Under the pieces are notes generated by a model, which ran no database searches, was not told the origin of the DNA, and saw only the letters and a list, made by a program, of their open reading frames with translations. 37,873 nt of DNA from an uncultured Bacteroidales bacterium (GTDB lineage: Bacteria; Bacteroidota; Bacteroidia; Bacteroidales; Bacteroidaceae). Every line of letters begins with the position of its first letter. The stretch's first letter is position 1. The translations under genes and the position numbers were made by a program. The stretch lies in the NCBI GenBank assembly GCA_902776455.1, contig CACYQI010000019.1, positions 1 through 37,873 on the forward strand, given 5' to 3'. Of this stretch, positions 1 to 37,873 are shown one piece after another.

Positions 1-232
1 CCGAAGGGGCGACAGAGACCTAAGCATGTTGTTATTAAACACGTTACATGTTCTGTCGCCCTTTCGGGGCTTAGTTTTGTTAATGCGCTTGTCCCGGGGA
101 TTTTCACCCCTGGCTGTGTTCTTTCGCACCTCCGGTGCTTATTTAGCGGACAGCAATAATACTCTATACGAGCGGAGTACAAATAGGGGCGAACCGCAGG
201 TAATTAGTTCACCCCACCACAAACTCTGCTAA
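1..232. other. Hairpin-rich gene-free element at the window edge
   Basis: No convincing gene lies here. Bases 1-16 and about 52-67 form an imperfect inverted repeat (CCGAAGGGGCGACAGA against TCTGTCGCCCTTTCGGG). Two further short hairpins follow: CCGGGG...CCCCTGG at about 94-115 and GCACctccGGTGC at about 127-139. A 68-codon frame (26-232, plus) runs through all of this, but it has no recognisable domain and its composition follows the hairpins, so I do not call it a gene. The element lies just past the end of the minus-strand operon and could work as its terminator or be a dispersed non-coding repeat. Confidence 0.4.
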
Positions 233-306
233 ATCCTCCCGTAAAGGGAAGGACTTTGAGCCGCCACTCCTAACCTCTCCCCTCGCGATGGGAAGGGGAA
301 GGGAGG
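230..306. repeat. GC-rich dispersed palindromic repeat, family A
   Basis: Two degenerate copies of the CCTCCCxxxAAGGGAGG / CCTCTCCCxxxGGGAAGG palindromic family lie between the hairpin element and the 3' end of the first gene. Similar copies recur at many places in the window. Confidence 0.6.
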
Positions 307-675
307 CTAAGCAAAGGTCAGGGACATTTTGGTGTAGAGCATGTCGCCGTCGGCTACCATAACCTGAACCTTAAGGTTTCCGTCGGGCAACTGCTCTATC
401 TTGGCAAAAGAGACGGTCAGTTCTGCCACCTCTTCGGGCGAAACGATGGCAACATACTTTATGTTCTTTGCATAGCGGAGAACAAGTTCGCGCTGAAGCA
501 AGAGCTGCAGCAGTTCCTGCGCCATCTGCACGATGCAGACGCCGGGCGTAATGGGATGCCCCGGAAAGTGTGCCTTGTAGATGGGCCACTCGGGATGTAT
601 CTTCACGCGAAAGGCAGAGAGACCTTCCTGATGCTCTTGCGATATGATGGTAAAAAGATTGTCTTGCAGTTTCAT
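307..675 (-). CDS. Hotdog-fold 3-hydroxyacyl-ACP dehydratase-like protein (FabZ-like)
   Basis: The 122-residue protein has the FabZ/FabA-type hotdog signature HFPGHPITPG around residues 35-44, followed by the long central helix (VCIVQMAQELLQLLL). In FabZ the equivalent His is catalytic and pairs with a Glu on that helix; here the helix reads QMAQE, so an acid is present but its alignment is uncertain. The ATG overlaps the TGA of the upstream thioesterase gene by four bases (672-675), so the two are translationally coupled. With the neighbouring thioesterase, second dehydratase-like protein and reductase it fits a small polyene or modified fatty-acid pathway of the aryl-polyene/flexirubin kind. 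That pathway assignment is inference, because no ketosynthase or acyl carrier protein is in the window. Confidence 0.8.
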   Translation of the reverse strand: MKLQDNLFTIISQEHQEGLSAFRVKIHPEWPIYKAHFPGHPITPGVCIVQMAQELLQLLLQRELVLRYAKNIKYVAIVSPEEVAELTVSFAKIEQLPDGNLKVQVMVADGDMLYTKMSLTFA

Positions 676-1115
676 TCTATATTAAACATTGAACGCTTCC
701 AGCGAAGATAGAAGTCGGGATTCTCGAGGATAAGCTCGTAGTTCTTGTCGGTGAAAGCCTGAATAGTGCGTGCCGAGGTAAGCAGGGCATTGTCGGCTGT
801 GTCGTGTATCTCGTAGTCGAAGATTATCTTTGCGGCGGGCGAGAACTGATAGGCGATGTCGATGCGGGGTTTGGTTGAGTAGAAGATGGGGCGATGATAG
901 CGAATGTCCATATCGACGATAGGCGCGAAGACATCGTTCTTGAGGTAGTCGTCGTAGCAAAGGCCGTAGTGGTGGCCCCAAGCCTCGCGTGCATCTTCCA
1001 GATAGAGCGGGTAGGAGCCATGCCAGACTACACCCATGATGTCCACTTCGCTAAAACGGACCTCAAATTCCCGCGAGTAACGTAATTCCTTTTCCTGCTT
1101 GTCTTTAACTACCAT
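672..1115 (-). CDS. Acyl-CoA/acyl-ACP thioesterase, 4HBT hotdog family (YbgC-like)
   Basis: The 147-residue protein carries the 4-hydroxybenzoyl-CoA thioesterase signature near its start: EVRFSEVDIMGVVWHGSYPL. The Asp of SEVD is the usual catalytic residue, and the following Y/LYLEDAREAW helix is typical of the YbgC branch. It would hydrolyse an acyl thioester in the cytoplasm. It lies second to last in the minus-strand operon and overlaps the next gene by four bases. Orthologues occur in aryl-polyene and flexirubin clusters of Bacteroidetes, which suits the company here. The substrate cannot be told from sequence. Confidence 0.85.
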   Translation of the reverse strand: MVVKDKQEKELRYSREFEVRFSEVDIMGVVWHGSYPLYLEDAREAWGHHYGLCYDDYLKNDVFAPIVDMDIRYHRPIFYSTKPRIDIAYQFSPAAKIIFDYEIHDTADNALLTSARTIQAFTDKNYELILENPDFYLRWKRSMFNIE

Positions 1116-1130
1116 ATTATTATATTTCTA

Positions 1131-1204
1131 ACAGCGGATGACACAGATTTCACAGATTAAGTTTTATTACCATAGACATCATCCATCCGCTCTATCCGTG
1201 TATC
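1131..1204. repeat. AATCCGT-type inverted repeat, family E
   Basis: Between two operon genes, AGCGGATGACACAGATTTC on one arm faces ATCCATCCGCTCTATCCGTG on the other. The same building blocks (CGGATT, ATCCGTG, ACAGATT) recur at 19300-19420 and 19992-20076. It may form a hairpin in the operon mRNA. Confidence 0.55.
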
Positions 1205-1207
1205 AGC

Positions 1208-1642
1208 CTACCCTTCCTTGGCTTCTTCCCCTTGTGCTATCTTCAGGTTGGTCGTGGCTATGGTTTCCTCGCCTACGCGTACAACAGCCTTAACCAGAGT
1301 GACATCGAAGATTTCCTGCACGACGGTGACAGTCGTTTCTATCGTTTCGCCTTCTCGAGGAAGGCGGACGATGTCGAGATCCTTCACCTCACCGATAAAG
1401 CCAAGGCGGATGCCCGTCTTCACTACATATTTATTATAATAGCCGAGCCGTGCGGCACAAGTCTGTGCGATGTGTTCTATGAGGCCTGCCGATGCAAGCC
1501 TGCCGTCGTCGCAGAACACGTTGTCGGGCCGTACGGTCAGCGAGCAGCTGCTCTGCGTCTCGTTGTAGTCCGTCAGGCAGTCCACCATGACGAATGGCGG
1601 CCGCTGAGGCAGAAGTTCCAATAGATTGATGTTTGTGAACAT
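1208..1642 (-). CDS. 3-hydroxyacyl-ACP dehydratase-like hotdog protein (ApeP/ApeI-type)
   Basis: The 144-residue protein begins LLELLPQRPPFVMVD, the start typical of dehydratases in aryl-polyene clusters (LLPHRPPMLLID in other members). It continues with a helix carrying GLIEHIAQTCAARLGY, where the Glu and His/Gln positions resemble the FabZ EALAQ helix. It should dehydrate 3-hydroxyacyl-ACP during chain extension, or bind such chains if the active site is degenerate. It is the second gene of the minus-strand operon, separated from the reductase gene by a repeat-filled 145-bp gap and from the thioesterase gene by a 92-bp inverted repeat. Family assignment is good; the product made by the pathway is unknown. 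Confidence 0.78.
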   Translation of the reverse strand: MFTNINLLELLPQRPPFVMVDCLTDYNETQSSCSLTVRPDNVFCDDGRLASAGLIEHIAQTCAARLGYYNKYVVKTGIRLGFIGEVKDLDIVRLPREGETIETTVTVVQEIFDVTLVKAVVRVGEETIATTNLKIAQGEEAKEG

Positions 1643-1658
1643 GAGTCGTCTTTTTTAG

Positions 1659-1787
1659 TGGGGCAAGGGGCGATGGGCATGGGGGAACCCTCTCCAAACC
1701 TCCCCCTCTAAAGGGAGGCTTTCCTCGCCTGATGTCCTCACCCCTTAAGGGGGAGTTAGAGGGGGTCTTCTCTTGCTCCTTGCTCCT
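1659..1787. repeat. Family A palindromic repeat cluster with GGGGCAAG-type repeats
   Basis: The gap inside the operon is filled by repeat sequence: CCTCCCCCTCTAAAGGGAGG and CACCCCTTAAGGGGGAGTTAG palindromes, flanked by GGGGCAAGGGGCGATGGG and by TTGCTCCTTGCTCC. The flanking type is related to the minisatellite inserted in engB. Confidence 0.7.
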
Positions 1788-2519
1788 TTATGTGTATAGT
1801 CCGCCGTTAATGGATATGACTTCGCCTGTGATGTAGGCAGCAGCATCGGAGAGCAGGAAGCTGACCAGCTCTGCCACCTCTTCCGGACGGCCGAAGCGAC
1901 CCATCGGAATCTGCTGCTTCAACTCATCGACGGGCAGGTCCTTCGTCATGTCGGTCTCGATGAAGCCAGGGGCAACGGCGTTGACCGTCACGTCGCGGGC
2001 TGCAGCTTCGAGCGCAAGGGCTTTTGTAGCACCGATGAGGGCAGCCTTCGCAGCACTGTAGTTCGTCTGTCCGGGCAAGCCCTTGAGGCCGGAGAGAGAA
2101 GTCATGTTCACGATGCGGCCCCCGTGTTTCTTGCGAAGCATGGCAGGCAGGCAACGACGAGTGACGTAGTAGAAACCGTCGAGCGACGTCTGAATGACAG
2201 ACTTCCAGTCCTCCGTCGGCATCATGAACATCATGCCGTCTCTGCGGATGCCGGCATTGTTCACGAGGTAGGCGATGTAGTCGTCGGGATGAGCCTCCGT
2301 CCATGCCTCGAAGGCACGGTCCACCTCCTGCTCGTCGGCCACGTTGAATGGCATCAGTTCAGCCATTCCTCCGGCAGCCTCTATCTCAGCCTTCACGGCC
2401 TCGGCAGCAGCAGCATTGCTCTGATAGTTAATGACAACGGGCAGCCCTTGGGCAGCCAATTTGAGGCAGACAGCACGTCCAAGACCGCGCGAACCGCCTG
2501 TAACTAAAGCATATTTCAT
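1788..2519 (-). CDS. 3-oxoacyl-ACP reductase, FabG-type short-chain dehydrogenase
   Basis: The 243-residue protein has the full classical SDR set: the NAD(P)-binding TGGSRGLG motif near residues 7-14, NNAG near residue 88, the catalytic Ser in MTSLSG, the YSAAK catalytic pair, the PGFIETDM loop and a C-terminal TGEVISINGG. It should reduce 3-oxoacyl-ACP to the 3-hydroxy form using NADPH in the cytoplasm. It is the promoter-proximal gene of the minus-strand operon, with a good Bacteroidetes -7 box 48 bases upstream. The dehydratase-like and thioesterase neighbours argue for a dedicated (ApeQ-like) reductase rather than the housekeeping fabG, so no symbol is given. Confidence 0.9.
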   Translation of the reverse strand: MKYALVTGGSRGLGRAVCLKLAAQGLPVVINYQSNAAAAEAVKAEIEAAGGMAELMPFNVADEQEVDRAFEAWTEAHPDDYIAYLVNNAGIRRDGMMFMMPTEDWKSVIQTSLDGFYYVTRRCLPAMLRKKHGGRIVNMTSLSGLKGLPGQTNYSAAKAALIGATKALALEAAARDVTVNAVAPGFIETDMTKDLPVDELKQQIPMGRFGRPEEVAELVSFLLSDAAAYITGEVISINGGLYT

Positions 2520-2566
2520 GTGATAAACTTACTTGTTTGCTATGTTGCTTTGCAGTTTTCCGGCTG

Positions 2567-2574
2567 CAAAGGTA
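2567..2574 (-). promoter_or_regulatory. Bacteroidetes -7 promoter box for the reductase operon
   Basis: Read on the minus strand the site is TACCTTTG in the extended context TTCGTACCTTTGCA. It matches the Bacteroidetes TAnnTTTG box and lies 48 bases upstream of the reductase ATG. No strong -33 TTTG was found. Confidence 0.7.
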
Positions 2575-2584
2575 CGAAAAAAAG

Positions 2585-2664
2585 AACAATGAAGGATGAA
2601 GAATGAAGAATTATTGGCTTTTAAGAGAAATTTATGAACCTTGAACCTTGAACTATGAACTATT
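2585..2664. repeat. Heptamer-type AT-rich repeats between divergent promoters
   Basis: Short imperfect 7-bp tandem motifs (GAATGAA, CCTTGAA, CTATGAA) fill the space between the two divergent -7 boxes. The stretch TGAAGAATTATTGGCTTT at 2604-2621 recurs almost exactly at 16271-16288 in another divergent promoter region. Confidence 0.6.
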
Positions 2665-2669
2665 TTTCG

Positions 2670-2677
2670 TACCTTTA
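2670..2677 (+). promoter_or_regulatory. Putative -7 promoter box for the FAH-family gene
   Basis: TTCGTACCTTTACA matches TAnnTTTG at seven of eight positions and lies nine bases before the ATG, so the transcript would be nearly leaderless. It mirrors the box at 2567-2574. Confidence 0.5.
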
Positions 2678-2685
2678 CACCCGCA

Positions 2686-3351
2686 ATGAAGATATTTGGA
2701 ATAGGAATGAATTATGCAGCACACAATAAAGAGCTGCAAAATCCGTTATTATATAAGAGGGACGCATCTGCTCAAGGTTCTGCCTGCAAAAGCAGCCTGC
2801 AGAGCCAGCCTGTTGTCTTCACGAAAGCAGACTCTGCCCTGCTGACCGAAGGCAAACCGTTCTTCATACCCGCTTACACCCAGCGGTGTGACTACGAGAC
2901 GGAGCTTTGCGTACGCATCAACCATCTGGGTCGAAGCATCCCAGAGCGCTTTGCACACCGCTACTACGACGAAGTGACGGTGGGCATCGACTTCACAGCT
3001 CGCGACCTTCAGGAGCAGCTGCGGCAGGAAGGTCTGCCCTGGGACCTCTGCAAAGGCTTCGACGGCAGCGCTGCCATAGGCAAGTGGATGCCGCTCGCAC
3101 ACTACGGCAAAGGCATACAGGAGCTGCACTTCCACCTGCTCCAGAACGGCAAGCAGGTGCAGACAGGATGCACGGCCGACATGCTCTTCGGGGTTGACAG
3201 GCTGGTGAGCTTCATCAGCCAGTTCTTCACACTCAAGACGGGCGACATCATCTTCACCGGCACACCAGCAGGCATCGGCCCTGTCAGCATCGACGACCAC
3301 CTGGAAGGCTACCTCGAAGGAGAAAAGGTACTGGAGTTCAACGTGAAGTGA
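2686..3351 (+). CDS. Fumarylacetoacetate hydrolase (FAH) family protein
   Basis: The 221-residue protein belongs to the FAH family, which hydrolyses, decarboxylates or isomerises 2-oxo acids using a divalent metal. The metal ligands are visible as YETELCVRI (E71, E73) and the later D102 in GIDFTARDLQ. DLCKGFDGSAAIGKW and FTGTPAGIGPV are also family hallmarks. The protein is at the short, single-domain end of the family. An extra segment of roughly 18 residues (about 22-40, rich in Ser, Lys and Ala) lies between the N-terminal GMNY motif and the PVVFTKADSALL strand, where relatives usually have a shorter link. It precedes porU by 73 bases on the same strand. The exact substrate is unknown. Confidence 0.87.
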   Translation: MKIFGIGMNYAAHNKELQNPLLYKRDASAQGSACKSSLQSQPVVFTKADSALLTEGKPFFIPAYTQRCDYETELCVRINHLGRSIPERFAHRYYDEVTVGIDFTARDLQEQLRQEGLPWDLCKGFDGSAAIGKWMPLAHYGKGIQELHFHLLQNGKQVQTGCTADMLFGVDRLVSFISQFFTLKTGDIIFTGTPAGIGPVSIDDHLEGYLEGEKVLEFNVK

Positions 3352-3424
3352 CAGCCCTCTACCCTACCCTCGCCCAAGAAGGAAGAAAGAAGAAAACATA
3401 AACACAAATATAGTCAAATCGTAA

Positions 3425-6400
3425 ATGAATAGGCTTTTCACCATACTGATGCTTGCGTTAGTGATGCAAACCATCAACGCCCAACAGCAAGGGCTTACAT
3501 TCACCAGCCTCGACTGGAACGAGATGCAGATAGACTCTGTGCTGCCCGTCTATACCGAAGTCGTGCCGCTGGAGACCGACTATCGCACACACTCCTACAC
3601 CGTCTCGCTCCTCTACCCCGAATACGAAGCACTCAGCAGCAGGGAGGCAGCAGTGGCAGAACGTTTCGACAGCCTCCTGAGCGAGACAATCGACGTTGAG
3701 ACATTCGTAGGCGTAGAACGCGGAAAGGGACTGCTCGACATTTCCTTCATCCCCGTCCGCCGTTGCGGAGGCCGGTACGAGAAACTCATCAGCGCACAAA
3801 TCGTCATCAATGCCAACCCAAGCCAAAGGCACAGCATGCGCAAAGCAGGAGAAGCTGCAGGCGAGTCACGCTATGCGGCAAACTCCAAGCTGGCAAGCGG
3901 AAAGTGGATAAAAGTGAGCATCCAGGAAGACGGACTCTATCAACTCTCCCGCAACACGCTGAAGAAGATGGGCTTCAGCAATCCCGAAAACATCCATCTC
4001 TACGGCTATGGCGGACACTTGCTGCCCGAACTTATCCGCGAAGGCACACACCACGACGACCTCGTCGAAGTGCCTCTCTACTATAACAGCACTACCGACA
4101 GCTGGATCTTCTGGGGCAACGGCCTTGTCCATTGGACAGAAGACACACGCATATCCAACGTCTTTGCTCGCCAAGCCTGCTACTTCTTGACACAAGAGGA
4201 TAGCCCTTCTGTCATCGAGACCATTGCGTCCCTCTCCTCCGAGCCTTCCAACACCTACACAACAACAAGGGCACACACCCTCTACGAAAAGGACGAGTTC
4301 GCATGGCACCCCATCGGACGGCATCTCTTCGACGGAGAGAACTATGCCAACAACAACTCGCACACCTACAACCTCAACGCCATCGACCCGGCAGGAAGAG
4401 GGAAACTGACCATTGTCTTCACAGGCTCGGAAAACTCCACCAACACGGTAAGCGTCAGCATCAACGGGACTACCAGCGGCGCCTTCAGCATACAGCCGCC
4501 CGGAGACTACATCTTTGCCACAGCCACCACACGCAACTTCGACCTGAGCGGCATAGAAACGCCTGCCGCGCTCAAGGTTAACCTTCGCTCGGAAGCCGGC
4601 AAGAAAGCACGTCTGGACTATCTTGCCTACAGCTACGACCGCAAGCTAAGCACGACGGCAAAGGGATTCGTTGACTTCACATCCGACACCAGAGGCGCCG
4701 CAGCATTCAACATAACAGGACCCAACACAAAGGTCATCCGCACAGGCAGCATCGACGTGAAGGACGCCTTGGTTGAAGGCACACAAGAGGGCGACACGTA
4801 TCGCATCCGAGTAAACAACGGCTTACAGCACTTTGTGGCCTTCAACACAGCCCTCAACTTCCCTGAACCCGAACTCGTTGGAAACGTTGAGAACCAAAAC
4901 CTTCACAGCCTCGACAGCCTCGACATGGTAATCATCATTCCCACCAGCGGCAAGCTTCGTTCCGAGGCACAACGTCTGGCCGATGCCCACATGCAATACG
5001 ACGGAATGCGAATCGGCATCGTACGGGCCGACCAGGTGTACAACGAATTCTCCAGCGGCACACCAGACCCGACGGCTTACCGCCTCTTTATGAAGATGCT
5101 CTACGACAAGGTCAACGACAAAAGCTATGCTCCGAAGTACCTCCTGCTCTTCGGCGACTGCGCTTGGGACAACCGTATGTACTCCTCTACATGGCGCACC
5201 AGCAACCCCGACGACTTCCTTCTCTGCTACGAAAGCGAGAACAGCTTCAGCGACACGAAAAGCTATGTCATGGAAGACTACTTCGGGCTGCTCGACGACG
5301 GCGAGGGATACAACCCCATTCGCGAGAAGAGCGACATCGGCATCGGACGCTTCCCTGTCAGACAGGCAACAGCAGCCAAGATCATGGTGGACAAGGCTAT
5401 TGCCTACATGAGCAACCAGAACGCAGGTCCCTGGAAGAACCTTGTCTATATACTGGGCGATGACGGAGACGAGAACGAACACATGAGGTATGCCAACAAC
5501 GTGGCAGAGAACATCATCTCCAAGTTCCCCGAGATAGAAGTACATAAGATTATGTGGGATGCCTACACACGTGTCAGCACGACGAACAGCAACACCTATC
5601 CCGAGGCAGCCAAGCAGATAAAGAGGCAAATGAACGAAGGTGCGCTGGTGATGAACTACACCGGTCACGCCGCCGCCTACGGCTTCAGCCACGAGTTCGT
5701 GCTGCTGCGAGAAGACTTCGAGACCACCAAAAGCACAAAGCTGCCCTTATGGGTGACTTGTGCATGCGACGTCATGCCTTTCGACTCACATGTCGGCAAC
5801 ATCGGCGAGACAGCGGTGCTCAACCCGACGGGCGGTGCCTTGGCCTTCTACGGCACTACACGTACCGTCTTTGCAAGCCAGAACTACAACATGAACCGCT
5901 ACTTCATGCAGTACCTCTTTGCCAATAATGCCACAACCGGAAAGCGTAACCGCATCGGCGATGCCATTCGAATGGCGAAGAACAGCATCATCAGCGACGG
6001 ACGCGAAGCCGGCTATCTGGAGAACAAGCTCCAGTATGCTTTGCTCGGCGACCCTGCTTTGATAATGGGTAACCCCTTGCAGCACATCGTGGTAGATAAG
6101 ATCAACGACAAGGAAGTCGATGGCTCGGACATTCCCCTCAAGGCAGGCGAGCGTGTCAAGCTCACAGGGCATGTGAAGAAAGCCGACGGCACAACGATGA
6201 CTGACTTCAACGGCATCGTATATACAAGGCTCTTCGACAACAAGGAAACCATCGTTTGCCTCAACAATGCGGGAGCCACAGAGCCGTTCACCTTCACCGA
6301 CCGCAACGCGATGCTCTACGAGTCGCAGGACAGCGTGCGCAACGGCGTCTTCAGCGAAGAGTTTATCATCCCCGTTGACATCAACTTCAGCAATCAGGCC

Positions 6401-7168
6401 GGCCGCCTTGTCTTCTATGCGATAGACGCTGCCAATGGCTTTGAGGCCAACGGTTACAACGAGGACATTCCGCTGGGCGGCATAATCGAGAACACCGACT
6501 TCGACAAGGACGGTCCCGAGATATATGCCTACCTCAACGACGAGGAGTTCCAGAACGGCGGCACAGTCAACGCCACTCCGCTCTTCGTGGCACAACTCAC
6601 CGACGCCAGCGGCATCAGCACCAGCGGCAACGGCATCGGGCACGACCTCTCGCTCTGCATCGACGGAAAGAGCGACCTCACATACAACATCAACGAGTTC
6701 TATACGCATGAGTTCGGCGACTTCACTCGCGGCACAGTTGCCTACAACATTCCGCAACTCGAGAACGGTCCGCACAGACTTACCTTCCGTGCCTGGGACG
6801 TGCTGAACAACACGAACCAGACAAGCCTTGACTTCGTGGTGGACGACGGCATGGCAACCAACATCGTACGCCTCATGGCAAGCCAGAACCCTGCCATAAA
6901 CTACACCAACTTCATGGTAAGCTACGACCTGCCCGGCAGCGCTTGCGACTTTGTCATCGAGGTGTTCGACTTCTCGGGCCGTCGCATATGGATGCACGAG
7001 GACAGCACGTCGGGCGAAGGCGGCATATACACCGTCACTTGGAATCTTACTAACGGAGCTGGAAAGAAAGTAGATACCGGCATCTATCTTTATCGTTGCA
7101 GAATAAGGTGCGGACAGAGCAAATGGACCTCAAAGACACAAAAAATCATGGTGCGGAACAATAAATAA
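3425..7168 (+). CDS. porU: Type IX secretion system sortase PorU (C25 gingipain-like)
   Basis: The 1247-residue protein starts with a signal peptide (MNRLFTILMLALVMQTINAQ). A caspase-like C25 peptidase domain spans about residues 499-875, from MVIIIPTSGKLRSEAQRL to LLGDPALIMG. The dyad is visible as H748 in YTGHAAAYG and C781 in VTCACDVMPFD; both sit where the P. gingivalis PorU residues are expected. The last 100 residues form an FlgD/CTD-like domain (EVFDFSGRRIW, then DTGIYLYRCRI), as in known PorU. At the cell surface PorU removes the C-terminal sorting domain of T9SS cargo and attaches A-LPS. It is followed 25 bases later by porV, the order also seen in P. gingivalis, where the two products form the attachment complex. 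No other T9SS core gene is in the window. Confidence 0.95.
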   Translation: MNRLFTILMLALVMQTINAQQQGLTFTSLDWNEMQIDSVLPVYTEVVPLETDYRTHSYTVSLLYPEYEALSSREAAVAERFDSLLSETIDVETFVGVERGKGLLDISFIPVRRCGGRYEKLISAQIVINANPSQRHSMRKAGEAAGESRYAANSKLASGKWIKVSIQEDGLYQLSRNTLKKMGFSNPENIHLYGYGGHLLPELIREGTHHDDLVEVPLYYNSTTDSWIFWGNGLVHWTEDTRISNVFARQACYFLTQEDSPSVIETIASLSSEPSNTYTTTRAHTLYEKDEFAWHPIGRHLFDGENYANNNSHTYNLNAIDPAGRGKLTIVFTGSENSTNTVSVSINGTTSGAFSIQPPGDYIFATATTRNFDLSGIETPAALKVNLRSEAGKKARLDYLAYSYDRKLSTTAKGFVDFTSDTRGAAAFNITGPNTKVIRTGSIDVKDALVEGTQEGDTYRIRVNNGLQHFVAFNTALNFPEPELVGNVENQNLHSLDSLDMVIIIPTSGKLRSEAQRLADAHMQYDGMRIGIVRADQVYNEFSSGTPDPTAYRLFMKMLYDKVNDKSYAPKYLLLFGDCAWDNRMYSSTWRTSNPDDFLLCYESENSFSDTKSYVMEDYFGLLDDGEGYNPIREKSDIGIGRFPVRQATAAKIMVDKAIAYMSNQNAGPWKNLVYILGDDGDENEHMRYANNVAENIISKFPEIEVHKIMWDAYTRVSTTNSNTYPEAAKQIKRQMNEGALVMNYTGHAAAYGFSHEFVLLREDFETTKSTKLPLWVTCACDVMPFDSHVGNIGETAVLNPTGGALAFYGTTRTVFASQNYNMNRYFMQYLFANNATTGKRNRIGDAIRMAKNSIISDGREAGYLENKLQYALLGDPALIMGNPLQHIVVDKINDKEVDGSDIPLKAGERVKLTGHVKKADGTTMTDFNGIVYTRLFDNKETIVCLNNAGATEPFTFTDRNAMLYESQDSVRNGVFSEEFIIPVDINFSNQAGRLVFYAIDAANGFEANGYNEDIPLGGIIENTDFDKDGPEIYAYLNDEEFQNGGTVNATPLFVAQLTDASGISTSGNGIGHDLSLCIDGKSDLTYNINEFYTHEFGDFTRGTVAYNIPQLENGPHRLTFRAWDVLNNTNQTSLDFVVDDGMATNIVRLMASQNPAINYTNFMVSYDLPGSACDFVIEVFDFSGRRIWMHEDSTSGEGGIYTVTWNLTNGAGKKVDTGIYLYRCRIRCGQSKWTSKTQKIMVRNNK

Positions 7169-7193
7169 GCCCTCTACTCAGTTATTATAGAGT

Positions 7194-8372
7194 ATGAAAG
7201 CACGTAGAATCATCCGAATCATGCTGCTGCTCATCGTATGTGGCAGTGGAGCTGTCCTTGCTCAGGACAAGCAGAATATGTTCAACCCCGTGAACACCAG
7301 TGTGACATCTCTGGCCATTGCCCCCGATGCCCGTGCAGGTTCAATGGGCGACATCGGCGCAGGCACCGAGGCAGACATCTATTCGCAGTACTGGAATCCA
7401 GCCAAATATCCCTTCAACGTAGCACGTGCCGGCGTCGGCATCAGCTATACGCCGTGGTTGCGCAAACTGGTGAACGACATCAACCTTGCTAACCTGACCG
7501 GTTTCTACCGCATAGGCAATTACAGCGCCGTACACGCTTCGTTGCGCTACTTCAGCCTTGGCGACGTCTATCTGGCCGATATGGACGACATGACCATCCG
7601 TCCCTACGAGATGGCTATCGATGCAGGCTACAGCCGCATGCTCAGTGAGACGTTCTCTATGGCCGTCAACCTGCGCTTCATTCTCTCCGACATCAAGTAC
7701 GACTACACCGCCGAGAGTAGTGCAGGCAAGGCTTTTGCTGCCGACATCGCCCTCTATCGCTTGGGCTACTTCATGATGGCCAACCGCGAATGCAGCTTTG
7801 GCTGGGGTGTCAACATCAGCAACATCGGTTCGAAGATTTCCTACGGCGGAAGCGACAACTCCGAGTTCATCCCGACGAACTTGCGTATTGGTTTCAACTT
7901 CACCGTGCCTTTCAACGAGTACAACAAGTTCAGTCTCGGCATGGATATCAACAAGTTGCTTGTCCCCACCTACCCCATGAAGAAGGAGGACGAGGCTGAC
8001 GAGGACTACGAGGAACGCGTGCAGAAGGACTACTACGATGTGTCGTCTATTGCCGGCATCTTCAAGAGCTTCGGCGACGCGCCCAACGGCTTCAAGGAGG
8101 AGATGGAGGAGATTCAGTGGAGCATCGGTGCCGAATACACCTACAACGACCGCTTCATGCTCCGTGCCGGCTATCACCACGAAGCTGCAAACAAGGGTAA
8201 TCGTAAGTACTTCACCGTTGGTGCAGGCTTCCACATGAGCGTCTTCACAGTCGATGCCGCCTATGTCTTCTCTACCGCACAGAGCAATCCTCTCGACCAG
8301 ACCATGCGCTTCTCGCTGGGCTTCGACTTGGACGGCATGCGCGACCTCTTCGGCAAGATGAGACGCAGATAA
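7194..8372 (+). CDS. porV: Type IX secretion system outer membrane protein PorV (LptO)
   Basis: The 392-residue protein begins with a signal peptide ending VLAQ (residue 24). The PorV/PorQ family start follows: NTSVTSLAIAPDARAGSMGD, then EADIYSQYWNPAKY, the FadL-like barrel hallmark of this family. Alternating strands continue to the end. PorV is a 14-strand outer membrane barrel that carries T9SS cargo from the translocon to PorU. An acidic loop (KKEDEADEDYEERVQKD, about residues 262-278) looks like a lineage-specific extracellular or periplasmic loop. The gene follows porU closely and is surely co-transcribed with it. Confidence 0.93.
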   Translation: MKARRIIRIMLLLIVCGSGAVLAQDKQNMFNPVNTSVTSLAIAPDARAGSMGDIGAGTEADIYSQYWNPAKYPFNVARAGVGISYTPWLRKLVNDINLANLTGFYRIGNYSAVHASLRYFSLGDVYLADMDDMTIRPYEMAIDAGYSRMLSETFSMAVNLRFILSDIKYDYTAESSAGKAFAADIALYRLGYFMMANRECSFGWGVNISNIGSKISYGGSDNSEFIPTNLRIGFNFTVPFNEYNKFSLGMDINKLLVPTYPMKKEDEADEDYEERVQKDYYDVSSIAGIFKSFGDAPNGFKEEMEEIQWSIGAEYTYNDRFMLRAGYHHEAANKGNRKYFTVGAGFHMSVFTVDAAYVFSTAQSNPLDQTMRFSLGFDLDGMRDLFGKMRRR

Positions 8373-8500
8373 AGACATTTACTATTTAACTATTTACGAT
8401 TTACGATTTATTTACGATTGAACTATTGAGTTATTTATAGGAAGCAATAACTAAATCACTAAAAAGTCAATAAATAGTAAATCGTAAATCGTGAAATCGT
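8373..8500. repeat. Inverted arrays of 7-bp AAATCGT/ACGATTT repeats
   Basis: The porV-ispF gap holds two facing arrays. ACTATTT/ACGATTT units occupy about 8382-8420, and AAATAGT/AAATCGT units occupy about 8472-8504. Together they can fold into a long AT-rich stem around the loop at 8425-8465. Related units appear at 21608-21672, 27258-27345, 31360-31390 and 32403-32445. Confidence 0.75.
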
Positions 8501-8507
8501 AAATAAA

Positions 8508-8990
8508 ATGATAAGGGTTGGTTTTGGTTTCGACGTCCATCAGCTTGTAGAGGGACGCGACTTATGGCTGGGCGGCATACGCTTCGAGCACTCGAAGGGC
8601 CTGCTCGGACACAGCGATGCCGACGTGCTTATCCACGCCATTTGCGATGCCTTGCTTGGCGCTGCAAACATGCGCGACATAGGCTATCACTTCCCCGACA
8701 AAAGCGACGAGTTCCACAACATCGACAGCAAGATTCTGCTTCGCAAGACGGTGGAACTCATAGCCACCAAGGGCTACACCGTTGGCAACATCGATGCTAC
8801 GGTTTGTGCCGAGCGTCCGAAGCTGAAGGCCCGCATTCCTGAGATGCAGCAATGCTTGGCCGACGTGATGGGCATCGATGTGGATGCCGTTTCCATCAAG
8901 GCCACGACGACCGAGAAGCTTGGCTTCACGGGCCGCGAGGAAGGCATATCGGCCTACGCAACCGTGCTCATCGAACAAAATCCCCTCTAA
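8508..8990 (+). CDS. ispF: 2-C-methyl-D-erythritol 2,4-cyclodiphosphate synthase IspF
   Basis: The 160-residue protein has the standard length and motifs of IspF. The metal ligands are D9 and H11 in GFGFDVHQL and H43 in GHSDADVLIHAICDALLGA. The nucleotide and product-binding segments DIGYHFPD and ATTTEKLGFTGREEGI are intact. IspF cyclises CDP-methylerythritol 2-phosphate with release of CMP in the cytoplasmic MEP route to isoprenoids. It follows porV after a 135-bp repeat array, so it may be expressed partly by read-through. Confidence 0.97.
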   Translation: MIRVGFGFDVHQLVEGRDLWLGGIRFEHSKGLLGHSDADVLIHAICDALLGAANMRDIGYHFPDKSDEFHNIDSKILLRKTVELIATKGYTVGNIDATVCAERPKLKARIPEMQQCLADVMGIDVDAVSIKATTTEKLGFTGREEGISAYATVLIEQNPL

Positions 8991-9056
8991 AACTCCCCGA
9001 AGGGAGACTTATTGCCGCGAAAACTCTCCCCCTCGGGGAAGATGAAGAGGGGGCAA
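8978..9056. repeat. Family A palindromic repeat after ispF
   Basis: The repeat CCCCTCTAAAACTCCCCGAAG plus a second palindrome CTCCCCCTCGGGGAAG begins inside the last codons of ispF (the stop TAA is part of the repeat text CTCTAAAA) and runs into the gap. The ispF C-terminus therefore touches the repeat boundary. Confidence 0.65.
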
Positions 9057-9098
9057 AGTGCGTTTCTTTGTGCGTAACAACATTTTTTTTGCCTCAGA

Positions 9099-9131
9099 TT
9101 TGGCAGGAATAAAACAAAATCCATATCTTTG
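9099..9131 (+). promoter_or_regulatory. Bacteroidetes promoter for the PorT-family barrel gene
   Basis: TTTG at 9099-9102 is followed after 21 bases by TATCTTTG at 9124-9131, a full match to the TTTG-N19-21-TAnnTTTG consensus. The ATG lies 52 bases downstream. Confidence 0.8.
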
Positions 9132-9183
9132 TGAACAATTATGTATCATTTAGGATAATGTATCATTCAATAAACCAACAATT

Positions 9184-9804
9184 ATGAAAAAGTTCCTCAC
9201 ATCAATGGTTTTGCTTGCTGCAATCGCAGTAATGCCTGTAGGCGCACAAGTTAAGTTTGGCGTAAAGGGCGGTCTGAACAACTCGAACATGAAGATTAAC
9301 TACGAGAATCTCAAGAACAAAGGCAGCTACGGATGGTTTGCCGGCCCTACGATTAAGGCCCTCATCCCTATCGGCAATCTGGGCATTGGAGCAGACGCAG
9401 CCGTGTTCTACGATATGCGTCGAGCCAAGACTGAGATTGATGGCGTCGAGTCAACCATCAAGCAGCAGAGCATCGTCCTTCCGATTAACGTGCGCGCCAA
9501 CTTCGACATCGTCAAAGTCTTTGGCATCTACGTGGCAACCGGCCCGCAGTTCGGCTTCAACGTGGGCAAGAAAGAAGTTGACTTGGATAGCTTCTCTTCC
9601 ATCAAGAACCACTTCCAAATCAGGAAGTCGCAGTTCTCGTGGAACATCGGTGCAGGCATCATCATCGCAAATCACTTTGAACTCGGTGCCACCTACAACC
9701 TCGGCATTGGCAGGACGGGCGAGGTGAAGGACATGACCACCGATGAGATTCGCGACACACCCAAGCAGAAGTCGTGGACCGTCTCGGCAGCCTACTACTT
9801 CTGA
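9184..9804 (+). CDS. Outer membrane beta-barrel protein (PorT/OmpW-like porin family)
   Basis: The 206-residue protein has a clear signal peptide (MKKFLTSMVLLAAIAVMPVGAQ), then VKFGVKGGLNNSNM, the usual first strand of the outer membrane beta-barrel family PF13568 (PorT-like). It has alternating hydrophobic strands with Gly/Asn turns and ends in YYF, the C-terminal aromatic expected for insertion by the Bam complex. The length fits an eight-strand barrel. Its own promoter lies upstream. It may be a structural barrel or adhesin; calling it PorT itself is not justified by the sequence. Confidence 0.82.
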   Translation: MKKFLTSMVLLAAIAVMPVGAQVKFGVKGGLNNSNMKINYENLKNKGSYGWFAGPTIKALIPIGNLGIGADAAVFYDMRRAKTEIDGVESTIKQQSIVLPINVRANFDIVKVFGIYVATGPQFGFNVGKKEVDLDSFSSIKNHFQIRKSQFSWNIGAGIIIANHFELGATYNLGIGRTGEVKDMTTDEIRDTPKQKSWTVSAAYYF

Positions 9805-10237
9805 ACCATTTGACAAATTGTCATCTTTTTACCGATTTTGCTTACAGGCGCATTTTGGACAGACCTCCAATTTGCGCCTGTAATCGTCTTTACCCACCCT
9901 TTGGACCACTGAACGGGAAAATGCGCTCAAATCGAATGCACGTTGAAACAGAAGGGGTTACAAAAAGCTTCCGACAGAACGAAACGGAGAATTGAAATCT
10001 CCACATGGCAAAACGAGGCTTTTCCCTGCGTTTTTGCACACTTTTTAGCGCAACGTTTTCACGGAAAAGCCACGCCATCTTTTCAAACACTCCGTGGAGT
10101 GTTGGCCTACACTCCACGTTGCATCGGACAACCCGGCACGGAGCATCGGCCAAAACGGCGTTTTGAGTCGGTTTTCGCTCCACTTTTCGAAGTGTGCAAA
10201 AACTGACAATATGAAAGCAAATGGGCAAAATAAACGA
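9805..10237. other. Gene-free stretch with family B (TCCGTGGAG) repeats
   Basis: No gene is supported in this convergent gap. Bases 10089-10161 hold inverted and direct copies of the ACTCCGTGGAGTGTTGGCC motif, a second family that also occurs at 20132-20166 and 28114-28200. Frames crossing the region are open only because the repeats lack stops. Confidence 0.55.
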
Positions 10238-10273
10238 CAACGTGTCTGCTCGGCGAACCGGACAGACACGTTG
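10238..10273 (-). terminator. Inverted repeat downstream of the MFS gene
   Basis: CAACGTGTCTG (10238-10248) pairs perfectly with CAGACACGTTG (10263-10273) around a 14-base loop, just past the stop of the minus-strand transporter gene. On the minus strand it is followed by the moderately T-rich TCGTTTATTTT, so a rho-independent terminator is plausible. Confidence 0.6.
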
Positions 10274-10287
10274 CAGAAGAACACACT

Positions 10288-11907
10288 TTACTTTATGTTC
10301 GGAGCCTCGAGGCCAAGACCTTTCTTCTTGTCGACGACCTTCAGGACAAATCCGAGCAGGAGGGCTGCTACGCCGAGGCAAGCCAGCATGATGAGCGGAG
10401 CTGTGTAGTTGAACTTGGTCGGGTCGGTCACTCCGGGGTTTGTGGCGTCGAGCACCTTGCCGATGAGCAGCGGGAAGAGCCACAGACCTATGTTCTGAAT
10501 CCAGAAGATGAGTGCGTAGGCCGAACCTATCACCTTGGCATCCACCAGCTTGGGCACGCTGGGCCACAGCGATGCAGGCACGAGCGAGAAGCTGCTTCCC
10601 AGCACCAGAATGGTGATGTAGGCAATGGCAACGCCGCCTACGGCCGAGTCCTTGAACAGAGGCAGCACGAAGGCAAAGGTCAGATGGCAGAAGATGAGCA
10701 GCAGCGAACCGAGGATGAGCATCGTGGCAGCCTTGCCCTTGTGGTCAACATAGCTGCCCAGGATGGGCGTGATGAGCACGGCCAGCAGCGGGAACACCGC
10801 GAAGATACTCTCGGCCGACTGCCGCATGAAGCCCATGTAGCAATAGGTCACGAGGGCGATGATGCTGAGGCAAAGCAAGCCGTACTTAGCGCCTGACTTC
10901 TTCTGGAAGTTGCTTGCGAAACCAGTTGCCGCTACGAACAGCATGATGACGTACTGAATGATAGTGACGCTTTCGCTGGCCCAGAAGGAATCAGCATCGG
11001 GGGCCACGAGCGTGAGGTTGCATTGGAGCATGTTGACGGCGTACTTCTGGAAGGGGAAGATGGCGCTGTAGTAGAGCACACAAAGCAGGGCCACAAGCCA
11101 GAAGCCGCTCGAGGTGAGGATTTGTCCCAAGTCGCTGATCTTGAAGGGGTCGTCTTTCTCCTCGGCTTCACCAGTCTGTGCGTCGAGTTTGCTATCCATG
11201 AAGAAATAGACAACGCTCATAATGAGGGCGATGCACATCAGCACTACGCCGAAGGCAACCGAGCGGCTGACGCTGACCTGGCCGCCCAAGCGGGCGAAGA
11301 AGGGCGAGAAAATCATGCACGTTGCCACGCCGAGACGGGCCAAAGCCATCTCGCTGCCCATTGCCAAAGCCATCTCGCGGCCCTTGAACCACTTGACGAT
11401 GCCTCGGCTGACGGTAATGCCGGCCATCTCGCAGCCACAGCCAAATATCATGAAACCGCAGGCGGCGAACTTGGCAGAGGCGGGCATCCCTGCATAGAAG
11501 GGCGACACGCCCAGCTCGTCGAACACGGGAATGTAGTTCAGATTGTTGGTGAACCATGTCTCAAGGCTGCTTCCATAGAAGCTTTCGCTCACGGCATACC
11601 ACTTGATGACGGCACCGATGAGCATGACGGCCGTAGAGAGAAGCATCGTGAAGCGCACGCCCATCTTGTCGAGAATGATGCCTGCGAAGATGAGGAAGAA
11701 GGCAAAGACGTTGAGGAAGACCTCGGAGCCTTGCATCGTGCCGAAGGCCGTGGAGTCCCATCCCCTTGTCTCTTGCATCAAGTCCTTAATGGGGGAAAGG
11801 ATGTCCATGAAGATGTAGCTGCAGAACATGGCAAGCGCCAAGAGCAGCAACGCCGTCCAGCGCATACCGGCGCTGTCGCGGAGAGTCTTTTGAATTGCTT
11901 GGGTCAT
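10288..11907 (-). CDS. Major facilitator superfamily transporter
   Basis: The 539-residue protein is almost entirely hydrophobic helices, about twelve, starting with RWTALLLLALAMFCSYIFMD at residues 16-35. MFS loop signatures are visible: ILDKMGVRFT after TM2 (degenerate motif A) and SYVDHKGKAATM in the second half. A long loop with KLDAQTGEAEEKDDPFKISD separates the halves. The general shape, with PVFDELGVSPFY in an extended first periplasmic loop, is like the MFSD1-related transporters common in Bacteroidales, but the substrate is unknown. It lies downstream of the S9 peptidase gene on the same strand, across a 10-bp tandem array. Coupling of peptide hydrolysis with peptide uptake is possible but is only inference. 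Confidence 0.85.
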   Translation of the reverse strand: MTQAIQKTLRDSAGMRWTALLLLALAMFCSYIFMDILSPIKDLMQETRGWDSTAFGTMQGSEVFLNVFAFFLIFAGIILDKMGVRFTMLLSTAVMLIGAVIKWYAVSESFYGSSLETWFTNNLNYIPVFDELGVSPFYAGMPASAKFAACGFMIFGCGCEMAGITVSRGIVKWFKGREMALAMGSEMALARLGVATCMIFSPFFARLGGQVSVSRSVAFGVVLMCIALIMSVVYFFMDSKLDAQTGEAEEKDDPFKISDLGQILTSSGFWLVALLCVLYYSAIFPFQKYAVNMLQCNLTLVAPDADSFWASESVTIIQYVIMLFVAATGFASNFQKKSGAKYGLLCLSIIALVTYCYMGFMRQSAESIFAVFPLLAVLITPILGSYVDHKGKAATMLILGSLLLIFCHLTFAFVLPLFKDSAVGGVAIAYITILVLGSSFSLVPASLWPSVPKLVDAKVIGSAYALIFWIQNIGLWLFPLLIGKVLDATNPGVTDPTKFNYTAPLIMLACLGVAALLLGFVLKVVDKKKGLGLEAPNIK

Positions 11908-11930
11908 AGTTTGTTTTTCTTTATTATGGT

Positions 11931-12009
11931 TTTCCTAGGATGTCCTAGGAATTTCTAGGATTTCCTAGGCATTTCTAGGATTTCCTAGGATTTCTAGGAT
12001 TTCCTAGGT
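11931..12009. repeat. Tandem 10-bp TTTCCTAGGA array
   Basis: Eight units of 9-10 bases (TTTCCTAGGA, TGTCCTAGGA, ATTTCTAGGA and variants) fill the gap between the S9 peptidase stop and the MFS start. Several units contain the palindrome CCTAGG. This sequence type is not seen elsewhere in the window. The 10-bp period would place units on one face of the helix. Confidence 0.9.
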
Positions 12010-14304
12010 TCAATTAAATTGTTTCAGCCAGCGGTCGAGCCATGCGAAGTAAGTCCTTTGCCAAAGGATTCCGTTTTGGGGTTTGAGCACCCAATGGTTC
12101 TCGTCGGGGAAGATGAGCAGCTGGGCTTCGATGCCTCGCATGCGGGCTGCATTGAAGGCCGACATGCCTTGGGTGGCGTTGATGCGGTAGTCCTTCTCAC
12201 CATGGATACAGAGGATGGGCGTATCCCACTTATCGACAAAGCGATGCGGGCTGTTCTCGTAGGTGCGGCGGGCGCGTTCCGTCTGGTCTTTGTTCCAGTA
12301 GGCATCGTCGTATTCCCAGTTGGAGAACCAGTTTTCCTCTGTCTCGGTGTACATTGCCTCGAGGTTGAAGGCGCCGTCATGCGCAATGAAGCACTTGAAG
12401 CGGCCTTCGTGATGACCTGCCAGATAATAGACCGAGAAGCCACCAAACGAGGCGCCGACGGCTCCGAGGCGGTCCTTATCGACGTACGGAAGGTTCTCCA
12501 CGGCATCATCTATCGCGGAGAGGTAGTCCTTCATGCATTGTCCTGTCCAGTCTCCGCTGATTTCCTCGAGCCATTCCTGCCCGAAGCCCGGCACGCCGCG
12601 ACGGTTCGGAGCAATCACTACATAACCCTGCGAAGCCATGATCATAAAGTTCCAACGGTAGCTCCAGAACTGACTGACAGCACTTTGCGGACCGCCTTCG
12701 CAGAAGAGCAACGTGGGATATTTCTTCGAAGCGTCAAAATGAGGAGGCAGAATCACCCAGGTCAGCATCTCCTTTCCGTCGGTGGTCTTCACCCAACGCT
12801 GTTCGACGCTGGGTTTTGCAAGCTGGTCCAGAATGTCCTTGTTCACTTCGGTCAGCTGCTTTATCTGTAGCCCCCCTACGTTTTCTTTGAAAGTGGGAGC
12901 GTCGAGACTGTCTGTCTCCTCCCCCTCGGGGGAGGTTGGGAGGGGGCTGTCCCCTGGTGTTACGGCATAGAGGTCAGCAGGAGCCGTAAAGCTATGACGT
13001 TCAGCAAGAATCTGCTTTTCGCCAAGCATTTGGAGAGAACCAAAGTCGGCCCAGTCGTTGGAGAGTTGCTCTACGACACCTTCCAAGTTCGTCCTGTAGA
13101 GGTTCTCCGTGGCGTGCCATACTGCTATAAAATATAATGTATAGGAATCAGGTGCCCAGCAGAAGTCATCGACGCTGGAGTCGAGGCTCTCTGTGACGTA
13201 GGTCTTGGTGCCTTCCTTCAGGTCGTAGATGCAGAGGCGCTGGCGGTCGCTCTCGTATCCGTCGCGCTCCATTGAGAGCCAAGCCACGTAGCGTCCGTCG
13301 GGAGAGAATTTCGGATTGAGGTCATAGCCGACGTTGCTGTCTTTCAAGTTCGTGTTGATGAACTGGTCCTTGAGTGTCTTGGTGGGATTGCAGATGTGGT
13401 CGGGACTGTCAACAAAGCCTCCATCGGGCACGACGTCGAACTCGCCGCAGTTCTTGCAGAGGTTCTTTGTCTTGCTCATGTCCTTGCTCTCCGCGTCATA
13501 AAGAAAGATATCGGAGTCGGTCGAAATGCTGTAATCCAGGCCGGTCTTGCAGCGGCAAGTGAAGGCGATGAACTTCGAGTCAGGACTCCAAGCCAGTTGT
13601 TCGATGCCGCCGAACGGTTCCATCGGGCACTCGTAGGGATAGCCGTCGAGGATGTCGGTCTGCTCTGTGGCGATGGCATCGCCACTTACTGAACATAGGA
13701 AGGGATGCTGGATGCTCTCCACATAGTGGTCCCAATGGCGATACATCAGGTCGTTCACCACGCGACCGGTCGCTTTGGGCAGGTCTTCGGGGTTCTTCTG
13801 GATGATTTCATTGAAGTCGATGCTCTTCAAGAGGATAGCCTTCTTGCCATCAGGAGCGAAGAGGAAGCCCTCGACCTTGCCTTCGGTCTCGCTCATTTGC
13901 TTGCGGCCGTTGCCGTCAAAGCCCATCTTCCAAACCTCACCCTCACGGAGGAAAGCGATGGTCTCGTTGTCCAGCCATTGCACGTCGGTCTCGTTCTCGG
14001 CATCGGTTGTCAGTTGTCGTTGCTCGCTGCCGTCGGCGTTCATCATCCAAAGGACTTGGTGGCTCTTGTTCTCCCCCACGCTGTAATAGCCCATCTGGAA
14101 GGCGATGTGCTTGCCGTCGGGCGATGCCTGATAGCCACCGATGCGGCTCATCGCCCAAAGAGCCTCAGGCGTCATCAAGTCGCTCTCGAGCTGTACGGTT
14201 TGCTTCTCTATGTTCACTTTGTCGCTTTCCTTTTGTGTACCGCAAGACATGAGTAATAATGAAAGAATGAAAAAATGAAAGAATGAATGGTTATTGCGTA
14301 TCAT
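12010..14304 (-). CDS. S9 family prolyl oligopeptidase-type dipeptidyl peptidase, lipoprotein (DPP5-like)
   Basis: The 764-residue protein has a lipoprotein signal with lipobox LMSC (C21). An N-terminal WD40-like propeller follows (repeated SPDGKHIAF, APDGKK, SPDSKFIAF, SPDGRYVAW), then a C-terminal alpha/beta hydrolase domain. The triad is S619 in GASFGGF, D705 in GEKDYRI and H737 in DENHWV. The spacing of 86 and 32 residues is close to P. gingivalis DPP5 (S542/D627/H659). It should release dipeptides from peptide N-termini at the outer membrane or periplasm. Residues 450-464 (SPLPTSPEGEETDSL) are encoded by a family A palindromic repeat inserted in frame between propeller and catalytic domain. 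The signal-peptide core is encoded by TTTCATTC repeats. It lies between yidC and the MFS gene on one strand. Confidence 0.9.
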   Translation of the reverse strand: MIRNNHSFFHFFILSLLLMSCGTQKESDKVNIEKQTVQLESDLMTPEALWAMSRIGGYQASPDGKHIAFQMGYYSVGENKSHQVLWMMNADGSEQRQLTTDAENETDVQWLDNETIAFLREGEVWKMGFDGNGRKQMSETEGKVEGFLFAPDGKKAILLKSIDFNEIIQKNPEDLPKATGRVVNDLMYRHWDHYVESIQHPFLCSVSGDAIATEQTDILDGYPYECPMEPFGGIEQLAWSPDSKFIAFTCRCKTGLDYSISTDSDIFLYDAESKDMSKTKNLCKNCGEFDVVPDGGFVDSPDHICNPTKTLKDQFINTNLKDSNVGYDLNPKFSPDGRYVAWLSMERDGYESDRQRLCIYDLKEGTKTYVTESLDSSVDDFCWAPDSYTLYFIAVWHATENLYRTNLEGVVEQLSNDWADFGSLQMLGEKQILAERHSFTAPADLYAVTPGDSPLPTSPEGEETDSLDAPTFKENVGGLQIKQLTEVNKDILDQLAKPSVEQRWVKTTDGKEMLTWVILPPHFDASKKYPTLLFCEGGPQSAVSQFWSYRWNFMIMASQGYVVIAPNRRGVPGFGQEWLEEISGDWTGQCMKDYLSAIDDAVENLPYVDKDRLGAVGASFGGFSVYYLAGHHEGRFKCFIAHDGAFNLEAMYTETEENWFSNWEYDDAYWNKDQTERARRTYENSPHRFVDKWDTPILCIHGEKDYRINATQGMSAFNAARMRGIEAQLLIFPDENHWVLKPQNGILWQRTYFAWLDRWLKQFN
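12916..12956. repeat. Family A repeat inside the S9 peptidase gene
   Basis: The palindrome CCTCCCCCTCGGGGGAGGTT plus GGGAGGGGGCTGTCCCC lies wholly within coding sequence and keeps the frame, coding for PLPTSPEGEE on the minus strand. Confidence 0.85.
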
Positions 14305-14335
14305 CTTTAATCCTTAATCTTTAATCTTTAATCAA
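14262..14335. repeat. Heptamer/octamer repeats over the S9 signal-peptide start
   Basis: GAATGAAAAAATGAAAGAATGAA at about 14267-14287 is tandem repeat within the first codons of the peptidase gene. CCTTAATCTTTAATCTTTAATC at about 14311-14332 is a second array just upstream of its ATG. Confidence 0.7.
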
Positions 14336-16213
14336 TTATCTTCGTTTCGCCTGTTCCTGCTGCATCTTCTGCAGGGCTTCGAGGCGTGCCTGCAAGCCCG
14401 ACACCTTCTTGGGGTCGTTCTTGTGCTGCTCGTGGTATGCCTCAAGGCCGGCAAGGAGCTTCTTGTCGTCGGTTGACCAACGCAGATACCACATCGTGAG
14501 GATGCTGATGAGGCCCGACACGAAGTAGTAGTAGCTCAAGCCGCTGCTGTAGCCGTTGAACATGAAGAAGAACATCAACGGCATGAGGTACATCATCCAT
14601 TGCATCATCTTCATCTGCTGCGCCTGTTCGCCTGTGAACTGGTTCTGCTGCTGGCGCATCGAAATCCAGGTGTTGATGAGGTTCGTCGCACTAAAGAGGA
14701 CGCAGAAGATGCTCAAGTGGTTGCCGATGAGGGGCAGGTCGGTGCTCCAGCGGATAAGGTCGTCATAAGCAGAGAGGTCGTCGGCCCAGAGGAAGCTCTC
14801 TCCGCGAAGGTCGATGGCGTTGGGAATGAAGTTGAACAATGCAATCCAGATAGGCGCCTGTATGAGCATCGGCAGACAGCCACCCATTGGGCTGACACCG
14901 TACTGGCTGTAGAGTTGCATCATGGCCTGCTGCTTCTGCATCGCCTGGTCGGGATTGGGATATTGCTTGGAGAGTTCGTCGAGCTTCGGCTTGAGCACAC
15001 GCATCTTGGCACTGCTCATGTAGCTCTTCTTCTGTGTCGGCCAGACTGCCACCTTGACGATTACCGTCAGCAGGAAGAGGACAAGTCCCATTGGCAGACC
15101 GGCATGTTTGAGCCAGTCGAAGATGTAGAGGATAGACCAGCGGTTGATGAAACGGAATATCCACCAGCCTAAGTAAACGAGTTCGTCGAGGTCGGCATCC
15201 GAGCCGTAAGCTGTCATCTTGCTGTGGTCCTTGAGGATGTGGAAGTCGTTCGGGCCGAGGTACAGCTGTAGCTTCGTCGGCTTGTTGGCATCAAAGTCAA
15301 TCTGTGCTGCGGCCTCGTACTCTTTCAAGAGACCAGCAGCGTTATCGCCACTGGGCTGTGTTGTGGAGAGCGTGGCCTTCGTCATAGGCTTCTCGGCAAT
15401 GAGGACGGCGCTGAAGAACTGGTTCTTGAAGGCAATCCACTCGAGAGGTTCCTCGATGTCCTTGGTTTCGTTGCTCGTCTCGGCAAGGTGCTTCACGCTC
15501 TTGTCCTGACGCTTGTAGGTGAGGGAGCTGTAGCGGTTCTCGAAGTCGGCACCCTTCTCCTGCTGCAGGACGGTGGCCTTCCAGTCGAGGAGCAAGGCAG
15601 ACTGTCCAGGCATCGTCATGCCTTCCAAGCCCTGCGACGTGATGTCCATGTCGAGCATGTAGGCATCGGGACGAAGCGAGTAGCGCACCTGCAACTGCTT
15701 GCCTTCCTGGTTGACGGCGAAGGTGACGCTGTTGTCGGTCTGCTCGGTGACGTTGAACGTGAGGTCGGTCAGGCAGAGGTTCTCCTGCTTGAGAGGCAAG
15801 GTCAGCTTCATCGAAGCCTCTTCTTTGCCGAGAATCACGACATCGCCTTCTCTGCGACGGCTCTTGTAGCCGATGATTTCAGCGTCTTCCACTACGGCAC
15901 CCTTGCTGTTGAGGTTCACTTTGACCTTATTGTTCTGAAGCGTGATGCGCTGTCCTTCGCCACTCAGCTGCGAGAAGAAGAGGGAAGAGCTGTCGGGAGA
16001 CCCCTCTAAATCTCCCCTTAAAGGGGAGACTTCCTGCCCTGAGTCCTCTCCCTTTAAGGGAGAGTTAGAGAGGGTCTTTTCCTTTTCTACGGCTGCTATG
16101 CTGTCCCTTTCCGCCATAGCCGCAAGTTCTTCCTTGCTGGGCTGGCTGTACCAACTGAAACCGATTACGACGAGAGCAATGAGTATGAAACCTGTAATTG
16201 TGTTCTTATCCAT
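14336..16213 (-). CDS. yidC: Membrane protein insertase YidC
   Basis: The 625-residue protein has the YidC/Oxa1 layout for Gram-negatives: TM1 at residues 8-21 (GFILIALVVIGFSWYSQP), a large periplasmic P1 domain, and the conserved C-terminal core starting at GLPMGLVLFLLTVIVKVAVWPTQKKSYMSSAKM, with PNPDQAMQKQQAMMQLY and PMGGCLPMLIQAPIWIALF. YidC inserts inner membrane proteins, alone or with SecYEG. Residues about 47-73 (TLSNSPLKGEDSGQEVSPLR and following) are encoded by a double family A palindrome, in frame, in the flexible link between TM1 and P1. A good minus-strand -7 box lies 21 bases upstream of the ATG. The S9 peptidase gene follows 31 bases after the stop. Confidence 0.96.
   Translation of the reverse strand: MDKNTITGFILIALVVIGFSWYSQPSKEELAAMAERDSIAAVEKEKTLSNSPLKGEDSGQEVSPLRGDLEGSPDSSSLFFSQLSGEGQRITLQNNKVKVNLNSKGAVVEDAEIIGYKSRRREGDVVILGKEEASMKLTLPLKQENLCLTDLTFNVTEQTDNSVTFAVNQEGKQLQVRYSLRPDAYMLDMDITSQGLEGMTMPGQSALLLDWKATVLQQEKGADFENRYSSLTYKRQDKSVKHLAETSNETKDIEEPLEWIAFKNQFFSAVLIAEKPMTKATLSTTQPSGDNAAGLLKEYEAAAQIDFDANKPTKLQLYLGPNDFHILKDHSKMTAYGSDADLDELVYLGWWIFRFINRWSILYIFDWLKHAGLPMGLVLFLLTVIVKVAVWPTQKKSYMSSAKMRVLKPKLDELSKQYPNPDQAMQKQQAMMQLYSQYGVSPMGGCLPMLIQAPIWIALFNFIPNAIDLRGESFLWADDLSAYDDLIRWSTDLPLIGNHLSIFCVLFSATNLINTWISMRQQQNQFTGEQAQQMKMMQWMMYLMPLMFFFMFNGYSSGLSYYYFVSGLISILTMWYLRWSTDDKKLLAGLEAYHEQHKNDPKKVSGLQARLEALQKMQQEQAKRR
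15999..16083. repeat. Double family A palindrome inside yidC
   Basis: CCCCTCTAAATCTCCCCTTA...AAGGGGAG and CTCTCCCTTTAAGGGAGAGT lie head to tail in coding sequence. The same arrangement is seen in non-coding DNA at 1690-1780. Confidence 0.88.
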
Positions 16214-16233
16214 ATTTTTATTAATTTTGGGCG

Positions 16234-16241
16234 CAAAGATA
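16234..16241 (-). promoter_or_regulatory. -7 promoter box for yidC
   Basis: On the minus strand the site reads TATCTTTG in the context CGTATCTTTGCGC, 21 bases before the yidC ATG, an excellent TAnnTTTG match. Confidence 0.75.
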
Positions 16242-16249
16242 CGATTAAA

Positions 16250-16332
16250 TTAAGAATTAAGAAAGAAGATTGAAGAATTATTGGCTTTAAGAAGAAAATT
16301 ATGAAGATTGAATTATGAATTATGAATTATTT
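16250..16332. repeat. Heptamer-type repeats between divergent yidC and DUF3078 promoters
   Basis: GAATTAT tandem units abut the plus-strand -7 box. TGAAGAATTATTGGCTTT at 16271-16288 repeats the sequence at 2604-2621. Confidence 0.65.
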
Positions 16333-16334
16333 TA

Positions 16335-16342
16335 TATCTTTG
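16335..16342 (+). promoter_or_regulatory. -7 promoter box for the DUF3078 gene
   Basis: TATCTTTG followed by CAC, 17 bases before the ATG, matches the Bacteroidetes box. The upstream -33 region is made of GAATTAT heptamers, with only ATTG as a weak -33. Confidence 0.72.
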
Positions 16343-16358
16343 CACAAAATTTGAACAA

Positions 16359-17678
16359 ATGAAGCGTATTGCATTACTTTTCTGCATCTGCCTGATGGCA
16401 CTCGAAGGAAACTCAGCCGTCAAGGCGAAAGCCGATAAACGAGCCGTAGCGGCCGACTCTGTCAGCTTGCTGACAAACTACATGAAAGCCCTCGACGCGC
16501 TGGCTAAAGAACGCGACTCTCTGAATGCTGTTGCCGCTACACCAGTGCCCAACCCCTACTACTACCAGCTCCTTACCAGTCCGGCGCTCTACAGCTCGTC
16601 GCTCGAACAGATGCTGAGGCAGTCCGACACCAGCAGCAACGACCCGCAAATCCAGCGCCTCTATTCCGTCCGCAAGATGCTCTCGTCGCTCTACACACAA
16701 GCTCCGCAGCTGGTGACGCAGACAGAAGACGACATCAAGGCACAGGCAGCCATCCGCAGCGACGTGAACGATAAGCTCCAGGCATCCGACAAACTGGCCG
16801 ACAAGGTGGCCGCTGCTACGCTGGCACCCGAAGTGGACGGAAACGTGGAGGTCATCACCCGACGTCCCAACTTCTGGAAGTTCTCGGGAACCACCTCGCT
16901 GCAATTTGCTCAGAACTATATCTCGGACAACTGGTATAAAGGCGGCGAAACCAACTGGATTGGCAATTTCGACCTCACATTGCATGCCAACTACAACGAC
17001 CAGCGCAAGATAACCTGGGAGAACACACTCGATGCCCAACTGGGATTCCAAACCACAGAGACCGACGAAAAGCGCACTTTCCGACCGAGCCACAACCTGC
17101 TTCGCTACACCGGCAATGCCGGCTACAAGGCTTGGAAGAACTGGTACTACTCCCTCTTGGTCATCCTGCAGACACAGATTGCGCCCAACTATCAGAGGAA
17201 CACCGACAAGATTACATCGAAGATTCTGTCTCCGTTGGAAATAACGATTGCCCCCAACATGAAGTACGAAATAAAATGGGGCAAGAAGCAGCAGTTCACG
17301 GGACAGCTCAACATTGCCCCCCTTGCCATGAAGATTGTGTATGTCCACGACGATGACCTCGTCAAGAACTTCGGCATCGACGAGGGGAAGCACCAGAAGA
17401 CCACGTTCGGTCCCAACATCACCCTCAATACAACGTGGAAGATTTGCAAGCAAGTCACTTGGAACAACCGCATGTACTGGTTCTGCAACTTCGACTATAA
17501 CATTTGGGAATGGGAGAACAACATCAACTTCACCATTACCAAACTCATCACCGCAAACCTCCACCTCTATCCTCGCTTCGATAATAGTAATAAGAACTAC
17601 CGCTCCGGAAAGGAACACGACGGCACCTACTTGATGTTCAAGGAACTGCTCAGCTTGGGACTGACCTATAATTTCTGA
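16359..17678 (+). CDS. DUF3078 outer membrane beta-barrel protein
   Basis: The 439-residue protein starts with a signal peptide ([20 protein letters not shown]). A helical, Ser/Ala-rich N-terminal part follows (about residues 30-160, with [20 protein letters not shown]). A C-terminal beta-rich half begins at [30 protein letters not shown], the hallmark of DUF3078. The alternating strands and terminal TYNF suit an outer membrane barrel. The function of the family is not established. It diverges from yidC, each gene with its own -7 box, and lies 20 bases before engB. Confidence 0.87.
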
Positions 17679-17698
17679 GGCAATTACCTGTTTCGACC

Positions 17699-18472
17699 AT
17701 GCTCATCAAATCAGCCGAATACCTTATCAGCAGTGCCCGTGTGGACCAATGTCCGCGGGGAGACTTGCCGGAGTTCGCTTTTATAGGGCGAAGCAATGTA
17801 GGCAAGTCCAGCCTCATCAACATGCTGACAGGCAGGGCTGGACTGGCCAAAACGTCTGCCACACCTGGCAAGACGGTGCTGATTAACTACTTCTTAATAA
17901 AGGGGCAAGGAGCAAGGGGCAAGGGGCAAGAGAATACCAACAAAAACCAAAGCAATCCTCCTGCACCTTGCCCCTTGCCCCTTGCTCCCCAAAGCAATCC
18001 TCCTGCACCTTGCCCCTTGCCCCTTGCCCCTAAAAACAATCCTCCTGCCCCTTGCCCCTTGCCCCTCGCCCCTAAAGATGCCTTCTACTTCGTTGACCTC
18101 CCCGGATATGGCTTTGCCAAGCGAGGACAGCGGCAAAGAGACGAACTGCAACGCATGATTTCGGGCTACATCCTTCGTCGCGAACAGATGATGAACCTAT
18201 TTCTTCTTATCGACGCACGCCACGAACCGCAACGAATCGACATGGAGTTCATCCAGTGGCTCGGAGAGAACGGCATACCCTTCAGCATCGTCTTCACCAA
18301 AGCCGACAAACTCTCGAAAGGAAGGCTTGCAGCAAACATCAAGCACTACCTCGACGAACTCTCGAAGCAGTGGGAAAAACTGCCCCCCTACTTCATCACC
18401 AGCAGCGAGACACGCCAAGGTCGCGACGAAGTGCTGGGGTACATCGACGAAATGTTGAAAAGCCTCCTCTAA
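17699..18472 (+). CDS. engB: Ribosome biogenesis GTPase EngB (YsxC/YihA) with a 58-residue repeat insertion
   Basis: The 257-residue protein is about 55 residues longer than usual for EngB. The G motifs are intact: G1 [10 protein letters not shown] near residue 30, G2 in TSATPGKT, G3 DLPGYG at residues 133-138, G4 TKAD and G5 SSETRQG. EngB is a cytoplasmic GTPase for 50S assembly. Residues about 69-126 are an insertion in the hairpin between the strand VLINYFLIK and the strand AFYFVDLPG. It begins with a GQGARGKGQ stretch and continues with three exact-length 14-residue repeats ([12 protein letters not shown] plus two). The coding frame is preserved across all of it. The insertion is Pro/Cys-rich and probably an exposed loop. 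Because the gene is normally essential, the insertion must be tolerated or the copy is replaced elsewhere. Confidence 0.93.
17901..18078 (+). repeat. 42-bp in-frame minisatellite with inverted GGGGCAAG arm inside engB
   Basis: Units start at 17953, 17995 and 18037. Each is 42 bases and reads CAATCCTCCTGCACCTTGCC, then further CCCTTGCC blocks. The preceding GGGGCAAGGAGCAAGGGGC (17902-17930) is the reverse complement of the CCTTGCCCC part, so the insert can fold into a long hairpin. Confidence 0.92.
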
Positions 18473-18594
18473 ATCTCCCCCTAAAGGGAGAGACTTCAGC
18501 CCCTTCAGACCCCTCAGACCCCCTCTAACTCCCCCATAAAGGGGGAGAACTCCCTCTCCCACGGGAGAGGGTTGGGGAGAGGCTTTTCAACTTT
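18464..18594. repeat. Three family A palindromes after engB
   Basis: Copies include CCTCTAAATCTCCCCCTAAAG, CCCTCTAACTCCCCCATAAAG and CCCTCTCCCACGGGAGAGGG followed by TTGGGGAGAGGCTTTT. The first copy starts inside the last codons of engB and supplies its stop codon TAA. Confidence 0.85.
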
Positions 18595-18618
18595 GTTTCT
18601 GTGTCTCAAAATCCCGTG

Positions 18619-18654
18619 TTACAAATGTTACAAATGTTACAAATGTTACAAAAC
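18619..18654. repeat. 9-bp TGTTACAAA tandem array
   Basis: Four consecutive TGTTACAAA-type units lie 150 bases after engB, in non-coding sequence. Confidence 0.85.
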
Positions 18655-18799
18655 GCCCTCAGTCTTTGTCCTCTCCCTCTTTGCTATTTGCTATTATATT
18701 CAACTTTCGCATGTAGGCTGGCATACAATCTGTCATGTGATAATCAAACACAAAGACTCAAAGTCACAAAGTAATACCCCCGCTGAAGAAGACACAAAA

Positions 18800-18838
18800 G
18801 ACCCCCTCTAACTCCCCCGTAAAGGGGGAGAGGGTCTG
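18800..18838. repeat. Family A palindrome
   Basis: CCCCCTCTAACTCCCCCGTA, then AAGGGGGAGAGGGTCT, a nearly perfect member of the TAA-centred subtype, in non-coding DNA. Confidence 0.85.
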
Positions 18839-19225
18839 TGTCTTTGTGCTTGGTTATATCACTAAGTACGACCCTTCACAGTATTCTCACTCGCACATGG
18901 CACACGGACCACTCTCTTAGCACGCTAACCGCTTAATATCGGTACGTTGGCTTGGCATACTTGGTGGACTTGGCGCGATGGCTTCTCGAATTTAGCACGT
19001 TTACTTGGTGAACTTGGCACGTTAAATTGGCAAAATTGGCACGTAGATTTCGTAAACATGCTTGAAATCGACGAAAAATAACAGCAAACAACTAAAAGAA
19101 CTTCATGGGCAATTACATGGCAATTATATGTTAAAGATAGAAACACTCAAAGGCACTTGCCAAAAGTTGTATATGGTAATCCAAAAGTGTACCACCCCTA
19201 ATAATCGAAAAGTGTACATCTAACT

Positions 19226-19272
19226 CCTCATAACACCCTCTCCCACGGGAGAGAAAATGGGAGAGGCTTTTT
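19226..19272. repeat. Family A palindrome (CTCTCCC subtype)
   Basis: CCCTCTCCCACGGGAGAGAA, then GGGAGAGGCTTTTT. The distal T-run would make a weak terminator. Confidence 0.75.
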
Positions 19273-19414
19273 CTGTGCTTTTAGATGTAGAAAATTTGTG
19301 GTTATAGATGTTAGATGATATCCGATAAATCCGTGGATATATTATTATGTGTTTTTCGTGGTTTTAGATGTGGAAAAAATCTTTCTGCTTTCTGTGTTTT
19401 CCGTGTGAGATTGA

Positions 19415-19466
19415 TACCTCACTCCTTGCCCCTCCCCCAGAGGGGGGGGGATGGGAGGGGCTTTTT
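19415..19466. repeat. Family A palindrome with CCTTGCCCC flank
   Basis: CTCCTTGCCCCTCCCCCAGA, then GGGGGGATGGGAGGGGCTTTTT, upstream of the DUF2147 gene. It combines the family A core with the CCTTGCCCC unit found in engB. Confidence 0.75.
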
Positions 19467-19554
19467 AGCGGACGTTATACAATAAAAGGAGGGCGTTTTA
19501 CGTTATAGTAAAGATACAGACAAAAGAAACCGATAACCAAAACAATCGATAAGT

Positions 19555-19950
19555 ATGAGAAAATTCTTTTTAAGTATGGCTCTTCTGCTGGTGGCAGGAT
19601 GTGGCTACGCACAGGACATCATGGGCAAGTGGCTTACTGAAGCCGGCGACGCTCAAGTGGAAATCTATCAGGCCGGCGACAAGATAAACGGTAAAATCGT
19701 GTGGCTGAAGAAGGGGCCTGAGACGAAGGACGAACACAACAGCGACGCAAAGCTGCGCGAACGAAAGCTCATGGGAGTCAACATCCTGAGCGGACTGAAG
19801 AAGAAGGAAGATAAGTGGGAGGACGGAAAAATCTACAATCCCAAGAACGGCAAGACCTACAAGTGCAACATCTGGCTCGAAGGCAAACAACTGAAAGTCA
19901 GAGGCTACATCGGGTTCCTCTACGAGACCCAGACTTGGAACCGCAAGTAG
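19555..19950 (+). CDS. DUF2147 secreted/periplasmic protein
   Basis: The 131-residue protein has a signal peptide (MRKFFLSMALLLVAGCGYAQ). The DUF2147 core follows: IMGKWLTEAGDAQVEIYQAG, KINGKIVWLKKG, then LRERKLMGVNILSGLKKKEDKWEDGKIYNPKNGKTYKC. The fold is a small lipocalin-like beta-barrel of unknown role. A Cys near the end of the signal (VAGC) could be read as a lipobox, but the following GYAQ-D suits signal peptidase I better. It stands alone, convergent with the flavodoxin-like gene. An AATCCGT inverted repeat fills the gap between them. Confidence 0.85.
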   Translation: MRKFFLSMALLLVAGCGYAQDIMGKWLTEAGDAQVEIYQAGDKINGKIVWLKKGPETKDEHNSDAKLRERKLMGVNILSGLKKKEDKWEDGKIYNPKNGKTYKCNIWLEGKQLKVRGYIGFLYETQTWNRK

Positions 19951-19991
19951 AAAGCCCCATACTTTTGAGGCTGCGTCATAATTAGCAACTA

Positions 19992-20076
19992 CAACGGATT
20001 ACACGGATTTTACGGATAAAAAGCCTCGCTGACAGTCAGCATGAGGGAAATCCGTCGAATCCGTTTAATCCGTTGT
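19992..20076. repeat. AATCCGT family E inverted repeat between convergent genes
   Basis: Left-arm units AACGGATT, CACGGATT and TACGGAT face right-arm units AATCCGT, GAATCCGT and TAATCCGTTG. The loop holds the perfect palindrome GCTGACAGTCAGC. Its position suggests a bidirectional transcription stop. Confidence 0.75.
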
Positions 20077-20131
20077 TTTATATCTCACACGGAAAGCAAC
20101 ACATTCTTATGAATTGTTACAGCACGACTCA

Positions 20132-20170
20132 CGCTCCACATTGCTTCGGCCTACTCTCCGCGTTGGTTTG
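20132..20170. repeat. Family B (TCCGTGGAG-like) copy
   Basis: CACGCTCCACATTGCTTCGG, then CCTACTCTCCGCGTTGG, is an inverted, diverged copy of the motif at 10089-10161 and 28114-28200. Confidence 0.55.
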
Positions 20171-20194
20171 TCTGAGGAGTAAGTCCGCGGGAGC

Positions 20195-20731
20195 TTAAAT
20201 GTTCTTTCCCATTTCGAAGGCTTCCTGCAGTTTAGGGTTGCCCTCAATCTCACGGGCATCGTTCACACCGCCACAGAAGAGTGTACCAGCCAAGTGGCTC
20301 TTGGGGTAGCAGTCTGTCCATCCCGTCAACCCGGTCTCGGCACGCTTCGGCGTCTCGGCCTCGTTCTCGGCTGCCGTAGAGAGCAGATAGACATCGCGGA
20401 ACTGATAGTCGAGTTCGTACATGGCATTCATGCGGTCGATGAGCGTCTTCATCTGTCCGCTCATTTCGTAGTAGTAGATGGGTGTTGCCCAAGCCACAAC
20501 GTCGGCTTTCAGGACTTTGGCCATGATGTCGTTCACGTCGTCGCTAATGACGCAACGTCCTAACTTCTGGCAACTTAGGCATCCTTTGCAGAACTGTATG
20601 TTCTTGTCTATGAGGGAGATTTTCTCCACATCGTTTCCTGCAGAGCGTGCGCCCTCAGCAAACTTGTCGGCCAACATGTCGCTGTTCGACCCGCGACGAA
20701 GGCTCGTTGAAATGACTATTACTTTTTTCAT
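20195..20731 (-). CDS. NADPH-dependent FMN reductase / flavodoxin-fold iron-sulfur flavoprotein-like
   Basis: The 178-residue protein starts with the flavodoxin-fold FMN site (VIVISTSLRRGSNSDMLADKF). It then has a four-cysteine motif CKGCLSCQKLGRC (C48, C51, C54, C60), typical of iron-sulfur flavoproteins and related multimeric flavodoxin WrbA-like oxidoreductases. ATPIYYYEMSGQMKTLIDRM is the conserved flavin-contact and dimer segment. It should transfer electrons from a reduced cofactor to an unknown acceptor. A single-gene unit is likely, with a heptamer array (AGAGTTT) directly upstream in place of a recognisable -7 box. Confidence 0.85.
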   Translation of the reverse strand: MKKVIVISTSLRRGSNSDMLADKFAEGARSAGNDVEKISLIDKNIQFCKGCLSCQKLGRCVISDDVNDIMAKVLKADVVAWATPIYYYEMSGQMKTLIDRMNAMYELDYQFRDVYLLSTAAENEAETPKRAETGLTGWTDCYPKSHLAGTLFCGGVNDAREIEGNPKLQEAFEMGKNI

Positions 20732-20743
20732 TCTGTCCGTCTT

Positions 20744-20836
20744 AGAGTTGAGAGTTTAGAGTTTAGAGTTTAGAGTCAGTTGGGAAGTGTAGAGTTGAAA
20801 GTTTTTTTTGTTTAAGGTTTAGAGTCAAACTCTCTC
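20744..20836. repeat. AGAGTTT heptamer array
   Basis: GAGTTTAGAGTTTAGAGTTT and neighbours form about four 7-bp units upstream of the flavodoxin-like gene. Imperfect inverse copies (AAACTCT) lie at 20827-20833 before trmB's stop. Confidence 0.8.
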
Positions 20837-20845
20837 TTTCTTATT

Positions 20846-21607
20846 TCAATTACTTCCGCTTCGCTTCTCGCGCCCATAGGAGCGGTATTCGTCGAGCGGT
20901 ATCTCAATGTCCGGTTCTACAAGCTTCCCCTCTTGACTAAGATGGAAACACAGGTACTTGATGTCGATACCTCGAGCGCGCCACATGCTTTCGTAGTAGG
21001 TTTGTATGGAGGTGGCGAGGCTGACTTCCTCTCCGCCGACTTCTGTTCCGTAGAGGTTGCGGGTTTTCACTTCTGGCACGATGCCGTTGACTTCGAGGAG
21101 CGCCTCGGTATAGGTGAAGAGGAAGTTGGAATCGGTCTTGAGATGGATAAGTCCGCCGTCGCAAAGGAACATGCGGTATCGGTTCAGGAAGTAGGTACTG
21201 CTGAGACGTTTAGTCACCTTCTTCATCTGTGGGTCGGAGAAAGTGAGCCATATCTCGCTTACCTCTCCGGGGGCAAAGAAACGCTGGATGAACTCGATGT
21301 TGGTACGCAGAAAACCAACGTTCTTCATGCCGCTTTGCAAAGCTTCTTTGGCTCCCGTCCACATTCGTGCGCCTTTGATGTCAACGCCGATGAAGTTCTT
21401 CTCGGGCATCTTTTTCCCAAGGCCAACAGTATATTCTCCCCTGCCGCATCCGAGTTCGAGGACGATAGGGTTCTGGTTGTGGAAGAAGTCCTCGTGCCAA
21501 CGACCACGAAGCGGGAACTCCTCTTCCATCACAGCTGCCATAGGGCATTCTACAACGAGAGGATTCTCAGCCATCTCTGCAAACTTCGCAAGCTTTCCTT
21601 TTGACAT
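20846..21607 (-). CDS. trmB: tRNA (guanine-N7-)-methyltransferase TrmB
   Basis: The 253-residue protein has the TrmB SAM-binding motif [16 protein letters not shown] (residues 49-64), [35 protein letters not shown] and the [17 protein letters not shown] catalytic segment, followed by GLIHLKTDS. It makes m7G46 in tRNA. The segment reads FSDPQ where most family members have FPDPW. The Asp is kept, and this Bacteroidales-type variant is probably active. C-terminal GREKRSGSN is short and basic. It lies downstream of the coiled-coil gene on the same strand, separated by family A repeats and heptamers. Confidence 0.92.
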
Positions 21608-21680
21608 AAAGACAATTTACAATTTTACTATTTACAATTTACAATTTATGTACAATTTAGTAATTTAGCCATTTACTTTC
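21608..21680. repeat. ACAATTT heptamer array upstream of trmB
   Basis: Units ACAATTT, ACTATTT and AGTAATTT form an imperfect 7-bp tandem run immediately upstream of the trmB ATG. It is the same type as at 8373-8500 and 27258-27345. Confidence 0.75.
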
Positions 21681-21684
21681 TCCC

Positions 21685-21806
21685 TTCCTCCCTTCCCCCT
21701 CTCCCACGGGAGAGGGTTGGGGAGAGGCTGTTTTCCCTCCCTTAGGGAGGGGTGGGGTGGGTCTTTCTCCCTCTCCCGCGGAAGAGGGATGGGGAGAGGC
21801 TGGATA
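21685..21806. repeat. Three family A palindromes
   Basis: CCCTCTCCCACGGGAGAGGG, CTCCCTTAGGGAGGGGTGGG and CCTCTCCCGCGGAAGAGGGA occur in a row, each followed by GGGGAGAGGCTG-type tails, just after the stop of the coiled-coil gene. Confidence 0.85.
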
Positions 21807-21813
21807 GGCTGCT

Positions 21814-22689
21814 TTACTTATCGAAGTTGAAATGTGTGGTGCCTATGTTGTGGCCGTCGGCGAAGATGTCCACACGATAGTTGCCAGCACTAAGTGCCTC
21901 TGCCACATCCCAATATACCACTACGCTCTGCTCTTCGCCCGTGTATTCGATGTCCTTGCGGATGCTGTATTCGAGCTGTCGGTTCTCGTAGGCAAAAGTA
22001 CCGCCCTTGGAGAGAACGTCGCCTGTGGGAGTGGTGATGCGAACATAGAGGCTGCGGATGCCTGTGGCTGTGGTGACGTTGCGGGCTATGTTGAAGCCGA
22101 TGACAAACTTCTTGACATCCTTTATCTTCTTGGCAGCCTTGCCCTTCTTGTTGCGTCCTTCGGCATAGATGCCCGTTGCATCAAGCTGGCTGGCAATTGC
22201 CACCTTGTCGGAGAGCGATTCGTTTTGGCTCGAGAGGTTGGAGATGTGCTGTCGTGCCTGCTCATTCTGTGTCTTGAGGTTGGTGTTTTCCTGCGTCAAC
22301 GCCTCGTTCATGCGATTGAGCGAATCAATCTGCAAGACATAGCTTCGCAAGACTTCGCGCAAGGTGGCAAGCTCTTTCTTCAAACGCATGATTTCGGCCG
22401 CATCGCTACTCTTGACGCGTCGCAACTCCTCGAGGAGTTCCTCGGTACGCTTCTGCTCTATTTCGAGCTGCTGAACCAACGAGTCGTTGTTGATTTGCGT
22501 CATCATCTCGTTGTACTGCATGGCGAACTGTTCGTACTCGTTCTCCATCTCGCGCTTGTCCATTTCGGCAAGTTCAAGCATTTGTTGGCTTTCGAGCATC
22601 TTCTCGCGCAGAGTATAAATAAGGAAGCCGACCACGGCAGCTACAAGGAGGGTCACGATGCTCAGTATAATCTTCGTTTTCTTGTCCAT
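21814..22689 (-). CDS. Inner-membrane-anchored coiled-coil protein, unknown function
   Basis: I do not recognise the family. The 291-residue protein has a single N-terminal membrane segment (IILSIVTLLVAAVVGFLIYTL, about residues 7-27). A long charged coiled coil follows, about residues 28-170, with heptad-like Leu/Ile and many Glu/Gln/Arg (EQKRTEELLEELRRVKSSD). The C-terminal beta-rich domain of about 110 residues contains KKFVIGFNIARNVTTATGIRSLYVRIT, SIRKDIEYTGEEQSVVVYWDV and GNYRVDIFADGHNIGTTHF. The C-terminal domain looks like a small immunoglobulin-like sandwich facing the periplasm. It has its own promoter 30 bases upstream and runs towards trmB. Confidence 0.85.
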   Translation of the reverse strand: MDKKTKIILSIVTLLVAAVVGFLIYTLREKMLESQQMLELAEMDKREMENEYEQFAMQYNEMMTQINNDSLVQQLEIEQKRTEELLEELRRVKSSDAAEIMRLKKELATLREVLRSYVLQIDSLNRMNEALTQENTNLKTQNEQARQHISNLSSQNESLSDKVAIASQLDATGIYAEGRNKKGKAAKKIKDVKKFVIGFNIARNVTTATGIRSLYVRITTPTGDVLSKGGTFAYENRQLEYSIRKDIEYTGEEQSVVVYWDVAEALSAGNYRVDIFADGHNIGTTHFNFDK

Positions 22690-22718
22690 AACTTATCTGT
22701 TGTTTAGCATTTCGAGTG

Positions 22719-22726
22719 CAAAGGTA
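22719..22726 (-). promoter_or_regulatory. -7 promoter box for the coiled-coil gene
   Basis: On the minus strand TTCGTACCTTTGCAC lies 30 bases before the ATG, an extended TAnnTTTG match. Confidence 0.75.
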
Positions 22727-22784
22727 CGAAGAAAAGTTGAAAAGTTGAAAAAATGAGAAGGAAAAGTGAAAATTCATGCTTTTG

Positions 22785-22816
22785 CTTGCATAGTTTTCTC
22801 TTTTTACGTAATTTTG
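22785..22816 (+). promoter_or_regulatory. Putative promoter for mrp
   Basis: CTTG at 22785-22788 is followed after 20 bases by TAATTTTG at 22809-22816, then CAGA. The mrp ATG is 61 bases downstream. Confidence 0.6.
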
Positions 22817-22877
22817 CAGAACTATTACATGACACGAAGCCTATTATGGCTAAACACCAATAAGACTCATCAACGCT

Positions 22878-23978
22878 ATGAACCTCTATCCCCAACTTAT
22901 CCTCGACGCCCTTTCCACCGTTCGCTATCCGGGAACGGGCAAGAACATCGTGGAGATGAAGATGGTCGATGACGACATGCGCATCGCCGGCCTCAGCGTC
23001 TCCTTCACTCTCATCTTCGACAAACCCACCGACCCCTTTATGAAAAGCGTGGTGAAAGCAGCCGAAGCTGCCATTCATGCCTACGCCAGCAAGGATGCTG
23101 AAGTGGACATCAAGACTCGTGCCTTGCAAGCTCCCCGTCCCGACCTGCCCGACCTCTTGCCGGGTGTCAGGAACATCATCGCCGTCTCGAGCGGCAAAGG
23201 TGGCGTAGGCAAGAGCACGGTGGCCGTCAATCTGGCCGTCGCCCTGGCAAGGATGGGCATGAAGGTCGGCTTGCTCGACTGCGACATCTTCGGTCCCTCT
23301 GTGCCCAAGATGCTACGAATGGAAGATGCCCGTCCCTACAGCGAGAACATCAACGGACGCGACCTCATCGTGCCCGAAGAAAAGCTTGGCATAAAGGTGC
23401 TCAGCATCGGTTTCTTCGTCAATCCCGAACAAGGCATCATGTGGCGCGGCGGAATGGCAAGCAATGCCCTGAAGCAACTCATCGGCGACGCCAACTGGGG
23501 CGACCTCGACTACTTCATCCTCGACACGCCTCCCGGAACGTCCGACATCCACTTGACGCTCGTACAGACCATTCCAATCACGGGAGCTGTTATCGTGAGC
23601 ACGCCTCAACAGGTGGCTTTGGCAGACGCCCGCAAAGGCATCGACATGTATCGGAACGAGAAAGTCAACGTGCCCATCCTTGGCCTCGTGGAGAACATGG
23701 CTTGGTTCACACCAGTTCAGCACCCCGACGAGCGTTACTACCTCTTCGGCAAAGAAGGCGTCAAGGCTTTGGCAGAAGAGATGAACGTGCCGCTCTTGGC
23801 ACAAATTCCCGTAGTGCAGGACATCTGCGAGAGCGGCGACAATGGCACTCCTGCTGCCACCGACCCTGCCAGCATCACGGGGCAAGCTTTCATGCAGTTG
23901 GCTGCTCGCGTCGTCACAGAAACCGACAAGCGGCGAGCACAGCTTCCGCCCACTCAGATAGTTGGAGTGAAGAGTTAA
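22878..23978 (+). CDS. mrp: Mrp/NBP35-type iron-sulfur cluster carrier ATPase (ApbC-like)
   Basis: The 366-residue protein joins an N-terminal MIP18/DUF59 domain (residues 1-80) to a P-loop ATPase of the Mrp/ApbC class. The deviant Walker A GKGGVGKST lies at residues 106-114, followed by GLLDCDIFGPSVPKML and DYFILDTPPGTSDIHLTL. Such proteins bind and pass Fe-S clusters in the cytoplasm. The CxxC pair that binds the cluster in most ApbC/NBP35 proteins is missing: the region after VENMAW reads FTPVQHPDERYYLFG. The N-terminal domain also lacks a Cys. Bacteroidales homologues are often like this as far as I recall, so it may act with a partner or in another way. A GH16 gene follows by 32 bases on the same strand. 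Confidence 0.92.
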   Translation: MNLYPQLILDALSTVRYPGTGKNIVEMKMVDDDMRIAGLSVSFTLIFDKPTDPFMKSVVKAAEAAIHAYASKDAEVDIKTRALQAPRPDLPDLLPGVRNIIAVSSGKGGVGKSTVAVNLAVALARMGMKVGLLDCDIFGPSVPKMLRMEDARPYSENINGRDLIVPEEKLGIKVLSIGFFVNPEQGIMWRGGMASNALKQLIGDANWGDLDYFILDTPPGTSDIHLTLVQTIPITGAVIVSTPQQVALADARKGIDMYRNEKVNVPILGLVENMAWFTPVQHPDERYYLFGKEGVKALAEEMNVPLLAQIPVVQDICESGDNGTPAATDPASITGQAFMQLAARVVTETDKRRAQLPPTQIVGVKS

Positions 23979-24010
23979 CATAAACCCACAACAGAAACAC
24001 AATCAACAAC

Positions 24011-25345
24011 ATGAACTACATCAAATGCATACTCTGCATGCTGACATGCTCCCTGTCGGTCGTTGCTCAGAGCATGAGCGTACACCAAGGCGGAGAACAG
24101 TTGTACTTCAGCCTGAACGAAGTGGACAGCATAACATTCGACGCCACCCCAAACCTTTGGCAGAGAGGTAACACGAGCCTCCGTTTCTACTATGCACCCG
24201 GTTGGAACCAAACTGCCGACCCTGCTTATACGGAGAACCACGGCACCTATTCCATAACGCTCAACAAAGCCACCACAGCCCAATGGCAGGCACAGATGCA
24301 CTTCATCACCGACCTCACCTCCGATGCCCACAACAACTACGGGTTCCGCATCAAGCTCCGTTCCAACAAGGCCGTCACGGCAACCGTCAAACTCTATCAG
24401 GACGGCAACGACAACCTCTATTACTTCGAGGAGCGCGTTCCCCTGAGTGCCGACGAGGACTGCATCTTCGAGCGGAACGACATGGCGGGTCTCGACATGA
24501 GCAAGGTCTGCCTCGTCCTCGACTTCGGCGGCAACAGAGCGGGCACCATCATCAAGGTGAGCAACATCCTGTTCACCGAAAAGGCATACGACTCTTCGCA
24601 GGACACGAACTCTTGTCCCCTACCCGACTACAAGCTTGTCTGGCACGACGAGTTCACATCTCGCATCATCAGCACAGTCCGCTGGACCTATCAGACAGCC
24701 GATGCCGGATGGGTGAACCACGAACTGCAAACCTACGTCAACGCGAAAAGTCCCAAGGGAAAGAAGGTGGCAGAGAGTTCGGACGGAACCCTGAAGATAC
24801 ACACGTTCAAGGAAGGCGACAAGATCTACAGCGCCCGCCTCTATGGAAGCAAGTCGCAGGGCTTCAAGTACGGCTACATCGAGGCTCGCATCAAACTACC
24901 TAAAGGCAAAGGCACATGGCCGGCATGGTGGATGATGCCCGTCAGCGGAGGCAGTTGGCCCGGTTGCGGCGAGATTGACATCATGGAGGAAGTGGGCGTG
25001 GATGCCAACATCGTGTCGAGCAGCATTCATTGCCAAGCCTACAACCATCCGACGAACACCCAAAAGACTCATGCCATGACGTGTGTGGGAGCGGAAGACG
25101 GCTTCCACGTCTATGCCCTCGAATGGACGGAAGACTACATCCGCACCTTCGTTGACGGCACGGAACAACTCTACTTCGAGAACGACAAGCAGGGCAACAA
25201 CGACACTTGGCCCTTCAACAAAGCCTTCTACCCCATCCTCAACGTGGCTTGGGGCGGCGATTGGGGCGGCTATGCTGGCGTCGATGAGTCGGCACTTCCG
25301 CTTACCATGGAGGTTGACTACGTTAGGGTTTGGCAGAAGCGGTGA
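24011..25345 (+). CDS. Glycoside hydrolase family 16 beta-glucanase (laminarinase/lichenase type)
   Basis: The 444-residue protein has a signal peptide (MNYIKCILCMLTCSLSVVAQ). A short segment ends in EVDSITF, a motif common in Prevotella surface proteins. A region of about residues 60-200 resembles a carbohydrate-binding beta-sandwich (AHNNYGFRIKLRSNKAVTAT). The GH16 catalytic domain runs from about residue 215 (YKLVWHDEFTS) to the end. The catalytic ExDxxE motif is E321, D323 and E326 in GEIDIMEEVG, with the supporting WPAWWMMP and HVYALEWTEDYIRTFVDG. It should cut beta-1,3 or beta-1,3-1,4 glucan outside the cytoplasm. Its last 23 bases overlap the ABC ATPase gene tail to tail. No sorting tail is seen. 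Confidence 0.92.
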   Translation: MNYIKCILCMLTCSLSVVAQSMSVHQGGEQLYFSLNEVDSITFDATPNLWQRGNTSLRFYYAPGWNQTADPAYTENHGTYSITLNKATTAQWQAQMHFITDLTSDAHNNYGFRIKLRSNKAVTATVKLYQDGNDNLYYFEERVPLSADEDCIFERNDMAGLDMSKVCLVLDFGGNRAGTIIKVSNILFTEKAYDSSQDTNSCPLPDYKLVWHDEFTSRIISTVRWTYQTADAGWVNHELQTYVNAKSPKGKKVAESSDGTLKIHTFKEGDKIYSARLYGSKSQGFKYGYIEARIKLPKGKGTWPAWWMMPVSGGSWPGCGEIDIMEEVGVDANIVSSSIHCQAYNHPTNTQKTHAMTCVGAEDGFHVYALEWTEDYIRTFVDGTEQLYFENDKQGNNDTWPFNKAFYPILNVAWGGDWGGYAGVDESALPLTMEVDYVRVWQKR

Positions 25346-26924
25346 GACAAAGCCTGTGGGTGATGCAGTCGGGAAGCTCTTCCTCGTAGTGCGTCACCAT
25401 GACGAGCGTCTTGTGCGGCCGTTGGCAGAAGCACTTGATTATCTGTCGCACAAGCTCTCGGTTGCGGTCGTCGAGGCCGTGGAGAGGCTCGTCGAGGATA
25501 AGCAGCTCGGGGTCTTTCACGAAGGCACGGGCCAACAGGCAGAGCCGTTGCTCGCCGCTACTGAGCTGCAGGAACGAGCGGTCGGCCAATGCTTCCACTC
25601 CGAACACATGCATCCAGTCGAGGCACGTCTGCTTCTGCTCCGGGCGTGGACGGACATAAAGTCCGACAGAGTCGCTCAATCCACTTGCCACCACATCGAT
25701 GGCCGGTATGTCCTTCATGTAGGCTCGGTGCATTTCGGGGCTTACGTACCCTATGTGTTTCTTTATCTGCCAGATGCTCTCACCCGTTCCACGACGATGG
25801 CCGAAGAGTTCGATGTTGCAGGCGTATGCTTGCGGATTGTCGGCACAGACAAGGCTGAGAAGCGTGCTCTTGCCCGAGCCGTTTGGTCCGCTCAAAGCCC
25901 ATCGCTCGCCCTCGTGGACAGTCCAGTCGAGAGGTTGGAGAATGGTTCGGTCGCCATAGCGGATGCTGACATTTCGGAAGCGAAGTATCTCGCCGCCATC
26001 GGCCGGATAGAAGTCGGAAGCAGAGAGGTTGCGGGGAGGCAAGTCGGCTATCCATTGCTTTATCTCTTCGGCCAACAGCGGACGCGGCACAGCAGCATAT
26101 TGCTTCCTGTATTCAGCAAGCGTCAGCTTCGGCAGCAAGCGCAAACCTTCTACGGGAAGGACGTGGGTGATGAAGTCGGGGATGTCGTCGCGTTTGCTCA
26201 GGACAAGGATGACGAGGATTTCCGTCTCTCGCGTCATCGTATCCAGCAGGCTTCGGAAGTCGCTTCGTGCCTGTGCGTCAAGCCCGATGAAAGGGTTGTC
26301 GAGGATGAGTACACGAGGACTCGTGGCAAGCGCTTTAGCCATTTGGAACTTGCGAAGCTCGCCGCTGCTGAGGGAGATGATTCGCTTTGAGAGTGAAGAA
26401 CTAAGCGAGAAGAGAGAAGAGTGAAGAGTGAAGAGTGAAGAATTTGCTGCCGCACTATCTCTCAACTCTAAACTCTCTTCCGACTTGTCGCCTGAGCACC
26501 CACGGAGCGCAAGAACTCTCTTCCGACTTGTCGCCAGAGCACCCACGGAGCGCAAGAACTCTAAACTCTTAACTCTAAACTCTTTCTTCAGTAGTTCTCC
26601 TACTGTCGGCATGTCGTCGGCTATGTCGTGCTGGTTCCAGCGCTGCTGATAGTAGTACGTGCCGTCCTGCTCTCCATAGGAGTCGCGGAAGGAGATGTAC
26701 TTCAAGTTGTCGCTGACGAGACGCGAACAGGTGGACGGGAAGTCGTAATGCACCTCGTTGAGTAGCAGCGGATAATGTCCGGTGAGGACTTCCACGAGTC
26801 GCGACTTCCCGGCAGCATTGTCGCCTACGATAGCAATCTGCTCGCCATTGTTTATCTCAAGGTTGATTGGTTCTGCCATTCGCCACAAAGGATGACGAGG
26901 CACACCGTTCTCTATCTTAATCAT
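25323..26924 (-). CDS. Tandem-domain ABC ATPase (ModF/PhrA-like) with repeat insertion
   Basis: The 533-residue protein has two ABC ATPase domains and no membrane segment, like ModF/PhrA-type proteins. Domain 1 has Walker A GDNAAGKS at residues 34-41, signature LSSGELRKFQMAKAL and Walker B VLILDNPF. Domain 2 has GPNGSGKST, LQLSSGEQRLCLLARAF and LLILDEPLHGLD. Domain 1 has DNP where most have DEP, so its catalytic Glu is replaced and it may be mostly regulatory. Residues about 117-179, between the Q-loop region and signature 1, are a repeat-encoded insertion that includes a 43-bp duplication read in two frames. The role is unclear. The gene converges with the GH16 gene. Confidence 0.85.
   Translation of the reverse strand: MIKIENGVPRHPLWRMAEPINLEINNGEQIAIVGDNAAGKSRLVEVLTGHYPLLLNEVHYDFPSTCSRLVSDNLKYISFRDSYGEQDGTYYYQQRWNQHDIADDMPTVGELLKKEFRVKSLEFLRSVGALATSRKRVLALRGCSGDKSEESLELRDSAAANSSLFTLHSSLFSLSSSLSKRIISLSSGELRKFQMAKALATSPRVLILDNPFIGLDAQARSDFRSLLDTMTRETEILVILVLSKRDDIPDFITHVLPVEGLRLLPKLTLAEYRKQYAAVPRPLLAEEIKQWIADLPPRNLSASDFYPADGGEILRFRNVSIRYGDRTILQPLDWTVHEGERWALSGPNGSGKSTLLSLVCADNPQAYACNIELFGHRRGTGESIWQIKKHIGYVSPEMHRAYMKDIPAIDVVASGLSDSVGLYVRPRPEQKQTCLDWMHVFGVEALADRSFLQLSSGEQRLCLLARAFVKDPELLILDEPLHGLDDRNRELVRQIIKCFCQRPHKTLVMVTHYEEELPDCITHRLCLTASAKP
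26388..26590. repeat. Heptamer arrays and a 43-bp tandem duplication inside the ABC ATPase gene
   Basis: GAAGAGT units (26416-26440) and AACTCTAA units (26462-26475 and 26557-26583) flank two adjacent 43-bp copies (26471-26513 and 26514-26556) that differ at one base. All of it lies in coding sequence and stays open. Confidence 0.9.
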
Positions 26925-26928
26925 TGTA

Positions 26929-27129
26929 TGTTATATATTCTAGTTTCTGTGGATCTGGTATTTGAATGAGCATTCGATATTGGCTCCAATTCAATTATGA
27001 ACGCAGCGTGTTCCCAATTGGGTAAGTCCTGTAAAACTGGCGGCAAAACTTAAGTTGACGTTCTCCAAATCTACTTCCGTATTCCGGCTCTAATTCTTTC
27101 GCCAGTTTTTTATGAGATACGTTCCACCC
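26929..27129 (-). pseudogene. Remnant of a DUF1016/YhcG-family nuclease gene with in-frame stop
   Basis: On the minus strand from about 27126 the frame reads SHKKLAKELEPEYGSRFGER, then QLKFCRQFYRTYPIGNTLRS. This matches the DUF1016 N-terminal domain pattern (KELxxEYGxGFxxRxLxxxRxFYxxFP). A TAA stop lies at 26995-26997. The same frame then continues LNWSQYRMLIQIPDPQKLEY, which is the next conserved part of the family. The 5' end is cut off by family A repeats at 27122 and the 3' end by the start of the ABC ATPase gene. It is therefore a decayed fragment of a PD-(D/E)XK-type nuclease-associated gene. Confidence 0.82.
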
Positions 27130-27345
27130 CACCCCCTTACCCCTCCCCTTAGAAGGGAGGGGAGTCGCGGCGGAGGAGCCTCTCTCCGACCCCCTCCAAA
27201 CCACCCGAGGGGAGGCTTTCTGCCGCGAAAAAGTCTCCCCTCCCCCTAAAGGGGGGCTGTAAATGGTTAAATCGCTAAATTGTACATAAATTGTAAATTG
27301 TAAATTGTCAAATTGTACATTACAGTACATTATTTAGGAGGCTTT
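27122..27345. repeat. Family A repeats plus AAATTGT heptamer array
   Basis: CCACCCCCTTACCCCTCCCC through CCCTCCAAACCACCCGAGG and GGAGGCTTTCTGCCGCGAAA (27122-27262) are family A. TAAATTGTAAATTGTAAATTG and neighbours (27258-27345) are heptamers. They fill the gap before ruvC's stop and have replaced the 5' part of the DUF1016 gene. Confidence 0.8.
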
Positions 27346-27348
27346 CAT

Positions 27349-27900
27349 TTATTTAACTCTTTCCTTATTCTTCTTTGCGAAGTCGGCCCAGCTGCGATAC
27401 TTGTGGTCGGTTTCGGGCTTGCCCATCTGCAGGAAGTGGCAATAGGCGGCTCCCAGAGCATCGGTGGCATCGAGGAAGCGTCCCATCTCCTCCTTCTCTA
27501 CGTGCAGCATGCGGCGGAGCATGTCGGCCACTTGTTCCTTGCTGGCATTGCCGTTACCCGTGATGGCCATCTTTATCTTCGCCGGAGCATACTCCGTGAT
27601 GGGCACTTGTCGCTGAATGGCTGCGGCAATGGCTACTCCTTGGGCACGTCCCAGCTTCAGCATGCTCTGTATGTTCTTGCCGAAGAATGGGGCTTCGATG
27701 GCCATGCAGTCGGGCAGATAGCCTTCGATGATGCTGCAGACACGCTCGTGGATGTGACCGAGCTTGAGGTAAGGGTCGCCAAACTTGCGTAGGTCGATGA
27801 CGCCCAAAGCAAGCATCTCCGCCTTCTTGTCCTGAACGCGAAGTACGCCGTAGCCCATGATGCTCGTGCCCGGGTCTATGCCAAGAATAATGCGCTCCAT
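27349..27900 (-). CDS. ruvC: Crossover junction endodeoxyribonuclease RuvC
   Basis: Starting at the ATG at 27900 the protein has 183 residues, beginning MERIILGIDPGTSIMGYG. The frame is open further upstream, but that extension has no similarity to the family and would run through the promoter, so it is rejected. All four catalytic acids are visible: D9 in GIDPG, E69 in MAIEAPFFG, D144 and D147 in RFLDATDALGAAYCH. RuvC resolves Holliday junctions with RuvAB in the cytoplasm. ruvA and ruvB are not in the window. The tail ADFAKKNKERVK is basic. The ruvC promoter diverges from a plus-strand promoter. Confidence 0.96.
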   Translation of the reverse strand: MERIILGIDPGTSIMGYGVLRVQDKKAEMLALGVIDLRKFGDPYLKLGHIHERVCSIIEGYLPDCMAIEAPFFGKNIQSMLKLGRAQGVAIAAAIQRQVPITEYAPAKIKMAITGNGNASKEQVADMLRRMLHVEKEEMGRFLDATDALGAAYCHFLQMGKPETDHKYRSWADFAKKNKERVK

Positions 27901-27915
27901 ATCTTTTTTTGACTG

Positions 27916-27923
27916 CAAAAGTA
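27916..27923 (-). promoter_or_regulatory. -7 promoter box for ruvC
   Basis: On the minus strand TACTTTTG followed by CAG, 15 bases before the ATG at 27900, matches TAnnTTTG and decides the start choice for ruvC. Confidence 0.72.
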
Positions 27924-27997
27924 CAAAATAATTGTAAAAAACACTCAAAAGTGCTAAGAAATTATTAATAATGAACCACGAATTATGAATTATTTCG

Positions 27998-28005
27998 TAC
28001 CTTTG
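27998..28005 (+). promoter_or_regulatory. -7 promoter box facing the DUF1573 gene
   Basis: TTCGTACCTTTGCAAA is a full TAnnTTTG match preceded by GAATTAT heptamers. The next gene starts 330 bases downstream, so the transcript would carry a long leader across the family B array, or the promoter serves something else. Confidence 0.65.
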
Positions 28006-28113
28006 CAAAGCAAAGAGGACTTCGTGACGCCACGAGCGAGCATTCTTCGCGACGACAGCGGCCTCATCGCCTTCGGAACAGGCCGACGAAACCTTCCGCT
28101 AAGGGCATCGAAA

Positions 28114-28200
28114 AATGCAACGTGGAGCGTAGCCCGATGCTCCGTGGAGAGTAGGCCGATTCTCCGTGGAGTGTAAGCCGATTCTCCGTGGAGTGTGAGC
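28114..28200. repeat. 22-bp tandem array, family B (GATTCTCCGTGGAGTGTAAGCC)
   Basis: Units at 28136-28157, 28158-28179 and 28180-28200 match closely, and a diverged unit is at 28114-28135. Each has the near-palindrome CTCCGTGGAG. Single or paired diverged copies occur at 10089-10161 and 20132-20166. The remaining bases 28009-28113 and 28201-28334 hold nothing I recognise. Confidence 0.85.
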
Positions 28201-28334
28201 TTCCCCTCCTCTGGGTCACTTCGGATGCCTCACGGACAAGCGGCCTTCAAGGCAGCAGACGACTGTTGAAGTACACAATTATCGAACAGAACATAAAACA
28301 TTAGTAAACAGAGCATAACAACACAAACAAAAAG

Positions 28335-28787
28335 ATGAAAAGGATACTCTTTATTGCCATTGCAGTCTTTTCTATGGTCAATGGTAAATGGTCAACGGCT
28401 TCAGCACAGACGCAGAAACAGAAAGTGAATGTCAGCGAGGTTCAAGCAGTCGCTACAACAAAAGCAGAGAACTACGCAGAAATCACATTCGATACGCTTC
28501 GCCACGACTTCGGCAAGTTCTCGAAGAACGAACCGCTGGTGCGTTGCGCATTCCCCTTCAAGAACACCGGAACGGCTCCGCTCATCATCCATCAAGCCTT
28601 TGCCAGCTGCGGATGCACCGTGCCCACCTACACCAAAGAACCCATCAAGCCGGGCGAAAAGGGCGTCATCGACGTCACCTATGACGGCACAGACAAGTTC
28701 CCCGGCCACTTCATGAAGACCATCACCATCCGCTCCAATGCAGTCAACGAGGTCGTGCGGCTCACCATCGAAGGAACTATGGAGTGA
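28335..28787 (+). CDS. DUF1573 secreted/periplasmic protein
   Basis: The 150-residue protein has a signal peptide whose end (MVNGKWSTASAQ) is encoded by ATGGTCAATGGTAAATGGTC repeats. The DUF1573 immunoglobulin-like domain follows: EITFDTLRHDFGKF, then VRCAFPFKNTGTAPLIIHQAFASCGCTVPTYTKEPIKPGEKG, the family hallmark with paired Cys, ending in TIRSNAVNEVVRLTIEG. DUF1573 is an ASPM-SPD-2-Hydin-like fold of unknown function, common in Bacteroidetes envelopes. It stands ahead of the GH31 gene on the same strand but is separated by 211 bases of repeats, so co-transcription is uncertain. Confidence 0.88.
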   Translation: MKRILFIAIAVFSMVNGKWSTASAQTQKQKVNVSEVQAVATTKAENYAEITFDTLRHDFGKFSKNEPLVRCAFPFKNTGTAPLIIHQAFASCGCTVPTYTKEPIKPGEKGVIDVTYDGTDKFPGHFMKTITIRSNAVNEVVRLTIEGTME

Positions 28788-28794
28788 AACAAAG

Positions 28795-28975
28795 TTGAAA
28801 ATTGAAAATTGAAAATTGAAAAGAGGTTAGAGGTAAGAGGTAAGAGGTAAGAGGACACCTTTGCCCCCTCAGCATCCCAAACTATCCTCTAACCACTAAC
28901 CACTAACCACAAGAAAAAAGTTAGGGCGGTAGCAAATTCTTCACTCTTCACTCTTCACTCTTCACTTCGCCGAAG
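28795..28975. repeat. Mixed 7-bp arrays between the DUF1573 and GH31 genes
   Basis: GAAAATT units (28796-28820), GAGGTAA units (28822-28851), ACCACTA units (28892-28910) and CTTCACT units (28940-28967) follow each other. Each is a separate 7-bp tandem run. Confidence 0.85.
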
Positions 28976-28998
28976 GCGACATTCTATATGACTTGACC

Positions 28999-31503
28999 AT
29001 GGACATCGCGAAACTCTTCTCCCTCCTCCTTCTCTTCCTCTTTGTCGGCAGACTGCCTGCCAGCGCAGAAGAGGATTGGAACCCCTTGGCACAAGAAGAA
29101 GCCATCGTGACAAGTGGCAACGCCCGCTTCACTATCCTTACGCCCCGACTCATCCGCATACAGTACAGCACAGCCGATGCCTTCGAGGACCGCGCCACCT
29201 TTGCTGTCGTCAACCGTCTGCTCCCCGTCCCAGCTTTCACCTGCAACGAAGAGGACGGCTACCTCGTCATTCGCACCGACTCGCTGACCCTGCGCTACAA
29301 GATAGGGGCGAGAATCCTCAAGCAAGCCAAGAACAGCAACGTGCTGGGCATCACCTTCCAGATGAACGGCCGACAGATACTTTGGTACCCCGGCAAGGAC
29401 GACGCCCTCAACCTGCTTGGCACTCAGCGCACACTCGACGGCAACATCGGCGACACCCATCGCGTCTCCCTCGAAAAAGGACTCCTTTCGCGCGACGGCT
29501 GGGCCATCCTCGACGAGTCGCCGGCCACTCAGCGGGGCGACGGCAGCCGCAGCTTCCCCTTCGAAGGAAACGTCGATGGCATTCCTTGGATAGGGAAACC
29601 CCTCGACGCCAACGCAATCGACTGGTACTTCTTCGGCTACGGCCACCACTACGAGGACGCGCTCGGCGACTACGTCCGCATAGCCGGACGGCAACCCCTG
29701 CCGCCTAAATACATGTTCGGCTATTGGTACAGCAAGTATCAAGCCTACTCGCAAAGCGACGTCCAGCAACTCATCCGCGACATGGAGAACCGGAACATCC
29801 CCCATGACGTGCTGATGATAGATTGCGATTGGCATCAGAACTCATGGACCGGCTGGACGTGGAACAAATCGCTCTTTCCCAATCCCGCCACCCTTCTCGG
29901 CTGGATGCACACCCACCACACCAAGTCCGCCCTCAACCTCCATCCCGCCGACGGCATCGGCTCCAGCGACGACAACTTCGCCAAGATACGCAACGACATG
30001 GGCCTCGACGCAAGCGTCACCACGGTGCCGTGGCAACTGGAGGACTCCACTTTCTATCGCACCTTCTTCAAGAACATCATGCGCGTCCGCGAAAGGCAGG
30101 GCGTCGATTTCTGGTGGCTCGACTGGCAGCAAGACCTCACAAGCAAATACATCCCGGGCCTTGGGCAGACATTCTGGCTCAACCATGTCTTCTATAACGA
30201 CATGCGGCTCCACCGCACCGACCGCCGTCCCGTCATCTTCCATCGCTGGGGAGGCATGGGAAGCCACCGCTACCCCATCGGCTTCTCCGGCGACACCTTT
30301 GCAACATACGGCACACTTCAGTTCGAAAGCTACGTCACTGCCACGGCTGCTAACGTCTGCTTCGGCTATTGGGGGCACGACGGTGGAGGCTACCTCCAAC
30401 CCAACAACATCAGCACCGACCCCGAACTCGTGCTCCGATGGATGCAGTTCTGCGTCTTCCAACCCATCTTCCGCACACACGGCTCAAGCCAAAGCGGTTG
30501 CGAGCGACGCATCTGGAAGTTCAGCAACTTCGACCTCCAGAACGAAGCCTTCCAACTCCGCTACACCCTTATACCTTATATATATACAGCAGCCCGCTGC
30601 GCCTACGACACCGGCGTCTCCATCTGCCGACCGCTCTACTACGAATGGCCCGAAGAAAACAAAGCCTACTCCGTAGAAGACGAATACCTCTTCGGCGACG
30701 ACATCCTCGTCTCGCCCATCTCCACCCCTTCCCGCAGCAACGGCACAAGCCAACGCTCCACATGGTTGCCCAAAGGCTATTGGTACGACATCTGCCGCTC
30801 CCGCATGCTCAGCGGCGGACGCACCATCACCGACGAATACGGCTTAGACGAGATACCCTTCTTCCTTCGCCTCGGCAGCATCATTCCCTGCAACCCTCCC
30901 CTCTCGCACATGAAGGAAGAACCCGCCTCCCTCGTCCTTTGGGTCATACCCGGAGACGATGGCGAAGGCACCCTCTACGAAGACCAGGGCGACAGCGAAG
31001 CCTACAAAGACGGCGAGTACGCCACCACCCGCTTCTCCCAAAGCCATACCTCCTCTGGCACCACACTCACCATCCATCCCCGCCAAGGCAGCTACGAAGG
31101 CATGCTCAGCGAGCGCGCATGGCAAGTCGTGTTCTTTGCGGCCGAAGAGCCGGATGTCGTCAGCATCAACGGCGAAAGAACCCACGATTGGATTTACGAC
31201 GGACAGCTCCACCGCCTCACCGTCAACGTCCCCTCGCATCCCTGCACCGAGACCATCATCGTCAACTACAGAGACAAAGAGACAGGAATCAGGGGAATTG
31301 AAAGTGGAAAATGGAAAATTGAAAATGAAGAAGGAATTCAAAATGAAGGTCAAATCGTAAATAGTAAATCGTCAAATAGTAAATGTTTTGATTTAAGCGG
31401 CCGCGAAATGGTCAATGGTCAATGGTCAATGGTCAATGGTCAAATGCCAAAGGGCTTTTACATAGTCGGTAGCAAGAAAATCATAATCCCCTACAAGCCA
31501 TGA
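28999..31503 (+). CDS. Glycoside hydrolase family 31 enzyme with type IX C-terminal sorting tail
   Basis: From ATG 28999 (a TTG two codons earlier is less likely) the protein has 834 residues and a signal peptide (MDIAKLFSLLLLFLFVGRLPASA). The GH31 barrel shows KYMFGYWYSKYQAYS, nucleophile D375 in WWLDWQQD, acid/base D432 in GFSGDTF, and GYWGHDGGGY. RPLYYEWPEENKAYSVEDEYLFGDDILVSPI follows, then a DUF5110-like beta domain. It probably removes alpha-linked glucose or xylose. The last 40 residues are a T9SS sorting motif (CFDLSGRE...PKGFYIVGSKKIII), so it is a likely PorU/PorV client. Residues about 766-796 and 804-815 are repeat-encoded, and a 7-bp array interrupts the sorting motif itself. The TGA overlaps the next ATG (ATGA). 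Confidence 0.9.
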   Translation: MDIAKLFSLLLLFLFVGRLPASAEEDWNPLAQEEAIVTSGNARFTILTPRLIRIQYSTADAFEDRATFAVVNRLLPVPAFTCNEEDGYLVIRTDSLTLRYKIGARILKQAKNSNVLGITFQMNGRQILWYPGKDDALNLLGTQRTLDGNIGDTHRVSLEKGLLSRDGWAILDESPATQRGDGSRSFPFEGNVDGIPWIGKPLDANAIDWYFFGYGHHYEDALGDYVRIAGRQPLPPKYMFGYWYSKYQAYSQSDVQQLIRDMENRNIPHDVLMIDCDWHQNSWTGWTWNKSLFPNPATLLGWMHTHHTKSALNLHPADGIGSSDDNFAKIRNDMGLDASVTTVPWQLEDSTFYRTFFKNIMRVRERQGVDFWWLDWQQDLTSKYIPGLGQTFWLNHVFYNDMRLHRTDRRPVIFHRWGGMGSHRYPIGFSGDTFATYGTLQFESYVTATAANVCFGYWGHDGGGYLQPNNISTDPELVLRWMQFCVFQPIFRTHGSSQSGCERRIWKFSNFDLQNEAFQLRYTLIPYIYTAARCAYDTGVSICRPLYYEWPEENKAYSVEDEYLFGDDILVSPISTPSRSNGTSQRSTWLPKGYWYDICRSRMLSGGRTITDEYGLDEIPFFLRLGSIIPCNPPLSHMKEEPASLVLWVIPGDDGEGTLYEDQGDSEAYKDGEYATTRFSQSHTSSGTTLTIHPRQGSYEGMLSERAWQVVFFAAEEPDVVSINGERTHDWIYDGQLHRLTVNVPSHPCTETIIVNYRDKETGIRGIESGKWKIENEEGIQNEGQIVNSKSSNSKCFDLSGREMVNGQWSMVNGQMPKGFYIVGSKKIIIPYKP
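31296..31390. repeat. Heptamer-type repeats coding for the GH31 linker
   Basis: GAAAGTGGAAAATGGAAAAT and AATCGTAAATAGTAAATCGT code for a Lys/Glu/Asn/Ser-rich linker between the catalytic part and the sorting tail. The first is the approximate reverse complement of 31533-31580 in the next gene. Confidence 0.8.
31408..31442 (+). repeat. ATGGTCA x5 heptamer array within the sorting signal
   Basis: Five exact ATGGTCA units (35 bases) code for MVNGQWSMVNGQ between DLSGRE and MPKGFYIVG. Loss or gain of one unit would shift the frame before the end of the sorting tail. Confidence 0.95.
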
Positions 31504-32384
31504 AACGCCTCCTGCTCATACTTCTTTTCACCTTTCCATTTTCAACTTTCAACTTTCAGCTTTCCACTTTCAACTTTCTCTATGCTCAGGACATGTCGCG
31601 CCTCTGGGCAGTAGGCACAGCCGTGCCCGGTGGCATACAGGAACTGACACCCTTCCCCAACAAGCAGTTCAAATACACCGGCCGCCTCATCGAAGGCGGG
31701 TCGCTCACCTTCCGCAACATCGAAGCAGGTAAAGGCACCGGCTTGCGCTACATCAAACCCACCTACGAAGATGCCTATGCCGTGACAAACCCCATGCCCT
31801 TCACCCTCGCCCTCGACTCAGCCTCCAGCACATGGATCGTCCCCCTCACCGAAGACGTCTATCGCATCACCATCGACCTCAGCGCCAAGAAGCTCACCGG
31901 CGAACTCTTCCGTCCCTGGAACGAACTCTTCATCGTTGGTGGAGCCACCGAATGCGGATGGGTGACATACACCTTCCTGCCCTTCACCCGCGACGAAGAC
32001 GAGGTCTGCGCTTGGGACTGGACAGGCCTTCTGCGCGAGCGGCAAGAGTATGGCGAACCACGCCGCTTCAAGTTCCTCGGACAGAACGCCTGGGAGCCGA
32101 AAGCCCTCCATCCCTTCTCGCAGGACGAAGACGTCCTCTCCAGCACCCAACTGCTCACGGGCGGCAGCGGCGACAACAAATGGAGCATACGCGAGGAAGG
32201 CTACTACCACATCCGCGTCGATGTCTTCCGCGAGACAGTCCAAGCCGAATACCTCGGCCCCGACCCACCCATGTTAAATGAAGAATTAAGAATGAATTTC
32301 GCCTGCGGCGTCGCCTCCGGTGAAGTGAAAAGGAGCCTCTCCCCAGCCCTCTCCCGCGGGAGAGGGAGAAGTCTCTCCCTTTAG
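31500..32384 (+). CDS. SusE/SusF-like outer surface glycan-binding protein
   Basis: The 294-residue protein begins with a signal peptide (LLLILLFTFPFSTFNFQLST and on to YAQ) whose hydrophobic core is encoded by CTTTCAA-type repeats. Two SusF-like modules follow. One starts at SRLWAVGTAVPGGIQELTPF and the other at NELFIVGGATECGWVTYTFLPF; each ends in a YRITIDLSAKKL / YHIRVDVFRETV strand, the pattern of SusE/SusF starch-binding domains. It probably holds alpha-glucan at the surface for the upstream GH31 enzyme, to which it is coupled by an ATGA overlap. Residues 259-294 after LGPDPP are encoded by heptamer and family A repeats, and the stop TAG lies in the repeat, so the natural C-terminus was probably near residue 258. 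Confidence 0.8.
   Translation: MKRLLLILLFTFPFSTFNFQLSTFNFLYAQDMSRLWAVGTAVPGGIQELTPFPNKQFKYTGRLIEGGSLTFRNIEAGKGTGLRYIKPTYEDAYAVTNPMPFTLALDSASSTWIVPLTEDVYRITIDLSAKKLTGELFRPWNELFIVGGATECGWVTYTFLPFTRDEDEVCAWDWTGLLRERQEYGEPRRFKFLGQNAWEPKALHPFSQDEDVLSSTQLLTGGSGDNKWSIREEGYYHIRVDVFRETVQAEYLGPDPPMLNEELRMNFACGVASGEVKRSLSPALSRGRGRSLSL
31529..31582. repeat. CTTTCAA-type repeats coding for a signal peptide core
   Basis: TTTTCAACTTTCAACTTTCA and further units occupy codons about 11-27 of the SusF-like gene and read FPFSTFNFQLSTFNF. Confidence 0.88.
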
Positions 32385-32445
32385 GGGGAGATTTAGAGGA
32401 GGCTCTAAATAATACATAAATAGTAAATAGTAAATCGTAAATTAA
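32274..32445. repeat. Heptamer, family A and AAATAGT repeats at the 3' end of the SusF-like gene
   Basis: GAAGAATTAAGAATGAA (32280-32296), a CCCTCTCCCGCGGGAGAGGG palindrome (32346-32365), TCTCCCTTTAGGGGGAGA (32373-32390) and AAATAGTAAATAGTAAATCG (32412-32431) follow in order. The first three lie in or across the end of the coding sequence. Confidence 0.85.
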
Positions 32446-32478
32446 TTAGGGTGTTTTAACCATTAAATTAACAAATCT

Positions 32479-33141
32479 ATGAAAAAGTACATTGCTGAAT
32501 GCATCGGTACATTCGTACTGACATTCCTCGGTTGCGGAGCAGCCGTCAGTCTGAGTTGTGGAGCAGATACTGCTTCAGTAGTTGGAACAGCCATTGCCTT
32601 CGGTCTTTCCGTAGTAGCCATGGCCTACACCATCGGCGGCGTATCGGGCTGCCACATCAATCCCGCCATCACGCTGGGCTGTCTCGTCACAGGTCGCATT
32701 GGCGTCAAGGACACCATCGGCTACATCTGCGGACAAGTCGTCGGAGCCATCATCGCAGGCGCTGCCCTACTCTATCTCTATCCCGGTTCCGGTCTGGGAG
32801 CCAACGGCATCGGAGCAGGTTGTGCCGGAAGTGCGAGCATCGCACTCGTCGCAGAGATCATCCTCACAGCCCTCTTCGTGCTCGTAGTGCTGGGTGCCAC
32901 CCACAAGACGAATGGTGCCACCAACAACTTCGCAGGCCTCGCCATCGGTCTCTCGCTGATTCTCATCCACCTCGTAGGCATCCACTTCACCGGCACGAGC
33001 GTCAACCCCGCCCGTTCCATCGGTCCCGCCATCTTCGCAGGCGGCGATGCCCTCGTCAACCTTTGGATCTTCATCGTAGGTCCCTTCGTAGGTGCCCTCG
33101 TAGCAGCATGCCTTTGGAAGCTCGTCGAGGTAAAGGAATAA
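32479..33141 (+). CDS. aqpZ: Aquaporin, water-selective MIP family (AqpZ-like)
   Basis: The 220-residue protein is a complete MIP channel with both half-helix motifs: NPA at residues 61-63 (SGCHINPAITLG) and 176-178 (TSVNPARSIGPA). The aromatic/arginine filter can be read as F41, H164, T173 and R179, with the same spacing as AqpZ F43/H174/T183/R189, so it should pass water rather than glycerol. Six membrane helices are visible. It lies in the inner membrane. It starts 94 bases after the SusF-like gene and ends in a clear hairpin at 33163-33195. A link with the glycan genes is not evident. Confidence 0.93.
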   Translation: MKKYIAECIGTFVLTFLGCGAAVSLSCGADTASVVGTAIAFGLSVVAMAYTIGGVSGCHINPAITLGCLVTGRIGVKDTIGYICGQVVGAIIAGAALLYLYPGSGLGANGIGAGCAGSASIALVAEIILTALFVLVVLGATHKTNGATNNFAGLAIGLSLILIHLVGIHFTGTSVNPARSIGPAIFAGGDALVNLWIFIVGPFVGALVAACLWKLVEVKE

Positions 33142-33162
33142 GCACATCCATCATTGATACAG

Positions 33163-33195
33163 CAAGCCCCGAGAGCAATCGTCCCTCGGGGCTTG
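33163..33195 (+). terminator. Hairpin terminator after the aquaporin gene
   Basis: CAAGCCCCGAG (33163-33173) pairs perfectly with CTCGGGGCTTG (33185-33195) 22 bases after the stop. The T-tail is weak (TTGCGTTAATT). Confidence 0.75.
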
Positions 33196-33252
33196 TTGCG
33201 TTAATTCTCCTTTGCGCTTGTTTTCCTGATGGTTTCGTGCTGAATTCACGCC

Positions 33253-33375
33253 TTGCGCAACATAGCCGTCTGCCTCACCCGTGGCAACGCCATCACCGCC
33301 CTGCTCAGCTACGAAGCCTACCTCGTCACCGCCGACGGAAGTTCGTCCGACAGCTTCATGCCCCGCGAAGAGTGA
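33253..33375 (+). pseudogene. C-terminal remnant of an unidentified protein gene
   Basis: This frame reads LRNIAVCLTRGNAITALLSY and continues EAYLVTADGSSSDSFMPREE to a TGA at 33373-33375. Its GC-rich codon use resembles the core genes and not the AT-rich DNA around it, but it has no start and no upstream continuation. It looks like the last 40 codons of a lost gene. I cannot name the family. Confidence 0.45.
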
Positions 33376-33483
33376 CAGGTATCCTCCTAACGAGTGATAA
33401 TGGTAATGAACCGCACCTACATCGTAGGTTTTGAAAAGGGTAATTACAAAAATGGAACAAAAGACAAGAAAACTTTATAATTA

Positions 33484-33516
33484 TTTGCGTTGTATAAACA
33501 AAAAGTAATATATTTG
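33484..33516 (+). promoter_or_regulatory. Strong Bacteroidetes promoter for a structured RNA candidate
   Basis: TTTG at 33484-33487, 21 bases, then TATATTTG at 33509-33516 followed by CATT: the best consensus match in the window. No gene start follows within 260 bases. A folded element and a T-tailed hairpin do. Confidence 0.82.
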
Positions 33517-33522
33517 CATTCG

Positions 33523-33699
33523 CATCGTCATAGATGTAAACATATTTGCTCGATTGCCTAAGAAATCACCACTCTAAGAAAAGAGAGCAACTTCACGTAC
33601 AAATAGAGCCAACGCATAGGCGTAGGCTTTACCGTATTGTACGTGGGTTTGTGGTGAACCTCTTAGGCGTATGGCAAGAGTCCTGCGCCTTTTCTTTTT
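33523..33699 (+). ncRNA. Candidate structured small RNA of about 180 nt
   Basis: From the expected start near 33523 the transcript can form nested stems: GCCTAAG (33556-33562) with CTTAGGC (33662-33668), TCACCAC (33566-33572) with GTGGTGA (33651-33657), CACGTACAA (33594-33602) with TTGTACGTG (33637-33645), and AGCC-ACGC (33607-33615) with GCGT-GGCT (33620-33628). A CTCT/AGAG mini-hairpin lies at 33572-33585. It ends in an AGGCG/CGCCT hairpin with TTTCTTTTT (33665-33699). The size and rod-like shape would allow a 6S-like RNA, but nothing proves it. It could also be the leader of the AT-rich gene at 33786. Confidence 0.6.
33665..33699 (+). terminator. Terminator overlapping the closing stem of the RNA candidate
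   Basis: AGGCG (33665-33669) pairs with CGCCT (33686-33690), followed by TTTCTTTTT. The 5' arm shares bases with the outer stem arm CTTAGGC (33662-33668), so the two structures exclude each other. Confidence 0.6.
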
Positions 33700-33744
33700 G
33701 AATCGTGCGTAGGCTAAATAGGAAGTATTATTTTAGTTTAACTA

Positions 33745-33770
33745 TAGAGCCGAAGGGCAACGGCATATCA
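33745..33770. repeat. Left copy of a 26-bp direct repeat bounding the two-gene cassette
   Basis: TAGAGCCGAAGGGCAACGGC followed by ATATCA resembles 34801-34826 at 21 of 26 positions. It lies 16 bases before the first AT-rich gene. Confidence 0.6.
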
Positions 33771-33785
33771 TCGCCCATATAATAT

Positions 33786-34343
33786 ATGAAAAAAACAATA
33801 ATTGTTTTGTGTGTCCTGTTCTTTACTGGCATTTGTTCTGCTCAAACTCCATTGTCGGTTTTAGGTATTAATCCCAATACAACAATGAAGGAATTTAATT
33901 TAGCATTATCTAAAAAGGGGGTTAGGCCGACACAAACTGCGGAAGGTCTTTATGAATACAAAGTGAAATATGCTGGCTATTCTAATTGTAGAATGGAGGT
34001 GAAATTTAATATCGGTAATGATTCCATTCTCAAAGTTACTATAGAATTTCCGCATGAATCGATTGCAAAAGACAAAGCTATATTTGAAAATTTGACTAAA
34101 CAATTTAAAGATAAATATGGCAATGAAAGTGATTTAGGTGAAGCACTGATAAAGATAAAAGAAGAATATGAAGGACATCCAATAAGAAGGACTCGATATG
34201 AGAGGACATATGGGCAGATCAAAATTAACTATTGTGAGGTAAATTGGTATTTTGATGATGATGAATATGAGGACGGAGTTGAAGTGAAGTATTATACAAA
34301 TGCAAAAGATGATTTCAAAGTATCCGTAAGTTCTGATATTTAA
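33786..34343 (+). CDS. Small secreted protein of unknown function, AT-rich
   Basis: I do not recognise the family. The 185-residue protein has a signal peptide (MKKTIIVLCVLFFTGICSAQ). A mixed alpha/beta region follows, with NPNTTMKEFNLALSKKG near the start and a helix FENLTKQFKDKYGNE, and a Tyr/Asp/Glu-rich C-terminal part (NYCEVNWYFDDDEYEDGVEV). The layout, with repeated short strands and a MKEF helix, resembles small Bacteroidetes envelope proteins that sense or bind something outside the inner membrane, but no function can be given. Codon use is strongly AT-biased compared with genes up to 33.1 kb, which points to acquisition. The next gene starts two bases after the stop. Confidence 0.8.
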   Translation: MKKTIIVLCVLFFTGICSAQTPLSVLGINPNTTMKEFNLALSKKGVRPTQTAEGLYEYKVKYAGYSNCRMEVKFNIGNDSILKVTIEFPHESIAKDKAIFENLTKQFKDKYGNESDLGEALIKIKEEYEGHPIRRTRYERTYGQIKINYCEVNWYFDDDEYEDGVEVKYYTNAKDDFKVSVSSDI

Positions 34344-34344
34344 C

Positions 34345-34803
34345 ATGGAAATGAAAAGGTTACATTTATTGTCAATACTGACTATTTGTCTTTTCTTATG
34401 TAAGAGTATAAGTGCATTTGCGCAGGACAAATATTGCGTAAATGACATTAAGGGTATTTGGGTTTCGAGTTTAATGTATAATGAATTAAATGATGAGTAT
34501 GACTTAATTCCAAGTGAAAATGTCATTAGTTTTGCCTTTACAGAAGGAAAGGGGAAGATTAACAATGAGAGGTATACGGGCCTGTATCGAATGATTAGTG
34601 ATGGTCTCCCTAAGTTGTTATATTATTCTTTAGAGAACAATAAAGTGCAGTTCTATGATAGTTCGGATAATCCCTTATCATATTTTCTAGTCATCGAGAC
34701 AGTGATTCCTAAAGTGTCAATGACTGCAACCTTGTTCCATAAAGATGGAACTAATACCCTTTCAACTAAGATGAAATTTCTGTATTACGATAAGAATCAA
34801 TAG
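34345..34803 (+). CDS. Small secreted protein of unknown function, AT-rich
   Basis: No family is recognised. The 152-residue protein has a signal peptide (MKRLHLLSILTICLFLCKSISAFAQ, starting at the third codon if the second ATG is used). The body has IKGIWVSSLMYNELNDEYDL and later GKINNERYTGLYRMISDGLPKLLYYSLENNKVQFYDSS. The GIWVSS strand and the run of beta strands suggest a small lipocalin-like barrel, as in other Bacteroidetes proteins of this size; this is inference. It follows its partner gene by one base and shares its AT-rich codon use. Its TAG stop is the first codon of the right-hand direct repeat. Confidence 0.78.
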   Translation: MEMKRLHLLSILTICLFLCKSISAFAQDKYCVNDIKGIWVSSLMYNELNDEYDLIPSENVISFAFTEGKGKINNERYTGLYRMISDGLPKLLYYSLENNKVQFYDSSDNPLSYFLVIETVIPKVSMTATLFHKDGTNTLSTKMKFLYYDKNQ

Positions 34804-34826
34804 AGCCGATGGGCAAAGGCATGTCC
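34801..34826. repeat. Right copy of the 26-bp direct repeat
   Basis: TAGAGCCGATGGGCAAAGGC followed by ATGTCC. The stop codon of the preceding gene is part of it. See the left copy at 33745-33770. Confidence 0.6.
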
Positions 34827-34851
34827 CTAATACACTTCTTCTCATTTCATC

Positions 34852-34890
34852 ATCCCCTCTACTTCTTGCAGAATTGAGGGGATTTTTCTT
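34852..34890 (+). terminator. Rho-independent terminator after the cassette
   Basis: ATCCCCTC (34852-34859) pairs with GAGGGGAT (34876-34883), followed by TTTTCTT. It ends the transcript of the two secreted-protein genes. Confidence 0.82.
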
Positions 34891-34891
34891 C

Positions 34892-34899
34892 TAACTTTG
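34892..34899 (+). promoter_or_regulatory. -7 promoter box of a small transcript
   Basis: TAACTTTG followed by CGAAC matches TAnnTTTG exactly, with CTTG 23 bases upstream as a weak -33. It lies between two terminators. Confidence 0.6.
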
Positions 34900-34905
34900 C
34901 GAACA

Positions 34906-35024
34906 CACATGAAAAGATTCAGGCATCCCTGTGTTATTGCCTTTTATGACTAAGTGAAAGATATATAACGACTTATATGTCGAAGGCTCCGCAAGTAATT
35001 GTTGTACTTGCGGGGCTTTTTTTT
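34906..35024 (+). ncRNA. Candidate small RNA or leader of about 120 nt
   Basis: A -7 box at 34892-34899 and a strong terminator at 34986-35024 bracket a unit of about 120 bases. It holds only one tiny frame, 34909-34953 (MKRFRHPCVIAFYD), whose ATG lies so close to the expected start that translation would be almost leaderless. It could be a small RNA, a leader peptide, or an attenuator for the primase genes downstream. Confidence 0.5.
34986..35024 (+). terminator. Strong rho-independent terminator upstream of the primase genes
   Basis: GCTCCGCAAGTA (34986-34997) pairs with TACTTGCGGGGC (35005-35016), followed by eight T. Only one pair is non-Watson-Crick. The rest of the gap to 35299 is AT-rich and shows nothing else recognisable. 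Confidence 0.88.
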
Positions 35025-35260
35025 GTCGTTTCCCGACTCTTTCTGAGTGAAAGAATTAGTCATTGGAACAAGAAAATGGTGTGTTTTTGAATAAAAGACT
35101 CTCACAAACATCTTATTTATAGTTGGTTAGATGTGCAAAAAATAAAAAGAATTCTTTTTTGTAGGTAAAAATGGCAGTGTAGCGTCTTGATTCTTAATTG
35201 GCTATGAAAATTGCTAAATACTTAACAAAGTATGGCTTTTTAGATTGCGAACAAATGCTT

Positions 35261-35267
35261 TACTTTG
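35261..35267 (+). promoter_or_regulatory. Possible -7 box for the primase/VirE pair
   Basis: TTTACTTTGCGCC is a near match (TACTTTG, one base short of the spacing). It lies 33 bases before ATG 35300 and supports that start over the ATG at 35198. Confidence 0.35.
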
Positions 35268-35299
35268 CGCCATCAAAGTTTTTTAAATGTAATAAAGTT

Positions 35300-35920
35300 A
35301 TGGTACAATGTAATGTAAATGAACGTTTCAGCATCTTTCCCTGCGGATGGTGGAACGAAGCGAAGCAGGAGGCTTGTCCGCAGCAGCGGCCACAGCAGAC
35401 ACAGACCATCGATTGGGTCTATGAGTATATAATATCGGAACGCGCGCGTAAGCCGACGGAGGAGCTGCGGGCGATGATACCTACGGCTACGAAAGCGCAA
35501 AGGGACAACTTCAAGGTGCTCAATTTCGAGTATGCTACGTTCTCGGGTGTCTTCACCTATCGTGATGTAAAACATTTGGGGGCGCGTTCGTCCTACATCT
35601 GTCTCGACATCGACGGCTTGGGTTCGGGGGACGAGGCGCGTGACGTACAACATGCGTTGAGTGCCGACAAGTATGTGGAGACGGAGTTGTGTTTCGTCTC
35701 GCCATCGGGTAATGGCGTGAAGTGGGTGGTCAACTTGCCGGAGGCTGTAAGGAACATGCCTTTCCGCGACCAATGGTATGAAATGCGCAACCACCTTGCC
35801 TTCAACTACGGCCTCGTAGCCGACCCCGCGTGTAAGGATGTCAGCCGTGCGTGCTTCCTTCCGTGGGATAATGAGTGTTTTATTAACAGTAAATATAATG
35901 AACTTATCAAAAAACTTTAA
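35300..35920 (+). CDS. BT4734-type primase-like protein (VirE_N/BT4734_N domain)
   Basis: From ATG 35300 the protein has 206 residues, beginning MVQCNVNERFSIFPCGWWNE. An ATG at 35198 would add 34 residues without family similarity and would place the -7-like box inside the gene. The BT4734_N (PF08800) pattern is clear: IDWVYEYIISERARKPTEEL, NFEYATFSGVFTYRDVKHL, YICLDIDGLGSGDEA with D103 and D105, LCFVSPSGNGVKWVV, and KDVSRACFLPWD. The LDID and SPSGNG motifs recall archaeo-eukaryotic primases, so a priming role on an integrated element is likely but not proven. It ends two bases before the helicase gene. In most relatives both parts form a single protein. Confidence 0.83.
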   Translation: MVQCNVNERFSIFPCGWWNEAKQEACPQQRPQQTQTIDWVYEYIISERARKPTEELRAMIPTATKAQRDNFKVLNFEYATFSGVFTYRDVKHLGARSSYICLDIDGLGSGDEARDVQHALSADKYVETELCFVSPSGNGVKWVVNLPEAVRNMPFRDQWYEMRNHLAFNYGLVADPACKDVSRACFLPWDNECFINSKYNELIKKL

Positions 35921-35922
35921 TT

Positions 35923-37464
35923 ATGATTTATTCAAATTCTTTTACAGACCTTGAGCATTTACAGCTCGTGGCTGGTCGAATCAGCGAGGCTGGTATCGAC
36001 ATCACAAGTAAATTCAATGATTGGATGAGAATAACCTTTGCATGTGCTTCGCTCGGCGAGGCGGCCCGTGATAGTTATCACACCATCTGTAGTTTCTTTC
36101 CAAAGTACACCAGGAAAGAATGCGATGAGAAGTTCGACAACTGTCTTCAAACAGGACGAGGTGACATTACAATCGCCACCTTTATGCAAATTGCAAAGGA
36201 GCATGGTATTGACGTTTCGCTGCCGCGAGGGCGACGCCCGTTGAGCGAAGAAAAGCGCAAGGCGGAACACGCCAGCGTGATGAACGAGGTGAAAGACTAT
36301 TTGCGGAAGAACCGCAGTTGGCGTCACAACACGCTGACGGGAAAAGTCGAGTACAGCGAGAACGGAGGCGGTTGGAAAGAAGTTGATGACCGCTTCATCG
36401 ACACCATCCTTACGAGGCTTCGTGAACAAGGGCTTCCCGTTAAGGACAACGTCCTGCGTTCACTTGTCAACAGCGAAGACTTCGCACCCGACTACGCGCC
36501 ACACCTTGAGTGGCTCAAGTCGCTCCCAACGTGGAATCCCGAAAGTGACCCCGATTACATCCACGACTTCTTCTTCGGTCACATGGAGTTCGGACCGATG
36601 GCCGACCTCGAACTCTACGACCTTGTCTTCCATCGATGGCTCGTAGCCGTCGTGGCTTTGTGGCGTGGAGAAATCGATGCCAACCCTATTATGCCCACTT
36701 TCTGTGGTTCGCAACAAATAGGTAAATCATTTCTCGCTTCACACTTATTACCTCCTTGCTTACAAGCCTATCAGACGGCCGTTAGCCCAAACGACCCCAT
36801 AAACAAGGACACGATGTTAACACTTTCAGAAGTCCTGTTGGTAATCTTCGATGAGATAGCCATCAACAGCGACTCGAAGAGTAACACAATGAAGTTCCTC
36901 TTAACGTCAGGACAAATCAACCTTCGTGACGCATACGGACATTATCGTAAGTCACGTCCGCGAATGGCTTCGGTCATCGCGACAACGAACTACCATCAGT
37001 TCATACGCGAAACGGAAGGCAACCGCCGCTACATCGGAATCGACCTCGTAGGAACAAAGAACATCTACACCCATCCACTCAACTACGAAGGCGCTTATTC
37101 TCAAGCCGTTTATCTACTGGAACACGGCTACGAACCTAAGCCGACCTACGAGGAAAGTCAGTTAATCAGCCAGTACAATCGCCAATTCCTCTCGCCCAAC
37201 GATTGTGAGGAAGCCCTCCTCACCTTCGTCCGCCGTCCAAAAGAAGGCGAAAGGTCAGAAGCCTACACCGCGGGCGACCTCTTGAGGGAACTCAATTACC
37301 AAGGTTTCCAAGGCAGAGGATTCAACAGCGTCAACATAGGCAAAGCCATGAAATCGCTCGGTTTTGAGCCGCGTAGAATCAATGGCTACAACAAATACCT
37401 TGTCGTTTTGGCCGACCCCGTCCGACAACAAACAGAACGACAAAACGATGCCATTATAGAGTAG
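35923..37464 (+). CDS. PriCT_2 + VirE-family helicase/ATPase
   Basis: The 513-residue protein starts with a PriCT_2-like helical domain (about residues 5-100: FNDWMRITFACASLGEAARD, then FPKYTRKECDEKFDNCLQTG and ITIATFMQIAKEHGID). A VirE P-loop ATPase follows. Walker A is GSQQIGKS at residues 262-269 and Walker B is LLVIFDEIA (D310, E311). RPRMASVIATTNYHQFIRETEGNRRYIGIDL is the sensor and arginine-finger region. Such proteins accompany primases in phages, plasmids and integrated elements and probably unwind DNA. The name VirE is historical and does not mean a virulence factor. No integrase, portal or relaxase is visible nearby. Confidence 0.87.
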   Translation: MIYSNSFTDLEHLQLVAGRISEAGIDITSKFNDWMRITFACASLGEAARDSYHTICSFFPKYTRKECDEKFDNCLQTGRGDITIATFMQIAKEHGIDVSLPRGRRPLSEEKRKAEHASVMNEVKDYLRKNRSWRHNTLTGKVEYSENGGGWKEVDDRFIDTILTRLREQGLPVKDNVLRSLVNSEDFAPDYAPHLEWLKSLPTWNPESDPDYIHDFFFGHMEFGPMADLELYDLVFHRWLVAVVALWRGEIDANPIMPTFCGSQQIGKSFLASHLLPPCLQAYQTAVSPNDPINKDTMLTLSEVLLVIFDEIAINSDSKSNTMKFLLTSGQINLRDAYGHYRKSRPRMASVIATTNYHQFIRETEGNRRYIGIDLVGTKNIYTHPLNYEGAYSQAVYLLEHGYEPKPTYEESQLISQYNRQFLSPNDCEEALLTFVRRPKEGERSEAYTAGDLLRELNYQGFQGRGFNSVNIGKAMKSLGFEPRRINGYNKYLVVLADPVRQQTERQNDAIIE

Positions 37465-37676
37465 CAATTTACTAAACGAAGTGGAAGAAGGTGAAGAAGG
37501 TTCTTAGGAGACATGAAAAAAAAATCCCTAATATACTCTTTTTTTCTGCAAGGTAGAAAAGGCATTTGTTTCATTACTTCTATCGAATTATCTCCACCTC
37601 CCCACTTACTAAAAGAAATCCTTTTTTTCGTGTGAAAATAATTGCCGATTTACTTGCGCAATTCAAGATTTTTTCG

Positions 37677-37684
37677 TACCTTTG
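37677..37684 (+). promoter_or_regulatory. -7 promoter box at the right edge
   Basis: TACCTTTG in the extended context TTCGTACCTTTGTAA, with TTG about 20 bases upstream. The gene it drives is not in the window. Confidence 0.6.
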
Positions 37685-37796
37685 TAACGTGAAAGAAGAG
37701 AACTTCGCGTGGATGAACGGCCGACTTCACGTGGACAATCCGACAACTTCACACAGAGAATTATAACACTATTTAAAAACACTTTTGCACCCGCTA

Positions 37797-37855
37797 TCCT
37801 CTCCGCGGAATACAAAACTCCTCCCCATAGAGAGGGAGGTCGGGAGAGGGCTTTT
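37797..37855. repeat. Family A palindrome, diverged
   Basis: TCCTCTCCGCGGAATACAAA, then CTCCTCCCCATAGAGAGGGA, followed by GGGAGAGGGCTTTT, in non-coding DNA at the right edge. Confidence 0.7.
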
Positions 37856-37873
37856 ATGATTAACTACAGCATC

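Follow-up and report, generated by a model that had tools for sequence, protein, structure and literature searches.

A heptanucleotide array in the C-terminal tail of a Bacteroidales GH31 glycoside hydrolase as one of many period-7 repeats in the genome

Does a short heptamer array inside the C-terminal tail of a glycoside hydrolase serve as a switch of its secretion, or is it one sample of a broader repeat process? The question comes from a preliminary description, made from the sequence alone, of a locus in an uncultured Bacteroidales bacterium (assembly GCA_902776455.1, contig CACYQI010000019.1); the whole stretch of DNA analysed here, 37,873 nucleotides, is referred to as the window, and its relevant features are collected in Table 1. 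The description noticed five exact ATGGTCA units between DLSGRE and PKGFYIVG, took the tail for a sorting signal of the type IX secretion system (T9SS) and proposed that slippage by one unit turns the export of the GH31 enzyme on and off. The array itself is confirmed by TRF and by the sequence, and the GH31 ORF ends with ...CFDLSGRE, MVNGQWSMVNGQ and MPKGFYIVGSKKIIIPYKP before the stop codon. The corresponding TRF row (31407-31443, AATGGTC x5.3, 100% matches) has the score of 74, the highest among the 32 period-7 rows of the 70 TRF rows in the window. The reported overlap of the SusF-like start codon (31500) with the GH31 TGA (31501-31503) is likewise correct.

Table 1. Repeats and genes of the window that are discussed in the text.
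Feature	Position	Strand	Evidence
PorU sortase and PorV	3425..8372	+	NF033707 and NF033710 over cutoff
Inverted pair of ATTTACG/AAATCGT arrays	8385..8497	.	Fold z -5.4
GCAAGGG-armed element and 42-base tandem copies, in frame in YihA/YsxC (EngB)	17899..18077	+	Gene 17699-18472
Dispersed element, GGTTAGA arms inverted around core GAGGATAGTTTGGGATGCTGAGGGGGCAAAGGTGTCCTC	28822..28912	-	Aligned with 9 other copies; DNA fold z -3.3
GH31 glycoside hydrolase with C-terminal tail	28993..31503	+	PF01055 (1e-52), PF21365, PF17137; ORF of 836 aa
Linker from enzyme body to tail, mostly degenerate heptamers (AATGGAA, AAATAGT/AAATCGT words)	31296..31386	+	TRF rows 31296-31327 and 31352-31384
Short tail FDLSGR...PKGFYIVGSKKIIIPYKP, similar to motifs B, D and E of the T9SS type A CTD	31387..31503	+	Comparisons; motif letters are our assignment
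Five exact ATGGTCA units coding MVNGQWSMVNGQ, with FDLSGR and PKGFYI on either side	31408..31442	+	TRF and sequence
SusF/SusE-like ORF, ATG overlapping the GH31 stop, without the tail of its relatives	31500..32384	+	PF16411
Heptamers (TTTCAAC words) coding the N-terminal hydrophobic stretch of the SusF-like protein	31526..31578	+	TRF
Heptamers (AATGAAG, 32277-32296) and GC-rich palindromic repeat (32328-32404) at the SusF-like C-terminus	32277..32404	+	TRF; C-termini compared

The frame arithmetic of the preliminary description holds in silico: gain or loss of a single unit shifts the frame and destroys the tail while sparing the enzyme body. With changes of 1, 2, 4 or 5 units in either direction, the protein stops at 31465 or 31472 and the second half of the tail is gone, whereas loss or gain of three units retains the tail (829 or 843 aa, respectively). 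The array shares several features with phase-variable simple sequence repeats, namely a unit that is not a multiple of three, a location within an ORF and changes that truncate the product. Because of the same two stops, slippage would not join GH31 to the SusF-like protein. In the AlphaFold2 model of the GH31 protein (mean pLDDT 68, pTM 0.71), the tail forms strands at residues 798-800, 821-825 and 828-832, and the array residues (807-818) are located between the first and the second of these with pLDDT <50. The linker residues 764-796 also show pLDDT <50, as do several stretches of the enzyme body, so such values are not specific to the loop.

Two components of type IX export are encoded in the window, as had been stated: PorU (3425-7168) and PorV (7194-8372) are recognized with 1007 and 502 bits, respectively, and the presence of T9SS machinery is assigned through these two proteins. 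The GH31 tail shares with the T9SS type A CTD (TIGR04183/PF18962) a common order of elements, the DLSGR strand followed by the PKGxYI...K end, but comprises only about 38 residues and does not match this model; in our reading, the heptamers occupy the position of the degenerate motif C. According to a review (PMC10202324), motif C of the type A CTD is degenerate, GFP is exported when it carries no more of the HBP35 CTD than the last 22 residues, and efficient secretion needs the last 13, in agreement with the earlier claim that T9SS cargo depends on this tail. Since motif C is degenerate and the end of the CTD is needed, the array seems to be placed at the least constrained sequence, and a shift would remove the most needed part. 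By our motif assignment, the part lost upon a frame shift corresponds to motifs D and E of the type A sorting domain.

The identification of the GH31 tail as a type IX sorting signal rests on the scores of orthologous tails and on a comparison of profiles. Among the NCBIfam models, no T9SS family, TIGR04183 included, matches the GH31 protein or its tail at E<=1, and no NCBIfam model matches the L036 tail at this level; the same genome has 7 TIGR04183 matches, 6 of which exceed the cutoff. The tails of three orthologs pass the TIGR04183 cutoff of 23 bits (L066, 28.3; L068, 33.4; L083, 32.8), and the L094 tail, with a repeat-like slot between its two halves, reaches 21.3 bits. By hhalign, a profile from the 13 short tails matches one from the 7 long CTDs at 94.3% with E 1e-7 over 29 columns, both profiles being shallow, which supports the homology of the short tail to accepted CTDs; the segment beyond GxYI was compared by eye only. 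It is quite improbable that the tail is no export signal at all and that the array is a neutral decoration of a decaying C-terminus. Such decay would fit the missing NCBIfam matches of the GH31 and L036 tails and a SusF-like neighbour without its tail, but 13 short-tail species have retained both halves of the tail along with the frame, the profile match links these tails to CTDs from relatives (the three examined with TIGR04183 all pass), and PorU and PorV are present. Tails with the GIYIxNGKK pattern occur in 13 of the 247 genomes in a sample of the order, and all 13 encode PorU; this says little (P 0.34) because only 19 genomes in the sample are without PorU. In the genome analysed here, the exact GIYIxNGKK pattern, from which the GH31 tail deviates, forms the downstream half of 14 other tails. 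Each of these continues the frame of an upstream half of the Y/F-x3-G type; VNGK-type wording is present in 5 of the 14 (by eye), and a slot run of at least 2.2 copies in 2 of the 14. One additional tail was found via its array (L029, NLSGQQMVNGKSLNSKLPWGIYIK).

Orthologs were searched in 101 genomes of the genus, and 80 of 586 loci were kept; the closest named loci belong to Bacteroidales MAGs from rumen, reticulum, omasum and colon samples, which suggests that the bacterium itself lives in a ruminant gut. Among the genomes fetched, 20, including that of the window, encode a GH31 ortholog with at least 66% identity, 13 of these with the short tail and 7 with a long CTD. All tail and slot comparisons are between species, with one genome each. 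The tail is in frame in all 20 genomes, and no off state was seen; most of these genomes lack a long tract, and the scan for short tails required both halves in one frame, so that "in frame" holds partly by construction, although none of the 13 loci failed. Among the 13 short-tail species, the slot comprises 16 (here), 8, 29, 27, 14, 9, 9, 7, 9, 9, 8, 9 and 7 residues, filled in the relatives with other heptamers or with none, and in frame wherever seen. The commonest length, 9 residues, is found in 5 of the 13 species, the window not among them, and the slot of 16 residues exceeds it by 21 bases, exactly three heptamers. The nearest relative (L086; 90% identity over the longest segment, 85% and 59% over others) has a slot of 8 residues that reads FDLSGRQMINGKWSGIYIQNGKKIIIPYKP; the window slot is 24 bases longer, which is not a multiple of seven. 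Two ortholog bodies are irregular: that of L086 (3001-5131, RUG11599) changes frame, reflecting an assembly error or decay, and that of L048 is in two pieces about 2.9 kb apart (G052:C7:1737-3488 and 6359-7027), as if interrupted by an insertion.

Period 7 marks the slot in the relatives as well. Across the 13 species, self-match at this period is 0.49 in the slot, 0.39 in the linker and 0.47 in the signal-peptide stretch of the SusF-like gene, compared to 0.27 in the GH31 body and to maxima of 0.33, 0.35 and 0.34 in 500 shuffles of the three regions, respectively. The values change little, to 0.45, 0.38 and 0.45, when the window row is left out; in the linker, periods 6 and 7 give equal values (0.39). 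The heptamer words in all three regions differ between species.

The array is indeed one of very many period-7 arrays and is not special to this tail. In the genome of the window (3.39 Mb in 94 contigs, 87% complete), three tandem ATGGTCA units with at most one mismatch have 110 overlapping matches (59 forward and 51 reverse), of which a single array can yield several, the GH31 array alone accounting for three exact ones; the reversed three-unit pattern has none in the same 3.39 Mb. Sampling the beginnings of 20 contigs (400,000 bases in all) revealed 74 arrays with period 7 and 2.5 or more copies; one dinucleotide-Markov shuffle had 0. In this sample, 0-8 arrays are seen for each of the periods 5, 6 and 8-15, period 4 yields 92 against 77 shuffled, and period 3 yields 855 against 313, as predicted for coding DNA. 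Degenerate period-7 segments number 216 in the sample plus window (437,873 bases) and 13 after these bases were shuffled once. The 93 arrays of at least 2.5 copies in these 437,873 bases are located mostly between ORFs (65); another 15 are inside ORFs, 8 close to a C-terminus and 5 close to an N-terminus, so that ORFs, which span 83.6% of the bases, contain 28 of the 93; the placement is by a crude caller, and some of the ORFs are surely spurious. Stretches from 20 other genomes of the genus (383,388 bases) contain 19 period-7 arrays, with none in 11 of the 20. The lineage is thus rich in such arrays, with 93 here compared to 19 there (rate test, P 2e-11).

The 218 arrays of at least two copies use 72 words, among which AATTATG (19), AAAATTG (16), AAGAGTG (13) and AAATGGT (11) are prominent. 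A one-mismatch neighbour is found for 29 of the 31 recurrent words, compared to a mean of 19 (12-28) in 50 random sets, and each of the 12 commonest words forms more arrays than the average word of the same composition. The arrays are clustered, with 92 of 197 gaps being at most 200 bases where about 19 are expected. Flank-to-flank BLAST of the arrays (480 matches) was not used, degenerate heptamers in the flanks being unmasked. Taken as tandem 7-mers at many sites with an intergenic bias, the arrays conform to the known bacterial heptanucleotide repeats.

This genome-wide distribution bears directly on the proposed switch. We consider it improbable that the array is a phase-variable contingency locus in which gain or loss of a unit by slippage would turn the tail, and with it the export of GH31, on and off, and the switch of the preliminary description is unsupported. 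The unit length, the exactness of the array and the deletion of the tail end by changes of one or two units with the enzyme body spared are all compatible with phase variation, and heptamers that could switch a surface protein have been discussed for Haemophilus influenzae. There, as described in PMC2651432, heptanucleotide tracts lie in the hmw1A/hmw2A promoters, with AATTTTG x14 in the hmw1A ORF of PittAA, and one tract of only 1-7 units is discussed among the possibly phase-variable ones. However, most of those tracts have 13-38 units and come with strain data, whereas here five units are seen in one genome. Heptamers also occur throughout the genome, mostly between ORFs, and the slots of relatives are in frame with other heptamers or none; the in-frame tails of the 20 orthologs argue weakly in the same direction, most of them being without a long tract. 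A reversible switch is possible, if improbable.

Some of the arrays form the arms of hairpins. Within 250 bases of each other, 153 pairs of arrays were counted, 39 inverted and 51 direct, compared to 8.4 and 6.9, respectively, for random pairs; one cluster can yield several pairs, and direct pairs may be fragments of one degenerate array. With a stricter script, the sample yielded 23 elements with inverted arms, and L001 a further one. The alignment of cores comprises ten GGTTAGA-armed copies (nine from the script, and 28822-28912 added by hand) and five GCAAGGG-armed ones; 11 of the 15 cores start with GAGGAT and 10 end with GTATTCTC, the copy at L011:16589 being an outlier. The 28822-28912 element has at least 25 matches in its own genome (14 of 76 candidates scored); the 22 matches listed represent 14 sites, itself included. 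Matches were found in 23 of 61 genomes, including its own, although many of these cover only the arms. As in MITE-like elements, inverted arms surround a core in 28822-28912 and in 17899-17990. The latter (DNA fold z -6.1) is part of an in-frame insert of about 60 residues in the YihA/YsxC GTPase, which is recognized by TIGR03598 (197.5 bits, cutoff 124.45). The gene was found in 59 relatives and the slot was read in 16, among which 11 lack an insert and 5 (L187, L193, L197, L199 and L201) have other inserts, that of L199 sharing KGQENT with the one in the window. A possible mover would be a RAYT-type transposase (PF01797), with three matches in the genome, two of them barely over the cutoff of 23 (25.9 and 24.1).

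Upstream of GH31, four heptamer arrays (AAAATTG, AAGAGGT, ACTAACC and TCTTCAC, 28788-28992), including the 28822-28912 element, separate this gene from a DUF1573 gene. Because the spacer from the DUF1573 stop to the start of the GH31 body is 289 bases here and 46-119 bases in seven relatives (12 were tried; L064 and L066-L069 gave no length), the cluster seems to have been added in this lineage. The DUF1573 protein itself has ATGGTAA heptamers (28374-28392) coding its signal-peptide stretch (FSMVNGKWSTASAQ).

An alternative to growth in place would be that the GH31 array was brought in, either by a copied tail or by a mobile palindromic element with heptamer arms. We regard this as unlikely. 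Heptamer-armed hairpins with related cores are dispersed here, one of them in frame in YihA/YsxC, the L061 slot contains a GC palindrome flanked by heptamers, and tails with MVNGK, a wording that may have spread with duplicated tails, recur in other genes. In contrast, neither an inverted arm nor an element core was seen by eye beside the GH31 array, its DNA shows no fold (z +1.43), which rules out a hairpin role, and both of its flanks are tail sequence common to the relatives.

The array is probably a simple sequence repeat that expanded locally in a permissive loop, one of the period-7 repeats spread over the whole genome. In the ancestor, the short tail would probably already have contained about two AAATGG(T/C) units (MVNGK or similar) between the DLSGR and GIYI strands; growth of the tract in this lineage, with three exact units (21 bases) as the simplest case, would have lengthened the loop by seven residues with the frame kept. 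That the words are shared, that the outcome is in frame and that the array takes a loop position in the model are observations; that the tract grew by replication slippage, from which ancestral state and in how many steps, we infer. The step of three units depends on 9 residues as the starting length because the difference from L086 is 24 bases; as the nearest relative does not fit whole units, our confidence in loop growth is slightly lowered and that in the rivals slightly raised. The five perfect units may reflect recent, even continuing, slippage. Selection on the tail, presumably for T9SS export or anchoring given its homology, would purge out-of-frame changes, and the visible result would for this reason be evolution of loop length rather than reversible switching.

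Dispersed tandem 7-mers, mostly intergenic and sometimes within ORFs, have been described before. The GGGAATC repeats of Xanthomonas and GGGGA(C/T)T repeats of Nostoc (PMC4692102), as well as TAACTGA repeats of Beggiatoaceae, with five Bacteroidetes also reported (PMC4679880), share these features with the arrays analysed here, and their variable copy number is a further likeness. They differ from the present repeats, which use many related words rather than one, often form inverted arms around a core and recur in signal-peptide stretches, linkers and tail loops. The insert in YihA/YsxC resembles the Rickettsia palindromic elements (Ogata 2000, 2002), which are in-frame palindromic repeats in protein-coding genes according to PMC10969869; those elements are about 150 bp long with a conserved peptide, whereas the elements here are heptamer-armed, and the GH31 array is not among them. 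In the open-licence literature, nothing was found on intergenic heptamer tandem repeats in Prevotella, on phase variation of type IX secretion by tandem repeat or on miniature inverted-repeat elements with tandem repeats in Bacteroidales, an absence that carries little weight.

The SusF-like neighbour is a concrete example of a tail that is missing at a repeat-filled end. Its name is tentative (PF16411, 20 bits, under the cutoff of 27.5), and its N-terminal hydrophobic stretch was judged by eye to be a signal peptide. All 17 relatives with a readable end, L063 being cut by a contig end and not counted, carry either a short or a long tail; the copy in the window lacks it and ends with ...LNEELRMNFACGVASGEVKRSLSPALSRGRGRSLSL at the stop codon, coded by heptamers and the GC palindrome. 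At this end, judging from the compared C-termini, repeats and the absent tail coincide as a difference between species. The palindrome (32328-32404) has at least 50 matches in its own genome, itself included (40 of 243 candidates scored), and does not fold better than shuffles (z -0.91).

Heptamers are thus found as hairpin arms, in frame in a conserved GTPase, in signal-peptide stretches and in secretion-like tails, and what seems a single-locus "switch" can be one sample of a genome-wide repeat process. We tentatively suggest, as a rather doubtful generalization, that in this genus heptamer arrays and heptamer-armed hairpins are a continuing source of in-frame coding change in export modules, by which signal peptides, linkers and T9SS-like tail loops would grow, swap words or vanish; that export modules are targeted by their tolerance is an equally speculative part of this proposal. 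If true, the surface display of enzymes would be retuned between species and perhaps within species. The broad pattern lends itself to studies of how selfish DNA, or DNA made by slippage, turns into protein, and of whether export signals are gained and lost in this way. Tandem repetition in the window extends to another period: an array of period 10/20 (TTTCCTAGGA) is located at 11931-12008 between two minus-strand ORFs.
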